Of a DNA stretch of 64,000 nt, positions 1 to 64,000 are shown one piece after another. The translations under genes were made by a program, and so were the position numbers. The notes under the pieces were generated by a model. The model was not told the origin of the DNA, ran no database searches, and saw only the letters and a list, made by a program, of their open reading frames with translations. The stretch comes from a virus, in IMG/VR virus record IMGVR_UViG_3300023179_000032, positions 57,983 to 121,982 of that record; one strand, 5' to 3'. The first letter of the stretch is position 1, and each line of letters starts with the position of its first letter.

Positions 1-1747
1 ATTTTAATAAAGCCCCTATTTCTAAATGCTTTAAATTATTATTGATATTGTAACCAATCACACTATTGTTAGTATCTTTTAGAAATCCAGTTGATAAATT
101 ACTAGCTTGAGTTTTTTGTGTCCAAGTTATATTAAAATCGTTACCAATATACTTTCTAGCAAATTTAAGATAGTAATAATTTCTTATGCTAATTTCACTA
201 AGTGTAGGTAAAATTTTGTTTAGAACAATACCTTGAATGTCAACTTTATTTCTATAGCTAAATCTAAAACTATCTTCGTATTCTTCACGATAAAGTACAC
301 CATCATCGCTAAACAATATTGTGTTACTATACTTGCCTGTAGGATCAATTAGATCAAAGTATCTACTAATTCCGCTACTAGTCCTGTTAATAGTTTTAAT
401 TTTTAATACATCTTGATCTACACTTAAAGGACTAATATTATAATCCTCAGCAGTGATCATTCTATTTTGAGTATAGTATGTAGCTGGTGCTTTAACTTTA
501 ACTTCTTCATCACTCTCAGTTGCACTACTATTAGCTACGCTGGTTTGTAAGCTCATTGATATACTTAAAACTTCTAACTGTCCAGTATTACTTAGATAAG
601 AAAGATCAACACTAACATTACGCATATCTTTTGGATTAATTGTATATGTTAGTCCATTACTAGTTCTATAATATAGCCTAAATGATCCAAACGGGATAGT
701 AGCAAATACGCCATCACCAAATGCTAGACTAATACGATCATTAGTTCTTGTAATAACATTGTAGATGTTTTTTATATTCTTTTTAACACTATTGTATATA
801 ATATTGTTAGATTCTAAATTAGGAACTCTTTCCCAATACTCACTTTCTATACCGTTAGCATTTAGTTTATATAACCATACATCAGTATCATTAATATTTG
901 TGCTATCAATATCTACAATATCATTACTTACTGGTTGTGTAAGATTAAATGAACCAGTATTCAATGTTCCTTGTTTGAACATTGTAAAGAATCCACTATT
1001 AACACTGCCTGCGCCTCTACCATCATCTTTATATATGAATGATAATCTTCTTCCTGCAAGTGGCGGTTCTTCTGTTATTGATCCATCTTTAATTATTGTG
1101 CTTACAACTTCAAAATTCATATTACGACCATCTACTGCTTTGCTAAAACCGTATACTGGTACACTGGTTCCTAAAGTTTGTAGCCTATATTGCTCAGATG
1201 GAATACCTATTACTTGAGCAGAATTATTAGGACTGCCAAACTGTGCAGTAATTGGTAATGCTGCGTTGACTACTCTAATAAATTGATCGAGCCAGTTAGG
1301 GTTTGATGGGTCATTCCATATAATTTCTTGATTGCTTACGTTGCGTCCATTGCCATCAATTACATCTTCAGTAGTGCTTATACTTTCCCATTTCAATAAT
1401 CCTGTAGCTGTCTTATTCCTTTTAGCATTATAGCTCAGTGTTCTTGATAGTCTTAATATACTTTCTCTACGTTCTGCTAGTTCTAAAAAATTTTCTCTAG
1501 CGTTTAAATCCACTCTAAAAGCAAAACTTTGCCCTAAAAAAGCCATCATATCAATCAAGGCTAGATATTCACTGCTTTCAATATAATCATTAAAATCTTC
1601 TGGATAGTTTTCACGTATATAATTAATCATCACTCTACGCAGATTTTCAAAGTCATAGCTGGTAAAATCAGCGTTTTTATAGCTTTGATAAATTCTTTTC
1701 CAGTCTTCGGCTATGAGTAATCTGTTTTGTCTATCGGTGGCTGACAT
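1..1747 (-). CDS. gp6: Baseplate wedge protein gp6, 3' end cut by window edge
   Basis: Translating the minus strand from the ATG at 1747-1745 gives 582 residues without a stop before the edge, so the C-terminus is missing (T4 gp6 has 660). The N-terminal third is typical of T4-like gp6: a stretch YIESSEYLALIDMMAFLGQS, then FRVDLNARENFLELAERRES and a charged LSRTLSYNAKRNK segment. gp6 forms the ring of wedge dimers that holds the baseplate together and moves during sheath contraction. It is the last visible gene of the minus-strand baseplate cluster, 45 nt downstream of gp25. A late-type box (1766-1774) and a purine-rich AAGGATAG lie just upstream of the ATG, so it probably has its own late promoter. 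Identification is from family knowledge, without a search. Confidence 0.9.
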   Translation of the reverse strand, partial: MSATDRQNRLLIAEDWKRIYQSYKNADFTSYDFENLRRVMINYIRENYPEDFNDYIESSEYLALIDMMAFLGQSFAFRVDLNARENFLELAERRESILRLSRTLSYNAKRNKTATGLLKWESISTTEDVIDGNGRNVSNQEIIWNDPSNPNWLDQFIRVVNAALPITAQFGSPNNSAQVIGIPSEQYRLQTLGTSVPVYGFSKAVDGRNMNFEVVSTIIKDGSITEEPPLAGRRLSFIYKDDGRGAGSVNSGFFTMFKQGTLNTGSFNLTQPVSNDIVDIDSTNINDTDVWLYKLNANGIESEYWERVPNLESNNIIYNSVKKNIKNIYNVITRTNDRISLAFGDGVFATIPFGSFRLYYRTSNGLTYTINPKDMRNVSVDLSYLSNTGQLEVLSISMSLQTSVANSSATESDEEVKVKAPATYYTQNRMITAEDYNISPLSVDQDVLKIKTINRTSSGISRYFDLIDPTGKYSNTILFSDDGVLYREEYEDSFRFSYRNKVDIQGIVLNKILPTLSEISIRNYYYLKFARKYIGNDFNITWTQKTQASNLSTGFLKDTNNSVIGYNINNNLKHLEIGALLK

Positions 1748-1765
1748 TAAACTATCCTTATTTGA

Positions 1766-1774
1766 TATTTATTA
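1766..1774 (-). promoter_or_regulatory. Late promoter box for gp6
   Basis: The minus strand reads TAATAAATA, one base off the T4 late consensus TATAAATA. It lies about 19 nt upstream of the gp6 ATG, in the 45-nt gap after gp25. Recognition by gp55 plus the sliding clamp is inferred from T4. Confidence 0.55.
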
Positions 1775-1792
1775 CGACCATTATCTACTAGT

Positions 1793-2233
1793 TTAACCCA
1801 CTAGCCCCAAGCTTTGATCGAACCTAAATTGTAACTTTTCACTAACATTATAGGGCAGATAGGTTAATTCACATTCGATTTGTATGCCAGTTTCATAAGC
1901 AGTGACAATGACATTATCTGCTGAAATTCTAGGATCATAATTTATAATTGCTGTAACATTCTCTAATACTAGTCTTTTAACATCATCAGTAAGAGGTTCA
2001 AAAATCAAGTCCCAAATTACAGTGCCAAATGTAGGATCGCTGAGTTTTTCACCTTGTCTAATATGAAAATGATTTAACAAATCCTGTTTGATAAGACTAA
2101 GATCATATATAGTAAAATTTTCACTATCTGGACTTACTGTGCTAAATCCTCTATAGGTACGTGGAAGAGGTGGTTGTTCAGACTGATATTTTCCCTTGAC
2201 TATAATATTATCGTATAATCGTTGTATGCTCAT
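1793..2233 (-). CDS. gp25: Baseplate wedge protein gp25
   Basis: 146 residues, against 132 in T4. It shows the GPW/gp25 family core: a central segment reading SDPTFGTVIWDLIFEPL and a following helix (VKRLVLENVTAIINYDPRI) that ends in beta strands. gp25 is a wedge component next to gp6 and gp53 and is related to the T6SS baseplate protein TssE. The ATG overlaps the stop of the gp5 gene (ATGA), so the two are probably translationally coupled. The N-terminal 30 residues (about 1-30, MSIQRLYDN...) extend beyond T4 gp25. Confidence is high because both the core motif and the order gp5-gp25-gp6 match T4-like marine phages. Confidence 0.92.
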   Translation of the reverse strand: MSIQRLYDNIIVKGKYQSEQPPLPRTYRGFSTVSPDSENFTIYDLSLIKQDLLNHFHIRQGEKLSDPTFGTVIWDLIFEPLTDDVKRLVLENVTAIINYDPRISADNVIVTAYETGIQIECELTYLPYNVSEKLQFRFDQSLGLVG

Positions 2234-3870
2234 TTTTTCACCTTACTAAAAGTGTCATATTTTGTAGTATATTTCTTAAAATATTCAGGAGTCAATAAGA
2301 AATCACTATTATCTTCATACCGTCCATCTACATCCCTATCTGTTTTATCTGGTTTAAATTCAGTGGGATCCAAGTTTTCATGGTGTGGCCAAGGTTCTTT
2401 AATGGGTAAACGTCGCAATATACTTTCTACTAATTTTTGACCTTCTTGGTCTGGTAAACTATAAGTTTTTAATTTTTGTGGCTTTTCTGCTTCTTGAGCG
2501 TTAGCTGCGGTGGCCGCCCTTGGCCCGTTCATATGAATCTGTGGTGCTGTTTCTATAATATTTCCTCCAGCTTGTGTTTCATTACTGCCACCACTAGTCA
2601 TATAGATATGACCATTAACTAATGTATCATAGTCACCACCAGTATATTGTTTATAATTTGAAGAATGCATAACATCAACATTACCCATTACTCTTTGTAA
2701 TAATTCCTGTTCAATAGTTTCATGTTTTTTCATTTTAATTTGTATTTTTTGATTTTTGTCAATCATCAAGATATGATCTTCTAAAACATGAGTATGCATT
2801 TCTTTGGCTACTTTGATGTTAAAATTACGCCCTGCCTCCATATTAATATCACGATCAGCATAAAAATTAAGATCATTTTTAGTATGAACACTGATACTAT
2901 CAGCAGCATATATGTCCATCTTACCATCACTAGTAAGTTCTATCCAAGCAGTTCCTCTAGCATTACCTATATAGATTAAATCTTCTGTGTTATGCAATAA
3001 TATTTGATGTCCAGTACGGGTACGTATGCGTACCAATTCATTGTGTAGTAATGTACGATCACCGTTTACTTCTCCATCTTCTACAGCAGCATATTCTGGA
3101 GGACCTTCACTAGCATTTTTAGTACGTAAAAACTTGTCATCACCATCATCCATAACAAAACTAGTACCACCTAGTCTACTGAATGGCATATTGTTTATTT
3201 CGTATTCTTTTTTACCATATTTGTGCATGGGTCCATCTTTATCTACTGGTCCTGGGGTACTGATACCAAATACAGCACTGGGCCATTCTCTACGTGCGCT
3301 GCTGGTTGTTATGCCTCTAATATCATCAAGTAATAATCCTTGCTCTTTATAAACTGTTGTAAATGGATGTTGTGGTTTTTCAATTCTTGTTGTATCTTTT
3401 TTAATTTGCAAGTCTGCTTTTTTATTATATTCAGCAACAGGTACACGTTCCTCTTCCCCATCAGCATGAAAACTAGTAGCAGCATAACCAGGAATCATAA
3501 AATTCATATCTTTTTCCTGTATACAGCCTAAATAATAGCCTCTTGATGGATCACCCTCTACAAACATACATACTACAACGGTACCAATATCTGGTGGCAC
3601 CATCCACATGCCATAACTTTTTTGAGTTCCATCGTAGACGTTTTCTTTACTATTGGACTCACCGTTAGTAATACCTAAAAAAGGACTTATGTATTTTACA
3701 CTGGCTAATTGACCAGTTCTTTTAGCATCGTTACCTACCTGTCTTAATTTTTCAACCTGTAGTGAACCCATATAGTCAGGATCTAAATGACTAACAACAA
3801 TAGCTAGAACAAGTCCAGTTTCCTTACTAGATGAATCTTCATCTAAGGATTTCCTTTTCATCTCAGGCAT
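2230..3870 (-). CDS. gp5: Baseplate hub/spike protein gp5 (VgrG-like), no lysozyme domain
   Basis: 546 residues. An OB-fold occupies about residues 18-115 (GLVLAIVVSHLDPDYMG..., ...GTVVVCMFVEGDPSRGYYLG). From about residue 270 there is a VgrG/gp5C-like part with TRTGHQILLHNT, GTAWIELTSDGKMDIYAADS and short beta repeats (ISVHTKNDLNFYADRDINME), as expected for the trimeric beta-helical needle. T4 gp5 carries a lysozyme domain between these two parts. Here the linker of about 150 residues shows no recognisable lysozyme motif, so the spike probably only punctures. The tail, with EPWPHHENLDP near residue 490, is shared by marine relatives as I recall them. Overlaps: 1 nt with the 843-aa gene upstream and ATGA with gp25 downstream. 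Confidence 0.88.
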   Translation of the reverse strand: MPEMKRKSLDEDSSSKETGLVLAIVVSHLDPDYMGSLQVEKLRQVGNDAKRTGQLASVKYISPFLGITNGESNSKENVYDGTQKSYGMWMVPPDIGTVVVCMFVEGDPSRGYYLGCIQEKDMNFMIPGYAATSFHADGEEERVPVAEYNKKADLQIKKDTTRIEKPQHPFTTVYKEQGLLLDDIRGITTSSARREWPSAVFGISTPGPVDKDGPMHKYGKKEYEINNMPFSRLGGTSFVMDDGDDKFLRTKNASEGPPEYAAVEDGEVNGDRTLLHNELVRIRTRTGHQILLHNTEDLIYIGNARGTAWIELTSDGKMDIYAADSISVHTKNDLNFYADRDINMEAGRNFNIKVAKEMHTHVLEDHILMIDKNQKIQIKMKKHETIEQELLQRVMGNVDVMHSSNYKQYTGGDYDTLVNGHIYMTSGGSNETQAGGNIIETAPQIHMNGPRAATAANAQEAEKPQKLKTYSLPDQEGQKLVESILRRLPIKEPWPHHENLDPTEFKPDKTDRDVDGRYEDNSDFLLTPEYFKKYTTKYDTFSKVKK

Positions 3871-6401
3871 TACTGAAATCCTCCTTCTGAATCCACTATT
3901 AATCTTTCTTCATCTGATTCTGGTGGGGCTTGGAATGTCTGTCCTGTATAACCTTCATTTTGACTTTCCATTTCATTACTGCCACCTAGACCTGATTCTG
4001 CTTGATCCTGATTTGGTATTCTTGATAATTCTAATGTTTGTGCAAATAATCCTCGGTCAAAAGTGCTTTCTAACATATTGACCTTGTATAGCCCGCTTAT
4101 TATGGGTACAGCTTTTGGTCCAGGAAAATCATACATATGTCCGTTAATATCAACAGGATTTCTAAAATTTATATTAATATAAACCATGCTACGTTCATAG
4201 TTTATTGCACCATCTTTATTGATATCATCATTAGTAGTACCTTGAGCTGTGTAATTACCAAAACCACTATCACCTAAATAGAATGGATCACCTAGAATTT
4301 TCATTGTTACAGTGATCATATCCCCACCTTGATTAATAGCATTTTGAAATTGATGCACAATAATAGTACCAGCATCTTGTGGCATTATACCACCACCAGT
4401 TTTTTTATATTCTGTTTCACTTGGTCTTACTAATAACTTAGTAGCTGAACTACCAATTTGTACATCACCATGTTTACCCTGTTTATATTCTTCTGTAGCA
4501 TCATATAGAGTACCATCTTCTCTGCGTCTAAAATTAGTAACCTTACCACCTTCTACATGAGCTGAGGTAGTGGGTGTTGCTGTAGTGGCATTTCTATCAC
4601 GTTGTTTAGCATCTTGATTATTAGTTCCTGCATCTGATACTGTGGCTGTATAAAATGTTGCAGCGAATTTTATTTGAAAGTCTAAAATTTCTGTGTTTTT
4701 TCCAGTGTAAAAATAGTTATATTCTTTCAGTGCTTGTTCTTTTTCTAATTTAATATCTAAAGGCTTAGCTCCTGATGGCATAAAAAGAGCTCTACTTACT
4801 CTAAAAGGTACTATTCTAAACACTGTAACTGTGGGCATTCTACCAGTAGTATTCATATTAGCATTAGTATCCAAGAGATAGTACTGGCTGCTAATTTTAT
4901 ACCAATCTATTTTATCACCTTGTATATTTTCTGGCTGTAGAGCAGATATTCCATAATAACTACTGCTGATAACTTCATTAATGATAGTGCTAATCTGTGT
5001 ACCTTGTTTAAAGTGTGCCTGACCTTTGTCACTTTCTATTTTTAATTGGCCACGTGTGAAAACTTTTTTATCTTTATCCCATGTAATATTATCTTTACCA
5101 AATATAGCCTCTACTTTTCTTCTATCTGTAAATCCTAAACTGGCCTTGCCTATTGGATTCACTCCACTTTTTTGTACATAATTTCCAGTATCTCCGGCTA
5201 ATTCTAATCCTAATTTTTTAAAAACATTGCCTTGTCTTTCACCTGGGCTTATAGTGGCTCCAGTAGGACTACTAGTATCATCAGTTGAATTAGACTCTTT
5301 AATAGTACTAGTATCAGTAGGAAATAAAATAATAACTTTATCTGGTATAGGTATTTTGTTTTTTAAGGCCTGTTCTAGTAATAAATCATTTATTGTTCTT
5401 TGCAAACTATGTACACCAGTCTGTAACATTTCTTGAACAGTGCTTCCCTGTATGTTCATGTCAGTTTTGATGGAACTAATTTCTTCACTGTATGCTTCAT
5501 CATTCCATGCTACTGCTGAACAATCATATTGACTACCTCTATCAGTAACTTTTAATTCAATATTAGTAATTTTTATAGGAAAATGTCTAACATTTATTAC
5601 CTTGTCTTGAAATTGCATGTCTGGGCCATAGTGACCCTTAAATTCTAATGTCAACAAAACAGGCATAACTACCCAGTTTTCATATCCTTCTAGGGCAGCT
5701 GCCATTTGTAAACTTTGAAAAAATAATCCTATGCTATATGGTTCAAACACTGAAAATGTCATTGTGGTCGAATTAGTATTCTTAGTCATCTCATCTAAGC
5801 CAATCACGCCTGCAATTTTTACATTATCAATAAAAAAATCAAATTTACCATCTGGATTATAATCTGGTGGATTTTTATCCACATCCCCTAGTCCAGGACT
5901 AGCATAAGCAGGCAATGACACTCTATTTTCTGGATCTGCACTACCACTCTTAAAAATAATACGACCTAATTGACCTTTTTTATAACTTTCATCAGGAAAA
6001 TTTATAGCAAACGGTGACAGTACACTTAAGGTCCAGTTATAATTTACACTAGCATAATTAGATAAAATATTACGCAAGGGTAATTCTTTAATATCAAACT
6101 CTACTTGATTTTCTTCAGCTTCTGTTAAATTAGTTTTGGTTAGTGGTGATTTTATGTTTCCGCCTATTTTTCCTGAATTTAAATCATTTACTAACTGTCC
6201 TGCCACATTATTTAAAACTTGGCTGGGATCAATATTAAGACCACCCTTGAGTTTTTCTAATTGATTGCTTAGTCCTGCGCCTACATTTTGGGCTGCATTT
6301 TTAAGTCCTTCAAGACCAAAATCTTTTTTAACTAATTTTGATGCTGCCGATACTGCTGCTGTTGCTATAGTTGCTTTAACAACATTTTTCAATATGGTCA
6401 T
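3870..6401 (-). CDS. Large baseplate hub-region structural protein (gp27 position)
   Basis: 843 residues, not confidently assignable to one T4 protein. The N-terminus is an alanine-rich, possibly membrane-active or packing helix (VKATIATAAVSAASKLVKK), followed by a Gln/Asn-rich linker. From about residue 110 it is a mixed beta protein with many aromatic residues. The C-terminal part (about 680-800) has strand-rich segments such as YERSMVYININFRNP and a final SGLYKVNMLESTFDRGLFAQ, which look like tail-tube or hub type folds. It lies between gp53-like and gp5, where T4-like phages place hub proteins, so a gp27-like or hub-extension role is the best inference. T4 gp27 is only 391 aa, so this would be an enlarged or fused form. 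The gene is tightly packed: its stop overlaps the gp5 start by 1 nt. Confidence 0.6.
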   Translation of the reverse strand: MTILKNVVKATIATAAVSAASKLVKKDFGLEGLKNAAQNVGAGLSNQLEKLKGGLNIDPSQVLNNVAGQLVNDLNSGKIGGNIKSPLTKTNLTEAEENQVEFDIKELPLRNILSNYASVNYNWTLSVLSPFAINFPDESYKKGQLGRIIFKSGSADPENRVSLPAYASPGLGDVDKNPPDYNPDGKFDFFIDNVKIAGVIGLDEMTKNTNSTTMTFSVFEPYSIGLFFQSLQMAAALEGYENWVVMPVLLTLEFKGHYGPDMQFQDKVINVRHFPIKITNIELKVTDRGSQYDCSAVAWNDEAYSEEISSIKTDMNIQGSTVQEMLQTGVHSLQRTINDLLLEQALKNKIPIPDKVIILFPTDTSTIKESNSTDDTSSPTGATISPGERQGNVFKKLGLELAGDTGNYVQKSGVNPIGKASLGFTDRRKVEAIFGKDNITWDKDKKVFTRGQLKIESDKGQAHFKQGTQISTIINEVISSSYYGISALQPENIQGDKIDWYKISSQYYLLDTNANMNTTGRMPTVTVFRIVPFRVSRALFMPSGAKPLDIKLEKEQALKEYNYFYTGKNTEILDFQIKFAATFYTATVSDAGTNNQDAKQRDRNATTATPTTSAHVEGGKVTNFRRREDGTLYDATEEYKQGKHGDVQIGSSATKLLVRPSETEYKKTGGGIMPQDAGTIIVHQFQNAINQGGDMITVTMKILGDPFYLGDSGFGNYTAQGTTNDDINKDGAINYERSMVYININFRNPVDINGHMYDFPGPKAVPIISGLYKVNMLESTFDRGLFAQTLELSRIPNQDQAESGLGGSNEMESQNEGYTGQTFQAPPESDEERLIVDSEGGFQ

Positions 6402-6704
6402 TTAAGCTCCTAAAACTCTAAACAATGTAGTTTTCTTGGGTAGATATATTTGTAAACCAGGAACAAAATCAAATATAGGATCCTGTAATACATCCAAATT
6501 TCTTTGTATGAATACCCACCAAAGATGTGGTGTCCCATATATGTCATAGGCCAAAAGATCTGGGCGTAGAGCATATTGAGCTTCTATAGTATAAAGAAAA
6601 TCATCCTTTTCTGCACTAACAGGTCTGATGCTTAGTACATCTAGATAATTCCTAGTAATTTTGGTATTTACATAGGGGCTTGTTGGACTGTATTTTGCTG
6701 GCAT
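6402..6704 (-). CDS. gp53: Baseplate wedge protein gp53-like
   Basis: 100 residues, about half of T4 gp53 (196). The core reads YALRPDLLAYDIYGTPHLWW followed by VFIQRNLD, matching the conserved part of gp53 (in T4 an isoform of ANAIYGNPQLYWVLLMCN). It then ends in a PGLQIYLPK segment like a LysM or X-type tail protein. In T4 gp53 clamps the interface between wedges. Start and stop abut the neighbours directly (stop at 6402 next to the ATG of the 843-aa gene at 6401; 1-nt overlap with the upstream gene at 6704). It could equally be called a gpX/LysM-like baseplate protein, but size and context favour a reduced gp53. Confidence 0.7.
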   Translation of the reverse strand: MPAKYSPTSPYVNTKITRNYLDVLSIRPVSAEKDDFLYTIEAQYALRPDLLAYDIYGTPHLWWVFIQRNLDVLQDPIFDFVPGLQIYLPKKTTLFRVLGA

Positions 6705-7726
6705 TAGATGAACCCATCCTTCACATAACCACCGCTAAGGAACGTATTTAAGTTGAAAACACGCACTCTATTCCTACTATAGATAGGTAATAAGCTAATA
6801 TTGAGAGTACTTTGAGTGGGAACATGACTGTCATCATTGCCACTTTTTGAACTGATTGATCCATTATTTTGCGGTTTACTTTGGCTAACACCGTTAAACA
6901 TTTTACTGACATTACTTACAGTCCTTAACACATTTGATGCCTGTGTTAGTCCAGCTGCACTGGTCACATTGGCTAGTTTTTGTGCCATGCCACCTATGCT
7001 GCTGGTATTATCTTGAGCGAATCCACCCTCTGCTGTTCCAGGTGGATTTGTCATATTGGTTGTAATATAGTCAACTTCCTTAGGCAATGTCATACTAAAA
7101 CTCTTTACTACTACTGGTACATCTCTAAAAACATAATCACCGTAGGCATTAAAATATAAAATTATAGGCGGATTGCCAGCTGTGTTATCATCTCCGGTAA
7201 ACATTTTGGTCACTCCGCGTAAAAAATGCACACAGCTTAACCAGTATTGTGCTTGAACAGCATCCTCTACATAAAAATCTCCAGAAATTGAAATTTCACT
7301 TACTCTACTATTGACATAACTGATAAAAGTAAAATTATTATGAGTCACAGGAGTTTCGGTATAATTTGCCTGACTACTAATACTGATTGTTGGGGTGTAA
7401 GGAAAAACTAAACCTCCAGCTTTCTTCAATGGGGTAAATAAAGGACTACTAACAAATGGCATAACATTAGGGAAACTTAGTCGAACACGCCAATCAGCAG
7501 GATCATCACCAGATCCACTTTGTGCCGTAGCAGCCTCTTTAGGAGCAAAATTGTCAGCATTTAAGGGAATATTTTTACTTCTTAGACTACTGGCGAAATT
7601 GGACAATGAACCCAAAGCACCCACTGCACCCACTGCACCCCCTAGATTTTTGTTTAAAATACCAGTAGCTGCCCCTATAGCAGCAGTGGTAGCAGCAGCT
7701 TTTAAAGCACTATTTAGAAAACTCAT
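6704..7726 (-). CDS. gp48: Tail-tube cap / baseplate protein, gp48-like
   Basis: 340 residues. The N-terminal 45 residues are a Gly/Ala-rich helix (LKAAATTAAIGAATGILNK). From about 75 there is a tube-like domain (DWRVRLSFPNVMPFVSSPLF, then PYTPTISISSQANYTETPV and EISISGDFYVEDAVQAQYWL). The C-terminus (QSTLNISLLPIYSRNRVRVF) resembles the end of T4 gp48/gp54, where a strand is followed by an N-R motif. In T4 gp48 and gp54 cap the baseplate and start tube growth. First gene of the minus-strand baseplate operon, with a late-type box at 7745-7753 and AGGGG before the ATG. Assignment to gp48 rather than gp54 is uncertain. Confidence 0.62.
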   Translation of the reverse strand: MSFLNSALKAAATTAAIGAATGILNKNLGGAVGAVGALGSLSNFASSLRSKNIPLNADNFAPKEAATAQSGSGDDPADWRVRLSFPNVMPFVSSPLFTPLKKAGGLVFPYTPTISISSQANYTETPVTHNNFTFISYVNSRVSEISISGDFYVEDAVQAQYWLSCVHFLRGVTKMFTGDDNTAGNPPIILYFNAYGDYVFRDVPVVVKSFSMTLPKEVDYITTNMTNPPGTAEGGFAQDNTSSIGGMAQKLANVTSAAGLTQASNVLRTVSNVSKMFNGVSQSKPQNNGSISSKSGNDDSHVPTQSTLNISLLPIYSRNRVRVFNLNTFLSGGYVKDGFI

Positions 7727-7744
7727 ATTTGTCCCCTTGGCAAA

Positions 7745-7753
7745 TATTTATTT
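7745..7753 (-). promoter_or_regulatory. Late promoter box for the baseplate operon
   Basis: The minus strand reads AAATAAATA about 19 nt before the ATG of the gp48-like gene. It overlaps by two bases the -35 hexamer of the plus-strand promoter for gp55. Confidence 0.5.
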
Positions 7754-7780
7754 GACTTTTAAAAGTGCGTAGTTTATAAT
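7752..7780 (+). promoter_or_regulatory. Sigma70-type promoter of the gp55-gp47-gp46 operon
   Basis: TTGACT at 7752-7757, a 17-nt spacer, and a perfect TATAAT at 7775-7780. Transcription should start near 7787, only about 13 nt before the gp55 ATG. An AGGAGAG Shine-Dalgarno lies at 7787-7793. This is the clearest host-type promoter in the window and fits early or middle expression of a late sigma factor. Confidence 0.85.
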
Positions 7781-7799
7781 AACTATAGGAGAGTACTAT

Positions 7800-8621
7800 A
7801 TGTCAGTAAATTATCTTAATAATAAAGATTTATTAGAAGAAATACACAAGAGTAAAAATACATATTCGAGTTTTACACGCCCTGAATATAATCAATATGA
7901 CTTGATTCTAACCAGTTTAGAGCGTATTAATATACGAACAATAGCAGAAGCTAAAAGAAATCGCGCTAAAAGATTGGGAGATGAGGAATATCATCGGAGA
8001 AGACAGGCAGGTGAAAAAATCAAACAAAGTGAATGTGAAGTTGATTATAAAAAAATGGCCAAGACTGATCTAATATTTAGAATAATGACTTATGAACATA
8101 TCCCAGTGAATAAAACACGTAAGAAAAGTCAAAAAACTGAAGCAGATGGACACGATCGAGTAAATTTTCCACCTTTCCAACATTGGAAGTTTGATGAAAA
8201 TGACGAACTCATATGCGTAGGGAAAAGTCATTGGCGAGGTGGTATAAAAAGTGGCAAGTTCAGTAAGGATCATGGACAAATAACCAACACATTGGCCCGT
8301 ATGTATATCAAACTATGCGAACGTTATGCTACCCGTGGTAATGTGCGCGGCTATACCTATAACGATGAAATGCGAGCACAGGCCATACTACAACTCACAC
8401 AGGTTGGACTACAATTTAATGAAGCTAAATCGAATAATCCATTTGCTTATTTTACTGCTGCTGTTACTAATAGTTTTGTACGGATAATCAATATTGAAAA
8501 ACGTAATCAAAATATTAGGGATGATATACTAGAAATGAATGATATGGCCCCAAGTTATACTAGAACTAGCAATGCTGAACACGCTGCTAGCCTACGTAGA
8601 TTTGAAAGAGAAGAGGAATGA
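7800..8621 (+). CDS. gp55: Late-transcription sigma factor gp55
   Basis: 273 residues; T4 gp55 has 185, so there is an N-terminal extension of roughly 90 residues rich in Lys/Arg (RIRT..AKRNRAKRLGDEEYHRRR). The diagnostic part is the C-terminal third: GYTYNDEMRAQAILQLTQVG followed by FNEAKSNNPFAYFTAAVTNS and IINIEKRNQ. This corresponds to sigma region 2 of the T4 late sigma family. It directs host RNA polymerase with the sliding clamp to TATAAATA boxes, several of which are in this window. It is the first gene of a plus-strand operon behind a sigma70 promoter, and its stop overlaps the gp47 start (ATGA). Confidence 0.93.
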   Translation: MSVNYLNNKDLLEEIHKSKNTYSSFTRPEYNQYDLILTSLERINIRTIAEAKRNRAKRLGDEEYHRRRQAGEKIKQSECEVDYKKMAKTDLIFRIMTYEHIPVNKTRKKSQKTEADGHDRVNFPPFQHWKFDENDELICVGKSHWRGGIKSGKFSKDHGQITNTLARMYIKLCERYATRGNVRGYTYNDEMRAQAILQLTQVGLQFNEAKSNNPFAYFTAAVTNSFVRIINIEKRNQNIRDDILEMNDMAPSYTRTSNAEHAASLRRFEREEE

Positions 8622-9628
8622 GTTTATTTAAAAAGGCAGCATTTTTTACAGACATACACTTTGGCTTAAAAAGCAATAGCCAAACACACAATCAAGACTG
8701 TGAAGATTTTGTAGATTGGTTTATTGCCACTGCTAAAAAGAATAGATGTGATACTGGATTCTTTTTAGGTGATTGGCATCATAATCGAAACAGTCTTAAT
8801 ATTGTTACTATGGATTATAGTCTTAGGGCTTTGGAAAAACTGGGCAAGGCATTTGACCAGTTCTTTTTCTTTCCTGGTAATCATGATCTTTATTATAAAG
8901 ATAAACGAGATATCCATAGTGTAGAGTTTGGCAAATATATACCAGGGATCACAATAGTGCATCAGCCTATGACCTTAGGCGAAGTTACTATGTGTCCTTG
9001 GCTTGTAGGTGAAGAGTGGAAAACTGTGGGCAAGAAAGATGCCCGTTATATATTTGGTCATTTTGAACTGCCCAGTTTTTATATGAATGCCATGGTACAG
9101 ATGCCTGATCACGGTGAAATACAACTTGATCAGTTTAAACGGTATGAACTTGGCCTAAGTGGACATTTTCATAAACGCCAAAATAAACAGAATATGCACT
9201 ATATTGGTAATGCTTTTCCGCATAACTACGCAGATGCTTGGGATGATGACAGAGGCATGATGATCTTAGAGTGGGGCAGTGAGCCAGAATATCACGCTTG
9301 GCCTGACCAACCTACATTCAGAACTGTCAAATTGACTCAACTTATAGATGAACAAGATGCTATAATAAAACCTAAACAATATCTTAGAGTATTATTAGAC
9401 GTGGATATCAGTTATGAAGAAAGCGGACACATTAAGGAAGAATTTTTTAACAAATATGAGATTAGGGAGTTAACTTTGATTCCAGAAAAACGTGAAGTTG
9501 AATTTGCTAGTGATTTGGAAATTAAACAATTTGAAAGTGTAGATCAAATTGTTATGAATCAATTGACCAGTGTGGAAAGTGATACCTACAATGTTAAACT
9601 ATTAATGGACATTTATAACAATTTATGA
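8618..9628 (+). CDS. gp47: Recombination nuclease subunit gp47 (Mre11-like)
   Basis: 336 residues (T4: 339). The calcineurin-like phosphodiesterase motifs are all visible: DIH at 12-14, GDWHHNR at 51-57, GNHD at 87-90, a GHFE and a GHFHKR further on. These coordinate the two metal ions. gp47 pairs with gp46 to process DNA ends for recombination-dependent replication and host DNA breakdown. The gene overlaps gp55 upstream and gp46 downstream by ATGA, which indicates coupled translation and stoichiometric assembly. Nothing is missing from the active site. Confidence 0.95.
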   Translation: MSLFKKAAFFTDIHFGLKSNSQTHNQDCEDFVDWFIATAKKNRCDTGFFLGDWHHNRNSLNIVTMDYSLRALEKLGKAFDQFFFFPGNHDLYYKDKRDIHSVEFGKYIPGITIVHQPMTLGEVTMCPWLVGEEWKTVGKKDARYIFGHFELPSFYMNAMVQMPDHGEIQLDQFKRYELGLSGHFHKRQNKQNMHYIGNAFPHNYADAWDDDRGMMILEWGSEPEYHAWPDQPTFRTVKLTQLIDEQDAIIKPKQYLRVLLDVDISYEESGHIKEEFFNKYEIRELTLIPEKREVEFASDLEIKQFESVDQIVMNQLTSVESDTYNVKLLMDIYNNL

Positions 9629-11397
9629 TTAAGATACAGGATCTTAGTGTTAAGAATTTTATGAGCGTGGGTAATAATACCCAAGCCGTCGACTTCGGCC
9701 GAGAGCAATTAACTTTAGTATTAGGCGAAAATTTAGATCAAGGAGGTGATGATTCAGGAAGCCGTAATGGTACCGGGAAAACCACAATTGTCAATGCTCT
9801 AAGTTATGCGCTCTACGGCCAAGCATTAACCAACATCAAGAAAGATAACTTAGTCAATAAAACTAATGGCAAAGCCATGTTGGTCAAGTTAAACTTTGAA
9901 AAGAATGGTGTTGAATATCGTATTGAACGTGGACGTAGGCCTAATGTGTTTAAGTTTTTTGTCAATGGCTTAGAACAAGAAGTCATTGATGAAAGTCAAG
10001 GTGATGTAAGAGAAACACAGAAAGACTTAGATGAACTACTAGGTATGAGCCATGATATGTTTAAGCATATTGTGGCATTAAACACATACACAGAGCCATT
10101 TCTAAGTATGAGGGCTGCGGATCAACGTATGATCATTGAGCAATTATTAGGTATTACCCTGCTCAGTGATAAGAGTGAAAGTTTAAAAAATCAAATAAAA
10201 GAAACTAAGGATGCTATACAGCAAGAATCTGCTAATATTGAAGCAGTCAAACGCAGTAATGAACGTATTGAACAAAGTATAAACAGTCTACTTTCTAAAC
10301 AACGTGCTTGGCTCAGTCAACAAGAACAGGATTTAGAAAAGATTGCTAATAGTATTTTAGAATTACAGAGTATAGACATTGAACAAGAACTGGAACAACA
10401 TAATAAATTAAAAAGTTATCTTGAACTAAGTGCTCGTATTAATAGTTTGAACAAGGAAAAGGCCACATTAGAGACTGCTGTTAGTCAGGCTGAACGTAAT
10501 GTTAAGAATTATACTGTTGAATTAAAAAAATTAGCCAATAATAAATGTTCCAAGTGTGATCAAAACTTGCCAGGACATATGCACGATGAACTAAAAGCCG
10601 AGGCTGAAAACAATTTAGATGAAGCACAAACTTATCTTAACAATGTAGATTTTAAATTAACCAATGTGGTAGCAGAATTAGATGAGATTGGTGATATAAA
10701 TGGCAGACCTCAAACATTTTATGATACAATAGAAGAAGCATTAAAGCATCAAAACAATCTTGCTACACTGGAAAAAACTCTACTAAGTCGTAGTGAAGAA
10801 CGGGACCCATATCAAGAACAGATAGATGAACTGCGTAGTACAGCCATACAGGAAATTAGTTGGGACAATGTTAACCAACTTACTGAACTAAAAGAACATC
10901 AAGAATTTTTACTTAAATTATTGACCAGTAAGGATAGTTTTATTCGTAAAAAGATCATTGATCAGAACTTGGCCTACTTGAATAATAGGTTAAGTTATTA
11001 TTTGGATCGTATGGGACTACCCCATCAGGTTAGTTTTTTAAATGATCTTAATGTGGAAATCACACAGTTAGGACAGGATTTAGACTTTGATAACTTAAGC
11101 AGAGGTGAACGTAATAGATTAATCTTAGGATTAAGTTGGGCATTTAGAGATGTATGGGAAAGCCTATACCAGAATATTAATCTGTTGTTTATTGACGAAC
11201 TTATTGACAATGGCTTAGATGCCAGCGGTGTTGAAAGTGCTCTAGCAGTATTAAAGAAAATGGCCAGAGAACGCAATAAGAATATCTACTTGATCAGTCA
11301 TAAGGATGAACTAGTTGGACGAGTAAACAATGTATTAAAAGTTATTAAGGAAAATGGTTATACCAGTTATGCTAACGACTTGGAGATCATGGGGTGA
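9625..11397 (+). CDS. gp46: Recombination ATPase subunit gp46 (Rad50/SMC-like)
   Basis: 590 residues (T4: 560). Walker A is GSRNGTGKTT at 45-54, preceded by a small Gly/Asp-rich insertion. Two coiled-coil arms flank a zinc hook CSKC at 308-311. The ABC signature LSRGERNRLILGLSWAF lies near 490, Walker B NLLFIDELIDNGLD near 518, and the switch histidine is in YLISHKDE. It is the ATPase partner of gp47. Its stop overlaps a GTG start of the next small gene (GTGA). Confidence 0.95.
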   Translation: MIKIQDLSVKNFMSVGNNTQAVDFGREQLTLVLGENLDQGGDDSGSRNGTGKTTIVNALSYALYGQALTNIKKDNLVNKTNGKAMLVKLNFEKNGVEYRIERGRRPNVFKFFVNGLEQEVIDESQGDVRETQKDLDELLGMSHDMFKHIVALNTYTEPFLSMRAADQRMIIEQLLGITLLSDKSESLKNQIKETKDAIQQESANIEAVKRSNERIEQSINSLLSKQRAWLSQQEQDLEKIANSILELQSIDIEQELEQHNKLKSYLELSARINSLNKEKATLETAVSQAERNVKNYTVELKKLANNKCSKCDQNLPGHMHDELKAEAENNLDEAQTYLNNVDFKLTNVVAELDEIGDINGRPQTFYDTIEEALKHQNNLATLEKTLLSRSEERDPYQEQIDELRSTAIQEISWDNVNQLTELKEHQEFLLKLLTSKDSFIRKKIIDQNLAYLNNRLSYYLDRMGLPHQVSFLNDLNVEITQLGQDLDFDNLSRGERNRLILGLSWAFRDVWESLYQNINLLFIDELIDNGLDASGVESALAVLKKMARERNKNIYLISHKDELVGRVNNVLKVIKENGYTSYANDLEIMG

Positions 11398-11654
11398 AAC
11401 CTCCACGTGATGAAGAACTCCATGATCAGTTAATGGATGCATTTAGGAGATATTACAAGGCAAATCAAGAATGGGTTGAGAAAGGCACACGTAGGGCAGG
11501 ATTAAAAACTAGAAAACTACTTAGTGAAATTAGGCATATTGCTATAGAACGTCGTGAAGTAATCATGCAATGGCGTTATGAAATAGATAGAGAAAAGGCA
11601 GAACGTAAGGCACTTCAAAAGGCAAAGAATAAAAAGGTCGATGACAATATATAA
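11394..11654 (+). CDS. Small basic protein of the gp46 operon, function unknown
   Basis: 86 residues, starting with GTG that overlaps the gp46 stop. It is predicted almost wholly helical and highly charged (FRRYYKANQEWVEKGTRRAG, then KLLSEIRHIAIERREVIMQW and a Lys-rich tail). No known motif was recognised. The stop/start overlap and position behind gp46/gp47 suggest co-expression, and the basic helices would suit nucleic-acid or protein binding. I do not assign a function. Confidence 0.75.
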   Translation: MKPPRDEELHDQLMDAFRRYYKANQEWVEKGTRRAGLKTRKLLSEIRHIAIERREVIMQWRYEIDREKAERKALQKAKNKKVDDNI

Positions 11655-11657
11655 TTG

Positions 11658-12095
11658 ATGTCATGGACTCATCAAGGCCAATTAGTTACAGAAATTCCAG
11701 AAGAGTATATAGGCTTCGTTTATCTTATTACGAATACACAGTCAGGCCGTATGTATATAGGCAAAAAGTTGGCACAATTTGCAAAAACAACTTACAAAAT
11801 AGTAAAACTAAAAAATGGTACTAAAAAACGTAAGCGAATCAGAGGCAAAGTAGCAAGCGATTGGCGAGATTATTATGGCAGCAATGATGAACTCAAGGCA
11901 GATGTACAGAGATTAGGCACTGAAAATTTCACAAGAGAAATATTATATTATTGTACCAGTAAGTCAGAATGTAGTTACGTTGAGGCAAGAGAACAATTTT
12001 CAAGGCGTGTATTAGAATCAGACGATTACTATAACGGGCACATTCAGGTCAGAGTTCACGGCAAATATATTAAAGGCAAAATATTACACGGTTAA
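11658..12095 (+). CDS. SegE-like GIY-YIG nuclease-family protein
   Basis: 145 residues from the ATG at 11658 (a TTG at 11655 is the other possible start). It opens with the GIY-YIG core in the variant GFVYLITNTQSGRMYIGKK. A basic loop follows (KLKNGTKKRKRIRGK) and then SDWRDYYGSNDELK, where the family has its catalytic arginine region, and a Glu-containing YVEAREQF. In T4-like phages such proteins are grouped with SegE-type endonucleases; in marine phages they are often stable residents rather than invading homing genes. It sits at the end of the gp55-gp46 operon and directly before the putative structured RNA, so a functional link to that RNA is worth testing but is not shown. Confidence 0.72.
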   Translation: MSWTHQGQLVTEIPEEYIGFVYLITNTQSGRMYIGKKLAQFAKTTYKIVKLKNGTKKRKRIRGKVASDWRDYYGSNDELKADVQRLGTENFTREILYYCTSKSECSYVEAREQFSRRVLESDDYYNGHIQVRVHGKYIKGKILHG

Positions 12096-12450
12096 GGCTA
12101 GGCACTGGCCAATTTCAGGTGCCCCTATACCTGGACCACGAGTCGCAGGGATGGAAAACTCACCGCCGTAGTGAGTACTCAGCCACTACCCGCAAGGATG
12201 ACGATCACTTAAATGCCGTGATTTGGCTGTTTGAACAGGATTAAAAGGCTAAAAGACGCTGTAAAAACGCAGCACGTTAGTATATGGTGATAGCATACTA
12301 TATAGTAACCGCCGTTGTATGAAGACTGTGCTCGAGGTACCGGACAACCGCCTCTGTAACGCACTAATGCTATGGACTGAGCAACTCGCATAATGTTCCT
12401 TTCGCCCTCGGATGGGCGAAGAGTGACGTCACAATCTGCATAATATATAA
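12096..12450 (+). ncRNA. Putative structured noncoding RNA, family not recognised
   Basis: There is no convincing reading frame in this interval. By hand count 12121-12420 is about 49% G+C, against roughly 35% for the flanking genes, as expected for a folded RNA in an AT-rich genome. Helices visible by eye: CAGGT/ACCTG (12116-12120 with 12129-12133); ACTCAC/GTGAGT (12158-12163 with 12171-12176); CAGCC/GGCTG (12180-12184 with 12225-12229) enclosing GATCAC/GTGATT (12203-12208 with 12218-12223); GCTG/CAGC (12258-12261 with 12270-12273); TAGTAT/ATACTA (12278-12283 with 12295-12300); GAGGT/GCCTC (12334-12338 with 12350-12354); TTCGCCC/GGGCGAA (12401-12407 with 12414-12420). A palindrome GTGACGTCAC follows at 12423-12432. 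It matches no tRNA, tmRNA, RNase P, 6S or group I intron core that I could recognise. The strand is assumed from the upstream operon. Confidence 0.6.
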
Positions 12451-12472
12451 AAACAAAAGAAGAAAGAAAAAG

Positions 12473-12518
12473 TTTTTAGGACGATAAGTCCTAAAAAAGA
12501 GTGAGCGTAGCTTCACTC
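12473..12518. terminator. Two tandem hairpins, possible terminator
   Basis: First hairpin: TTTTTAGGAC (12473-12482), loop GATAA, GTCCTAAAAA (12488-12497), 10 perfect pairs. Second: GAGTGA...TCACTC (12499-12518) with an inner GC/GC pair and a bulged T. On the minus strand the first stem is followed by a pyrimidine-rich tract (CTTTTTCTTTCTTC), so it could end antisense transcripts coming from gp26. On the plus strand it would close the RNA region just before the late promoter at 12525. Confidence 0.6.
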
Positions 12519-12524
12519 TCACCG

Positions 12525-12532
12525 TATAAATA
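12525..12532 (+). promoter_or_regulatory. Late promoter TATAAATA abutting a start codon
   Basis: A perfect TATAAATA followed by CCAT and then the ATG at 12537. With T4 geometry transcription would begin at or within a base or two of the start codon, giving a leaderless message. The same spacing recurs at 20985-20997. Confidence 0.8.
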
Positions 12533-12536
12533 CCAT

Positions 12537-13460
12537 ATGAAAGTTAATGAATTATTATCCGAAACAGAGTTAGATGAATTTATTGGTACTCTTGGTGCTG
12601 CTTTAGGTCTTGGTGCTAAAGCAATAGGTGGATTGATGCGTGGAGCAAGAAATGTTCCTAAAAACATATCTAAAGTACCTGTACCTACAGTACCTACTGC
12701 TAAACAAGCAACTAAAATAGCAAAACAGCAATATAAAGATAGCTGGCTGAATAAATTGGGATTTTCTAAAAATACAACTGTTGGAAAATGGCGTATTGAC
12801 AGTATGAAAAAAGCGGTTCAAAAAAGAGGTATGAAAAATCAAGCAAAAGCAATACAGCACAATATGGAAGTAGCTACTTCTATACAGGACAAGATGGCTA
12901 ACTTGGGACTAAGTGTTGTAAGTACAGGCTTTTTCTTTTATGCTACTTATGATTATTTGATGAGTCGTTGGGCATTAGATCCTAATGATCCTAATTATGA
13001 TGCTCAATTGGCTAAGTTGAATGCTGAATTTCTAATGGGATTTCTTGTGCCTAAAGTAATAGGAAGTATAGGCAAAATTAGTTCTGGTCTAGTAGGTAGA
13101 TTAATGAAGATGACTGGGCTACCTAAAGCAGGCGAAATGGCTGCTAGATGGGGACGTCATGTATCACGTGTTGGTGAAGTAGCTGCTATGGCATGGCTTC
13201 GAACTGATGCTGGAAAAAAATGGTTTGCACAAACTTTTGCAGCAGCCATGGGGTTATTTACAGATGCAGGATATGCTTTAGAAGGTTTATTTAAACTTGT
13301 CAGTGATGTTGTTAAAGATCCTGAGGGCTTTGTAAAAGATTTATGGGATAAAATTAAATTGCCTAAGGTGCATGATGCTTATGCAGGAACATCAGCTGCT
13401 GGTAGTATAACAAAAATGGTTCCAGATATAGTTACATCAAAGGAAGGCCGCTTTTCTTAG
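12537..13460 (+). CDS. Protein of unknown function, 307 aa, late-expressed
   Basis: The start at 12537 is preferred over the in-frame GTG at 12501 because the late promoter lies between them and the N-terminus MKVNELLSETELDE is of a kind common in marine T4-like late genes. The protein is rich in Gly/Ala/Lys. It has an N-terminal amphipathic Gly/Ala stretch (IGTLGAALGLGAKAIGGLM), a basic region (about 30-110), one probable membrane helix (LSVVSTGFFFYATYDYLM, about 120-140), a second hydrophobic segment (FLMGFLVPKVIGSIG) and several amphipathic helices. No domain was recognised. It lies between the putative RNA and the hub gene gp26. Its 3' end overlaps the convergent small gene by 29 nt. A virion-internal or membrane-acting role is only a guess. 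Confidence 0.7.
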   Translation: MKVNELLSETELDEFIGTLGAALGLGAKAIGGLMRGARNVPKNISKVPVPTVPTAKQATKIAKQQYKDSWLNKLGFSKNTTVGKWRIDSMKKAVQKRGMKNQAKAIQHNMEVATSIQDKMANLGLSVVSTGFFFYATYDYLMSRWALDPNDPNYDAQLAKLNAEFLMGFLVPKVIGSIGKISSGLVGRLMKMTGLPKAGEMAARWGRHVSRVGEVAAMAWLRTDAGKKWFAQTFAAAMGLFTDAGYALEGLFKLVSDVVKDPEGFVKDLWDKIKLPKVHDAYAGTSAAGSITKMVPDIVTSKEGRFS

Positions 13461-13656
13461 TAAGTTCTATATTTTCTTTAATGATATTATTCATTATTTG
13501 TCTATCTTCAAAAGTATAGATATGAAATAGATCCTGAGAACTTACACCTCCTCGCATATACCAACTTATACTAAAGATATCATCCTTAATCTGTTTGATC
13601 TGTAGTTCAAAGCTGTCAAGAAAATCTTTGATCTCAGAGTCAGGGATATAGATCAG
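13432..13656 (-). CDS. Small conserved-looking gene after gp26 (74 aa), non-ATG start
   Basis: The minus strand downstream of gp26 is open from within the gp26 3' end to TAA at 13434-13432. The product would contain YIPDSEIKDFLDSFELQIKQ, then a tryptophan segment SISWYMRGGVSSQDLFHIY and FEDRQIMNNIIKENIELTKK, which reads as a real helical protein and not as random translation. There is no ATG near the expected start. A CTG at 13656-13654 overlaps the gp26 stop as CTGA and is the most natural start; ACG two codons earlier is another option. In T4-like phages small hub-assembly genes (such as gp51) lie near gp26, so a hub-assembly role is possible but unproven. It converges on the 307-aa gene with overlapping 3' ends. 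Confidence 0.6.
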   Translation of the reverse strand: MIYIPDSEIKDFLDSFELQIKQIKDDIFSISWYMRGGVSSQDLFHIYTFEDRQIMNNIIKENIELTKKSGLPLM

Positions 13657-14492
13657 TTTCGTTCGAAAAAACTTGATTGATCCAAAGTAACTACTACTTT
13701 ACTTTGATGTTCACATTCTGGACAGGTCACATCTTGTTGTGGAACATCCCATTGTGCTTTATTTTGTTCTAATTTATTTTTAATGTGTTTAAAATATTCT
13801 TTATCACTATTCTGAATCCATTCTTTGATAAAGGCTTTGTCAGTGACAATACCATCTGGAGTTTCAATAGCTTCAATACTTTGTTCAAATAAATTTAACT
13901 GTAAATTACTAATTCTTTGAAATACTTCGTTTTGACTTTTTATAGTACCGTCATCATCACCTTGACTTTCCATCCTATTAAGTTGACTCAGCATTTTTTG
14001 AAGTTTATAATTTTCAATATTAAACTCTGTAGTTTCCTCATAGCGTAGTGGCCTAATTACTACATTAAGATCATGGCAAGGAATCCTATTATCATAGGTT
14101 TGGCCGCTTAAGTATTCTATCACTCTGCTTAGATCAATTTCATAGTCATTAATACTTTGACAGTTTGGACAACGATGTGTTATGCTCATCATTGCCCCAA
14201 AGGTAGCAATTCGTATACTGGCCAACAAACAATCTACATCAATGCTGGGCATTTTCCAAGCATTTTTAATAGTAGGACAGCAACTTTCTATGGTTTTTAC
14301 CACTGCATCACCAGTAAAAAGTGCATCTGGAGTTTTCATAATGATTTCATCCATTCCAGTCATACCGTAGATTGGTATATTTACAGGTTTGCCTTCTAGA
14401 CTACCTTCTTCGTAAAATGCTCCTTTACTGGGCAAATCAATATGAATTTTAGGCTGTCTAAAATATTTTTGTAATGGATTTTTGTTGTTCAT
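13653..14492 (-). CDS. gp26: Baseplate hub protein gp26
   Basis: 279 residues (T4: 208). Family features: the N-terminal IDLPSKGAFYEEGSLEG, then GMTGMDEIIMKTPDALFTG and a central helix CLLASIRIATFGAMMSI. Two CxxC pairs, CPNCQ near residue 109 and CPECEH near the C-terminus, could form a zinc ribbon. gp26 belongs to the hub-assembly pathway and acts with the central baseplate plug. The gene stands alone with the small gene behind it, on the strand opposite to the tape measure. A perfect TATAAATA (14519-14526) lies 27 nt upstream of its ATG. Confidence 0.85.
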   Translation of the reverse strand: MNNKNPLQKYFRQPKIHIDLPSKGAFYEEGSLEGKPVNIPIYGMTGMDEIIMKTPDALFTGDAVVKTIESCCPTIKNAWKMPSIDVDCLLASIRIATFGAMMSITHRCPNCQSINDYEIDLSRVIEYLSGQTYDNRIPCHDLNVVIRPLRYEETTEFNIENYKLQKMLSQLNRMESQGDDDGTIKSQNEVFQRISNLQLNLFEQSIEAIETPDGIVTDKAFIKEWIQNSDKEYFKHIKNKLEQNKAQWDVPQQDVTCPECEHQSKVVVTLDQSSFFERN

Positions 14493-14500
14493 CTTTACTC

Positions 14501-14508
14501 CATAAATA
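14501..14508 (+). promoter_or_regulatory. Late promoter box for the tape-measure operon
   Basis: CATAAATA, one mismatch to the late consensus, 45 nt upstream of the ATG at 14553. It lies inside the 5' leader of the divergent gp26 transcript. Confidence 0.5.
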
Positions 14509-14518
14509 TATAGGCAAT

Positions 14519-14526
14519 TATTTATA
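14519..14526 (-). promoter_or_regulatory. Late promoter TATAAATA for gp26
   Basis: A perfect late consensus on the minus strand, 27 nt upstream of the gp26 start codon. Together with the plus-strand box at 14501-14508 the two promoters point past each other, so their transcripts would overlap by about 25-30 nt. Confidence 0.75.
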
Positions 14527-14552
14527 AGTCGTAAAAATCACCGGAAAAATAT

Positions 14553-17500
14553 ATGGCAGATGAAAAAGGTATAGTAGGTAAAACTGTAGATCAAGTTAAG
14601 AAGTTGGGTACTGCTGCGGAAAAGGTAGTTACCCCACTTCAGAAGATGAATGAAGTATTCGAGAATTTAAGCACAACGGGGAATACTTTTGGCAATGACA
14701 TAATAAAGATGCAAATTGCTGCTGCGAATTCTCGTATGCCTTTGGAAGATTTTGCCAAATTATTACAAGAAAATAATACAACAATGGGAACTTTGGCCGG
14801 TAGCGTGGGCAAAGGTTCTCAGGTATTTGCAGATCTAGCCAAGTCATTTCATGCCAGCGGACTAGCAGAAAATCTTAGACAGATGGGATTTAGTTCACGT
14901 GAGCTGAATGAAGTATTGGCTCTACAGGTAGGATTCCAAAAAAGTACATATGAAAACAGTGTAGAAGGACAGAAGAAAGCCACTGCCGCTGCTGCATCCT
15001 TAGCCATGGAGATGGATGCATTAACACAAATCACTGGACAAAGTCGTAAAGATCAGGAGGAAAATTTAAAGAAAGTTCAGGCTGATATGAAGCTTGAATC
15101 TAAGTTTAGAATGATTGGCGCCATGTACGGTGCTGATAAGGAGAAAGAAGCTAGAGATAATTTTGCTGCCAACTATACTCAAATGGCAGCAAAAGGTATG
15201 GGGGATCTTTATAAGGAAGTATTTGCCACAGGTACTACCATGACTAAAGGCGCTCAAGCTCAACAGAGTATGTTTGGTAAAGCTGGTCTGGCCGCTGCTA
15301 AAAGTGCTGTAGAGCTTAGTAGAGGAAATAGTGAATTAGCTAAGGTTTATAATGAACGTGCTCAGGTAGAAGTAATGGCTCTACAAAAAAGCAGAGCATT
15401 TTTAGCAGCAGGTATTTGGGCTACTGGTGATATAGGTGAAGCTGTACGTGGTAACATCAAGGCCAATGATACAGCTTTCCATGGTATGCAGCAGACCATG
15501 AAAGAGCATAAAATTGCCACCAATGACATCACTGAGGCATTGAAAAAACAACGTGAAGAGATTAAGAAAGAACAAGATGCTCGCAGCGGCGTAACACAAA
15601 GTATTAGAACATTTGGCATTGTAATGGATGATGTAAGAGCAGCCATTGCCAACAGATTATTAACTAATATTAACAAAGAATTAAACAAGCCTGGTTTAGA
15701 CGCATCAGGTCAATTTTTACAAACTAAACCAGGCGAAGATCCCAGAAAAAGAGCCCAATTGTATGCAGATGCTCTAGAGAAGGAAGCAGCAGGTGACAAG
15801 GCTAATAAATTAACCCCTGCCAGTAGGCAAAAGTTAATTGAAGAAGTAATTGGACAATATGGTGGTGATTTAGCCACACAACTTTTAGGATTCAGTGCTA
15901 AAGCAGCAGTAAGTGCCTTTAAAGGTGACTTAAAAGAAACATTAAGAGAAGGGTTTAATCAACTAACTGTAGGAACAATTAATGTAGGTGAAATCAAACA
16001 AGGCAAGGAAGGTAGAGCTGGTGGTACATTAGGCGAAACAGGAAGAGTAGTTGAGCCTAAAGATGTTCATGCTCTGTTGCACAAAGGTGAAATGGTACTC
16101 ACACAGGAACAACAGAAAAATCTTATATCTAATGTAAGGACTGAAGCTATAGCTGATATAATGGCAAAAATTCAAAATCAAGCAACAGTATCACAACCAG
16201 GAAAGTTACCTAGTATAGATTTAAACAAATTTGCCAAGGATATTGCTACAACAACTAGTAAGGTTGAAGTACAAAATTGGCCTAAAGAATTTAAAGTTGC
16301 TGATGGTGCAGCAACAGCTGGAGCTCAAAAACCTGCTGAACAAAAACCTGCTGAAAAGAAAGAAGAAACTAAACCAACTGAAACAAAAGCAGAAAAGGCC
16401 AGTAAAGTAGCAGAAGAAGTATTGATCAAATCGGGTGATACTCTTAGCGGCCTAGCTAAGAAATATGGTACCAGTGTAGCAGAAATAATGAAGGCTAATC
16501 CTGCTATTAAGGATGCTAATAAAATTTTAGCCGGCGCAAAATTAACTATACCAGGACAAGAAAAGAAAGAAGAAACTAAAAAAGAAGAAAAGAAAGACGA
16601 GAAGAAAACAGAGCAGGCTACTATATCTGATGCCGATGCTAGAAAATCTTGGCGTGAAAGAGAAGCTAAAACATTAGAAAAACAAACTCCTACTCAGGCC
16701 AGTGTACGAGCTGTAGATAATGCTATAGATAAAAAGCCTAAGGAAGATACCAAATCAAACTATACAGAAACAAGTAAAACTACAGTAAAAGTTAATGGTA
16801 AAGAAGTTGACCCCAATAGTCAAGAAGGTAAAAATGCTGTAGCTTTCTTAAAAGAAAAAGAAGAAAAATTAAACAAGGCAATGAGTGAAGGTTTTGATCC
16901 GCAAAAAATTGCCACTGCCCTACAAAGTCAAGTTTCGGCATCTGTACAAAAAGATACTGGTGGCGGGGATAATGTAGTTCGTCGTAATGCTGAAGAAGCA
17001 GCGCAGGAAAATAATAAGTTTAAGATAAAAGTAGAACAGGATTATAACGATCATTGGGTTAAAACTAGAGACGAAGCTGCTCAAAAAATTGTTGATTTAG
17101 AGAAAAAAGCTGCTACCGAAACTCTTACTAAACGTGAACAAAATGAGTTGACTTTTCAAAAAAATCTAAAAGCACAAGCAGATGAGGAAATAGCTACAAG
17201 CACTGCTAATTTAGAAATATTTAAAAATCTCGGCAAGGAAATGGGTAAGGCAATTACGTCACCATTAACTGATGCTAAGGAAGAAATTAAATCTAATAGT
17301 GAAAAAATCAAAGAGGATATGAAGGAAGCACTGCCAGTTCAAGGTATGCGAGATAAGACTGAAGAAGCAGAGCAGGAGAAGAAACGAGAAGAACTCTATC
17401 AACGCCAAATGGAGAGACAGGCAAAAATAAACGATTTAGCCAAGGCCAAAGAAGCTGCTACTGAACGAGGAGATCAAGCAAGCGCAGCTATGGACACTAT

Positions 17501-19253
17501 GATGGCTAAAGGGCAGAGAGAAGGCAAGAGCAAAGAAGAAATTGAAGGCAGTGAAGCATTTAAAAAAGCTAATCAAGAAATGAAACAGGCTTATAGGGAA
17601 GCTGAAAATATCAGTAAAGATATGGGCAAGCTAATAGTAGCGCCATTAACTGATGCTAAGGAAGAAGTTAAGTCTAATAGTGAAAAAATCAAAGAGGGTA
17701 TGAAGGAAGCACTGCCAGTTCAAGGTATAAGAGACAAGACTGAAGAAATGAACAAATTGGCAGAGAGAAGAACAGAAATTGAAGAAAGACTCCTAGAGCG
17801 TCAAGGTGAAGTAGATGGACTAAAGGCCTTGGCTAATGAGAGAGCACTAACAGAAGAAGAACAGGCACAACTAAAATTAGCTGAAAATGGTGTGATAAGA
17901 GCTCAGAATAATCTTAAATCTAATCTAGAACAACAGGAAGAATTAGCAGCAGCATTAGGAATTGCCAAAAAAGATTCAGATAGTAAAATCCTTGAACAAA
18001 CAAAACAGGCCAATCAAGAAATGAGCAAGATAATAGTAGCGCCATTAACTGATGCTAAGGAAGAAGTTAAGTCTAATAGTGAAAAAATCAAAGAGGATAT
18101 GAAGGAAGCACTACCAGTTCAAGGTATGAGAGACAAGACTGAAGAAATGAACAAATTGGCAGAGAGAAGAACAGAAATTGAAGAAAGACTCCTAGAGCGT
18201 CAAGGTGAAGTAGACGGACTAAAAGCTCTAGCTAATGAAAGAGCACTGACAGAAGAAGAACAGGCACAGTTGAAGTTGGCGGAAAACGGTGTAATAAGAG
18301 CTCAGAATAATCTTAAATCTAATCTAGAACAACAGGAAGAATTAGCAGCAGCATTAGGAATAGCCAAAAAAGAAACAGATGAAAAGATACTTGAACAAAC
18401 AGAAGAAGCTAATAAGGCACAGGTTGAAAGCTATGGTGGATTAACTGATTCAGTAATTGCTGCTCGTGACAAGTTTATGGAGGAGTTGAATGAGGCTCCT
18501 CAAGGTGAAGGATCAATGGACAGTGCCTTTGCTAGGGATGAATATGGTGAAGGTGGTGATGCTATTGGCGGTGAAATGAACAGTGCCTTTGCTAAAGATG
18601 AATATAGTGCATTTAAAGATTTAACTAGTCAAGTACAGGGCTTGACTGATAGTCAAATGTTAGAGGCTAATGAAGAACCACAAGGTGAAGGATCAATGGA
18701 CAGTGCCTTTGCTGAAGATGAAGATGACTATGTAAGTCAAGCATTGAAGAATATTTCATCACAACTACCACAGACTATGGATTCAACAGCTGATGATGCT
18801 GCCTATGCTGCCGGCCCTGGTGATACTGGTACAGGTGATGCCAGTGTAGCTGAAGCAATGGCCAAAAAACCAGCTAAAGGACCAGCTAGTGAGGCTAATT
18901 TCGCTCCAATTAGCATGGGTGATTTTACATTAGGGCCTAATGGATTACCTACACCTAAGCCAAAGGCTGAAGCTAAGAATATACCAAACGAAGTTAAGAA
19001 GGATGAGAAAAAGGCGCAGGAAGATAAAAAAGCAAAAGATGCACAGAAGAAAGCAGATAAAGATGGAAAGAAACAGGATCAAAAAACTACTGAAACTACA
19101 CAGAAGAAAGAAAATAAAACTCTAGACGATGTTGTAAAGACGCTGGAAACATTAAATAGTAACATGAATAGACTAATAAACAAAGTAGAAGAAACTGGAA
19201 AAAACCAAGTCAATGCTACAAAGAGTATGAATGGAAATTTATTTAATAGGTAA
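14553..19253 (+). CDS. Tape-measure-like tail protein with LysM domain
   Basis: 1566 residues. The N-terminal 370 are helical and alanine/methionine rich. Near 505 is VHALLHKGEMVLTQ, of the kind that closes the core of phage tape measures. Residues about 623-669 are a LysM domain (SGDTLSGLAKKYGTSVAEIM ... KLTIPG), flanked by Lys/Glu-rich low-complexity linkers. From about 900 to 1290 a coiled-coil unit beginning PLTDAKEE is repeated three times (127 and 133 residues apart), followed by three short acidic copies of GSMDSAF and a charged tail. The position between gp26 and the portal and the length suggest it occupies the tail tube and sets its length, perhaps replacing T4 gp29 (590 aa). LysM might bind cell wall when ejected. 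The tape-measure role is an inference. Confidence 0.65.
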   Translation: MADEKGIVGKTVDQVKKLGTAAEKVVTPLQKMNEVFENLSTTGNTFGNDIIKMQIAAANSRMPLEDFAKLLQENNTTMGTLAGSVGKGSQVFADLAKSFHASGLAENLRQMGFSSRELNEVLALQVGFQKSTYENSVEGQKKATAAAASLAMEMDALTQITGQSRKDQEENLKKVQADMKLESKFRMIGAMYGADKEKEARDNFAANYTQMAAKGMGDLYKEVFATGTTMTKGAQAQQSMFGKAGLAAAKSAVELSRGNSELAKVYNERAQVEVMALQKSRAFLAAGIWATGDIGEAVRGNIKANDTAFHGMQQTMKEHKIATNDITEALKKQREEIKKEQDARSGVTQSIRTFGIVMDDVRAAIANRLLTNINKELNKPGLDASGQFLQTKPGEDPRKRAQLYADALEKEAAGDKANKLTPASRQKLIEEVIGQYGGDLATQLLGFSAKAAVSAFKGDLKETLREGFNQLTVGTINVGEIKQGKEGRAGGTLGETGRVVEPKDVHALLHKGEMVLTQEQQKNLISNVRTEAIADIMAKIQNQATVSQPGKLPSIDLNKFAKDIATTTSKVEVQNWPKEFKVADGAATAGAQKPAEQKPAEKKEETKPTETKAEKASKVAEEVLIKSGDTLSGLAKKYGTSVAEIMKANPAIKDANKILAGAKLTIPGQEKKEETKKEEKKDEKKTEQATISDADARKSWREREAKTLEKQTPTQASVRAVDNAIDKKPKEDTKSNYTETSKTTVKVNGKEVDPNSQEGKNAVAFLKEKEEKLNKAMSEGFDPQKIATALQSQVSASVQKDTGGGDNVVRRNAEEAAQENNKFKIKVEQDYNDHWVKTRDEAAQKIVDLEKKAATETLTKREQNELTFQKNLKAQADEEIATSTANLEIFKNLGKEMGKAITSPLTDAKEEIKSNSEKIKEDMKEALPVQGMRDKTEEAEQEKKREELYQRQMERQAKINDLAKAKEAATERGDQASAAMDTMMAKGQREGKSKEEIEGSEAFKKANQEMKQAYREAENISKDMGKLIVAPLTDAKEEVKSNSEKIKEGMKEALPVQGIRDKTEEMNKLAERRTEIEERLLERQGEVDGLKALANERALTEEEQAQLKLAENGVIRAQNNLKSNLEQQEELAAALGIAKKDSDSKILEQTKQANQEMSKIIVAPLTDAKEEVKSNSEKIKEDMKEALPVQGMRDKTEEMNKLAERRTEIEERLLERQGEVDGLKALANERALTEEEQAQLKLAENGVIRAQNNLKSNLEQQEELAAALGIAKKETDEKILEQTEEANKAQVESYGGLTDSVIAARDKFMEELNEAPQGEGSMDSAFARDEYGEGGDAIGGEMNSAFAKDEYSAFKDLTSQVQGLTDSQMLEANEEPQGEGSMDSAFAEDEDDYVSQALKNISSQLPQTMDSTADDAAYAAGPGDTGTGDASVAEAMAKKPAKGPASEANFAPISMGDFTLGPNGLPTPKPKAEAKNIPNEVKKDEKKAQEDKKAKDAQKKADKDGKKQDQKTTETTQKKENKTLDDVVKTLETLNSNMNRLINKVEETGKNQVNATKSMNGNLFNR
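17250..18410 (+). repeat. Tandem coding repeat in the tape-measure-like gene
   Basis: Three copies share a start at about 17260, 17641 and 18040 (periods 381 and 399 nt, both whole codons). The second and third are nearly identical in DNA over most of their length (for example the AGAGAGAAGAACAGAAATTG segment recurs unchanged); the first matches only in its first 35-40 codons. Confidence 0.9.
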
Positions 19254-19258
19254 AGCAT

Positions 19259-20986
19259 ATGAGTTGGCGTAGATATTTTAAACCAGTTGATACTAGCAAT
19301 CAATCAGGACTGAGTGTTATAAGTGGCTTGGCCAATGGTCAAAGACCAGGACCAGCACGTAGTAATTACAGCAGTTTCCTGCCTGATATCTATGTTGGTA
19401 CACCAAATCGTATTGAAAGATATATGCAATACGATACCATGGATATGGATCCAGAAGTCAATGCTGCCCTAGATATTCTTGCAGAATTTTGTACCCAGAA
19501 GAATAAAGAAAATAATACTACATTTAGTCTAAGCTTCAAAGATCGTGCTACAAATACAGAAATTCGTGTGCTACGTGAATACTTACAACAATGGTTCAAG
19601 TTACAACAATTTGACACAAGATTTTTTCGTATAGTAAGAAATACATTTAAGTTTGGTGATAGTTGGTTTATTCGTGACCCAGAAACACAAAAATGGTTTT
19701 ATGTTGACCCAAGTAAGATGGTTAAAATCATTGTTAATGAAAGCGATGGAAAGAAGCCAGAACAGTATGTTATTCGTGACCTAAACCCAAATTTTAAAAA
19801 TCTTGTAGCCACACAGATACAACAAAGTCCTCATCAAACTAACAATCGTGGTAGTAATTATGTAGCTGGTGGAGGTATGGCTCGTGGTGCCACAGGTGCA
19901 TACCCAACACAATACGGTGATCGTTTTAGTATTAATGAGAATGAAGTGGCTATTGATGCTTCACATGTGATTCACCTCAGTTTAAGTGAAGGATTAGATA
20001 ATAACTATCCATTTGGTAATAGTTTGCTTGAACAAGTTTTTAAAGTTTATAAACAAAAAGAATTATTAGAAGATGCTATTTTAATCTATCGTATACAACG
20101 TGCTCCAGAGCGTAGAATATTCTATATTGATGTGGGAAATATGCCCAGTCATATGGCTATGAGCTTTGTAGAACGTGTTAAAAATGAAATACATCAGCGT
20201 CGTATTCCTAGTCAAAATGGCGGCGGTATGAATATTATTGACAGTGCCTACAATCCACTGAGCATCGGTGAAGATTACTTCTTCCCACAAACTGAAGGTG
20301 GTAGAGGCAGTAAGGTAGAAACACTAGCAGGTGGTCAAAATCTTGGTGAAATTGACGATTTAAGATATTTTACTAACAAATTGTTTAGAGCCTTGCGTAT
20401 ACCAAGCAGTTACTTGCCTAGTGGACCAGATGATGGACAACAACAATATAACGATGGTCGTGTAGGTACAGCCTATATTCAAGAATTGCGTTTTAACAAT
20501 TATTGTATGAGATTACAAAGTTTGTTGACCACAGCATTTGATGAGGAATTTAAGCGTTTTTTATACAATAGAGGTGTCAATATTGACACAAGTTTATTTG
20601 AGATTAAGTTTCAAAGTCCATTAAATTTTGCTGCATATCGTCAAAGCGAAATGGATGGACAAAGAATTAATACATTTAGCACCATACAACAAGTACCATA
20701 TATCAGTAAGCGTTTTGCCTTAAAGAGATTCTTAGGATTAACTGAAGAAGAGATGGCAGAAAATGAAAATCTATGGCGTCAAGAGAAAGGCATGGCACCT
20801 ATTACTGGTACTGATGCTAGTGGTGAATTACGTGGTGCAGGGTTGAGCGCAGCAGGAATTGACAGTGATCTTGAACTAGCAGGAGATACAGAAGCTCCTG
20901 AAGATATGACAGCTGGTATGGCTGGACAACCATTAGCAGCACCGCAAACAGGCATAGCAAGCCCAATGTCAGCTCCGCCAATGTAA
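19259..20986 (+). CDS. gp20: Portal vertex protein gp20
   Basis: 575 residues (T4: 524). Typical features: the N-terminal SWRRYFKPVD, then PDIYVGTPNRIERYMQYDTM and DMDPEVNAALDILAEFCTQK, the clip/stem region with GDSWFIRDPETQKWFYVDP, and a C-terminal LRIPSSYLPSG and ELRFNNYCMRLQ. gp20 forms the dodecameric portal that nucleates the prohead and through which DNA is packaged. A Gly/Ala/Pro-rich C-terminal tail is disordered. It is separated by only 5 nt from the tape-measure-like gene and followed immediately by a late promoter box at 20985. Confidence 0.95.
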   Translation: MSWRRYFKPVDTSNQSGLSVISGLANGQRPGPARSNYSSFLPDIYVGTPNRIERYMQYDTMDMDPEVNAALDILAEFCTQKNKENNTTFSLSFKDRATNTEIRVLREYLQQWFKLQQFDTRFFRIVRNTFKFGDSWFIRDPETQKWFYVDPSKMVKIIVNESDGKKPEQYVIRDLNPNFKNLVATQIQQSPHQTNNRGSNYVAGGGMARGATGAYPTQYGDRFSINENEVAIDASHVIHLSLSEGLDNNYPFGNSLLEQVFKVYKQKELLEDAILIYRIQRAPERRIFYIDVGNMPSHMAMSFVERVKNEIHQRRIPSQNGGGMNIIDSAYNPLSIGEDYFFPQTEGGRGSKVETLAGGQNLGEIDDLRYFTNKLFRALRIPSSYLPSGPDDGQQQYNDGRVGTAYIQELRFNNYCMRLQSLLTTAFDEEFKRFLYNRGVNIDTSLFEIKFQSPLNFAAYRQSEMDGQRINTFSTIQQVPYISKRFALKRFLGLTEEEMAENENLWRQEKGMAPITGTDASGELRGAGLSAAGIDSDLELAGDTEAPEDMTAGMAGQPLAAPQTGIASPMSAPPM

Positions 20987-20992
20987 TAAATA
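20985..20992 (+). promoter_or_regulatory. Late-type box overlapping the gp20 stop codon
   Basis: AATAAATA, followed by CTAT and then ATG at 20997. The four-base spacing to the start codon is the same as at 12525-12537 and predicts a leaderless transcript for the 80-aa gene. Confidence 0.6.
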
Positions 20993-20996
20993 CTAT

Positions 20997-21239
20997 ATGA
21001 TTCTCAGAGAGTTATTTTATCTAAATCCAGAAACACAAAAGATCAGCAATGACTTTAGGTTTGATTCTGCACGAGATTTAGAAGAATTACAGCGTAGTGA
21101 CACAAGAAAAACCAGACTTACCTTAAGACAGATAAATGATTTACGTAAGGCATCGGAATCGCACATTTTAGAAGTAGAAGAAGAATTAGAATTCTTTCAA
21201 AAAATGTATGGTACTGAACCTGCGCAGCCCACCGCTTAA
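20997..21239 (+). CDS. Small helical protein after the portal gene
   Basis: 80 residues, almost all charged helix: DSARDLEELQRSDTRKTRLT followed by LRQINDLRKASESHILEVEE. Marine T4-like phages commonly carry a short gene of this style between gp20 and the protease, as I recall, and a virion or prohead role is likely from context. It starts four bases after a late promoter box, with no room for a Shine-Dalgarno sequence in the transcript. Function not known. Confidence 0.7.
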   Translation: MILRELFYLNPETQKISNDFRFDSARDLEELQRSDTRKTRLTLRQINDLRKASESHILEVEEELEFFQKMYGTEPAQPTA

Positions 21240-21258
21240 TCATTTATAAAGGACAATT

Positions 21259-21861
21259 ATGCAACCATTCGAACACGGGCCTATTGATGGCCTTATCTGT
21301 CAGCAACATAAGGATTTTCAAATTCCTTTCCGTACTTTTTTCAATGAAGTAAAACCTACAACAGTTATTGAGATTGGTATCGGACAAGGTGCTACAAGCC
21401 TAGCACTTAATCGTATTTTAAAAGAAGTAGGACATGAATATCAGATGATTAGTTATGAACTACATCCTCAAGGATGGTATTCAATGTTAAGTAATGAAGG
21501 TATTTTAGTAAGAATAGCTAATCTTTTCACAGATGATTACCAAAATCTAAGACCAGGTAATATAGAGGAGATCACGGGATATATTCAACGTCCAGGAACC
21601 ACAGTATTGATGTGTGATGGTGGTTTGAAGAAAATGGAAGTAAATTTACTTTCAGATTATCTCAAGTCAGGTGATTTTATTATGGCACATGATTATTGTA
21701 GAAATGTTGAATATTTTGAAGAAGCTATTAATCATCGTATTTGGAATTGGTGTGAGATTACCGATGCAGATATACAAGATGCAATGGACCGTAATAATTT
21801 TCAGGATTATATGCGTGATGAATTTCAAAATGTAGCTTGGATGTGCAGACGCAAGCCATAA
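21259..21861 (+). CDS. Class I SAM-methyltransferase-like protein
   Basis: 200 residues. Motif I is VIEIGIGQGATSLALNRIL (about 36-54), followed by an acidic strand end (MISYELHP) and later VLMCDGGLKK and FIMAHDYCRN, the pattern seen in small class I methyltransferases and CmcI-like proteins. The substrate is unknown: protein, glycan or small molecule are all possible. It is not a standard part of the T4 head module, yet sits between the portal-associated gene and the prohead core. An AGGACAAT upstream serves as ribosome binding site. With the next gene and the glycosyltransferase-like gene at 26576 it may form a surface-modification set. Confidence 0.6.
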   Translation: MQPFEHGPIDGLICQQHKDFQIPFRTFFNEVKPTTVIEIGIGQGATSLALNRILKEVGHEYQMISYELHPQGWYSMLSNEGILVRIANLFTDDYQNLRPGNIEEITGYIQRPGTTVLMCDGGLKKMEVNLLSDYLKSGDFIMAHDYCRNVEYFEEAINHRIWNWCEITDADIQDAMDRNNFQDYMRDEFQNVAWMCRRKP

Positions 21862-22445
21862 AGCGTAGTTTTGTGTTCGGAAATGGTAGGACACGCCTAA
21901 ATATAGATTTTGACGAAGTACGTCCATATGGGCTTATATATGCCTGTAATGCTGTTTACAGAGAATATAAGCCCGACCATCTCATTGCAGTTGATCATAA
22001 GATGTTACAAGAAATATGTAAATCAAATTTTCATCTTACTACACCTGTATGGACCTATAACCTAACATATAAACACAATTTTAAACAATTAAATTTTTTT
22101 GAGGAGCCATTAGGGTGGAGTAGTGGTCCATCGGCTTTATATTTGGCTCAAACACATAAACCTAATGAAATATATCTTTTTGGATTTGATTTTGAAGGAT
22201 TGAATGGTAAGTTGAACAATGTATTTGCTAATACAGAAAATTATAAACGCAGTACAGATCCAGCAACTTATCATCTAAATTGGCTCAAGCAAACTGAGAA
22301 AATTATAAAAACACATTCTAATATAAAGTTTGTAAGAGTGACAATTCCAAATTTCTATGAGACCAAATTCAAATATGATAATTATTTCCAAATATACTAT
22401 GACGATTTTAGAAAGATAATGTCTGAATGGCAAAAAATACGTTAG
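21837..22445 (+). CDS. Rossmann-like DUF115/sialyltransferase-type protein
   Basis: About 195-202 residues. The N-terminus RSFVFGNGRTRLNIDFDEV followed by YACNAVYREYKPDHLIAVDH is the nucleotide-sugar or pterin-kinase-like Rossmann start seen in DUF115 and phage glycan enzymes. GWSSGPSALYLAQTHKPNEI then YLFGFDFEG completes the fold. There is no ATG at the start: the longest frame begins with TTG at 21837 (25-nt overlap with the upstream gene), GTG at 21843 is possible, and ATA at 21858 would overlap the upstream TAA as ATAA and give the neatest N-terminus. The function is not certain; a transferase acting on a sugar is the best guess. Confidence 0.6.
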   Translation: MDVQTQAIKRSFVFGNGRTRLNIDFDEVRPYGLIYACNAVYREYKPDHLIAVDHKMLQEICKSNFHLTTPVWTYNLTYKHNFKQLNFFEEPLGWSSGPSALYLAQTHKPNEIYLFGFDFEGLNGKLNNVFANTENYKRSTDPATYHLNWLKQTEKIIKTHSNIKFVRVTIPNFYETKFKYDNYFQIYYDDFRKIMSEWQKIR

Positions 22446-22481
22446 ATTTAGGCTATAAGACACCCTTTTTTACAGTTATAT

Positions 22482-22493
22482 GTAAATAATACT
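22482..22493 (+). promoter_or_regulatory. GTAAATAATACT element before the prohead core gene
   Basis: The same 12-mer occurs at 30333-30344 upstream of a fibre gene, and GTAAATAA recurs at 35390-35397 before the giant gene. It looks like a variant late promoter. The TTGACA overlapping its end has no matching -10 box. Confidence 0.4.
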
Positions 22494-22522
22494 TGACAGC
22501 TCATTACCTATAGGAGACCAAA

Positions 22523-23551
22523 ATGGGAGATCGTTCAAAGTTCGAACAGATGCTTGAGTACCTTATTAACGATGAGGAAGCACGAGCACGAGAGTTATTT
22601 CATGATATAGTCGTGGCTAAAAGCCGCGAAATTTACGAGAATTTATTAGCCGATGATTTCGATGATGAAACTGAAGAATCACGCGGTGAAGAAGAGGAAG
22701 GTGAAGAAGAAAATATGGGTATGGGCGGTGATATGCAGCCACCAGAAGAGCCAACAGGAATGGAAGCATTTGGCGGCGACGAAACTGACGATATGTTAGG
22801 TGACGTTGAAGCTGATGATGACGAAATGGGTGATATGGGCGATGACGATATGGGTGATATGGGTGAGGAAGACACTGCTGATCGTTTAGATGACCTAGAA
22901 GCAGAATTAGAAGCCTTAAGAGCCGACTTTGAAGAAAAGTTAGGTGGTGGTGATGAAATGGACATGGGTGGTGACGACATGGGTGACATGGGTGGTGACG
23001 ACATGGGTGACATGGGCGGTGACGAAGAGCCTACAAAAGATAGTATGTATTACGAAGCTAGTGAAGATGACGAGGATGAGTCCGAAGATGAAGATGAAGA
23101 TGATGAAAAAACAGATGAAGACTTTATCCGTGAGTATGTAGAAAAAGTAGGTGGCGGTAACTATAACACTTGGGGTAAGATGGGTGACGATGGTGTAAAC
23201 ACTAAAAGTCCAATTGCCAAGCCGAACAGAATGGGTGGCACATCAGAAAATATTCTAGGTAACCGCAATGGTCAAGCACCAGTAGAAGTAGGTGCAGGAC
23301 GTAAGATTCAAGGCAATGGAGTGTTTAATCAAACACCACAGGACTTGGTAAAAGGTGAAGTACACAATCGTCCAGGCAAAACAGATGCAGGTAAAAAAGC
23401 ATTTAAGAAGAAAGAGCCAGGACACGGTGCAGAGAAGAAAGGTGAAGCAGAAGGTAAAGCTTGGGGTGCCGGTACAGGCGGCGCAGCAGGACAGGTAGGT
23501 AATTTAAATACCAAGAGTCCTTTAAATGGTGCACCACAAAGAGCAAAATAA
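22523..23551 (+). CDS. gp67: Prohead core protein, gp67-like, very acidic
   Basis: 342 residues, much longer than T4 gp67 (80). Only the first 45 look like the family: FEQMLEYLINDEEARARELF then HDIVVAKSREIYENLLADDF. The remainder is low complexity: Glu/Asp blocks, repeats of GDDMGDMG at about 105-175, then a Gly/Asn/Lys-rich tail with several GAGRK and KKGEAEGK patches. The acidic middle and basic tail suggest an unfolded scaffold component degraded or expelled at maturation. It lies directly before gp21, with 4 nt between the genes, as in marine T4-like phages. An AGGAGA motif precedes the ATG. Confidence 0.75.
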   Translation: MGDRSKFEQMLEYLINDEEARARELFHDIVVAKSREIYENLLADDFDDETEESRGEEEEGEEENMGMGGDMQPPEEPTGMEAFGGDETDDMLGDVEADDDEMGDMGDDDMGDMGEEDTADRLDDLEAELEALRADFEEKLGGGDEMDMGGDDMGDMGGDDMGDMGGDEEPTKDSMYYEASEDDEDESEDEDEDDEKTDEDFIREYVEKVGGGNYNTWGKMGDDGVNTKSPIAKPNRMGGTSENILGNRNGQAPVEVGAGRKIQGNGVFNQTPQDLVKGEVHNRPGKTDAGKKAFKKKEPGHGAEKKGEAEGKAWGAGTGGAAGQVGNLNTKSPLNGAPQRAK

Positions 23552-23555
23552 TTAG

Positions 23556-24182
23556 ATGAATGTACTTAGGGAAAACTTGACGTTTGATCAGGCTAAATGT
23601 GTGATCGAAAGTCAAGGAGAGAACGGTAAAGACCTTTATATGAAAGGTATTTGTATTCAAGGTGGCATCAAAAATGCCAACCAAAGAGTATATCCTGTTG
23701 ATGAGATAGAGCGAGCTGTCAAAACTTTGAACGATCAGATATCAGGAGGGTATAGCGTTCTCGGTGAAGTAGATCATCCAGATGATTTAAAAATTAATTT
23801 GGACCGAGTCAGCCACATGATTACAGAAATGTGGATGGACGGTCCAAATGGTTATGGAAAGTTTAAAATACTACCAACACCCATGGGCAACCTAGTGCGT
23901 ACTATGTTAGAAAGTGGTGTTAAGTTGGGAGTAAGTAGTAGAGGATCCGGCAATGTCAGTGGTAACGGAACTGGCACTGTAAGTGATTTTGAGATTATCA
24001 CAGTGGATGTGGTAGCTCAACCAAGTGCGCCTGGGGCATATCCAACACCAATCTATGAACACTTGATGAATAATCGTGGTGGGCTTAGAGCCTTACGCAT
24101 AGCGGAGGAAGTGAAGAATGATCCCAAAGCACAGAAGTACATTAAAGAGAGCCTATTAGCAGTAATAGGCAAGCTCCGATAA
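23556..24182 (+). CDS. gp21: Prohead maturation protease gp21
   Basis: 208 residues (T4: 212). The catalytic His lies in GEVDHPDD (H74) and the Ser in GVSSRGSG (S127/S128). The family signature NANQRVYP is at 40-47 and a Q-P-S-APGAYP motif at the C-terminal part. gp21 is activated inside the prohead and cuts capsid and scaffold proteins after (L/I)xE sites; such a site is present in gp23 here. The gene sits between the core gene and the scaffold gene gp22 as expected. Confidence 0.95.
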   Translation: MNVLRENLTFDQAKCVIESQGENGKDLYMKGICIQGGIKNANQRVYPVDEIERAVKTLNDQISGGYSVLGEVDHPDDLKINLDRVSHMITEMWMDGPNGYGKFKILPTPMGNLVRTMLESGVKLGVSSRGSGNVSGNGTGTVSDFEIITVDVVAQPSAPGAYPTPIYEHLMNNRGGLRALRIAEEVKNDPKAQKYIKESLLAVIGKLR

Positions 24183-24198
24183 CAAGAGGAGAATCACA

Positions 24199-25299
24199 AT
24201 GTTGGATGTATTAAAAAGCTTATTTGAAAACAATGTGATTAGCGAAGATATCAGATCTCAGATTGAGGAAGCATGGGAAGCCCGTGTTGCCGAAAATCGT
24301 GAACAAGTTTCACAGCAACTAAGGGAAGAGTTTGCTCAGCGTTATGAGCATGATCGTACGGTCATGATTGAAGCCATTGACAGAATGGTAGGAGATCAAC
24401 TAGCACCTGAGATTGCTGAGTTCGCAGAAGATCGTAAACAATTAGCCGAAGCCAAAGCCAAATATGCATTAAAAATGAGACAAGATAGTGCTGTACTCAA
24501 AGAGTTCATCACACGCAGTCTCGCCAAAGAAGTAAAAGAATTGCATGAAGATCAAAAGTCTATGGCTAGTAAGTTCTTCAAGTTAGAAGAATTTGTGGTT
24601 GAAGCGCTCGCTAATGAAATTGCTGAATTTTATGCAGATAAGAAGGACCTAGCTAACACTAAGGTTAAACTGATCCGTGAAGGACGCCAGCAGTTAGCTA
24701 AGATGAAGAAAGAATTTGTGAAGCGTGCCGCAGTAATGGTCGAAGGTGTTGTTACACAGAGCTTGAATAAAGAGCTAGTACAACTCAAAGAGGACATTGA
24801 AGCAGCTCGTAAGGCAGACTTTGGTCGTAAGATTTTTGAAGCATTTAGCAACGAATACCAAAATAGTTACTTGAATGAGAAATCAGAAACAAGTAAATTG
24901 CTCAAGGTTATAAACAAGAAAGACTCTGCTATCACTATGGCAAACACAGTGGCAGTGAAAGCACAGAGAGTTATAGAAAGCAAAGAAATGGAAATTCGTC
25001 GTCTAAAAGAAGCAGCCCAGCGCAAGGAATTGATGGGTGAATTGCTTGCTCCATTAAGCGCAGAACAAAAGGGAATTATGAGTGAACTTTTAGAGAGCGT
25101 ACAAACAACACGACTAACAGAAAGTTTTAACAAGTATCTACCAACTTTAATAGAAGGTAGTTCTAGTACAACTAAGAAAAGACAGGCACTTGTAGAGGCA
25201 AAAGAAATGACCGGTAACAAGGTTACCACAGAGAAGACAAACAGCAGCGCATCAGATAGTAACATCGTTGATATCCGTCGCCTAGCTGGACTTAATTAA
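24199..25299 (+). CDS. gp22: Prohead scaffold protein gp22
   Basis: 366 residues (T4: 269). Nearly all alpha-helix with long charged coiled-coil stretches: IEEAWEARVAENREQVSQQL, then repeated segments of the type xxFVVEALANEIAEFYADKK and EFVKRAAVMVEGVVTQSLNK. Repeats of about 35 residues (ITRSLAKEVKELHED / VVEALANEIAEFYAD / VTQSLNKELVQLKED) indicate internal duplication, typical of the scaffold. It forms the prohead core and is broken down by gp21. AGAGGAG serves as ribosome binding site; gp23 follows after 10 nt. Confidence 0.9.
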   Translation: MLDVLKSLFENNVISEDIRSQIEEAWEARVAENREQVSQQLREEFAQRYEHDRTVMIEAIDRMVGDQLAPEIAEFAEDRKQLAEAKAKYALKMRQDSAVLKEFITRSLAKEVKELHEDQKSMASKFFKLEEFVVEALANEIAEFYADKKDLANTKVKLIREGRQQLAKMKKEFVKRAAVMVEGVVTQSLNKELVQLKEDIEAARKADFGRKIFEAFSNEYQNSYLNEKSETSKLLKVINKKDSAITMANTVAVKAQRVIESKEMEIRRLKEAAQRKELMGELLAPLSAEQKGIMSELLESVQTTRLTESFNKYLPTLIEGSSSTTKKRQALVEAKEMTGNKVTTEKTNSSASDSNIVDIRRLAGLN

Positions 25300-25309
25300 G
25301 GAGAAAAAC

Positions 25310-26488
25310 ATGTCTGAACTACTAACAAACCGTTGGCAGGAGACAAAAGAGGCTCTACTCGAAGGCCTCCAAGGCACAAAAAGATCAGTGATGGGTGTAA
25401 CTTTAGAGAATACTCGTAAGTATCTCGCAGAAAGTGCTTCCGCTGGTACTACATCTGCTGGCAACGTCGCAACATTAAACCGCGTGATCCTTCCAGTGAT
25501 CCGTCGTGTTATGCCAACCGTTATTGCTAACGAGTTGGTTGGTGTACAACCACTAACTGGACCAGTTGGTCAAATCCATACATTGAGAGTTCGTTATGCT
25601 GACACAGTCGGTGCTAACGGCGAAATTGTTGGAGTAACTGCTGGTGAAGAGGCACTAAGTCCATTCAAGATCGCTGAGCAGTATTCCGGTGCTGCAACAG
25701 GAAAGGCTGCAAGCACAGCGACAATGGAAGGTATACCTGGTCGTAAAATGAGCATTCAAATCTTGAAACAAACAGTTGAAGCTAAGAGTCGTAAGCTATC
25801 AGCTCGTTGGACATTTGAAGCTGCTCAAGATATGCAGGCACAACATGGTATTGATGTAGAAGCAGAGATTATGGCTGCTCTAGCTCAAGAAATTACTGCT
25901 GAAATTGACCAAGAAATTCTAGCAAGTTTGGCTAACTTGGCCGGTAGTCCACAAGAAACATTTAATCAGGCCGCTGTAAGTGGTACAGCTACATTCGTTG
26001 GTGATGAACACGCCGCATTGGCAGTTCTAATCAATCGTGTTGCTAACATCATTGCTCAACGCACACGTCGTGGTGCTGCTAACTGGGCAGTTGTAAGTCC
26101 ATTTGCACTAACTATTCTACAAAGCGCAACAACAAGTGCTTTCGCACGTACTACAGAAGGTACATTCGAAGCTCCAACTAACACCAAGATGGTTGGTACA
26201 TTGAACAGCGCAATGAAGATTTATGTAAACACATATGCCAGCGACGAAGCTCCTATCCTTGTAGGTTACAAAGGATCAAGTGAGAGTGACGCTGCTGCAT
26301 TCTACTGCCCATACATTCCATTAATGAGCAGTGGTGTTGTATTAGATCCATCTACATTTGAACCAGTCGTATCATTTATGACACGTTATGGTTATGTAGA
26401 GTTGACAAATACAGCAAGCTCTCTTGGTAACGCTCAAGACTACTTGGGTAAAGTTGCACTAACAACAGCCAACGTCAAGTTTAGCTGA
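25310..26488 (+). CDS. gp23: Major capsid protein gp23 (compact form)
   Basis: 392 residues, clearly shorter than T4 gp23 (521). Family hallmarks: VQPLTGPVGQIHTLRVRYAD, EAKSRKLSARWTFEAAQDMQ, AEIDQEILASL and the C-terminal YVELTNTASSLGNAQDYLGK. A gp21-type cleavage site LAE follows TRKY, predicting cleavage after E41 and a mature protein of about 351 residues. The missing length compared with T4 is in the insertion region of the HK97 fold. Codon use is less AT-rich and more regular than in the neighbours, as expected for the most expressed late gene. A strong terminator follows at 26518. Confidence 0.95.
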   Translation: MSELLTNRWQETKEALLEGLQGTKRSVMGVTLENTRKYLAESASAGTTSAGNVATLNRVILPVIRRVMPTVIANELVGVQPLTGPVGQIHTLRVRYADTVGANGEIVGVTAGEEALSPFKIAEQYSGAATGKAASTATMEGIPGRKMSIQILKQTVEAKSRKLSARWTFEAAQDMQAQHGIDVEAEIMAALAQEITAEIDQEILASLANLAGSPQETFNQAAVSGTATFVGDEHAALAVLINRVANIIAQRTRRGAANWAVVSPFALTILQSATTSAFARTTEGTFEAPTNTKMVGTLNSAMKIYVNTYASDEAPILVGYKGSSESDAAAFYCPYIPLMSSGVVLDPSTFEPVVSFMTRYGYVELTNTASSLGNAQDYLGKVALTTANVKFS

Positions 26489-26517
26489 TATAGCGCACAT
26501 CAAGAGTTTGTTACACT

Positions 26518-26547
26518 AAAAGGCACCCTAAGAGGTGCCTTTTTTTA
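26518..26547 (+). terminator. Intrinsic terminator after gp23
   Basis: AGGCACC (26521-26527), loop CTAAGA, GGTGCCT (26534-26540), then seven T residues; flanking A residues can extend the stem. It ends the head operon. Confidence 0.92.
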
Positions 26548-26575
26548 TTAAATATGCTTATATTTAGGAACCATT

Positions 26576-27274
26576 ATGGAAATTGAACTACACATTTTTA
26601 CAAATTCAACAGTTAATGCACCTGATACCTGGCATATAGAAAACACATATAAAAGTTTTAAAGATACTTGGAAAAGAGATATGCCTGTAAAAGTATGGTG
26701 TGATCGCAATCCAAATAGAGATAAATGTGAAGAGTATATTGAAAATTTAAAAAAACTTTTCCCTCAGGTAGATGCCGATGTAAATGGACTCAGTCATGGA
26801 TATCACAGAGCTGCTTTTGAAAGTCAGGCAGAATATTTGTTTATGGTTGAGCACGATTGGGAGTTTTATGCTGATCGTATTATGCATAATTTAGATCAAA
26901 TTCTAGATGGTATGCGTAAAGATAATATTTTACATTTGAGGTTTAATAGAAAATTGCACGGAAATCAACCAGATGGTCATGCTAGTTTAGGACAGGACAT
27001 GGATTGGATTGATCACGAAGGAAGTGTTTTCCCTTATAGTACAGTAAAATTAGTCAGTAATAACCCTCATATAATACACAGAGAAAGATGGATTAAAGAA
27101 TGTACTCCGCATACGCACTATGTTGGTTTTACAAGTTCTTATGGACTAGAGGAATATCTAACAGCCAGTCCAATTCGTGGTGCCATATATGGTCCAAGAG
27201 GACATCCTCCTACAATCTTACATACAGATGGAAAGCATCCAGAAAATCTACGTAATTCACATATGTTGAATTAA
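26576..27274 (+). CDS. Glycosyltransferase-like protein (GT-A type)
   Basis: 232 residues. The N-terminus IELHIFTNSTVNAPDTW with SFKDTWKRDMPVKVWCDRNP is the start of a nucleotide-sugar binding fold. FMVEHDWEFYADRIM (about 96-110) carries the acidic pair that takes the place of a DxD metal motif. Conserved-looking His-rich segments follow (SNNPHIIHRERWIKECTPHT and GPRGHPPTILHTDGKH). It stands between the capsid gene terminator and the adhesin block, a typical site for cargo. It may glycosylate virion proteins or host material; substrate unknown. Confidence 0.55.
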   Translation: MEIELHIFTNSTVNAPDTWHIENTYKSFKDTWKRDMPVKVWCDRNPNRDKCEEYIENLKKLFPQVDADVNGLSHGYHRAAFESQAEYLFMVEHDWEFYADRIMHNLDQILDGMRKDNILHLRFNRKLHGNQPDGHASLGQDMDWIDHEGSVFPYSTVKLVSNNPHIIHRERWIKECTPHTHYVGFTSSYGLEEYLTASPIRGAIYGPRGHPPTILHTDGKHPENLRNSHMLN

Positions 27275-27284
27275 AAAATAGAAC

Positions 27285-27292
27285 GATAAATA
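27285..27292 (+). promoter_or_regulatory. Late-type box GATAAATA
   Basis: One mismatch to the late consensus, 59 nt before the ATG at 27352. The leader holds a small GCTG/CAGC hairpin (27308-27321) and a strong AGGAG. Confidence 0.5.
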
Positions 27293-27351
27293 TTCAATAA
27301 AGATTATGCTGTACCCGCAGCGTAGACTTAGAACGTCAAAAGGAGAAAACA

Positions 27352-28068
27352 ATGGGACGTCCAATTAATAAAAAGTATTTCGGTCAAACTAACATCGCAG
27401 CAACAGGTGAAGGCACAGGTGGCGAAGGTGTAGCAAGTGTAACCGTCAGTGTACAAGGTACAGGTTATACAGCAGCAACTACAACAGTTACTTTTAGTGC
27501 TCCACAAATTCCAGGTGGTGAAACAGCTACAGGTACAGCAGTGATTAATGGATCAGGAAATGTAACAGCAATCACTGTGACCAACAGTGGTTCAGGATAT
27601 ACAAGTGCTCCAACAGTTACAGTAACAGATAGTGATGTTGGTGCCGAAGTAGCAGGTACATATGTAGCAGTTCTAACAACTGGTGAAAGTGCTCGTCAAA
27701 ATAGTATTACAGTAACAGCCTTTATCCCAGCTTCAGGTACAGCAGGTTATATAAGTGGCACAGGTGGTAGTTCAGCTGTAACAGGTGATATTATTAAACA
27801 GGTAGGCAGTTACAAATATGTAGTACAAACAGCTCAAGGCATTGGTCGTTGCACACTAAAAACAAGTGGTGCTGCTAGTGCTGCTGGTGAGATGAATATT
27901 ACAGCAGTTGACTCAGATGGTAAAACATATTATGTACAAAAATTATTAGCCTATAGAGCAAGATTAGTTCCATATGGAGCAGCAGGACATTTGTTTTCAT
28001 CAGGTGCAACAGCTCCATGGAGTTTTGCAGCAGCAGAACCAGGACGTGTTCAAATTACAAATAGATAA
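27352..28068 (+). CDS. Virion structural protein, glycine-rich beta repeats
   Basis: 238 residues. Two beta units of the type GxGYTxAxTxxTFSAP occur (about 36-52 and 81-95, e.g. [16 protein letters not shown]), a motif frequent in marine phage structural proteins. A conserved-looking C-terminal domain follows ([38 protein letters not shown]). It is the first gene of the fibre block, following a late-type box. It could be a head decoration or neck/tail appendage; the stop overlaps the next ATG. Confidence 0.6.
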
Positions 28069-29204
28069 TGTCTAAAGTCCTTAGAATACAAAAAGGCGGT
28101 TACAAGGTAATCGCCGAATCAGGCAGTGAAATACGATTTGATTCAGGATCAGATGGTAGAGTAAATATTGTTGGTGATTTGTATGTACAAGGTGATACAA
28201 TTTTAGGTAATACGACCAGTGTTACTCAACAGGATCTAGTTATTGAAGATAGACTAATTACCTTGAATAATGGACAGCAAGGTAGTGAAATATCAGATAA
28301 CGGTAGCAATCAAATGAGTGGACTAGTTATCGACAGAGGTAATGCTGATGTTTTAATGGTCTTTGATGAAAAACCTTTTAAAGGCCAAACAGGTAATACA
28401 TCAGCATTTACTTTACTGCCCCCAGCTTTTGTACTAAAAGACAATTCTAGCAATGCAAATTTAAAACCACTTACTACAAATAGGATACAAACTTATGGAG
28501 TTGACGATGGTAGTAATAATCAGCATTTAACTTTTTACACAGGATATGAAGGTGTTGTAAGAGTTGATTATACAACTATTGAACCAGGTGAAATTGATTC
28601 GGCATTTGTGCCATATCATGAAAGAATAGAAAATGATAATGATATACCTAACTTTAAGTTTTTAAAAGAATATGTTAGAGCAGAAGCTGGTCAGGCTATT
28701 ATTCAAAAGTTTTATAGGTATACAGAGGATACTTTAGATAATACTTTTTCTGGTGCTGAAGCTAGAGATGTAACACAGGCTGGCGATGGATTTAGTGGTG
28801 TATTATTCACTACAGGGTCAGGACCCTTTGCTTCTAGGATAAAAAATCCTGTAACAAAAATTGGAAGATTTGGTACAGATATAGGAATCATTATAGGTAT
28901 TGGTGAAGAAAACACTAACAATATTAAGCTAATTGTTGACAGTAGTCAAACCACAATGATAAGTACTAATAATTCAAACTTAGTAATTAATCCTTATACA
29001 GGTAATGTTATACTAAGGAATGTACTAAGATTTGAACATTTGTCAAATACTATTGCTGCCCCAGCCCCAGCTGTAGAACAAAATTTAGTATACAGTAGAA
29101 ATGAATTAGGATCAGGTGGTACAGGGTTGTATTTTGCTAATTCTATAGGCAATGGAGAATTTTGTAGTGCCAGTAATGCACTGGTATATAGTTTAATATT
29201 TTAA
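28068..29204 (+). CDS. Fibre-type structural protein
   Basis: 378 residues. Residues about 25-65 form the classic fibre element: VNIVGDLYVQGDTILGNTTS then QQDLVIEDRLITLNNG. A long mixed beta region follows, with a C-terminal ENTNNIKLIVDSSQTTMIST and YTGNVILRNVLRF. The same element occurs in the protein at 56247, suggesting a shared attachment or chain-register part. It starts 1 nt before the end of the previous gene. Probably part of an adhesin complex with its neighbours; exact role unknown. Confidence 0.6.
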   Translation: MSKVLRIQKGGYKVIAESGSEIRFDSGSDGRVNIVGDLYVQGDTILGNTTSVTQQDLVIEDRLITLNNGQQGSEISDNGSNQMSGLVIDRGNADVLMVFDEKPFKGQTGNTSAFTLLPPAFVLKDNSSNANLKPLTTNRIQTYGVDDGSNNQHLTFYTGYEGVVRVDYTTIEPGEIDSAFVPYHERIENDNDIPNFKFLKEYVRAEAGQAIIQKFYRYTEDTLDNTFSGAEARDVTQAGDGFSGVLFTTGSGPFASRIKNPVTKIGRFGTDIGIIIGIGEENTNNIKLIVDSSQTTMISTNNSNLVINPYTGNVILRNVLRFEHLSNTIAAPAPAVEQNLVYSRNELGSGGTGLYFANSIGNGEFCSASNALVYSLIF

Positions 29205-29218
29205 TTTAGGAAGAATAA

Positions 29219-29626
29219 ATGGCAAACGGGTTTGGTTTAGTGAGCGCTATAGTTCCAGTACTAGTAGTACAAACAGATGTAAGTGGTAATCCTATAGCTC
29301 CTCAGGGTGCAGCGGTACCATTATTCAAAGTTGGTGTTGCTCCTTATGTAGCTCCAAATTGGCCAGGTACTGCTTATGCAATTACTAGTATGTTTTTTTG
29401 TAACAGAGGGCAAACTCCTGCAAATTTAACGGTATATTTAGTACCAAAAGATAAAGTATATCCATCATCTACAACAGCAATCATAAAAGACTTAAACATT
29501 ACTAACGGTGATACATTTTCATTTGATACAGAAAAAATAATTTTAGGTGAGGAAGATGCAGTTTGGGCTAGTTCAGATGTAGGAGCTTCTATAAATGCGC
29601 TTCTTAGCGTTGTTAGAGTAGCATAA
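29219..29626 (+). CDS. Small beta protein of the fibre block, paralogue of 55877-56215
   Basis: 135 residues. The C-terminal half (IIKDLNITNGDTFSFDTEKI then ILGEEDAVWASSDV) has the same plan as the 112-aa protein encoded at 55877 (VNDFEIPNSDAISFVAGKLV then LESGDSLRVQGS). This fold is common among small marine phage virion proteins, perhaps as a decoration or fibre-associated subunit. Separated by 14 nt from the upstream fibre gene and overlapping the next start by 1 nt. Confidence 0.55.
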   Translation: MANGFGLVSAIVPVLVVQTDVSGNPIAPQGAAVPLFKVGVAPYVAPNWPGTAYAITSMFFCNRGQTPANLTVYLVPKDKVYPSSTTAIIKDLNITNGDTFSFDTEKIILGEEDAVWASSDVGASINALLSVVRVA

Positions 29627-30315
29627 TGAAATTTTATAAACAGCTAAAATTAAACAAAAACGTAACAAAAAGTTTAGAGTTTACTCTAAAACCTGCTGGC
29701 TTAGTTGTTATGGATATACCATTTACTCCACCTACGCCTGGACAGACAAGGGCTGATTTTAAAGTACCAACATTAAAAGGTATAAGAATACCCACAGGAC
29801 CAGATAATGAGCGACCATCTTCAAATGAATGGTATGGAAACAGTGGTATTATAAGATATAATACTGATGGTGATGCATTAGAGGTGTTAACAAATGGTGA
29901 GTGGGTTCAATTAAAAGCCAAACAACCTTCAAGTATAACCATACAAAGATTTGGGGCCACAGATGCTAGTTTATTCGTAGACCCAGACCCAAATGTAGGA
30001 ATAGATTGGGATGACGAAACTTATCCAGTAAGCGAAGCGGCAGGTGAAAACAATGAAATATCAAATTTCATAACTAATACTTATGTAAATGGTGTAGAAG
30101 TATTTTTCGGCCCAATTAGAGATAAGCTAGGTGTTCCACCTACAACTGCTGCTAATATATTTGTTTATGTAGAGAATGTTTTTCAAATTCCCTATACAAA
30201 CTATAGACTAGTTACTTCATCAACAGCACAAAAAAGTCCCACAGGATTCTATTTAAAATTTGCTAGCCCGCCCCCACCCGGTAAAACGGTGACTGTAATT
30301 CACGGGTTTGACTAA
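29626..30315 (+). CDS. Fibre-block structural protein, 229 aa
   Basis: 229 residues. Middle part: a short tail-fibre-like strand motif NEWYGNSGIIRYNTDGDALE followed by VLTNGEWVQLK (about 66-101). The C-terminus ANIFVYVENVFQIPYTNYRL then FYLKFASPPPPGKTVTVIHG is like the bead-on-string binding domain found in many marine phage fibres. Position within the fibre block suggests an adhesin subunit. No enzyme motif seen. Confidence 0.55.
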   Translation: MKFYKQLKLNKNVTKSLEFTLKPAGLVVMDIPFTPPTPGQTRADFKVPTLKGIRIPTGPDNERPSSNEWYGNSGIIRYNTDGDALEVLTNGEWVQLKAKQPSSITIQRFGATDASLFVDPDPNVGIDWDDETYPVSEAAGENNEISNFITNTYVNGVEVFFGPIRDKLGVPPTTAANIFVYVENVFQIPYTNYRLVTSSTAQKSPTGFYLKFASPPPPGKTVTVIHGFD

Positions 30316-30332
30316 TATTTTCCCAAGTTTTG

Positions 30333-30344
30333 GTAAATAATACT
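30333..30344 (+). promoter_or_regulatory. GTAAATAATACT element, candidate late promoter
   Basis: Identical to 22482-22493. TTTTGGTAAATAA (30328-30340) is also found unchanged at 35385-35397, before the giant gene. If used, it would produce a leader of about 115 nt for the 926-aa fibre gene. Confidence 0.45.
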
Positions 30345-30464
30345 AAGCAGTCAGACATCTGATTGATCAATCAAACTGTGGTAAACCGGCAAAGAGCCCG
30401 TAAGGGATGCGAGCGAAAGTTCAAACAAAGGTTAACCGTGAAACACGGGGTATAGGGGAGCGAA
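30345..30464 (+). promoter_or_regulatory. Structured 5' leader of the 926-aa fibre gene
   Basis: An unusually long and relatively G+C-rich leader. Visible elements: CAGA/TCTG, the palindrome TGATTGATCAATCA, a CCC-GTAA-GGG hairpin with GNRA-type loop, the palindrome GGTTAACC, and CCGTG-AAA-CACGG. The Shine-Dalgarno AGGGGAG follows directly. It looks like a translational control leader; no known riboswitch was recognised. Confidence 0.5.
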
Positions 30465-33245
30465 ATGGCCAATGTAGGTCGTATTTCAGGTTCAATGCTC
30501 AGAAAAAATCTCCTGCGATATGCAGAAGATCTTGCTTTTGAGGATAATTTACTGTATCTGTCAGTACCAGATACTACTAATCCTAACAAAAAAGTTGGCA
30601 TAGGAATTAAACGAGATATACCCCGATACGAATTAGATGTAACAGGCACCACATATAGTGATATATATCAAGGTGAATATCTAAAAATAGATAATATTGT
30701 AATTGATCAAAACGAAATTAGAGCATCTAATGGCGGTATTAACATCAATACAAATACAAATATAGACTATTTGAATATCAGTAGTAGAACTTTTAATTTA
30801 GCACAAATACCTTTCACTAATACCAGTAGATTAGACCTAACTGGTAACTTAGAAGTTAATGGTAATATACATGCTACAGGTAGTATCACAGCAGATGGTA
30901 ATTTAGTATTAGGTAATGAAAACACAGATACTATTCAATTTAATGCAGATATTATAAGTGATATTATTCCAGATGTTGACGATACATATGATCTAGGTTC
31001 ACAGACTAAATCATGGCGTCAAATATTCACAGATGATTTAAGATTAGGTGGACCACAAGGAACAGATGCTTTTAACTTTACTCAAGGTCCAAAAGTCAAT
31101 AATAATTATACTTTTAAAGGTCTAGTAGATTCAACTAATTATACAAAAATTAGCAATACAAACACAGATGGTCATTTAGCATTAAATGCAAATGGTAACG
31201 GGTTAATAGAGCTTGTCAGCAATAGTCGTGTACACGAAAATCTCCGAGTAGAAAAAGATATTTCTACTGATAATGCTAATTTTATTTTAATGGGTCAACC
31301 AGAACTAGGTATTTTAGAAGGTGCTGTGGATATGACAGAGGACACCAGTCTTACAGATGGTGTGGCACAACTAAATTTAATATTAACCTTGTTAGTGCCA
31401 CCAAGTCCTCCCCCATTTCCTAATAATCAAAACTTAATTATAAACAATTTAACACAAAGAATTATTAATCAAGATGCTCTTTCACAACCTTTAAACGGTA
31501 CAACAGTTACAGCACCTGCTCCTGGTACAGTGGTTTATGTGGCTAGAACTAATATCTATGCCACAAGTACAATTACAAACACAGGTCCAGGTACTGAAGG
31601 TAAAATTATAGTTAAGAGAAATAGTCTACCAGTTATACAAAAAACTTTGACATTTGGCAATAGTACACAGGTTATTACAACAAGAATAACAGCTACTACA
31701 CTAGGTAGTGACATAGTGAGATTTGTACAACCAACAGCAGGTGTATTAGTTCCAGGATATTTGATTAAAACAGCTTCTTCTGGAGCATTTGGTGGATTAG
31801 CTAATGATACATTTTATATTATAAAGGGTGTAACAGCTAAAACAATTAAGCTATCATTATTTGATGCTACAACTGGCACACAAGGTCTAGCATTTGCAGC
31901 AACAAGTACAGCAACAGGAACAATTAATTTTACCACACAAACAGATGTTGGTAATTTTGCTGGCACATACGATTTACTAGTATTGTCAAATAATGTGGCT
32001 AGTCCATTAGACACACCAGGATTTTATGAAACAATAGATATTAGAGTAGTTGGTGACACTGTTCCACCTGGATGGAACACAGTACAAATTGAGCATACTG
32101 GTGCTAGTGATTCAACAACTATTGGATCTAACACTAGCAATATTGGAGTTTGGTATTTTGATGATAGTGATGGTCTCCCTGTTTTCACTAATCAAACTTT
32201 TACACTAAACACTTCAAATATTACGTACTCTAGTACTGTCCCTCACTACAATAGTAGCACAGTTTATGATATTGGATTTACACTTACATGGAACAGAGGA
32301 AAAACTGCCCATGGAAGTACAGGTACAAATATTTTAACTACTGGTGCTGTAGGTCCTTGGACCAGTGCTGGTAATAAAAATTATGCTAATCTTGGATATA
32401 CATTCTTACCACAAACTACACAGGTAACTAACGGTAGTGGACCAAACACACAAACCTTTAGAGTGAATGTTGTCACAGGTTTTGGACTATGGAATACCAC
32501 AACAACTGTGCCTATATATACAGCAGATAATAGTTATCAAACAGCTCAAACTGCTTTACCTGCATTAAATGCTAGAATTTTATACAAAACTGGCACAACA
32601 AGTAGCACATCATTTTTAGATGAAACAAATATATTTTTTAATGCAGCAGTAGGTGGTAGTACAACTGGTGCTACACGATGTGTTAACCCAGACGCTGGAA
32701 CGGCTAGTCAAGATACTCCAGTATTCACAGCAGGTAGCACATTGTTCAATAGTCAAACTGGAACACTATATGATACAGATGCCATTGTTGTAGGAACTAG
32801 TACTGGAGTAAACAGTTTAACACATAATGTAACAAATTACTCAACAGGGTATTTGCCAGCAGGACCGAATTTTAGTACAAGAACAGCGGCCAATCCGCAA
32901 TATTTTACTTTTAGATTTACAAGATCAGCAGTAAGCAAGTTTAGAATACGTTGGACCACACCAGGAGGTATAGCAGGTATTTGGGCAGCATTACCAGGAG
33001 CAAATGGCACTAGTTTAAAATCAGGACATGTGAATAGCTGGTTAAGCGCAGAGATAGACAATAGTCTAGCAGGTGGTTGTGCTTTAGGTGGTAATCTTCC
33101 AAAAAATGGAGGAACTAAACAGGTTAATATTAGTTTTGGAACGTTGAGTAGTACAAATAGTACTAATAATGAAATATGGGTAAGAATTAGATTAAATCCA
33201 GGTGAATCCTTGACCAGTTTGTATTTAGATGTGAGCGATCAATAA
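30465..33245 (+). CDS. Large fibre/adhesin protein (926 aa), paralogue of 57380-59500
   Basis: 926 residues. N-terminus about 1-180: fibre units such as LEVNGNIHATGSITADGNLV and DDTYDLGSQTKSWRQIFTDD, a typical marine phage chaperone or fibre repeat. About 285-330: an alanine/proline hinge (LILTLLVPPSPPPFPNNQNL). Residues about 400-490 contain an inserted small beta module (ITATTLGSDIVRFVQPTAG then VPGYLIKTASSGAFGG). The last 350 residues are a large beta domain whose end (YSTGYLPAGPNF, YFTFRFTRSAVSKFRI, WVRIRLNPGESLTSLY) matches the end of the 706-aa protein at 57380. Likely a host-binding adhesin; encoded directly before the 703-aa repeat fibre. Confidence 0.7.
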   Translation: MANVGRISGSMLRKNLLRYAEDLAFEDNLLYLSVPDTTNPNKKVGIGIKRDIPRYELDVTGTTYSDIYQGEYLKIDNIVIDQNEIRASNGGININTNTNIDYLNISSRTFNLAQIPFTNTSRLDLTGNLEVNGNIHATGSITADGNLVLGNENTDTIQFNADIISDIIPDVDDTYDLGSQTKSWRQIFTDDLRLGGPQGTDAFNFTQGPKVNNNYTFKGLVDSTNYTKISNTNTDGHLALNANGNGLIELVSNSRVHENLRVEKDISTDNANFILMGQPELGILEGAVDMTEDTSLTDGVAQLNLILTLLVPPSPPPFPNNQNLIINNLTQRIINQDALSQPLNGTTVTAPAPGTVVYVARTNIYATSTITNTGPGTEGKIIVKRNSLPVIQKTLTFGNSTQVITTRITATTLGSDIVRFVQPTAGVLVPGYLIKTASSGAFGGLANDTFYIIKGVTAKTIKLSLFDATTGTQGLAFAATSTATGTINFTTQTDVGNFAGTYDLLVLSNNVASPLDTPGFYETIDIRVVGDTVPPGWNTVQIEHTGASDSTTIGSNTSNIGVWYFDDSDGLPVFTNQTFTLNTSNITYSSTVPHYNSSTVYDIGFTLTWNRGKTAHGSTGTNILTTGAVGPWTSAGNKNYANLGYTFLPQTTQVTNGSGPNTQTFRVNVVTGFGLWNTTTTVPIYTADNSYQTAQTALPALNARILYKTGTTSSTSFLDETNIFFNAAVGGSTTGATRCVNPDAGTASQDTPVFTAGSTLFNSQTGTLYDTDAIVVGTSTGVNSLTHNVTNYSTGYLPAGPNFSTRTAANPQYFTFRFTRSAVSKFRIRWTTPGGIAGIWAALPGANGTSLKSGHVNSWLSAEIDNSLAGGCALGGNLPKNGGTKQVNISFGTLSSTNSTNNEIWVRIRLNPGESLTSLYLDVSDQ

Positions 33246-33257
33246 TAGGGATAGATA

Positions 33258-35369
33258 ATGGCCGTAACTGATGCAACCAGAGTTGATTTATTACTAAAGA
33301 AGTTAGCAGGTGTAGCTAAAACTGATACTGCTGCCAACAAGAGTGTAAGTAATGAGTCTATAGCCAGTCCTAGTCTAAATAGGGGCGATTCAATATGGCT
33401 CAATTCTTATTTGGTACCTAGTACAGCCAGTGCTACATTAGGCACAATACAAACTAATAGAGTAGAATGTACACCAGACACTACCAGTCAATTAATGGGT
33501 GGCTCTGTATATCCTACTTGGAAAACAGGTATAACAGATTGGGTACCACCAGAATTTGACACTGTAAATGTTACTAATTCATACCGTGTTAAAGTTTATT
33601 ATGGTAATGCAGGATTAGCTGATCCAACAGTAAGTGGTGGAACACAAATATTTGCTGATGGTATTTTAGGTGCCGGTGAATGGTATTTTGATTATCAGGC
33701 TGGTATAGTACATTTTTATGGTAATTCTATACCAACTGGAATGACAGGATCTCATGTAATTTATGTAGTGGGTTGGACATATGTTGGTCCAAAAGGTTTC
33801 AATTATGCATTTAAAATAGATTCACCAATAATGCGTGGTAATCTAGCTTTACCTACTCTAATCACACTAAGAGGTGATATTGTTGTTGAAGAAAATGCAG
33901 TAATTAAGAAAGATTTAGAAATACAAGGTGGTGATTTAACTACAAATCAAAGTGTGTTTAATCTTTTAAACATAACTGCTACAACTATTAATTTTGCTGG
34001 AGCTGCTACTAGTCTTGTACTTGGTGCATCTACCGGTATAACCAATGTTCGTAATAATTTAGATGTTGATGGTGATGTTAATATTGATGGTGGTGATTTA
34101 ACTACTAATCAAAGTTTGTTTAATCTTTTAAACACAACTGCTACAACTATTAATTTTGCTGGTGCTGCTACCAATTTAAAAGTTGGTGCTACAACAGGTA
34201 CAACAAATGTTCGTAATAATTTGGAAGTTGATGGTGATGTAGTTATTGATGGAGATGAACTTAAAACAACTAGTCAAACTTTTAACCTAATTCCAGATGC
34301 AGCTACTACAGTGAACTTTGCTCAGGCAGCGACCAGTATCGTACTTGGTGCAACAACAGGTACAACAAATGTTCGTAATAATTTAGATGTTGATGGTAAT
34401 CTTAATGTAGACGGTAACTTTCATATCGGACAAGATTTAGATGTTGATGGTGATTTGAATATTGACGGTGGTGATTTAACAGTTAGTACAACAACATTTA
34501 ATATAGCCAATGCCAATGCTACAACAATTAACTTTGGTGGTGCTGCAACAAATATTGAAATAGGTGCTAGTACTGGAACAACTAATGTCAATAATAATTT
34601 AGATGTTGATGGTGACGTTAACATTGATGGCGGAGATTTACGTGCCAGTACATCTACTTTTAATTTATTAAATGAGACAACAACCACAGTAAACTTTGCT
34701 GGTGCTGCAACAAATATTGAAATAGGTGCTAGTACTGGTACAACCAATATTAATAATAATTTAGATGTAGATGGTGATGTTAATATTGATGGTGGAGATC
34801 TAACAGTCAGCACAGAAACATTTAACCTAGCCAATGCAGTAGCAACCACAGTAAATTTTGCTGGTGCTGCTACAAATATTAAGATTGGTAGTAGTGTAGG
34901 TATTACCAATGTTAATAATAATTTAGATGTTGATTTGGACATGCACATAGGGCAGAATTTAGATGTTGATGGTGATCTTAACCTTGATGGTGGAGATCTA
35001 ACAGTTAGTACAGAAACATTTAACCTAGCAAATAGTACAGCTAAGAATGTAAATTTTGCAGGGGAAGCAACAAATATTGAGATTGGTAGCCAAGAAGGTG
35101 TTACTAATGTTAATAATAATTTTAAAGTCGACGGTGACACAACTTTTGGTAATAGACTAACAGTTGATGGCATTGTTGATGTTAATAATAGTTTGTATGT
35201 TGAGGGAGAAACAAGACTAAGTCAAAGTTTAGAAGTTGAAAACTCAGTCAAAGTACAAAATGAATTAGCAGTAGAGGGCGATACAAATATTACTAGAGAC
35301 CTTAATGTAGGTGGCTATATTAAAGGTGGACAGTTAATAGATACAACTATAGATTGTGGTGAGTACTGA
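33258..35369 (+). CDS. Repeat fibre protein (703 aa), paralogue of 59500-60894
   Basis: 703 residues. The N-terminal 190 match the protein at 59500 (VDLLLKKLAGVAKTD, SNESIASPSLNRGDSIW, WVPPEF, AGEWYFDYQAGIVHFYG). From about 225 there are seven tandem units of about 54 residues, each with GGDLTTNQSLFNL, ATTINFAGAATN and NNLDVDGDVNID. Every third unit carries an extra HIGQDLDVDGDLNID piece, so the pattern is long-long-longer. This is a beta-solenoid or triple beta-spiral type shaft. The C-terminus ends in IDTTIDCGEY, which resembles the end of the 328-aa protein at 56247 (SNIVDCGTF). Shaft of a side fibre is the likely role. Confidence 0.75.
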   Translation: MAVTDATRVDLLLKKLAGVAKTDTAANKSVSNESIASPSLNRGDSIWLNSYLVPSTASATLGTIQTNRVECTPDTTSQLMGGSVYPTWKTGITDWVPPEFDTVNVTNSYRVKVYYGNAGLADPTVSGGTQIFADGILGAGEWYFDYQAGIVHFYGNSIPTGMTGSHVIYVVGWTYVGPKGFNYAFKIDSPIMRGNLALPTLITLRGDIVVEENAVIKKDLEIQGGDLTTNQSVFNLLNITATTINFAGAATSLVLGASTGITNVRNNLDVDGDVNIDGGDLTTNQSLFNLLNTTATTINFAGAATNLKVGATTGTTNVRNNLEVDGDVVIDGDELKTTSQTFNLIPDAATTVNFAQAATSIVLGATTGTTNVRNNLDVDGNLNVDGNFHIGQDLDVDGDLNIDGGDLTVSTTTFNIANANATTINFGGAATNIEIGASTGTTNVNNNLDVDGDVNIDGGDLRASTSTFNLLNETTTTVNFAGAATNIEIGASTGTTNINNNLDVDGDVNIDGGDLTVSTETFNLANAVATTVNFAGAATNIKIGSSVGITNVNNNLDVDLDMHIGQNLDVDGDLNLDGGDLTVSTETFNLANSTAKNVNFAGEATNIEIGSQEGVTNVNNNFKVDGDTTFGNRLTVDGIVDVNNSLYVEGETRLSQSLEVENSVKVQNELAVEGDTNITRDLNVGGYIKGGQLIDTTIDCGEY
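33925..35150 (+). repeat. Seven-unit shaft repeat with three-unit superperiod
   Basis: Unit about 162 nt. Units 3 and 6 are lengthened by a 15-16-residue insertion of the type HIGQ(D/N)LDVDGDLN(I/L)D. DNA of units 4 and 5 is particularly similar, which points to recent duplication. Confidence 0.85.
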
Positions 35370-35401
35370 ATGAAAATTCGGTATTTTTGGTAAATAAAAA
35401 G

Positions 35402-35409
35402 TATAAATT
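35402..35409 (+). promoter_or_regulatory. Late-type box before the giant gene
   Basis: TATAAATT, one mismatch, 20 nt before the ATG at 35430; GTAAATAA lies a little upstream (35390-35397). AGGAAG at about 35420 is the ribosome binding site. Confidence 0.5.
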
Positions 35410-35429
35410 TTTACTTCAAAGGAAGATAA

Positions 35430-38400
35430 ATGAGCACAAATATTAGATTTAAACGTAGTGATATACCTGGCAAAGTACCATCACTAGATAGCATTGACCT
35501 AGGCGAAATTGCATTAAACACAGCAGATGGTAAACTTTTTACAAAACAAGAAATTAAACAACCAGATGGATTTGCTGCTATCCAGAAGATCATCGAGATC
35601 GGCGCTACTGAAGTACCTAATGTACTTTATGTGGCCAAGAATGGTGACGACAGCAACAGCGGAAAGACCTTGGGTCAAGCTTTTTTGACACTAAAGAAGG
35701 CGCTGAGCATAGCGACTCCTGGCACAACTATTTTCTTAAAGAGTGGGGAGTATATTGAAGATAACCCATTACGTGTTCCAGCTCGTGTGTCAGTTGTTGG
35801 TGACAACCTGCGTAACACCACAGTTCGTCCCAAGAACCCAACCAAGGATATCTTCTGGGTATACAACGGTGCTTATATCTTCTGTATGAACTTTAAGGGT
35901 CATATTGCGCCAAGTGCTGCGGTATGTTTCCCACCAGACGGAAGTGCTGGTGAAATCGTAACATCACCATACACACAGGCTGTTACAAGTATTACAACTA
36001 CTGGTACAGGTATGCGTGTTGACGGTGCATTGACCACAGGCCTACGTTCAATGGTTTGTGATGCGTTTACACAGTACAACCAAGGTGGTATTGGTATTCA
36101 CATGTTGAACAGAGGTAATACACAGTTAGTGTCCATCTTTACAATTTGCTGTGACATCAGCTTTATGTGTGAAAACGGTGGTTTCTGTTCAGTTAACTTG
36201 TCAAACAGCTCATTTGGTAACTACGGTCTGGTAAGTCGTGGCGCCAGTGATCCATTATATCGTGGTGTTGTTAAGAAGTCAGCTGGTCGTCAGATCACAT
36301 TTAAGAATTTAGCACGTCGTCCAAACATTGGTGATGGTGTACTTTTTGCCGATTACAACCAAAAAACCTGTGACAGAGACAACGGACTTATTGTAGATAG
36401 TTTAGCCTTTGACCTACTATATGAAGGTACTACACAAAGTACATTCAGTGGCCTACGTTATTGGGCCAAAGATGGTATTACAATAGGTATTGAACAACAA
36501 GAACAGACAGCAGCAGCTATCAAACGTGCTCAGACAGTGGCTAGGTCTGTTATTACTGATACATCATTTACAAGTGCTGGTAATAGTGTTAGTCAAGTAA
36601 GAGCTAATGCTTTAGGTATTAGTACAGCTTCAGTTGGTGGCAAAACTTTCTTAGAGCGTGTTGATACCGCTAAGAGATTAGCCACAGAAGGCTTTGACAT
36701 CATCAGCAGAATCGTAGCAACAGGACCAAAGAGTCCAGCTCTAATTATTGGTCCTGATCTTGATGCAGCAGAACCAGAATACAAAATACTTAGAGAACAG
36801 GTATTAGATAGAAAGAGTCAAATTGTTGATGAAACAATTGCTTTCTTAAAGACTAATTTCTCAACAGTAGCCTATGTAACAAGCAAGTGCAAGAGAGACA
36901 TTGATTTAATTATCGAAGCAGTTGTTGAAGATATGATCTTTGGCACAAATTATAAGACAATTAAAGCAGCAATAAGTTATTTGAAAGCAGTAGCAGACAC
37001 ATATACTGTTCCAGATGAACAGAGAACAGCTACTATTGAAGCCTATAAGTTTGCAAGAGACAAAATTGTTCCTTTAGTGCAAGAAAATGATACACTATTA
37101 GCAAGAGTACAAAATAGTTTTACTATTATTACAACAGCTCTAGCCAACGGCGGTAAGGCCTACATTGAAGGTTTATTAGACCCAACAGCGGGAACATATG
37201 CTCTAACATTCCCAGCGCAACAAGATACAGATCCAGATGTATTAAACTTGGTTAAGAACTTACAGAAAAACAAGAAGTTTGTTGTTGCTGAAGTAATTGA
37301 CTATATTAATAAGAACTGGCCAACAGTGGTAGCATATGATTATGACACAAATGTTTGTGGTCGTGATATTGGTTATGCCATTGATGCTGCCTGCTATGAT
37401 CTAGTATATGGTGGAAATAGTCAAACATTAGATGCAGCTAGAAGATATTTTAACTATGCAAGTGGCCTAAGTCAACTTAAGAGCAGCGAAGAAGTACCAG
37501 CAACAATTGATGCCTTTGGACGTGCTCAGTTACTAAGCCAGCGTGTAGTTATTTTAGATAAAATTGAAGGTACACAACCTGTTCCACAGGTATTCAAAGA
37601 AGGCAGTGTTGATCTAGTGCCTACAACTCAAACACAGGTCAACAGATTAGGTGGACTATTCAGTATCTTCTTAAAGCAATTAGAAACAGAAATTGTTGGC
37701 ACCAGTGATTTCATTCAGCCAAATGGTAGTCGTCTAAATGATTCAGGTTTAGAAAACGCATTTGATCTATTACAGGCCAACAAACAATTTATTAAGAATG
37801 ATGTTATAAATTATCTAGCAGTTGCATATCCTGGCTTTGATTATGACAAAGTCAAATGTGCTCGTGATGTTGGCTATATCATTGACAGTATTTGTTTTGA
37901 TATTGTACACGGTGGTAATCGTCAGGCTGTAACAGCTGGCATTTATTACTTTGATTTCAACGAAGACAAAAATGTTTTAACCAGTATAGTACCAAAGCAG
38001 ATCAAACAAACTGTAAATGCCTACAAGTATATGAAGGAATTACTACGTGATGTGTTGACCTGTAGCCCAACTCCAAATCCTTGGCAAGGCGCTGTTCCAC
38101 AAATTACAAATTTGCCAGCAGCCACAGGCAGTGAAGTTGTAGCAGTCGGTAACTTAATTGACATTATTAATGAGATTCTACAAGAAGGTCCAAACAATAC
38201 AGAAGATAGTATTCAAAGACTCAAGCAGCCAATCGGCTTAATAGCCAGTACAGATGTTAACAAGCAACGTGCCTTTAACTTATTAATGGCTAATCGTCAA
38301 TTCATCCGTGCTGAAATGATTGCTTATATCAATCAAAACTGGTTTACAATTAGTGATGGTGATACACAGTTTGCTCGTGTTAATACAGCAACAGACCTAA

Positions 38401-41400
38401 CATTAGGTACAACTACAACAGGTTATCCAACTGTAACATATCAGCCAAGTCTTTATAAGTCAATCCGTGATGCAGTATTAGCAGCCAAGGAAGATATTAA
38501 GACAGAAACAATTAAGTTTATGGCTAATAGCTTCTTTGACAACTTTAGCTTTAACAAGCCAAAGTGCTACAGAGACGTTGGTTTAATCTTAGATGCTATT
38601 TTAAGTGATATGATCTTTGGCAGTAACTATAAGACAATTACCGCAGCTATCAGTTACCTACGTGCATATGCCAGTGAAGTAGTTGGCGCACAAAAAGTAC
38701 AGACAGTGGCCAGCTTAAAAGCTGCAAAAGATATTACACTAAAGAGAATCGTTGCTCCAAGTGCTAAAGAAGAAATCAGTACAAGATTTGATATTGTTAT
38801 TGATATTTTAGACGGTGCAAGAGTTAATGAAGATGGTGATATTATCACAAATGCAATTATTGATGGAGTAAGCTATAGCGCAAACAGTGGTTACAGCGTA
38901 TCAACAAGTTCTGTTGGCATAGATAACGGTGCATTAAACTATCCAATTCCTGTAAGAAACAGCGAAGAAGATATTGATCGTTACACAGCAGTAGAAATTC
39001 TACGTAAGAACATTAACTTTATCAAGGATGAAGTCGCCAGCTTTATTGATGCAAACTTCACATTGAATGAATTTGACAGAGAAAAGTGTGCTCGTGACGT
39101 TGGTCTAATTGTTGATGCTATTGGTTACGACTTGATGTTCCTAAGTAACTTCCGTAGTATCAGTGCTGGTCGTGCTTACTTAAGAGCTAACAGTGCTAAG
39201 GTAACAGGAAGTCAAAAATTAGCCACATTAGGTTCATTCAAGCACCTTAAGAAACTAGCAGTAGAGATTGTTAAAGGTAATAACCTAGCTGTTAACAGTG
39301 TAGAACGCAGCATGGATATTATTTTAGACATACTAGACAAAGGTCCAGAAGCAACACCTAAATATGTTATTCCATTCCCAGCTACAGGTCGTAATATTGA
39401 GTTCAAGCGTGCTCGTGATCTAGTAGAAAAGAATAGAGATTTTATTATTGATGATGTTGTTACATATGTTAACACACCAGGACTGGTAATTATGCCAGCT
39501 CCAGTTGAATACAAGTTTAAACAAAATCAAGTAACTAACGGTATTACAACTAAACTATTTGAAACAGATGGTCAATTTGTTATTCAATATCCAGGTGCAT
39601 TACCTAATTTCTTACTAGCTCCAGGTGATCTAGTTCGTGTAAGTGGTAAATTATTCGGTACAAGCTCAATTGAAGGTTACTCAAGTGGCAATACTTACAA
39701 AGTGGCCACAGTTACAAACAATGGTGCTGCTACTACAACAACTGAATTCAAATTAGTTAATTTAGATGGTAGCGCACTAGTAGTGTTTGGTGGTACAACT
39801 GGTAAAACAGACACAATGCGTTTTGAGAAAGTTAGTGCTGCTGCTTATGCTCAACCAACAGGATTTGATGTTGCCAAATGCCGTCGTGATTTAGAACTAA
39901 TTTTAGATGCTATTTTCTATGACACCACATATGGCGGAACAATGGAATCTGAAGTTGCTGGTAAGAGCTATGTAGCAGGTGTACTAAGTCAGTTAGATCC
40001 ACTTAATAATCAAAGTGATGAAGTGTCAGCTACTCTAAGAGCTTATGAATATTTGAGACAAATTATTGGTGCAGTTGCTCAAGACGTAGTTTGGACACCA
40101 ACAGTTGGTAATACAACTTTACAGGTACGCAGTCCAAATGGTAGTGATGGTAGTTTAGAAGCCAGTCTTGACATGCAAACCTGTGTTAGCTTAATTCTCA
40201 AACTTATTGATGATGCAAATGATGAAAACTTAACAACATCATTATACACAATTAGTTCAGCACCTGATCTAGGTTGGGTTGATCCAGCTCTAGTTCAAGT
40301 ACATAAAGCTCTACAGGCTGCTAAGGAAAAAACAAAAGAAGCAGTTACAGATTTTGTAGATGAGAATTATGTATTATTTGGTTATGATAGAGGAAAATGT
40401 AGAAGAGACGTTGAGCTAGTAGTTGAAGCTGTACGTTATGATCTATTACTCAATAGCAACTTCCGTAGTATTGTAGCTGGTAGAAGCTATTATAGACAAA
40501 TGGCCAGTGTAGTAGTTAAGGATCAGAAGTCAGCAACATTAGCCAGCTTCCAACACTTAAAAGAAAAACTACTTGAAATCGTTAAGCCAGTTAATCCAGA
40601 AAACCCAACTACAGCTGAAGCACAAAGTGTACAGCGTGTAACACGTAGTATGGATATTATTCTCAAGATTCTAGAGAATGGTTTAACAGCAGAGCCTACA
40701 TTTATTCTAACAACACCAACAGGTGGTACAGGAAATGCATATGCGACAGCTGCTCGTTTAACTCTTGCTAGTGATATCGAAATAAATCGCACAGCTATTG
40801 AAAATGATTTGATTAGTTGGATCAATGCTAACAAATTAACTTACGGTAACCCAAGCTATGATGAAAATGCTTGTCGTCGTGATATTGAATATATTTTAGA
40901 TGCACTACGCTATGACTTAATTTATGGTGGTGACTTAGAAACTCGTAATGCAGCAAAGGCTTATTATGCTGCTACTGATGATGATATCCCAACAGCATTA
41001 GGTACAGGTGAACAAAGTTTAACTCTAGCTGCATACGATCAGTTAAAGACAATTATTGATAATTATTCTGCTGCTAGTGTTACACCATCAAGTGCGCTAA
41101 TTGACAAGATCATATACTACATTACTAATGGTGCATTTGCAGCCATAGAAGTACCTCCAGATGTAAATTGGGTAGAGAGTGGAGTCAAACTATTTGGTGA
41201 CAAGTTAGCATTAAGAAGTACAATTAATAGTTTAAGAAAAAATGTAACAGATTTTGTAGATATTAATTTTGCCTATAACGAAGCCAAGTGCCGTCGTGAT
41301 GTAGGATTCTTAATTGATGCAATGTGTTATGATCTGTTATACGGCGGTAATGTAGATACAACACAGGCAGCAACAAGTTATTACGATGGTGCTGTTACTC

Positions 41401-44400
41401 CTAAGTCAATAATTCCTAAGCAGATTATTCAAACTGTAGCTGCTTATGAAAGACTAAAAGAAGTGTTAGATCAGGTAGTACAATTAAAAGATGTAAGACC
41501 AAGCGGTAATCAATTTGCTGCTAGAGATAGAGTAAATTCTAGCTTTGATCTAATCATCAAATTGCTACAAGATGGTATAAGCTTTACTCCAAAGAGACCA
41601 TTCTTAATGCCAGCTCCAACAAGTGGATCTGACACAGCATTTAGTGCTAATTATGCTGATGCAGTTAAGCAGGTACAAGGTAACAGAGCTTTCCTAATTG
41701 CAGAAACTACAGCGTTTATCCAAACAACTTATCCAACTTTAGAATATAATCGTGATAAGTGTGAAAGAGATGTAAGCTATTTGATTGATGCTGTTTTATA
41801 TGATTTAACATATGGTGGCAACAGTGCAAGTCATTTAGCTGGTAAGGCCTATTATGAAGGTAATTGGGATCCAACATCAACCACTACTGGTCCTGCTAGT
41901 TTAGATGGTGAATTAACAGAAAGTATTGCAGCCTACAATTACTTAGGTGATTTATTATTAGTTGTAGCTCAAGGTCAAAGTTATGCCAATGCTGCTAGAT
42001 CAACCAAGCAAAATGCAGTAGTACAGAAAACAGGTACAGGTGGAAGCTTAGCAGCAGGTCAGAAGGCTCAATCATTAATTAAAGATGTTGTAGTTAAAAT
42101 AATTGATGGTAATGCTAATGCTGATCCAACAACTTTAGATCCACCAGGTACAAGTTGGGTTGATAGTAAACTTGTTGCATTAAATAGTGCTATTAATCTT
42201 GCTGCTTTTAGAACAGCAGTTAAGGCTGAAGTTAATACACTATTAACAACCAAGTTTGATATTGGCTATGCTGACACACAGAAAACACAATGTGAAGCAG
42301 ATATTGATGATGTTATTGATGCAGTACGTTATGACGTAATGTTCGGCAGCAACTATCGTAGCCAGTTAGCTGGTAATGCTTACTATCGTGGATTTACTGG
42401 TCTAGCAGATGTAATAGCCTCAGGTGATAGAGTAATTACTGGTACAGTTACAGCTGGTAGTTTTGTGGCAGGTAAAAAGTATAAGATTGTTAATTTAGGT
42501 ACAACAACAGACTGGAATACTGCTGCTGGTACAACTGGTGTCACATATGTAGTAGGTGATACATTCACAGCCGCAGTTGCAGGTACAGGTGATGGAACAG
42601 TAAACCTAGTAGTAAGTGGTCAAAAAGACGCCAGCGTTGCTACATTTGAACTAGTAAGAGATGCTGTATTAGAAAAAGTAGCTTTATATACAACTGAACA
42701 GGTTAAGACTGGTGCAGCTGGTAGTGCTGCTGCTGGTGATAAAGCTGGTGATCTAATTCAGGTTGTTATTGATTTTATTGATGACACTCTAACAGATCCA
42801 ACAGAAACACTAGCACCTACAGATTGGGTTGATGCAGATTTAGTAGCACTAAGCACAGTTCTTGCTAATAGCAAAACAGGTGCAAACAGTGTAGCTAATA
42901 TTCCACTTGAAATCACAAATTATCTAAATGATAGATTTGAAGGCGCATTAACTTATAGCGTAACTGATTGCCAAGAAGATATCCGTAGTATTACTGATGC
43001 TGTACGTTTTGATATGATGTTTGATAGTAATTTCAGAACAATCAGTGCTGCTCGTGCATATTTCCGTGCTCAGGCTAGTAAGGTAGTTGGTGAACAGAAG
43101 TTTGCAACATTAGAAGCTTTCAGACTATTGAAAGAAAAACTAAGCGTACTAGTAAACACTAGTGCTGTTGCTGTAGAGCGTGTACAGGCCAAGATGGATC
43201 TATTGATCAACATTGTTGATAAAGGTGAGTCAGCTATTCCTGCTTATGTATTATCAAGCCCAACAGGCTACAATACAACAAGAGCAGGAACAGTAAGTTT
43301 TGGCTATGCTCGTAACCTAATTGAAAGCAATAGAGAGTTTATCAAGTCAGAAATTCTAAAGTATATTAGAACTAATCCTGCCCTTGCAGGTCTTGACTTT
43401 GTAGAAAGCAAGTGTGTAAGAGACATGGATCTATTACTTGATGCTGTATATTATGACATGACCTATGGTGGTAACATGGAAAGTGTTATTGCTGGTGGTG
43501 CATATTACAGAGGAAGCCGTGCAGGTGATTTAGGTGCTGGACAAAACCCAACAATCACAGGTGACGATGTTACAGCCACAATTGCAGCATTTGGTCACTT
43601 AAGAGATATTATCAAGCTAATTGCTCAAGGTAAGGATGTTAGTGATCTACAGGTTATATTCCCACAGGTATTAGGTGATCCAGGTAGTATAGCAGCAGCA
43701 AGTACTTCTAAGAACCTAATATTAACTATTAGAAACCTAATTAGACAAGGTTATATTTGGAAAGGCAAGTGGATCACAGCCACAGCCTATAAGGCCAATG
43801 ATCTTGTAATGTGGGAAGGTTATTTCTGGTTAGCTACTCAGGCAAGTTCAAGTCAGAACCCATTTGTTGGTAGTTCTTACTGGAAGAAGCAGTTACCAAT
43901 AGAACCAGATACATCTTGGGTACCTGATAATGTAAGATTAGCCAGTAACTTAATTGAGCTAATGAAAACATCAGACGATGCTTCAGGCGGTTATGGTGGT
44001 AGAACAGCTATTACAGCCCAAATTACTGAGTGGATTAGATTACAGTTGGATGCAGCTCGTTTCAACGCAGCTCCAGCAGCAATTGCTAATCCAGGTTCTG
44101 GTCCTCTACTAGACTTTGTTTCTGGTAAGGGTGCTAACTATATCAGTTCTGTTGGTACTTGGACAGATTGGTTTGTAGTAATCCCAGTAACATCCATGGT
44201 ACAGAACATGACCTATAAGATTGCTAATAGAGGTACAAATGGTACATTCCCAGCCTCATCAGGAAATAACAGTGCAGTGGGTGATGAGTTTGTGGCAAGT
44301 GGAGCAGGTACAGGTGATGGAACAGTAGTAAGAGTTCTATCTGCTTCTGATATGGTAGCTGGTCGTAGATATAAGATCAAGGCAGTAGGTACAACTACAC

Positions 44401-47400
44401 CTTGGTTGTCATTGGCGACTGAAACAATTAGTTCAGCAGTTAACTCTACATTCATTAAGAATACTGTAACAGGCTCAGGTGATGGTACAGTTTATGAAAT
44501 GTTCACATATGATATCGACAAGTGCGAACGTGATGTACTCTATATCTTAGATGCAGTACGTTATGACATGATGTTTGATTCAAGATTTAGAACAGCTACA
44601 GCAGCTCGCAGCTACTGGAGACAACAGAGTAATCTAGCTCTTGCTTCAGGATCTACAAATAACAGTATATATCCACAAAAAGTACAGAGTAAAGAACTAT
44701 TCACATTCTTGAAGAAATTGTTACGTGAACTACCAGCTAAGTATCCAAACAAGTCTTCAGCTGATAAGACTATTGATCAATTACCAGCAATTACAAGTGG
44801 CAGTGTTCCATATACTAGAATAGGTGAGTTAATGGATCTTATCCTTGATGCACTAAATGCAACAAGTTTAAGTAACCTAAATGCTACACTAAAGGCTAAG
44901 AATGTTAACATATTACCACTACCAACTGGTGGTATTAATAACAGTCGTGACCTCGGTGTACGTGCTGCTCGTGATCTAGTTGAAGCTAACAGAGCCTTTA
45001 TCAAGGCAGAAGTTATTGATTGGATTGACGAACAAAGACGTCAAGGTAAGGAAGGATTCCAAAACAATCCAGCTGGTACTTATAGTACAGACTTTGTATT
45101 TAATAGAAAAGAGTGTAGTGAAGACCTAGACTTAATTCTTGATGCAGTATACTATGATTTAACCTACGGTGGCAGTATGGAAAGTACTGTAGCAGGTATG
45201 GCCTACTATTCAGGCACAGCTCTAGCAAGCTTACCAGCAGATGAGAGAGAAGCTACTATCCGTACATATGCTTACCTAAGCGGCCTAGTATTTGACATTG
45301 CTAGAAGTACTAAAGTAACTAGCTATCAAAAGTCATTAGAGCAACTAAAAGGTACAGCAGGTAGTGTAGAAACAGCTCGTAGACTAAGTGAGTTAGTAGA
45401 TATTGTTCTTGATGTTGTTAAAGGTGGTACAAAACAGAAAGTAACAAGAGTTGATCCAGACTTCCTAGCAGGTGATGAAACACTGGCTTATGTTCGTGTT
45501 GCAGTACAAGAACAAAAGTTTGAACTACAGGCTCGTATTGCAGACTATATTGATAGCTTTATCCTACAATACAACACAGAAAAATGTGCTCGTGACGTAG
45601 GCCTAATCTTAGATGCTGCTATGTATGACATGGTATTAAACAGCAACTTCCAAAGCGTAACAGCAGGTAGTGTATACCTACAGAAGGCTGCTAATGTAGT
45701 TTATAGCACACAGATTGGCCCACAACTAGAAGCCATTAAGTTTATCCGTGATCGTGTTATTGAAATCAGTCAAAAACCTCCACTAGTTAAGAATGAGGAT
45801 GCTATTGGTCGTATAACAAACCTATTTGATGTGATGTTTGACATCATTGACAAAGGTGTTGAAGTAGCTCCACCAGTGGTAAATGTTCCACCAATTGGTG
45901 CTGCTTTCAATCCTAATGCTGTTAATGCTGCTAATAGTTTGATTGCTAATAAGGAGTTCTTGAAAGAAGAAGTAGTTGCATATGTAACTGCCAATTACAA
46001 GACTTATGATCAAAGTCGTTGTAGTCGTGACGTAGGCTTAATTATCGACGCAGCACTATATGATCTATTATTAAACACAAATTATAACAGTGTTAAAGCA
46101 GGTCTAGCATATCGTCGTGCTACAAGTAGCTTGGTTCTAACAGATCAACTACAAGAAACACTGGGTGGTATTGATTATGCCAAACAGGCAGTAGTAGAAC
46201 TACTAGATGATGCTGATGCAATCGCTAGCGTTACACGTAGCTTTGAGCTAATTTCAAGTATTATCGGCGGTGGAAGTTTACCAGAAGTGCGTACCCCAGC
46301 TCCAGGTGGTAGTGTATTTGCATTGAGTCGTCCAACAGGGTCAGTATATCGTGATCCAAAATTCAAAGTAGCAGCCGAAGCTTTATTCTCAGCTAAATCT
46401 ACTCTAGCTACAGCAGTTACAAACTGGATTGCCGCGCAGACCAATAATCAGTTAACAGGTATTACTATTGCATCGGACATATTTAGTGTAGATACACCTA
46501 GTCCAATTCTAGCTAACGGTGATAAAATTAAATTAAAAGTGACTCTAACCAATAGTACACCAGCAAATGCTGTCGCAGCAAATACTGAAGTTTATGTTAT
46601 AAACGTAACAGCGCCAGCAACCGGTAAGCAAACATTTAAAGTTAGTTTAACATCAGGCGGTGCTGCTATTACTGGAATAACTACTTTATCATATAGTAAT
46701 GGTAATCTTGAAGTAATGGGTAAAGGTACAGGAATTTGGAGTGGCTTTACTTATGATGCAGCTAAGTGTCAAGAAGATATTGGTTTTATCATCGATGCAT
46801 TACGTTATGACCTAACATACGGTGGTAATATGGAAAGTCTAGTAGCTGGTTATGCTTACTATGACGGCACTGTATTCACAAACCCAGGTGAAATTCCAGC
46901 TACAATTGCTGCTTACACATATCTAGCTGATGAGGTTAGAGCCACAGTTAACTCTGCTCTAAGCGCTCCAGCTAATACAGATGTACTACAGGCGTTAGAA
47001 GCAAGAGATCTAGTTTTAATAATTAGAAATCTATTAGATGCACGTGCCAACGGAATTCCTAGTTCAGTATTACCAAGTCAGGTATGGGTTGATCCACTAC
47101 TACAAGAAATTAATCAAACATTTATCCAAGAGAAGCCAAGACTTCAGGATGTAATTATTGATTATGTCAATAACATTGGAACTTTCACTAATAATGTTAT
47201 TCAAACACCAGCCGATTATGATACAGAAAAGTGTCAAAGAGACGTTGGTCTTGTTCTAGATGCTATTAGATATGACTTAATGTTTGGTTCAACATTCAGA
47301 ACTACTGTGGCTGCTCGCAGCTATCGTAGATCATTAGCCAGTGAGGTATCAGGTATAGGTGCACAGGCCACAGCTAATATAAGTGCGTTCAAAGAATTAA

Positions 47401-50400
47401 AAGAACGTGTATTAGGTAAGAAGCTAGTAAATGTTAGAATTTCTAGTGTGACAGGTGACTTTACTTGTGATGCACCAGTAACTGACTTATACGAGCCATT
47501 GAAGAAAAATCAACCAGTTCGTGTAAGTGGTGTGTATGCTAAGGATGGCAATGGTAATCAAGTAGCAGGAACATTACAAAACTTCAGTAATATTGCTACA
47601 CAGCCAAAGACCTACTACATTATTGGTACACCAACAACAACCAGCTTCCAATTAAGTGAGTCAGTTGATGGAGCTCCAATCACAACAACATTAGGTACAA
47701 GTGCTGCACTTTCAACATCAGGCTTAACATTTGAAATCAGACCAAGTTTAGAGTCATTAGACGAAGTTACTACACAAGGTCTATTGGATGTAGTTGAGTT
47801 AGATGCTGAAACCAGTGCAGAAGCTCTAGTAGTTGGACGTGAATATAAGATTGTAAGTAAAGGTAAGACTCTAGTACCAGCAGGTGAATTTCAAGTTGGT
47901 GGTAGATACATTATTGAATTTGGATCTGGTCAACAAGCTAACACAGACTTTACACAAATTGGCGCTGCTAATAGCCTACAAGGCACAGTGTTTGTGGCAA
48001 CTGGCACAGGAAGTGGTACTGGTACTGCTTACTACTACACAGATTATACTGAATTTGGTGCATTAAACAACAATATCGGTACAACATTTGTGGCTACAGG
48101 TACACCAACAGGTGTAACTAAAGGTAGTGGTCGTGTAAGAACTCTAAACTTCCGTGAGAGAGCAGAGCGTTTATTCGATATGTTCTTAGCTATTATCAAT
48201 AGAGATTCAGGTAATGCTACATTAACAAGCTTGGGTTATGTTGTAAATACTACTCTAGATGTTCCAGCATACAACAGTGGTACAAATAATCAACTTAATG
48301 GTGCGCTAAACAGTAGTGCCCAAACTATTACAGTTGATAGTACAGCTGGTTTCCCATCAAGTGGAACTATCAAGATCAATTTAGAATTGATTAGTTACAC
48401 TGGTGTTTCACCTACAACATTTACTGGTTGTACAAGAGGATCAAGTGGTACTACAGCAAGTGCTCATGATGATAATGCAATTGTTTATGGTCAAACATTT
48501 ACACATTATTTGATAACTCCACCAGCATTTGCTACAACAGATTATGATACAGTAGCAGAATATCAAACAGCATTGGCTGATAAAACTGCAAGAATTCTAG
48601 CAAGAGATAAGATTAATAATGCTAGACAAACTTTAGAAGATGGTCTAATTACTTGGATTGGATCACAAATTACTGATAAAAATGGTAATTTTGACAGTGC
48701 TTTTAGTACATATTGGAGTGCTAATAGTTATGCTAAACGTGACAAGTGTCGTGAGGATATCAAGTATCTCTTAGATGCTATTGCATATGACTTAACATTT
48801 GGTGGTAATCAGGAAACTCTTGTAGCAGGTAAAGCATACTATGACGGTACAAGTTTAGGTGTTGAAAAACTAGCTACAATTGATGCCTACAACTACTTTA
48901 AGACCTTAATTAGTAGTCAATTAAACTTTGATCTTGCTGGATTAGTAATTACAGGTACTGCTGGTCAGTTTACAACAACATCATCAGGCCTAAGAGTTGG
49001 TGATACAGTGGTAATTTCAGGTACGAACGCAGCTCCTGGTACTGGTACAATGACAAACGGTACTTATGTGGTAGCGTCCAAGTCAGGTACTGCATTTACA
49101 TTGACAACTGTTGCTGGCGCTGCTATAACAACTGTGGCAGGAACACCATCTGGTCAGAAGATTACTGTACAGGTTCCAGATGCATCAAACTTACTGGATC
49201 AAGTCATTAGTTTAATTGATCCTAAGATTGAAGATCCAAAATTAGTTGAAGCTGACACAAGTTGGGTTGACAGTGAACTTTATGTATTCAGTGACAAGCT
49301 CAAAGCTGCTGCTAACACAGTAGCCAAGGCCACAACTGACTATGTTAATGCTAACTTTGCAGGCTTAAGCTACAACGTGGCCACATGTCAACGTGATGTT
49401 AAATTGATTATCGACGCTGTTCGTTGGGATATGATGTTTGACAGTAACTTCCGTACTAAGGTTGCTGCTGCTAGCTACTATCGTGCTCAAGCAAGTACAG
49501 TGGTTGGACTACAAAAAGAAGCTACTGAAAAGGCATTTGGTGTTGTTAAGGTAGCACTTGATGATCTAGTTAAGAGTGACAGTGTGGCACAAACTCGTGT
49601 TGCAGCCCTAATGGATATTGTTATTAATCTGCTAGCAGCAGCAAATAAAACAGCCGCCCTAGCAACATTACCAGCAACAAAACTACCATACGGTGGCACA
49701 CCAAACGCCAGCAACATTGGATACTTAAATGCTCGTGACCGTGTTGAACGTAATAGAGACTACATCCTAGATGAAATGGGTCGTTGGTTAGATGATCAAA
49801 GTTACTCATTTACAAACTATAATAAAACAACCTGCTTGCGTGACATTGAGTTAGTACTTGATGCTGTTCGTTATGACCTAACATATGGCGGAACTATGTC
49901 TAGTGCAGAGGCTGGTCAAGCTTATTATGCAGGTGCAGTACTAGCAAATAGCAATGCAGATCATATTAATGCTACCAAAGCTGCATTTGGTCATTTGAAG
50001 GCTGTAATTGTAGCTGTGGCTAATAATACAGACTATACTGAAACAACTGGTACTATCAACGTAACACAGGTTCGTGATGCAGCCAGTGATGTACTAGCAG
50101 AAGATGCAGCTGGTGCCACACAGGCTGGTGCATGTGTTGATGTAGTTATTAGTTGGGTTGATTCAGGCAGCGGCACTGCTGCTACCCGCCCAAGTACAAA
50201 TTGGGTCGATAACAACTTAGCTCTAATTGCCAGCACAATGTATGATCGTATTACAAGTCTAGCATTACAGGTTACAGATTTTGTAGAAGCTGAATTCCCA
50301 GGCCTAATGTCAGCAGCACAGAAAACAAAATGTGCTCGTGATGTTGGTTTAATAACAGAAGCAGTACGTTGGGATATGATGTTTGCTACAAACTTCCGCA

Positions 50401-53400
50401 GCTGGACAGCTGGTCATGCTTACTATAGAGATGCAGTAAATCTCAATGCAGATGCATTAGCTACACAAGGCCAAAAAGAAGCAAGTTTAGCAGCGTTTAG
50501 ATACTTGAAATCACTATTAGTCACCATTGCAGGCAACAATGTTACCGCGGTTAATAGAGTTAAAACAGCTATGAATGTTGTATTAGACACAATTGAGCAA
50601 GGTAAGACAACACGCAATGCGAATGATGCTAGAGTTGTAGCAGCAGTAAATGCTATTGACACAGGTAAAGGCACATTGCTTACACAAATGACTGCTTGGC
50701 TAAGAGATGGGGCACAAAATTTAAGTGATGGTCAAAGTTTTAATAACAATTACAGCGAAGCTCTTTGCTTACGTGACTTAGGTTACTTAATTGATGCTAT
50801 CAAGTATGACCTAACATACGGCGGTAATATGGAAAGTGTGGTTGCTGCTCGCAGTTACTACAATGGCGTAGTATTACAAGGCGGTGCTAGTAATACACTG
50901 GGGAATAACGCACCTCATATTGCCAAAACTCAAGCAGCATTTACATATCTAGGCACTAAAATCCAAACTTTAAGTGGAGTCCCTGCTAGTGTATTTGCTA
51001 GAGTTAATAGCATTATTGGAGAGGTAAACCAATCTATTAGAACTGCTGAAAGTGCTTTAGTAGTTGGTAAGACTTATGAAATCGTAAGTCTTGGCGCTAC
51101 TACAAATACTCAGTGGAATACAATTGCTGGTACAACAGGTGTAACATATGCTGTAGGTTCTCGTATTAAGGTAGCACAAGCAGGTTCTGGTGATGGATAT
51201 GCAGCTCTAGTTCCAACTGAAGTTTATGCTGATGCAAGCTGGGCAGAAACAGCTCTTCAAGAAGTTGCTGTGACAATGAGATTGCAGAGAACTACCATAC
51301 AGTCTCAGATCACTGATTATGTAGAGGCTAAGTTCCCAGGATTAATGACAGCAACTCAGAAAGATAAATGTGCTCGTGATGCAGGACTATTGATTGATGC
51401 AGTACGTTGGGATATGCTGTTTAACAGCAATTTCCGTAGTATTGTAGCAGGTCGTTCATACTATAGAAGAGCCCTAAACTTAGCTGCTGATGCTCTAGCT
51501 TCACTAGGGGAAAAAGCAGCAACTATAGCAGCGTTTACATACTTGAAGGATATTCTGCAAGGAATAGCAGCAGCTAATCCTACAGCCAGCGAGCGTGTAA
51601 CTTCTAATATGGATGTTATTCTTGAAATCATTGAGAATGGTACAGAAAATAACCAAGCTAATCCAACAATTAACTTTGGTACTGTATCAAGCACTGATCG
51701 TACAAAGGCTAAGGCAATGTTATTGGCTAATAAGGAGTTCATCAAGACAGAAGTTATTAACTACATCAATGCAACATATAGTCAAGTAACCTATGATGAG
51801 GAAAAATGTGCTCGTGATGTGGAATTAATCACAACTGCCATAGCTTATGATATGGTACAAAATGGTAATTTCCAAACAGTACGTGCTGCACAAGGATACT
51901 TGAGAGCAAATGCTGCTAATGTGTTAACAGATCAACAGCAACATATTACGGTATTAGCAATGAAGTATTTGAAAAACTTACTAACTAATTATGTTGGTGG
52001 AAATAGTCTTGCTGCTACCAGAGTAAAAGCACTCATAGACATAGTTATTACAATTGTTTATGAAGAATCTGCTACAAACTTACCAGCACTGAACTACGGT
52101 ACAGCTCCAACCCCAGCAAAATGGACTGCTACAGGTATAACAGGTAGTAGTTCAAGTGGTAGTATCCAGAGCATTTCTAATAAAGTTATAGATTATATTA
52201 ATGCATCAGCAAGTGGGTATACTGTGCCAACTGGTTATAATGAAACCAAGTGTAGAAGAGACTTGCAGTATATCTTAGAAGGATTACGTTATGACCTTAC
52301 ACACGGTGGTAACTGGGCAACAGTAGTAAATGCTCGCGCATATTTTGTAGGTACTCAAGCACAATTGGGCAGTGTTGCTGCTGAAAAGACAGCTACAACT
52401 CGTGCTTACACATACTTGAAAACACTAGCTGATCTAACCAATGTAACTACTGGTGTAGTAGATGGTGTAGATGCAGATGATAGAGCAGCGGCATTGATTC
52501 AAATCATTATTGATGTTATTAATGGCGGTGTAAGTGCTATACCAGCTATCCAGTATCCAGAACTATTAGGTAGTAATGACGCATTAGAAGCAGCTAGAAA
52601 CATTCTAATTAGTAATATTCCTAATGCCAAGGCCAAGACAATTCGTTGGGTAAACAACCGTTCATACTTTGTTTATAACATAGTGAAATGTGAGCGTGAC
52701 ATTGGATTGATCTTAGATGCTGTACATAATGATGTTCTAACAGGTAGCAATGTATTAAGTGTTCAAGCTGGTACAAGTTACTTAAGAGCTAGTGCTAGTG
52801 GTGCTATAGCTGCTCCACAAAAGTGGGCAATATTAGCAGGACTAACACAGGCTAAGAGTATTTTAAGTAGCCTAGTTAGTACAAATGCTGATATTGTAAG
52901 TGCTATACGTGCTAGATTATCCATAGTTATTGACATTATTAATGATAATGTTGCTCCAGCAATTACATTTAGTTCTGGTAATACTGTAGCCACAATTAAT
53001 ACTACTGGTAGTAGTTACGTTTCATTGTATTATGAAGAAGCTACTGCTAAAGCAACTGCTGGTACTGCTCCTAATGTTATTACATCTGCAAATAGAATAG
53101 CTGCTAAAACTACTCTAAGAACTGATGCTACTAGAAAGACTGTAATTAAGAATATACTTGATTATGCTGATAGCAATACTCCAGCAACAAGTTACAACAA
53201 GGCCAAGTGTGGACGTGATATTGCATTAATTTTAGATGCTCTAGCACACGATCTACTACACGGTGGTAACTTAGCTACAAGGGTTGCTGCTGCTGCTTAC
53301 TTTGTTGGTACATCAAATCAATTAGGTGCAGTAGCAAATGAGATTACAGAAACAGTGACATGTCTTGGTCAACTTAAGACTCAAATAGCAGCTCTAACTC

Positions 53401-55808
53401 CATTCAGTGGAGTAGCTGCCCTTGTAACTGAAACTAATGCTAGAATTGATGAAATCATTGCAGTAATTAACGGTGGATTAAGTGCTCTAGCTGCTGAAAG
53501 TCCTCCAAGCTTTACAGGTGTAAGCGCAACTAATACCAGTGCTAGAACTACATTAGTGGCTGCTAAGGAAGCTAGTACATTCAAGATATTAGAAGCTGTT
53601 AATACTAGAGAGTATCTAGATTACACTGGTGATACAGTAACCAAGTGTGAGCGTGATGTTAATACAATAGTAGACGCATTAAGTTTTGACGTTGCTAAAT
53701 CAAGTAATTTCAAGAGTATCAAAGCAGCACAGGCCTACTTAAGAAGTTATAGCAAAGTGGTAACTGAAGAGCAGAAACAGGCTACAATTGGATCATTCTA
53801 CTTTATCAAGAAGAAAGTTACAGAAGCGGTTGCTGCTGCTAGCGGAGATCCAACAAGTGCTCGCGCATTGATGGATACAATTATTGACATTGTAGATCGT
53901 GGAATAACAGCTACACCAAGTCTTGTAATTACTGCAACAGCTGATACTGATCAGGCATTGGCAAGTGCTATATTGGTTAACAATGCAGCATTTATCAAAG
54001 CTGAAATCCGTGCTTACTTAGATAAAAACTATCCAGAATTGGATTATAACAAGATCAAGTGTGAAAGAGATGTTCAATATATCTTGGATGCACTACGTTA
54101 TGATCTAGTATTTGGTGGTGATTCAGAAACTAAAGAAGCTGGCTTGGCATATTGGGAAGGTAACAAGCTGACATTAGGCACACACCCAACTGGTATTGAT
54201 GCATTTGACATTGACGGTGGTGAGGATGAAAAGACAGCTACTGTGGCAGCTTACACTTATCTAGCTGGCCTAGTTAAGACTGTACTTAACAATACAAGCT
54301 ACACACCATTACAGGTTGTGACAAGTAAAGGTACTTATGTAACAAGTTCAACATCAGGAGTAAGGGCAGCTGATCTAGCAGATACAGCAAAAGAACTAAT
54401 TGACAACTTAGTATTAATTGTTAACAACGCTCCAGGCACACTAGCAGGGGCTATAGCTGCTGCTGGTACTATAACCAAGCCAAGCACACCAAATACTACA
54501 ATTGCTGCATTGACATTAGCGTCAGCTGTTAGTACAGAAATTAGAAAAGCATTTGTTACTGCTAATGGTGATGGAACTGGTGCAAAAGTTCAATTCTTCG
54601 TGTACAACCAAACTAAGTGTGCTCGCGATGTTGGATTTATTGTAGAATCTCTAGCATTTGATGCACTATATGGTGGTAACAAAGAGTCTAGAACAGCAGC
54701 TCTTGAGTATGCTTATAAAGGTGGATTAATGATACCTATAGCTACAAAAGGCCCAACTGTTGGCGGATTCAAGAGATTGAAAGCAATTCTTCCAAATATT
54801 GTTCAAGGTACTGCTTTAGCAAGTGTAAGTACAGGTACAACTGCTGCTGATCAGGTATTGAATAATGAAACTGTTAATAGTGTAACATATACAGGTGCTT
54901 CAGCAGCACTTGGAACTGAAGCAGCAGACAATGCTCAATATGTATTGGATGTGATCAAAGGTGGTGCAGCAGCAGCTCCAACACTAGTAGATCCAACATT
55001 TGCTAATGTTACTGGATTCAAACCAGACTACTTGGTCGTAAGAGCAGTTGTACGTGATAGTATCCCAACAGTGGCTGCTAACACAATCAAATTCATCAAT
55101 GAAACATATGCTGGATTTGGTTACTTACAAGATACCTGTAAGCGTGATGTAGGATTAACAGTTGATGCTATGGCATATGACTTGATCTATGGTGGTAATA
55201 GTAGAACTAAGTTTGCTGCTGAACAGTACTTTAGTGGTGGTCGTTTCCAAATCCCAGCAGACAGCAAGAGTGCTACAGTGGCCTGCTTTGAACAACTAGG
55301 TGCATTAGCTGCCAAAGTTGTTAGAAATGAGCCAATTGTAACATTCCAAAACTATGTGGATCAGGACAAGAGCAATCCAACTGCAACACAGAGTGAAGTT
55401 ACAAATATTTCATCACTCACAGATGCGTTCACAGATATCTTGTCCAATGGATATATCAGTGTACTACAACTTGATGCTACATTTAACGGTAGTGTAGATG
55501 ACAATACATTTGCTACATTCCACCAAGTTAGTACAATTACTACAACTGGCCACACTCTAGAGTGGGTTGGAACTGGTATTGACGTAGATAGTGCGCTACC
55601 ATACAATGGCGGTGTACCAAAACCCCAGAATCAGCTTGTAAGTGACAAGGGCGGATTTATTAACTTCACCAGTACAGATGAAAAAGGTGACTTTAGAATT
55701 GGTCCAGACTTAACAATCAAGCGTGACTCAGGTAGTATTGTAGGTAGAGCATTTAACAAGAGCTTGTTAGGTGTTGTAACACCATACATCTTAGCATTGC
55801 AGAGTTAA
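35430..55808 (+). CDS. Giant 6792-residue repeat adhesin/fibre protein
   Basis: One uninterrupted frame of 20.4 kb. Residues 1-35: fibre N-terminus (IRFKRSDIPGKVPSLDSIDL, GEIALNTADGKLF). About 60-300: pectin-lyase-like beta-helix (LYVAKNGDDSNSGKTLGQAF, TLKKALSIATPGTTIFLKSG). About 313-6569: 34 units with the core CxRDVGxIxDAxxYDLxYGGN, mean spacing about 190 residues, each a helical domain of the pattern kxxIxxEvxxyI...C.RD.... Two subtypes exist: (A) YDLTYGGNMES...AGxAYYxG and (B) YDMMFxSNFRT...AGRAYYRx. Nine or more small beta modules are inserted. C-terminus: the marine fibre ending INFTSTDEKGDFRIGPDL then GRAFNKSLLGVVTPYILALQ. Probably a very long side-fibre or adhesin. For comparison T4 gp34 is 1289 aa. 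An assembly error should be excluded. Confidence 0.9.
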   Translation: MSTNIRFKRSDIPGKVPSLDSIDLGEIALNTADGKLFTKQEIKQPDGFAAIQKIIEIGATEVPNVLYVAKNGDDSNSGKTLGQAFLTLKKALSIATPGTTIFLKSGEYIEDNPLRVPARVSVVGDNLRNTTVRPKNPTKDIFWVYNGAYIFCMNFKGHIAPSAAVCFPPDGSAGEIVTSPYTQAVTSITTTGTGMRVDGALTTGLRSMVCDAFTQYNQGGIGIHMLNRGNTQLVSIFTICCDISFMCENGGFCSVNLSNSSFGNYGLVSRGASDPLYRGVVKKSAGRQITFKNLARRPNIGDGVLFADYNQKTCDRDNGLIVDSLAFDLLYEGTTQSTFSGLRYWAKDGITIGIEQQEQTAAAIKRAQTVARSVITDTSFTSAGNSVSQVRANALGISTASVGGKTFLERVDTAKRLATEGFDIISRIVATGPKSPALIIGPDLDAAEPEYKILREQVLDRKSQIVDETIAFLKTNFSTVAYVTSKCKRDIDLIIEAVVEDMIFGTNYKTIKAAISYLKAVADTYTVPDEQRTATIEAYKFARDKIVPLVQENDTLLARVQNSFTIITTALANGGKAYIEGLLDPTAGTYALTFPAQQDTDPDVLNLVKNLQKNKKFVVAEVIDYINKNWPTVVAYDYDTNVCGRDIGYAIDAACYDLVYGGNSQTLDAARRYFNYASGLSQLKSSEEVPATIDAFGRAQLLSQRVVILDKIEGTQPVPQVFKEGSVDLVPTTQTQVNRLGGLFSIFLKQLETEIVGTSDFIQPNGSRLNDSGLENAFDLLQANKQFIKNDVINYLAVAYPGFDYDKVKCARDVGYIIDSICFDIVHGGNRQAVTAGIYYFDFNEDKNVLTSIVPKQIKQTVNAYKYMKELLRDVLTCSPTPNPWQGAVPQITNLPAATGSEVVAVGNLIDIINEILQEGPNNTEDSIQRLKQPIGLIASTDVNKQRAFNLLMANRQFIRAEMIAYINQNWFTISDGDTQFARVNTATDLTLGTTTTGYPTVTYQPSLYKSIRDAVLAAKEDIKTETIKFMANSFFDNFSFNKPKCYRDVGLILDAILSDMIFGSNYKTITAAISYLRAYASEVVGAQKVQTVASLKAAKDITLKRIVAPSAKEEISTRFDIVIDILDGARVNEDGDIITNAIIDGVSYSANSGYSVSTSSVGIDNGALNYPIPVRNSEEDIDRYTAVEILRKNINFIKDEVASFIDANFTLNEFDREKCARDVGLIVDAIGYDLMFLSNFRSISAGRAYLRANSAKVTGSQKLATLGSFKHLKKLAVEIVKGNNLAVNSVERSMDIILDILDKGPEATPKYVIPFPATGRNIEFKRARDLVEKNRDFIIDDVVTYVNTPGLVIMPAPVEYKFKQNQVTNGITTKLFETDGQFVIQYPGALPNFLLAPGDLVRVSGKLFGTSSIEGYSSGNTYKVATVTNNGAATTTTEFKLVNLDGSALVVFGGTTGKTDTMRFEKVSAAAYAQPTGFDVAKCRRDLELILDAIFYDTTYGGTMESEVAGKSYVAGVLSQLDPLNNQSDEVSATLRAYEYLRQIIGAVAQDVVWTPTVGNTTLQVRSPNGSDGSLEASLDMQTCVSLILKLIDDANDENLTTSLYTISSAPDLGWVDPALVQVHKALQAAKEKTKEAVTDFVDENYVLFGYDRGKCRRDVELVVEAVRYDLLLNSNFRSIVAGRSYYRQMASVVVKDQKSATLASFQHLKEKLLEIVKPVNPENPTTAEAQSVQRVTRSMDIILKILENGLTAEPTFILTTPTGGTGNAYATAARLTLASDIEINRTAIENDLISWINANKLTYGNPSYDENACRRDIEYILDALRYDLIYGGDLETRNAAKAYYAATDDDIPTALGTGEQSLTLAAYDQLKTIIDNYSAASVTPSSALIDKIIYYITNGAFAAIEVPPDVNWVESGVKLFGDKLALRSTINSLRKNVTDFVDINFAYNEAKCRRDVGFLIDAMCYDLLYGGNVDTTQAATSYYDGAVTPKSIIPKQIIQTVAAYERLKEVLDQVVQLKDVRPSGNQFAARDRVNSSFDLIIKLLQDGISFTPKRPFLMPAPTSGSDTAFSANYADAVKQVQGNRAFLIAETTAFIQTTYPTLEYNRDKCERDVSYLIDAVLYDLTYGGNSASHLAGKAYYEGNWDPTSTTTGPASLDGELTESIAAYNYLGDLLLVVAQGQSYANAARSTKQNAVVQKTGTGGSLAAGQKAQSLIKDVVVKIIDGNANADPTTLDPPGTSWVDSKLVALNSAINLAAFRTAVKAEVNTLLTTKFDIGYADTQKTQCEADIDDVIDAVRYDVMFGSNYRSQLAGNAYYRGFTGLADVIASGDRVITGTVTAGSFVAGKKYKIVNLGTTTDWNTAAGTTGVTYVVGDTFTAAVAGTGDGTVNLVVSGQKDASVATFELVRDAVLEKVALYTTEQVKTGAAGSAAAGDKAGDLIQVVIDFIDDTLTDPTETLAPTDWVDADLVALSTVLANSKTGANSVANIPLEITNYLNDRFEGALTYSVTDCQEDIRSITDAVRFDMMFDSNFRTISAARAYFRAQASKVVGEQKFATLEAFRLLKEKLSVLVNTSAVAVERVQAKMDLLINIVDKGESAIPAYVLSSPTGYNTTRAGTVSFGYARNLIESNREFIKSEILKYIRTNPALAGLDFVESKCVRDMDLLLDAVYYDMTYGGNMESVIAGGAYYRGSRAGDLGAGQNPTITGDDVTATIAAFGHLRDIIKLIAQGKDVSDLQVIFPQVLGDPGSIAAASTSKNLILTIRNLIRQGYIWKGKWITATAYKANDLVMWEGYFWLATQASSSQNPFVGSSYWKKQLPIEPDTSWVPDNVRLASNLIELMKTSDDASGGYGGRTAITAQITEWIRLQLDAARFNAAPAAIANPGSGPLLDFVSGKGANYISSVGTWTDWFVVIPVTSMVQNMTYKIANRGTNGTFPASSGNNSAVGDEFVASGAGTGDGTVVRVLSASDMVAGRRYKIKAVGTTTPWLSLATETISSAVNSTFIKNTVTGSGDGTVYEMFTYDIDKCERDVLYILDAVRYDMMFDSRFRTATAARSYWRQQSNLALASGSTNNSIYPQKVQSKELFTFLKKLLRELPAKYPNKSSADKTIDQLPAITSGSVPYTRIGELMDLILDALNATSLSNLNATLKAKNVNILPLPTGGINNSRDLGVRAARDLVEANRAFIKAEVIDWIDEQRRQGKEGFQNNPAGTYSTDFVFNRKECSEDLDLILDAVYYDLTYGGSMESTVAGMAYYSGTALASLPADEREATIRTYAYLSGLVFDIARSTKVTSYQKSLEQLKGTAGSVETARRLSELVDIVLDVVKGGTKQKVTRVDPDFLAGDETLAYVRVAVQEQKFELQARIADYIDSFILQYNTEKCARDVGLILDAAMYDMVLNSNFQSVTAGSVYLQKAANVVYSTQIGPQLEAIKFIRDRVIEISQKPPLVKNEDAIGRITNLFDVMFDIIDKGVEVAPPVVNVPPIGAAFNPNAVNAANSLIANKEFLKEEVVAYVTANYKTYDQSRCSRDVGLIIDAALYDLLLNTNYNSVKAGLAYRRATSSLVLTDQLQETLGGIDYAKQAVVELLDDADAIASVTRSFELISSIIGGGSLPEVRTPAPGGSVFALSRPTGSVYRDPKFKVAAEALFSAKSTLATAVTNWIAAQTNNQLTGITIASDIFSVDTPSPILANGDKIKLKVTLTNSTPANAVAANTEVYVINVTAPATGKQTFKVSLTSGGAAITGITTLSYSNGNLEVMGKGTGIWSGFTYDAAKCQEDIGFIIDALRYDLTYGGNMESLVAGYAYYDGTVFTNPGEIPATIAAYTYLADEVRATVNSALSAPANTDVLQALEARDLVLIIRNLLDARANGIPSSVLPSQVWVDPLLQEINQTFIQEKPRLQDVIIDYVNNIGTFTNNVIQTPADYDTEKCQRDVGLVLDAIRYDLMFGSTFRTTVAARSYRRSLASEVSGIGAQATANISAFKELKERVLGKKLVNVRISSVTGDFTCDAPVTDLYEPLKKNQPVRVSGVYAKDGNGNQVAGTLQNFSNIATQPKTYYIIGTPTTTSFQLSESVDGAPITTTLGTSAALSTSGLTFEIRPSLESLDEVTTQGLLDVVELDAETSAEALVVGREYKIVSKGKTLVPAGEFQVGGRYIIEFGSGQQANTDFTQIGAANSLQGTVFVATGTGSGTGTAYYYTDYTEFGALNNNIGTTFVATGTPTGVTKGSGRVRTLNFRERAERLFDMFLAIINRDSGNATLTSLGYVVNTTLDVPAYNSGTNNQLNGALNSSAQTITVDSTAGFPSSGTIKINLELISYTGVSPTTFTGCTRGSSGTTASAHDDNAIVYGQTFTHYLITPPAFATTDYDTVAEYQTALADKTARILARDKINNARQTLEDGLITWIGSQITDKNGNFDSAFSTYWSANSYAKRDKCREDIKYLLDAIAYDLTFGGNQETLVAGKAYYDGTSLGVEKLATIDAYNYFKTLISSQLNFDLAGLVITGTAGQFTTTSSGLRVGDTVVISGTNAAPGTGTMTNGTYVVASKSGTAFTLTTVAGAAITTVAGTPSGQKITVQVPDASNLLDQVISLIDPKIEDPKLVEADTSWVDSELYVFSDKLKAAANTVAKATTDYVNANFAGLSYNVATCQRDVKLIIDAVRWDMMFDSNFRTKVAAASYYRAQASTVVGLQKEATEKAFGVVKVALDDLVKSDSVAQTRVAALMDIVINLLAAANKTAALATLPATKLPYGGTPNASNIGYLNARDRVERNRDYILDEMGRWLDDQSYSFTNYNKTTCLRDIELVLDAVRYDLTYGGTMSSAEAGQAYYAGAVLANSNADHINATKAAFGHLKAVIVAVANNTDYTETTGTINVTQVRDAASDVLAEDAAGATQAGACVDVVISWVDSGSGTAATRPSTNWVDNNLALIASTMYDRITSLALQVTDFVEAEFPGLMSAAQKTKCARDVGLITEAVRWDMMFATNFRSWTAGHAYYRDAVNLNADALATQGQKEASLAAFRYLKSLLVTIAGNNVTAVNRVKTAMNVVLDTIEQGKTTRNANDARVVAAVNAIDTGKGTLLTQMTAWLRDGAQNLSDGQSFNNNYSEALCLRDLGYLIDAIKYDLTYGGNMESVVAARSYYNGVVLQGGASNTLGNNAPHIAKTQAAFTYLGTKIQTLSGVPASVFARVNSIIGEVNQSIRTAESALVVGKTYEIVSLGATTNTQWNTIAGTTGVTYAVGSRIKVAQAGSGDGYAALVPTEVYADASWAETALQEVAVTMRLQRTTIQSQITDYVEAKFPGLMTATQKDKCARDAGLLIDAVRWDMLFNSNFRSIVAGRSYYRRALNLAADALASLGEKAATIAAFTYLKDILQGIAAANPTASERVTSNMDVILEIIENGTENNQANPTINFGTVSSTDRTKAKAMLLANKEFIKTEVINYINATYSQVTYDEEKCARDVELITTAIAYDMVQNGNFQTVRAAQGYLRANAANVLTDQQQHITVLAMKYLKNLLTNYVGGNSLAATRVKALIDIVITIVYEESATNLPALNYGTAPTPAKWTATGITGSSSSGSIQSISNKVIDYINASASGYTVPTGYNETKCRRDLQYILEGLRYDLTHGGNWATVVNARAYFVGTQAQLGSVAAEKTATTRAYTYLKTLADLTNVTTGVVDGVDADDRAAALIQIIIDVINGGVSAIPAIQYPELLGSNDALEAARNILISNIPNAKAKTIRWVNNRSYFVYNIVKCERDIGLILDAVHNDVLTGSNVLSVQAGTSYLRASASGAIAAPQKWAILAGLTQAKSILSSLVSTNADIVSAIRARLSIVIDIINDNVAPAITFSSGNTVATINTTGSSYVSLYYEEATAKATAGTAPNVITSANRIAAKTTLRTDATRKTVIKNILDYADSNTPATSYNKAKCGRDIALILDALAHDLLHGGNLATRVAAAAYFVGTSNQLGAVANEITETVTCLGQLKTQIAALTPFSGVAALVTETNARIDEIIAVINGGLSALAAESPPSFTGVSATNTSARTTLVAAKEASTFKILEAVNTREYLDYTGDTVTKCERDVNTIVDALSFDVAKSSNFKSIKAAQAYLRSYSKVVTEEQKQATIGSFYFIKKKVTEAVAAASGDPTSARALMDTIIDIVDRGITATPSLVITATADTDQALASAILVNNAAFIKAEIRAYLDKNYPELDYNKIKCERDVQYILDALRYDLVFGGDSETKEAGLAYWEGNKLTLGTHPTGIDAFDIDGGEDEKTATVAAYTYLAGLVKTVLNNTSYTPLQVVTSKGTYVTSSTSGVRAADLADTAKELIDNLVLIVNNAPGTLAGAIAAAGTITKPSTPNTTIAALTLASAVSTEIRKAFVTANGDGTGAKVQFFVYNQTKCARDVGFIVESLAFDALYGGNKESRTAALEYAYKGGLMIPIATKGPTVGGFKRLKAILPNIVQGTALASVSTGTTAADQVLNNETVNSVTYTGASAALGTEAADNAQYVLDVIKGGAAAAPTLVDPTFANVTGFKPDYLVVRAVVRDSIPTVAANTIKFINETYAGFGYLQDTCKRDVGLTVDAMAYDLIYGGNSRTKFAAEQYFSGGRFQIPADSKSATVACFEQLGALAAKVVRNEPIVTFQNYVDQDKSNPTATQSEVTNISSLTDAFTDILSNGYISVLQLDATFNGSVDDNTFATFHQVSTITTTGHTLEWVGTGIDVDSALPYNGGVPKPQNQLVSDKGGFINFTSTDEKGDFRIGPDLTIKRDSGSIVGRAFNKSLLGVVTPYILALQS
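42440..42612 (+). other. Inserted module type 1 (GKxYKIxxLGTT) in the giant gene
   Basis: Encodes AGSFVAGKKYKIVNLGTTTD then WNTAAGTTGVTYVVGDTFTA and GTGDGT. Related modules occur as a pair at about 44195-44510, at about 47815-48140 and 51047-51215, and in another gene at about 60560-60720. Confidence 0.75.
43745..43895 (+). other. Carbohydrate-binding-like module inside the giant gene
   Basis: Encodes YIWKGKWITATAYKANDLVM then WEGYFWLATQASSSQNPFVG and SSYWKK. It has the same W-x-G-x-W ... Y ... D-x-V ... G ... W ... YW pattern as the six modules in the collagen-like gene at 61137, and resembles CBM5/12 chitin-binding-type domains. Confidence 0.7.
46440..49170 (+). other. Cluster of inserted FCCH-like beta modules in the giant gene
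   Basis: At 46440-46735 (ANGDKIKLKVTLTNSTPANA ... VYVINVTAPATGKQTFKVSL), 47424-47750 (NVRISSVTGDFTCDAPVTDL ... YYIIGTPTTTSFQLSESVDG) and 48925-49170 (GLRVGDTVVISGTNAAPGTG ... GTYVVASKSGTAFTLTTVAG). Another of this type lies at about 39509-39845. All have the plan: on-set strand, GDxVxxSG, then YxVxxxxxTxFxL. Confidence 0.65.
48285..48515 (+). other. Inserted module type 2 (FPxSGTIxIxxExIxYTG) in the giant gene
   Basis: Encodes LNSSAQTITVDSTAGFPSSG, then IKINLELISYTGVSPTTFTG and CTRGSSGTTASAHDD. This is a small module I know from many phage structural proteins; it occurs once here. Confidence 0.7.
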
Positions 55809-55819
55809 AGGTAAAAACG

Positions 55820-55851
55820 GTTACTTACCTGTCAGGAGGCAGGTAAGTAAC
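55820..55851. repeat. Perfect 12-bp inverted repeat between fibre genes
   Basis: GTTACTTACCTG, loop TCAGGAGG, CAGGTAAGTAAC. No T-tract follows. The loop displays a perfect AGGAGG. It follows the giant gene by 11 nt and could be a transcript-stabilising or processing hairpin. Confidence 0.8.
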
Positions 55852-55876
55852 ATATTAAAAAGAAAAGGATTAAAAT

Positions 55877-56215
55877 ATGGCAACAGTACCCTTAAATGCG
55901 TTTAAAACAGTGACAGCAAGCGTAACAGCAAGCCCAACAAATATCTACACAACACCAGCTGGTGTAACAGGTATTATTCTTGGTACACAGGTCACAAATA
56001 TTACTGATTCAACAAGCGCAGCATTTACAGCATGGCATGTTCGTGGTGTTGTATCAAATGAATTAGTAAACGATTTTGAAATTCCTAACAGCGATGCTAT
56101 TAGTTTCGTTGCAGGTAAGCTAGTTTTAGAATCAGGCGACAGTCTTCGTGTGCAAGGCAGTCAAAATGGAGCGTTAAAAGTTACATTAAGTGTTCTAGAA
56201 TCAGCTAACGATTAA
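55877..56215 (+). CDS. Small beta protein of the fibre block, paralogue of 29219-29626
   Basis: 112 residues: FKTVTASVTASPTNIYTTPA then GVTGIILGTQVTNITDSTSA in the first half, and VNDFEIPNSDAISFVAGKLV then LESGDSLRVQGS in the second. It is a compact beta protein of the type often encoded next to marine phage fibres. An AAAAGGATTAAA motif lies before the ATG. It opens the second paralogous fibre gene set, after the hairpin. Confidence 0.6.
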   Translation: MATVPLNAFKTVTASVTASPTNIYTTPAGVTGIILGTQVTNITDSTSAAFTAWHVRGVVSNELVNDFEIPNSDAISFVAGKLVLESGDSLRVQGSQNGALKVTLSVLESAND

Positions 56216-56246
56216 TATTGAAGTCTCAAGATAAGGATAGATAAAA

Positions 56247-57233
56247 ATGGCAGCTCAACCCAAAGTTGAATTATTTAGTGGTCGTGTAAAGAAAGTCGCA
56301 GCTCGCGACATCATGACCAAAGGTTACGGTACCGGAGCAACTAGATATGAGGTACGTACCGAAGGCGAACCAAAAAGGGACGGCTACTTAAAGCTAAGTG
56401 AAGCTGAACCAAACCTGTTTGTTCCATGGCGTAGTGTAAATTCTGAAACCAATATTGCCACTGATGCTAATCCAAGATCAGTAGTAGGTATTGATAAGGT
56501 CAGCTACCCATCAGGTCAAACTCCAGCTAATCAAACTCTACGTGCTATGCTATTGTCTGATAATGCTGGTAACAGAACTTGGACTAATAAAATTGCTATT
56601 GATGCTAATGATAACATGATCATCAACAGTAACTTGTTTGTTAATGGTACAACAGTTGAAGTCAATGTACAACAAACCACAGTAGATGACCCAATCATTA
56701 CTATTGGTGGTGATATCGAAGATAATGTAACTGAAGATAATGGCCAAACAGATCGTGGTATTGAATTCCGTTGGTGGGATCCAACTGCTAACGATAACCA
56801 AGGTGCACCTAAATTAGGTTTCTTTGGATTTAAGGCTAGCACACGTACATTTACATTTATTCCCAGTGGTCGTAACGAAAATGAAATCTTTATTGGTGAT
56901 AGTGGTACAAGTGAGGGCGCTTTTGAAGTTCCAAACTTGAGCACACAGAATATTTTTACACCAACAGATGTTAATTTGCGTATAGCCCCAGGTGGCAGTG
57001 GTACAGTGGTCATTGAAAGTGCTATTACACAAGGTAGTTGGCGTGCTGATGTTATTGAAGTTGGATACGGTGGTACAGGTCGTGTTGAATTACCAGAAGG
57101 TGGTATACTATTTGGTAATGGTGATGACCCAGTTGGCGTAACTAACCCAGCATTGGCTAATGGTAGTTTATTACAGAGCGATTTAGGGGGTAGACCTTAC
57201 TTTAGCAACATAGTAGATTGCGGCACGTTCTAA
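56247..57233 (+). CDS. Fibre protein, 328 aa
   Basis: 328 residues. The N-terminus VELFSGRVKKVAARD and YLKLSEAEPNLFVPW is shared with the protein at 57380. Central element: MIINSNLFVNGTTVEVNVQQ then TTVDDPIITIGGDIEDN, typical of fibre attachment regions, followed by RGIEFRWWDP and KLGFFGFKASTRTFTFIPSG. The C-terminus (QGSWRADVIEVGYGGTGRVE, then NIVDCGTF) is a common marine fibre ending. Probably assembles with the following genes. Confidence 0.7.
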   Translation: MAAQPKVELFSGRVKKVAARDIMTKGYGTGATRYEVRTEGEPKRDGYLKLSEAEPNLFVPWRSVNSETNIATDANPRSVVGIDKVSYPSGQTPANQTLRAMLLSDNAGNRTWTNKIAIDANDNMIINSNLFVNGTTVEVNVQQTTVDDPIITIGGDIEDNVTEDNGQTDRGIEFRWWDPTANDNQGAPKLGFFGFKASTRTFTFIPSGRNENEIFIGDSGTSEGAFEVPNLSTQNIFTPTDVNLRIAPGGSGTVVIESAITQGSWRADVIEVGYGGTGRVELPEGGILFGNGDDPVGVTNPALANGSLLQSDLGGRPYFSNIVDCGTF

Positions 57234-57240
57234 CCAAAAT

Positions 57241-57248
57241 TATAAATA
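57241..57248 (+). promoter_or_regulatory. Late promoter TATAAATA
   Basis: Perfect consensus 7 nt after the stop of the 328-aa gene. Transcription would begin near 57254 and cover the short frame at 57281 and the 706-aa gene at 57380. Confidence 0.8.
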
Positions 57249-57280
57249 GTCTGTAAAGACTTTTTGAACAAAGAGTTAAA

Positions 57281-57379
57281 ATGATCCGCAATGATTTGTT
57301 ATCTATTATCTTGAGCAAAAAAGGGTCTGTACAAGGCCCGTTTTTGTATGTAGCGACAGGAAGGGGGTTTGAATCTTAA
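57281..57379 (+). CDS. Possible 32-aa leader peptide
   Basis: ATG at 57281 to TAA at 57377-57379, directly followed by the ATG of the 706-aa fibre gene at 57380. The product would be MIRNDLLSIILSKKG and on. Ribosome binding site is weak (AGAG). A terminator-like hairpin (57317-57345) lies within it, so it could be a real small gene, a coupling leader or chance. Confidence 0.3.
   Translation: MIRNDLLSIILSKKGSVQGPFLYVATGRGFES
57317..57345 (+). terminator. Terminator-like hairpin between fibre genes
   Basis: AAAAAAGGGTC, loop TGTACAA, GGCCCGTTTTT; one T-G pair and one mismatch. It would stop part of the transcripts that start at 57254 unless the 32-aa frame is translated across it. Confidence 0.6.
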
Positions 57380-59500
57380 ATGGCAGCACAACAAAAAGTA
57401 GAACTTTTTAGCGGCCGTGTTAAAAAGATTAAACCTACCAAGGTCAGCGAGCAGAGGTACGATTTCCTAAAACTTAGTGAAGCCGAGCCAGATTTAGGCG
57501 TTCCTGAAACTACTGACAGCGCAGACGTCAGACGTGTACTATTAACAGATAAGAACGGTAAACGCTACTGGAGTGACACACTTCAGATAGATGAAAATGG
57601 TGACTTTCAAAGCACTGGACAAATTCAAGCAGATGCTTTTCATACAGAAAGATTAGAAATAACTGATTCTGGCTTAAATGCTAGATTTAATAACGAAGAT
57701 ATAGAACTTAACACAAATGGTGATTTACAAACTACAGGATTAGTTAAGTTTGATACAGCAATGGGTGTAAAAATAGGCAACCCAGATCAAGGAGCACTAA
57801 TAAGTAGAGCAGTTGCAATGAATACTGCTACACCAGTTAGCAGAGGAATGGCACAAATGAATTTTATTTTAGGAAAGTTAGTACCAAAACCACCACCAAA
57901 TTTTCCTAAACTAAAAAGTGGCGCTAGCCAAACATTAGCTATACAAAGTGTAAGTACTTATCGTATGTGTAATTTCACACAGACTGATAATACTAGCAGC
58001 AATCGTAATGTAGCTGCTGGGTCTTCTGTAGCTCTTGTTCGTAGATCAAGTAGTTATACAACAAATTATATAGAAAATTGTGGTCCTGGTGATAGGGGTA
58101 CAGTTACAATTTATAAAAACGGTGTTGCTAGTGGTGCAAAAGCTTTAACTGATGGTCTACAGGAAGATGAAGATGAAACAGCAGGTAATTATTTACTAGG
58201 TACAGATAACGGCCTATTCAATAATTTACGCATTGCAGATGATAAAGACTACGCTCTTACAGCTAACCCAGCAATAAGTCCCCTATTTTGGCAAACATTT
58301 GATGCTAGAGGTGAAGGCACTATAACAGAAGGCTGGAATGAAGTATATATAACACATAATAATTTATTTCCAGAAACTGTTCCAGCTACAGTAGGAACAA
58401 CAAATATAGCCTATTGGTACTATGATGCTAGTACACCTGGTAGTCCAGTATTCAGTAATGTTACTTTTGCGCCAAGTGGAACAGCGCAGGTAATTTACAG
58501 CAGTGGAATACCTCACTACACCAATGCTCAAGAGTTTACACTAGGGTTTGACATTGCTAAATTGAGTGGTGATATGTACCCAACAGATAATACATTTATT
58601 ACTAGTTCAGGTGGTGGAGCATTTAATGCACCTACTACTTTGACCTATGCTAGTGCAGGAATAACTACACCGTTACCAAGGAATTATTTAGCTAGTACTA
58701 CATTAAGATTAACAACTACAGTAACCGTTAAAAATGGCGCCGGTTTAAGTAGTAGTCCAGTAAGCTTAACAGCAGACAATAGTTATGGTACAACTACACA
58801 GAATTTTACACCCACTAGTGGGGTATTATTCAAAACAGGAACAAGTAATACTGGTGTAGAAGAAACTAATATTTCAGTCCCATCGTCAGGTTTTGGCAGC
58901 GGAAGTGGTGCTGCTTATAGAATAATATTTGCAGGATCTACCGATACACCATCATTCACAGCCAGTGCCGCAGCTTGGAATAGTCAAAGCACTACATTAA
59001 ATACTTATGATGCTGTAGTAGTTGCTGCATCTACAGGACAAATGGTCCTTAAACACGATGATACAGATTATAGTACAGGATTTTTACCAGTAGGCCCAAA
59101 TTATAGTGCGGGAAGAACTGGTGCTCAATACTTTACTTTTAAGTTTGTTAGAGGTGCTATCAGTAAGTTTAATATCAGCATCAATGGAAAAATTAGTGGA
59201 TTGTGGGTGGCACTTCCAGGCAGTAGTATAGACACTACTAGTACATTGAATGGTTGGTTAAGAATGGATCAAGCCTATACTGGATCAGGTGTTCCTGGTG
59301 CAGGCACGGGAGGTAATAGTTCAAATGGATGTAGTATTGGTGGTACAGTGACATTAGGCAGTAATACTAATCAAAGTAGAACATGTACTTTTGGTACTTT
59401 AAGTAGTAGCGGAACTGGAACTACAGAAATTTATGTAAGAATTAAATTGGTAGCAGGTGATTCAGTTACAGCGTTAAGCATAGTAGGAGCAACTAACTAA
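57380..59500 (+). CDS. Large fibre/adhesin protein (706 aa), paralogue of 30465-33245
   Basis: 706 residues. N-terminus (VELFSGRVKKIKPTKVSEQR, YDFLKLSEAEPDLGVPET) matches the 328-aa protein at 56247, but the rest is related to the 926-aa protein at 30465: the hinge LGKLVPKPPPNFPKLKS, an anchor CGPGDRGTVTIYKNGV, and the C-terminal YSTGFLPVGPNYSAGRTGAQ, YFTFKFVRGAISKFNISING and IYVRIKLVAGDSVTALSIVG. So it is a chimera with the head of one fibre and the body of another. AGGAAGGGGG precedes the start codon at a rather long spacing of about 12 nt. Last base overlaps the next ATG. Confidence 0.7.
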   Translation: MAAQQKVELFSGRVKKIKPTKVSEQRYDFLKLSEAEPDLGVPETTDSADVRRVLLTDKNGKRYWSDTLQIDENGDFQSTGQIQADAFHTERLEITDSGLNARFNNEDIELNTNGDLQTTGLVKFDTAMGVKIGNPDQGALISRAVAMNTATPVSRGMAQMNFILGKLVPKPPPNFPKLKSGASQTLAIQSVSTYRMCNFTQTDNTSSNRNVAAGSSVALVRRSSSYTTNYIENCGPGDRGTVTIYKNGVASGAKALTDGLQEDEDETAGNYLLGTDNGLFNNLRIADDKDYALTANPAISPLFWQTFDARGEGTITEGWNEVYITHNNLFPETVPATVGTTNIAYWYYDASTPGSPVFSNVTFAPSGTAQVIYSSGIPHYTNAQEFTLGFDIAKLSGDMYPTDNTFITSSGGGAFNAPTTLTYASAGITTPLPRNYLASTTLRLTTTVTVKNGAGLSSSPVSLTADNSYGTTTQNFTPTSGVLFKTGTSNTGVEETNISVPSSGFGSGSGAAYRIIFAGSTDTPSFTASAAAWNSQSTTLNTYDAVVVAASTGQMVLKHDDTDYSTGFLPVGPNYSAGRTGAQYFTFKFVRGAISKFNISINGKISGLWVALPGSSIDTTSTLNGWLRMDQAYTGSGVPGAGTGGNSSNGCSIGGTVTLGSNTNQSRTCTFGTLSSSGTGTTEIYVRIKLVAGDSVTALSIVGATN

Positions 59501-60894
59501 TGGCTGTCGTTGATAAACAAAAGGTTGACTTACTCTATAAGAAACTTTTCGGTGTAACCAAAACTGATTTTAGTACACTTAAAGGTGCTAGTAACGAATC
59601 TATAGCCAGCCCTGCACTGATACGTGGTGACACTGTTTGGACACAGTCCAATAGCATTATTAAAGCTCCGGCATTACCAGCAGCAGTACCCAGTATTGTT
59701 GAAAGTAGAACAATACAATGTGTACCAGATGAAACAACTACACCTATAGGTGGTGTTTACCCAACCTGGATAGCCAAAGCAGGTGCTACAAGTTATACAA
59801 ATTGGATTCCACCAGAGTTTGGCCCTGGGTATTTGATTGAAGTTTTTATAGGTAATCCTGCTAGTGGTGGTACTAAAATATTTGATGCTGGTATTAATGA
59901 CAAAGGTGCATACTATTTTGACTATATGTCAGGCGTACTTAATTTTACTAATTATTTAGATAATAGTAATAGTAGTAATGTAATACCAGATGGTCTAAGT
60001 GGTAATAGTATTTGGGTAAGAGGTTATAGATATATTGGTTTTGTTGGTATTACAGATCAACAAGAGGGTAAATTTGGTAATTTACAATTAATAGATAATA
60101 CAATTACAGCTATCAATACAGTTGCTAATCAACCAGCACCTGGTGATGTTATAATTAAACCAAGATTAAGTGGTTTTGTTAGGTTACAAGGTAGTAGAGT
60201 TACTCAACACGCTAGTGATACTACTACTGGTTATGATAGTGGCCAACAATTCAATACCATATACGAAAAAACAAGTTTATTAGCTAGAGCTTCAACACTG
60301 AATGAACAAGAAAAAGAAGCTACTTTAGATGGATTAACCCCTGGTGCAACAAACAGATTTGTACTGGCGAATAATTATACTTACAAAATTAATGTTAATG
60401 TGACAGCCAAATTAGATGGAGGCACAGATAGTGCCATATGGAACATAGATTTTTTAGCAAGCAGAGGAGCAAGTGCATCGACAACACAGATAATTGGAAA
60501 TACTATAACTGAGAAAGTAGCAGGTAGTGCAAGCACTGCTGTTACTATAGTTAATGTTGCTGCTGGAAGTTTTGTGGTTAACAAAGTTTATAAAATTAAA
60601 ACATTAGGTACTACAACAGTTTGGGCCGACGTGGCCTTAAACAATGCTGTAGATTTTGAAGTAGGTACAGTGTTTACAGCAAAGGCTGCTGGTGTAGGAA
60701 ATGGCACTGCTGATGAATACTTAACACCTGCTGAACAATTGGCTAAGAGTTGGGGTGTAAGAGCCTTAGCAGACAAAGATAATGGTTTAATAAAAATTTT
60801 AGTTAAGGGACCTGAAAAAATTACAGGATCGGATCCAGATAAAACCATCAAATGGTTAGTAGCGATAAATACATTGGACATTTTTGAGACCTAA
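59500..60894 (+). CDS. Fibre protein (464 aa), paralogue of 33258-35369
   Basis: 464 residues. The N-terminal 175 match the 703-aa fibre (VDLLYKKLFGVTKTD, SNESIASPALIRGDTVW, NWIPPEF, KGAYYFDYMSGVLNF). It lacks the long shaft repeats and instead ends in a compact body with an inserted module AAGSFVVNKVYKIKTLGTTT then WADVALNNAVDFEVGTVFTA and GVGNGTA, the same type as in the giant protein. It follows the 706-aa gene with 1-nt overlap, as the 703-aa gene follows the 926-aa gene after 12 nt. Likely a short adhesin partner. Confidence 0.7.
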   Translation: MAVVDKQKVDLLYKKLFGVTKTDFSTLKGASNESIASPALIRGDTVWTQSNSIIKAPALPAAVPSIVESRTIQCVPDETTTPIGGVYPTWIAKAGATSYTNWIPPEFGPGYLIEVFIGNPASGGTKIFDAGINDKGAYYFDYMSGVLNFTNYLDNSNSSNVIPDGLSGNSIWVRGYRYIGFVGITDQQEGKFGNLQLIDNTITAINTVANQPAPGDVIIKPRLSGFVRLQGSRVTQHASDTTTGYDSGQQFNTIYEKTSLLARASTLNEQEKEATLDGLTPGATNRFVLANNYTYKINVNVTAKLDGGTDSAIWNIDFLASRGASASTTQIIGNTITEKVAGSASTAVTIVNVAAGSFVVNKVYKIKTLGTTTVWADVALNNAVDFEVGTVFTAKAAGVGNGTADEYLTPAEQLAKSWGVRALADKDNGLIKILVKGPEKITGSDPDKTIKWLVAINTLDIFET

Positions 60895-60903
60895 GGAACA
60901 ACG

Positions 60904-61140
60904 ATGACGTTGCGCTGGAATATTGATTTTGACACCGCAGACGTAGATTTTGGCTACGTCACAGTTCCTACAGCTCATAATTCTAACATTTCTTACGAGA
61001 ATATTTTTTACTGTAAGCCAGTAAAATATGATGTCGATAGCAACCGTAAATTTTACAAATATCAATCGCTATTTTCTTCACACTATTGGCTAAAGAATGA
61101 TAGTACTCGTCATGCTTTAAGCCAAGGTGTGGACGAGTGA
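60904..61140 (+). CDS. Small protein before the collagen-like fibre
   Basis: 78 residues, rich in aromatic residues ([58 protein letters not shown]). No family recognised. An AAGGAACAACG motif before the ATG could bind ribosomes. Its stop overlaps the GTG start of the collagen-like gene (GTGA), so translation is coupled and it may be an accessory subunit or chaperone of that fibre. Confidence 0.6.
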
Positions 61141-64000
61141 GTGTATTAAAGCGATATTTCCAAGGCACACAAGGACTCCAAGACGGTTGGCGCTCCATAA
61201 TGATTGGAGAGCCAGGAAGCCAAGGTATTCAAGGCTTCCAAGGAACCAGTGCTATAGGTGGATTTTATCTCCACGAACAAAAAACACCTGCTACTACTTG
61301 GTATGTTACCCATAACTTAGGCGCTAAAATTGTAGTTGTACAATTAGCCAATGCTGCCTTGCAGAGTATTGACGAGGGTAAACCAGGCAGTCCATATATT
61401 GAATTTGTTGACAATAGTAACATTAGGATTTATTTTGATACTCCTACAGCAGGTTATGCTGCTATTACTAGTGGTGGTGGCTTACAAGGTATACAGGGTA
61501 TACAAGGTGTACAAGGTATACAAGGTGGATTTGGTCCACAGGGTGTTACAGGTAGACAAGGTATACAGGGTATACAAGGTATTACAGGTTTAGGATTTAC
61601 ATGGCGTGGTCTTTGGGATGTTAATGACGCATATGATATTAATGATGTTGTATACTACAATGGTGGTAGTTGGGTAGCAATACAACCTAGCCAAGGTCAG
61701 GCAGCACCTTATGTAGGAAGTGCTTATTGGGAGTTGATGACAGCCCAAGGACCACAAGGTATTCAAGGTATTCAAGGTAGATTTGGTCCACAGGGTCCAC
61801 AGGGACCACAAGGTATACAGGGTATTCAGGGCAATTTAGGTAATCAAGGTATTCAAGGTATTCAAGGTATTCAAGGACGCAGTATTTTATGGAAGGGATA
61901 TTGGGACGATAATACTGAATACTTCGTTGGTGATATGGTCTACTATGATGGTGGTAGCTGGGTCAGTATTGCTGATAATAATATCAATAACCGTCCTTAC
62001 TTTGGTAGCTCATATTGGGAAAAGAGTACTAGTCAAGGTATTCAAGGCTTACAAGGTGTACAAGGTGTACAAGGTGTACAAGGTGTACAAGGTGTACAAG
62101 GTATTCAAGGTATTCAAGGTGTAGGTTTCCAATGGCGTGGAACTTGGAGTGCTACAGAAGAATATGATATTAACCATACAGTATACTATAATGGTTTCTC
62201 TTATGTAAGTTTAGTAAGATTTAATATTGGAAATCGACCAGATCTTCCAGAAAATGATAGTAAATGGGACATTGTTGCTGCTCAAGGTATTCAAGGTTTA
62301 CAAGGTGTACAAGGCGTACAGGGCGTACAAGGTGTACAGGGCGTACAGGGCGTACAGGGCGTACAGGGCGTACAAGGTGTACAAGGCGTACAGGGAGTCC
62401 AAGGCGTACAGGGCATACAGGGCGTACAAGGTATCCAAGGTGTACAGGGTATCCAAGGTGTACAGGGTATCCAAGGTTTCAGTATTTTATGGCAAGGACA
62501 ATGGCTAACAACTACAACATATAATACTAATCATGTAGTATATTACAACGGTAGTAGTTGGATTAGCTTACAGGATAATAATTATAATCATAGACCCCCA
62601 AGTTTTCCAGTGACGGAAAATAGTTGGTGGTCACTAATGAGCGCCCAAGGTATTCAGGGCGTACAGGGTGTTCAAGGTGTCCAAGGTGTCCAAGGTGTCC
62701 AAGGTGTCCAAGGTGTACAGGGCGTTCAAGGTGTACAAGGCGTACAGGGTGTACAGGGTGTACAGGGTGCTCAAGGTGTACAAGGCGTACAAGGTGTACA
62801 AGGCGTACAGGGAGTCCAAGGCGTACAAGGCGTACAAGGCGTACAAGGTGTACAAGGCGTACAAGGTGTACAGGGTGTACAAGGCGTACAAGGCGTACAA
62901 GGTGTACAAGGTGTACAGGGCGTACAGGGTGTACAAGGTGTACAAGGTGTACAGGGTGTACAAGGTGTACAAGGTGTACAGGGCGTACAGGGCGTACAGG
63001 GTGTACAAGGCGTTCAAGGCGTTCAAGGTATCCAAGGTCGTGGATTTAACTGGAAAGGCGTTTGGTCATCCACCCAAACTTATTTTACAAATGATTCTAT
63101 ATTTTATAATGGTAGTGCTTATGTTAGCCTATATAATTTTAATATAGGAAAACAGCCAGATTTAGAATGGGATCCAGATGCTTGGGATGTAATTGCTAGT
63201 CAAGGTATCCAAGGCTTACAAGGTGTACAAGGCGTACAAGGCGTACAAGGCGTACAGGGCGTTCAAGGTGTACAAGGTGTACAAGGTGTACAGGGCGTAC
63301 AAGGCGTACAAGGTGTACAGGGTGTACAGGGCGTTCAAGGCGTTCAAGGTGTCCAAGGCGTTCAAGGTGTACAGGGCGTTCAAGGTGTCCAAGGTGTACA
63401 GGGCGTTCAAGGTGTCCAAGGCGTTCAAGGCGTTCAAGGTGTTCAAGGCGTTCAAGGCGTTCAAGGCGTTCAAGGTGTACAGGGTGTACAGGGCGTACAA
63501 GGTGTACAAGGTGTCCAAGGCGTACAGGGCGTACAGGGTGTACAAGGCGTACAGGGTGTACAAGGCGTACAAGGTGTACAAGGTGTACAAGGCGTACAGG
63601 GTGTACAAGGCGTACAGGGTGTACAAGGTGTACAGGGTGTACAAGGTGTACAGGGTGTACAAGGTGTTCAAGGCGTACAGGGCGTACAGGGTGTACAAGG
63701 TGTACAGGGTGTACAGGGTGTACAGGGTGTACAGGGTGTTCAAGGCGTACAAGGTATTCAAGGTTTTGGTATTATTTGGCGAGGAATGTATGACTTCAAT
63801 GTCAGATATTATCAAAATGAAGTTGTTTTCTATAATGGCGCAAGCTGGATCGTAAAATACACAGGAGTAGAAGGAGTTACACCTGGTGCTCAAAATCCAA
63901 CTACAGTTCCAGGTCCAGAATACAATGATACTTATTGGGAATTAGTAGCCAGCCAAGGTATTCAAGGTGTACAAGGTGTACAAGGCGTTCAAGGTGTACA
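61137..64000 (+). CDS. Collagen-like fibre protein with six carbohydrate-binding-like modules, 3' end cut
   Basis: Frame from GTG 61137 is open to the edge (954 codons seen). After [16 protein letters not shown] and a short beta domain (about 35-110), the protein consists of Gly-(Val/Ile)-Gln triplets broken by six modules near 61587, 61880, 62125, 62475, 63036 and 63762. Each shows the pattern W(R/K)GxW...Y...D.V.YNG.SW.S......P.....YW, like CBM5/12 domains. The triplet blocks between modules grow along the gene: about 15, 10, 22, 44 and 62 triplets. Wobble-position changes (GGT/GGC, CAA/CAG, GTA/GTT/GTC) keep the protein constant. Collagen-like triple-helical shafts with binding modules are expected for a trimeric host-recognition fibre. 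Other frames in the repeats are shadows. Confidence 0.88.
61476..64000 (+). repeat. 9-bp collagen-type coding repeat arrays
   Basis: Unit CAAGGTGTA with synonymous variants. Main arrays 62035-62125, 62282-62480, 62644-63038, 63202-63762 and from 63952 to the edge. Isoleucine triplets (ATT/ATC/ATA) cluster at the array ends next to the modules, valine triplets in the interior. Confidence 0.95.

Follow-up and report, generated by a model that had tools for sequence, protein, structure and literature searches.

Putative leaderless late messages from gp55-type promoters in a T4-like giant phage and its relatives

In a T4-like giant phage, late promoters of the gp55 type appear to start mRNAs at the AUG of a set of late genes, or within 1–2 nt of it, which would make these late messages leaderless; we give this reading a probability of roughly 0.83. 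The window, i.e. the whole stretch of 64,000 nucleotides that was analysed, corresponds to bases 57,983–121,982 of a 121,982-base IMG/VR virus record. The two sites for which the arrangement was originally predicted, TATAAATA-CCAT-ATG at 12525–12539 and AATAAATA-CTAT-ATG at 20985–20999, are both present on the plus strand. They lie among the following features (window coordinates):

7800–8621, plus strand: late-transcription sigma factor, gp55 homologue (phrog_12791, E=2e-75; phrog_234, E=1e-22)
8618–11397: SbcD/SbcC-like (gp47/gp46) genes
12473–12497, plus strand: terminator-like hairpin with a 10-bp stem, A/T-flanked, upstream of the first promoter (12525)
12498–12519, plus strand: second hairpin, GAGTGA-GCGTAGC-TTCACTC, directly before the 12525 box
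12525–12532, plus strand: late-promoter box TATAAATA, 4 nt before the ATG
12533–12536, plus strand: 4-nt spacer CCAT
12537–13460, plus strand: gene for a 307-aa protein with the N-terminus MKVNELLSE, homologues of which occur at the same place in relatives
19259–20986, plus strand: portal protein gp20, directly upstream of the second site (20985)
20985–20992, plus strand: late-promoter box AATAAATA, overlapping the last two bases of the gp20 stop codon (20984–20986)
20993–20996, plus strand: 4-nt spacer CTAT
20997–21239, plus strand: gene for an 80-aa protein in the T4 gene-67 position (MILRELFYLNPET), its box and 4–5 nt spacing kept in relatives
25310–26488: major head protein

The gp55 product was matched in PHROGs and had no match in Pfam. 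Since its portal is 92% identical to that of G001 (399,796 bases), the closest large relative among those compared, the record probably represents part of a genome of about 400 kb. The virion genes include a single ORF of 6792 aa (35430–55808, plus strand), with an ORF of 4697 aa upstream of it in the same record. Two adjoining genes (56247–57233 and 57380–59500) share the N-terminus MAAQ(P/Q)KVELFSGRVK and are apparent paralogues.

The 8-bp boxes would be late promoters of the T4 type (NATAAATA), recognized by host RNA polymerase with the gp55 of the phage; NATAAATA boxes stand upstream of late genes, and gp55 is encoded in the window. A single sigma box would be used in two fixed geometries in this phage lineage. 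In the ordinary one, the box would lie 15–30 nt before the ATG and the leader would carry a Shine-Dalgarno (SD) sequence, as in these three cases from the window:

1766–1773, minus strand: box AATAAATA, 18 nt from the ATG of the next gene on that strand (record 56262–59729, partly outside the window), with AAGGA
7745–7752, minus strand: box AATAAATA, 18 nt from the ATG at 7726, with the SD AAGGGG
14519–14526, minus strand: box TATAAATA, 26 nt before the ATG at 14492, with the SD GGAG

In the second geometry, which includes the sites at 12525 and 20985, the box lies 4–5 nt before an ATG start and there is no SD. Transcription would then begin at the A of the ATG or within 1–2 nt of it, and the message would be translated by recognition of its 5'-terminal AUG. 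From the sequence we infer the exact 5' end, the dependence on gp55 and the leaderless mode of translation. The T4 late box is numbered with its first bases at −13/−12 (PMC2988020); it covers −13 to −6, and +1 is therefore the sixth base after the box. Counted in this way, +1 falls on the A of the ATG with a 5-nt spacer, the commonest in the relatives, and on the T with the 4-nt spacers of the window. The original prediction, that a start about 6 nt after the box would be the start codon itself, thus holds to the base for 5-nt spacers, whereas the window's own sites would need initiation 5 nt after the box, one base earlier than in T4. A leader of 3–9 nt would leave no room for an SD and yet not make the message leaderless, which matches a range of box distances that is nearly empty in these genomes.

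This range emerged from the distances between boxes and gene starts. Starts were taken from a simple purpose-made caller, and many of them are supported by conservation and by deposited annotation. The scored box was ATAAATA, counts cover boxes within 53 nt upstream of a gene start, and P values were calculated against a uniform spread over 0–53 nt. For 17 of the 18 ATAAATA sites in the record, a gene on the same strand starts no more than 60 nt downstream. Counting the pattern genome-wide, as the original prediction had proposed, revealed strong enrichment at starts: of the 15 upstream boxes in the record, five stand at 4–5 nt from the ATG where chance would give 0.56 (P=1.5e-4), and the next nearest box is at 15 nt. 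Three relatives of about 330–400 kb (G001, G002 and G003) have the same two-peak distribution, with 43 of 166 boxes at 4–5 nt. Together, the four related genomes have 181 upstream boxes, 48 of them at 4–5 nt (P=3e-27) and a single one at 9–14 nt (P=1e-8). The prediction had also named a lack of genome-wide enrichment as evidence against itself; enrichment was found in 80 related loci, in G001, G002 and G003 and in two phages of SAR11. The pattern WATAAATACNATATG has two matches in the window and two in the whole 121,982-base record, both at gene starts, compared with none for the reversed pattern and a mean of 0.00 for shuffles. Because ATAAATA read backwards is itself, a plain count of the reversed box is no control, and we relied on other A/T 7-mers, reversal of the full pattern and the distance distributions. 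No comparable genome-scale peak was seen for the remaining 7-mers of the same composition (five A, two T), except those able to overlap the box.

The two distance modes differ in their SD sequences: boxes at 4–8 nt (few of them at 6–8) go without an SD, and those at 15–30 nt with one. Over the four genomes, an SD was found in 5 of 57 near-box genes (and in none of this record's five near-box genes) as against 71 of 98 genes with a leadered box; the loss is in part a matter of geometry, as a near box takes up the place of the SD. ORFs of at least 60 codons that begin 4 or 5 nt after a box start with ATG in 57 cases in these genomes, and codons other than ATG were found there at 1–3 each per genome. 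That 60 of 61 near-box genes start with ATG is a weak point, ATG being usual at most genes. The enrichment, the bimodality, the complementarity to SD use and the gp55 gene in the window all argue for the leaderless reading.

The site after the portal shows how well the arrangement is conserved. Among 80 viral contigs gathered via the portal, four end before the site, and in nearly all the gene after the portal starts with MILRELFY. The box precedes that ATG in at least 72 of the 76 relatives with this start, and the spacing is 4–5 nt in 71 of the 73 scored sites (the 72 relatives and the window). As many as 40 different spacer sequences occur among these sites, the spacing being kept while the letters drift. 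Codons 2–8 (ILRELFY) vary synonymously right after the ATG while the peptide stays, so this ATG is a real start. As for the exceptions, the site is present but its bases are partly unread in L018, which is outside the 72; the boxes of L082 and L084, at 5 and 6 nt, each carry one mismatch; and L070 has a different gene after the portal, with an SD. The 80-aa protein had no match in a protein search against named phages.

The 12537 gene provides the most telling evidence that near spacing and SD are alternatives. Its 307-aa product had no match in a family search, in a protein search against named phages or in the viral-contig scan, and relatives of the locus were reached through the portal instead. 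Homologues lie about 4–5.6 kb upstream of the portal and start with MK..(D/E)(I/L)(I/L).E; BLAST ties the window protein to those in L017, L012 and L015, and the others are assigned by position and N-terminus only. Eight have the box at 4–7 nt and no SD (L012, L014, L015, L017, L020, L031, L040 and L053), five have it at 18–24 nt with an SD-like sequence (L029, L032, L042, L056 and L064), and no intermediate distance was seen among them. It is this switch of homologues between two states that points to near spacing and SD as alternatives. We propose that the 12537 product is a head-internal protein. The T4 capsid-targeting peptide ends in a protease site, hydrophobic-x-E. T4 internal proteins, with the capsid-targeting sequence MKTYQEFIAE, resemble several near-box genes in the short N-terminal M(K/R)..E(L/I)(L/I).E, to which MKVNELLSE conforms as a motif chosen after the fact; unlike near-box genes, those of the T4 capsid-targeting proteins are preceded by an SD and lack a neighbouring late box. 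M(K/R)..(E/D)(L/I)(L/I).E is frequent at near-box starts, including L003:7795–8634 (minus strand), window 12537 and genes of G001 and G003, and the association of this post hoc motif with near boxes is significant in G000, G001 and G003 but not in G002.

An unlikely alternative accepts the late promoters as real but has translation proceed mainly from read-through mRNA, coupled to the upstream stop, with the near-ATG RNA minor or untranslated. This would suit the second site, where the box overlaps the gp20 stop, the ATG at 20997 lies 10 nt past it and transcripts begun further upstream could also cover the gene, as well as the many near-box genes that begin less than 40 nt after another gene. 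However, the 12537 gene and others are hundreds of nt from the previous gene, and read-through into the 12537 gene is less likely because a strong terminator-like hairpin and the second hairpin precede its box. Coupling also leaves both the fixed 4–5 nt spacing and the empty 9–14 nt zone unexplained.

That ATAAATA is no promoter at all but an A/T-rich element keeping the start unstructured for SD-independent initiation seems quite improbable. Such an element would fit near-box genes without an SD, but A/T 7-mers of the same composition have no equivalent peak, the same 7-mer stands 18–28 nt upstream of other genes, homologues included, that do have an SD, and ATAAATA is the known late box of the T4 family (PMC2988020, PMC2984593). 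We find it hardly credible that the true starts are elsewhere, the boxes being inside coding sequence or serving a downstream start. The 12525 frame is indeed open back to an in-frame GTG at 12501; the stretch from this GTG, however, forms a hairpin, the conserved N-termini MK..(E/D)(L/I)(L/I).E and MILRELFY begin exactly at the ATG in relatives, and changes within MILRELFY are synonymous. Chance placement of a frequent A/T-rich word at start codons might be thought of in a genome of 64% A+T, in which TATAAATA alone is not over-abundant (3 seen against 9 expected), the signal being its position. This is refuted by the P values for the record (1.5e-4) and the four genomes (3e-27) and by conservation in more than 70 relatives.

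The near-box arrangement extends to phages of the marine bacterium SAR11. Pelagiphage HTVC008M has 10 matches against 2 in the control; nine of its called genes, including those of the tape measure, the DNA end protector and the tail-tube cap, have a box at exactly 5 nt, and all seven near boxes in its first 50 kb are at deposited gene starts. In pelagiphage Mosig there are 9 matches against none in the control, with six of seven sites in the stretch read coinciding with deposited gene starts, and the OM43 methylophage Melnitz has a weak presence (4 matches against 0). The boxes of these three phages lie mostly 5 nt before the ATG, as in the clade of the window, but the phages are distant relatives with smaller genomes and their spacing is almost strictly 5. 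The near-box arrangement was absent or at control level in T4, KVP40, Syn9, S-PM2, S-RIM8, P-TIM40, RaK2, Kaldavass, PHA46, PA5oct, Phosso, phiM12, Cr30, N34 and F352.

T4 late promoters, served by gp55, gp33 and the gp45 sliding clamp, have in common with those described here the NATAAATA box, its place before virion genes and gp55 itself, which has a homologue in the window. In T4, however, the box is 12–35 nt before the ATG with an SD at 24 of 25 such genes, and under identical treatment none of its 28 upstream boxes was at 4–8 nt. Where the original prediction leans on T4 alone it calls for caution; because T4 itself is without near-box genes, the arrangement is a trait of particular lineages rather than T4 behaviour. 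Cyanophage late promoters (S-PM2 and Syn9; PMC2984593) have the same NATAAATA box, but Syn9, S-PM2, S-RIM8 and P-TIM40 show no excess of boxes 4–5 nt from the ATG. In leaderless genes of bacteria and in the leaderless cI gene of lambda, transcription begins at the start codon or beside it and there is no SD, as proposed here. About a quarter of transcripts in mycobacteria are leaderless (PMC4633059). Unlike in the bacterial and lambda cases, a phage late sigma would here make a regular class of late genes beside a leadered class with the same box.

Two observations bear on the host. A Polynucleobacter-1 RNA (Rfam RF01718, 102.8 bits) is located at window 12097–12232 on the plus strand, just upstream of the 12537 gene. 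Of 17 related viral contigs tested, 16 have the RNA on the upstream side of the portal. This RNA, which the phage clade encodes, is listed from Burkholderiales and from fresh water and estuaries (PMC2864571). The HemC-like near-box gene of G001 (G001:C1:273181–274113, minus strand) is nearest to Rhodocyclaceae and other Betaproteobacteria (57%). Together, the syntenic RNA and the HemC-like gene suggest a freshwater betaproteobacterium as host. By eye, another near-box gene of G001 (350077–350403, minus strand) is IscA-like and, like the HemC-like gene, of a host-metabolism type. A freshwater-2 RNA (Rfam) is found about 4–5 kb downstream of the portal in L023 (14473–14544), L056 (16834–16916) and L029 (16018–16094). 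The N-terminus of a near-box gene with 5-nt spacing in L003 (12562–13794, plus strand) looks by eye like a class III nucleotide cyclase, with no PHROGs match, and HTVC008M also has an annotated cyclase gene.

The late promoter and leaderless translation are each already known. We found no report of leaderless T4-like late transcripts in the openly accessible literature, which is weak evidence of novelty. For gene calling, the start should be accepted where a gene without an SD has NATAAATA 4–5 nt before an ATG. The same spacing offers a simple means of locating late promoters and genuine start codons in pelagimyophages, for which a 2020 study reported that the usual method had failed to predict late promoters (PMC7029224), and HTVC008M is a cultured phage in which the class is testable. 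More tentatively, some T4-like phages may have two translational classes of late genes under one sigma, the leaderless class, translated by 5'-AUG initiation, belonging to phages of planktonic hosts whose genomes are small and streamlined, a link that we hypothesize. If this is true, the class arose or was kept in phages of SAR11, OM43 and probably freshwater Betaproteobacteria, and would allow late genes to be expressed through 5'-AUG initiation, perhaps under conditions that limit the ordinary mode. With this finding the T4 superfamily gains a systematic class of late genes, probably leaderless, that occurs in very abundant aquatic phages.
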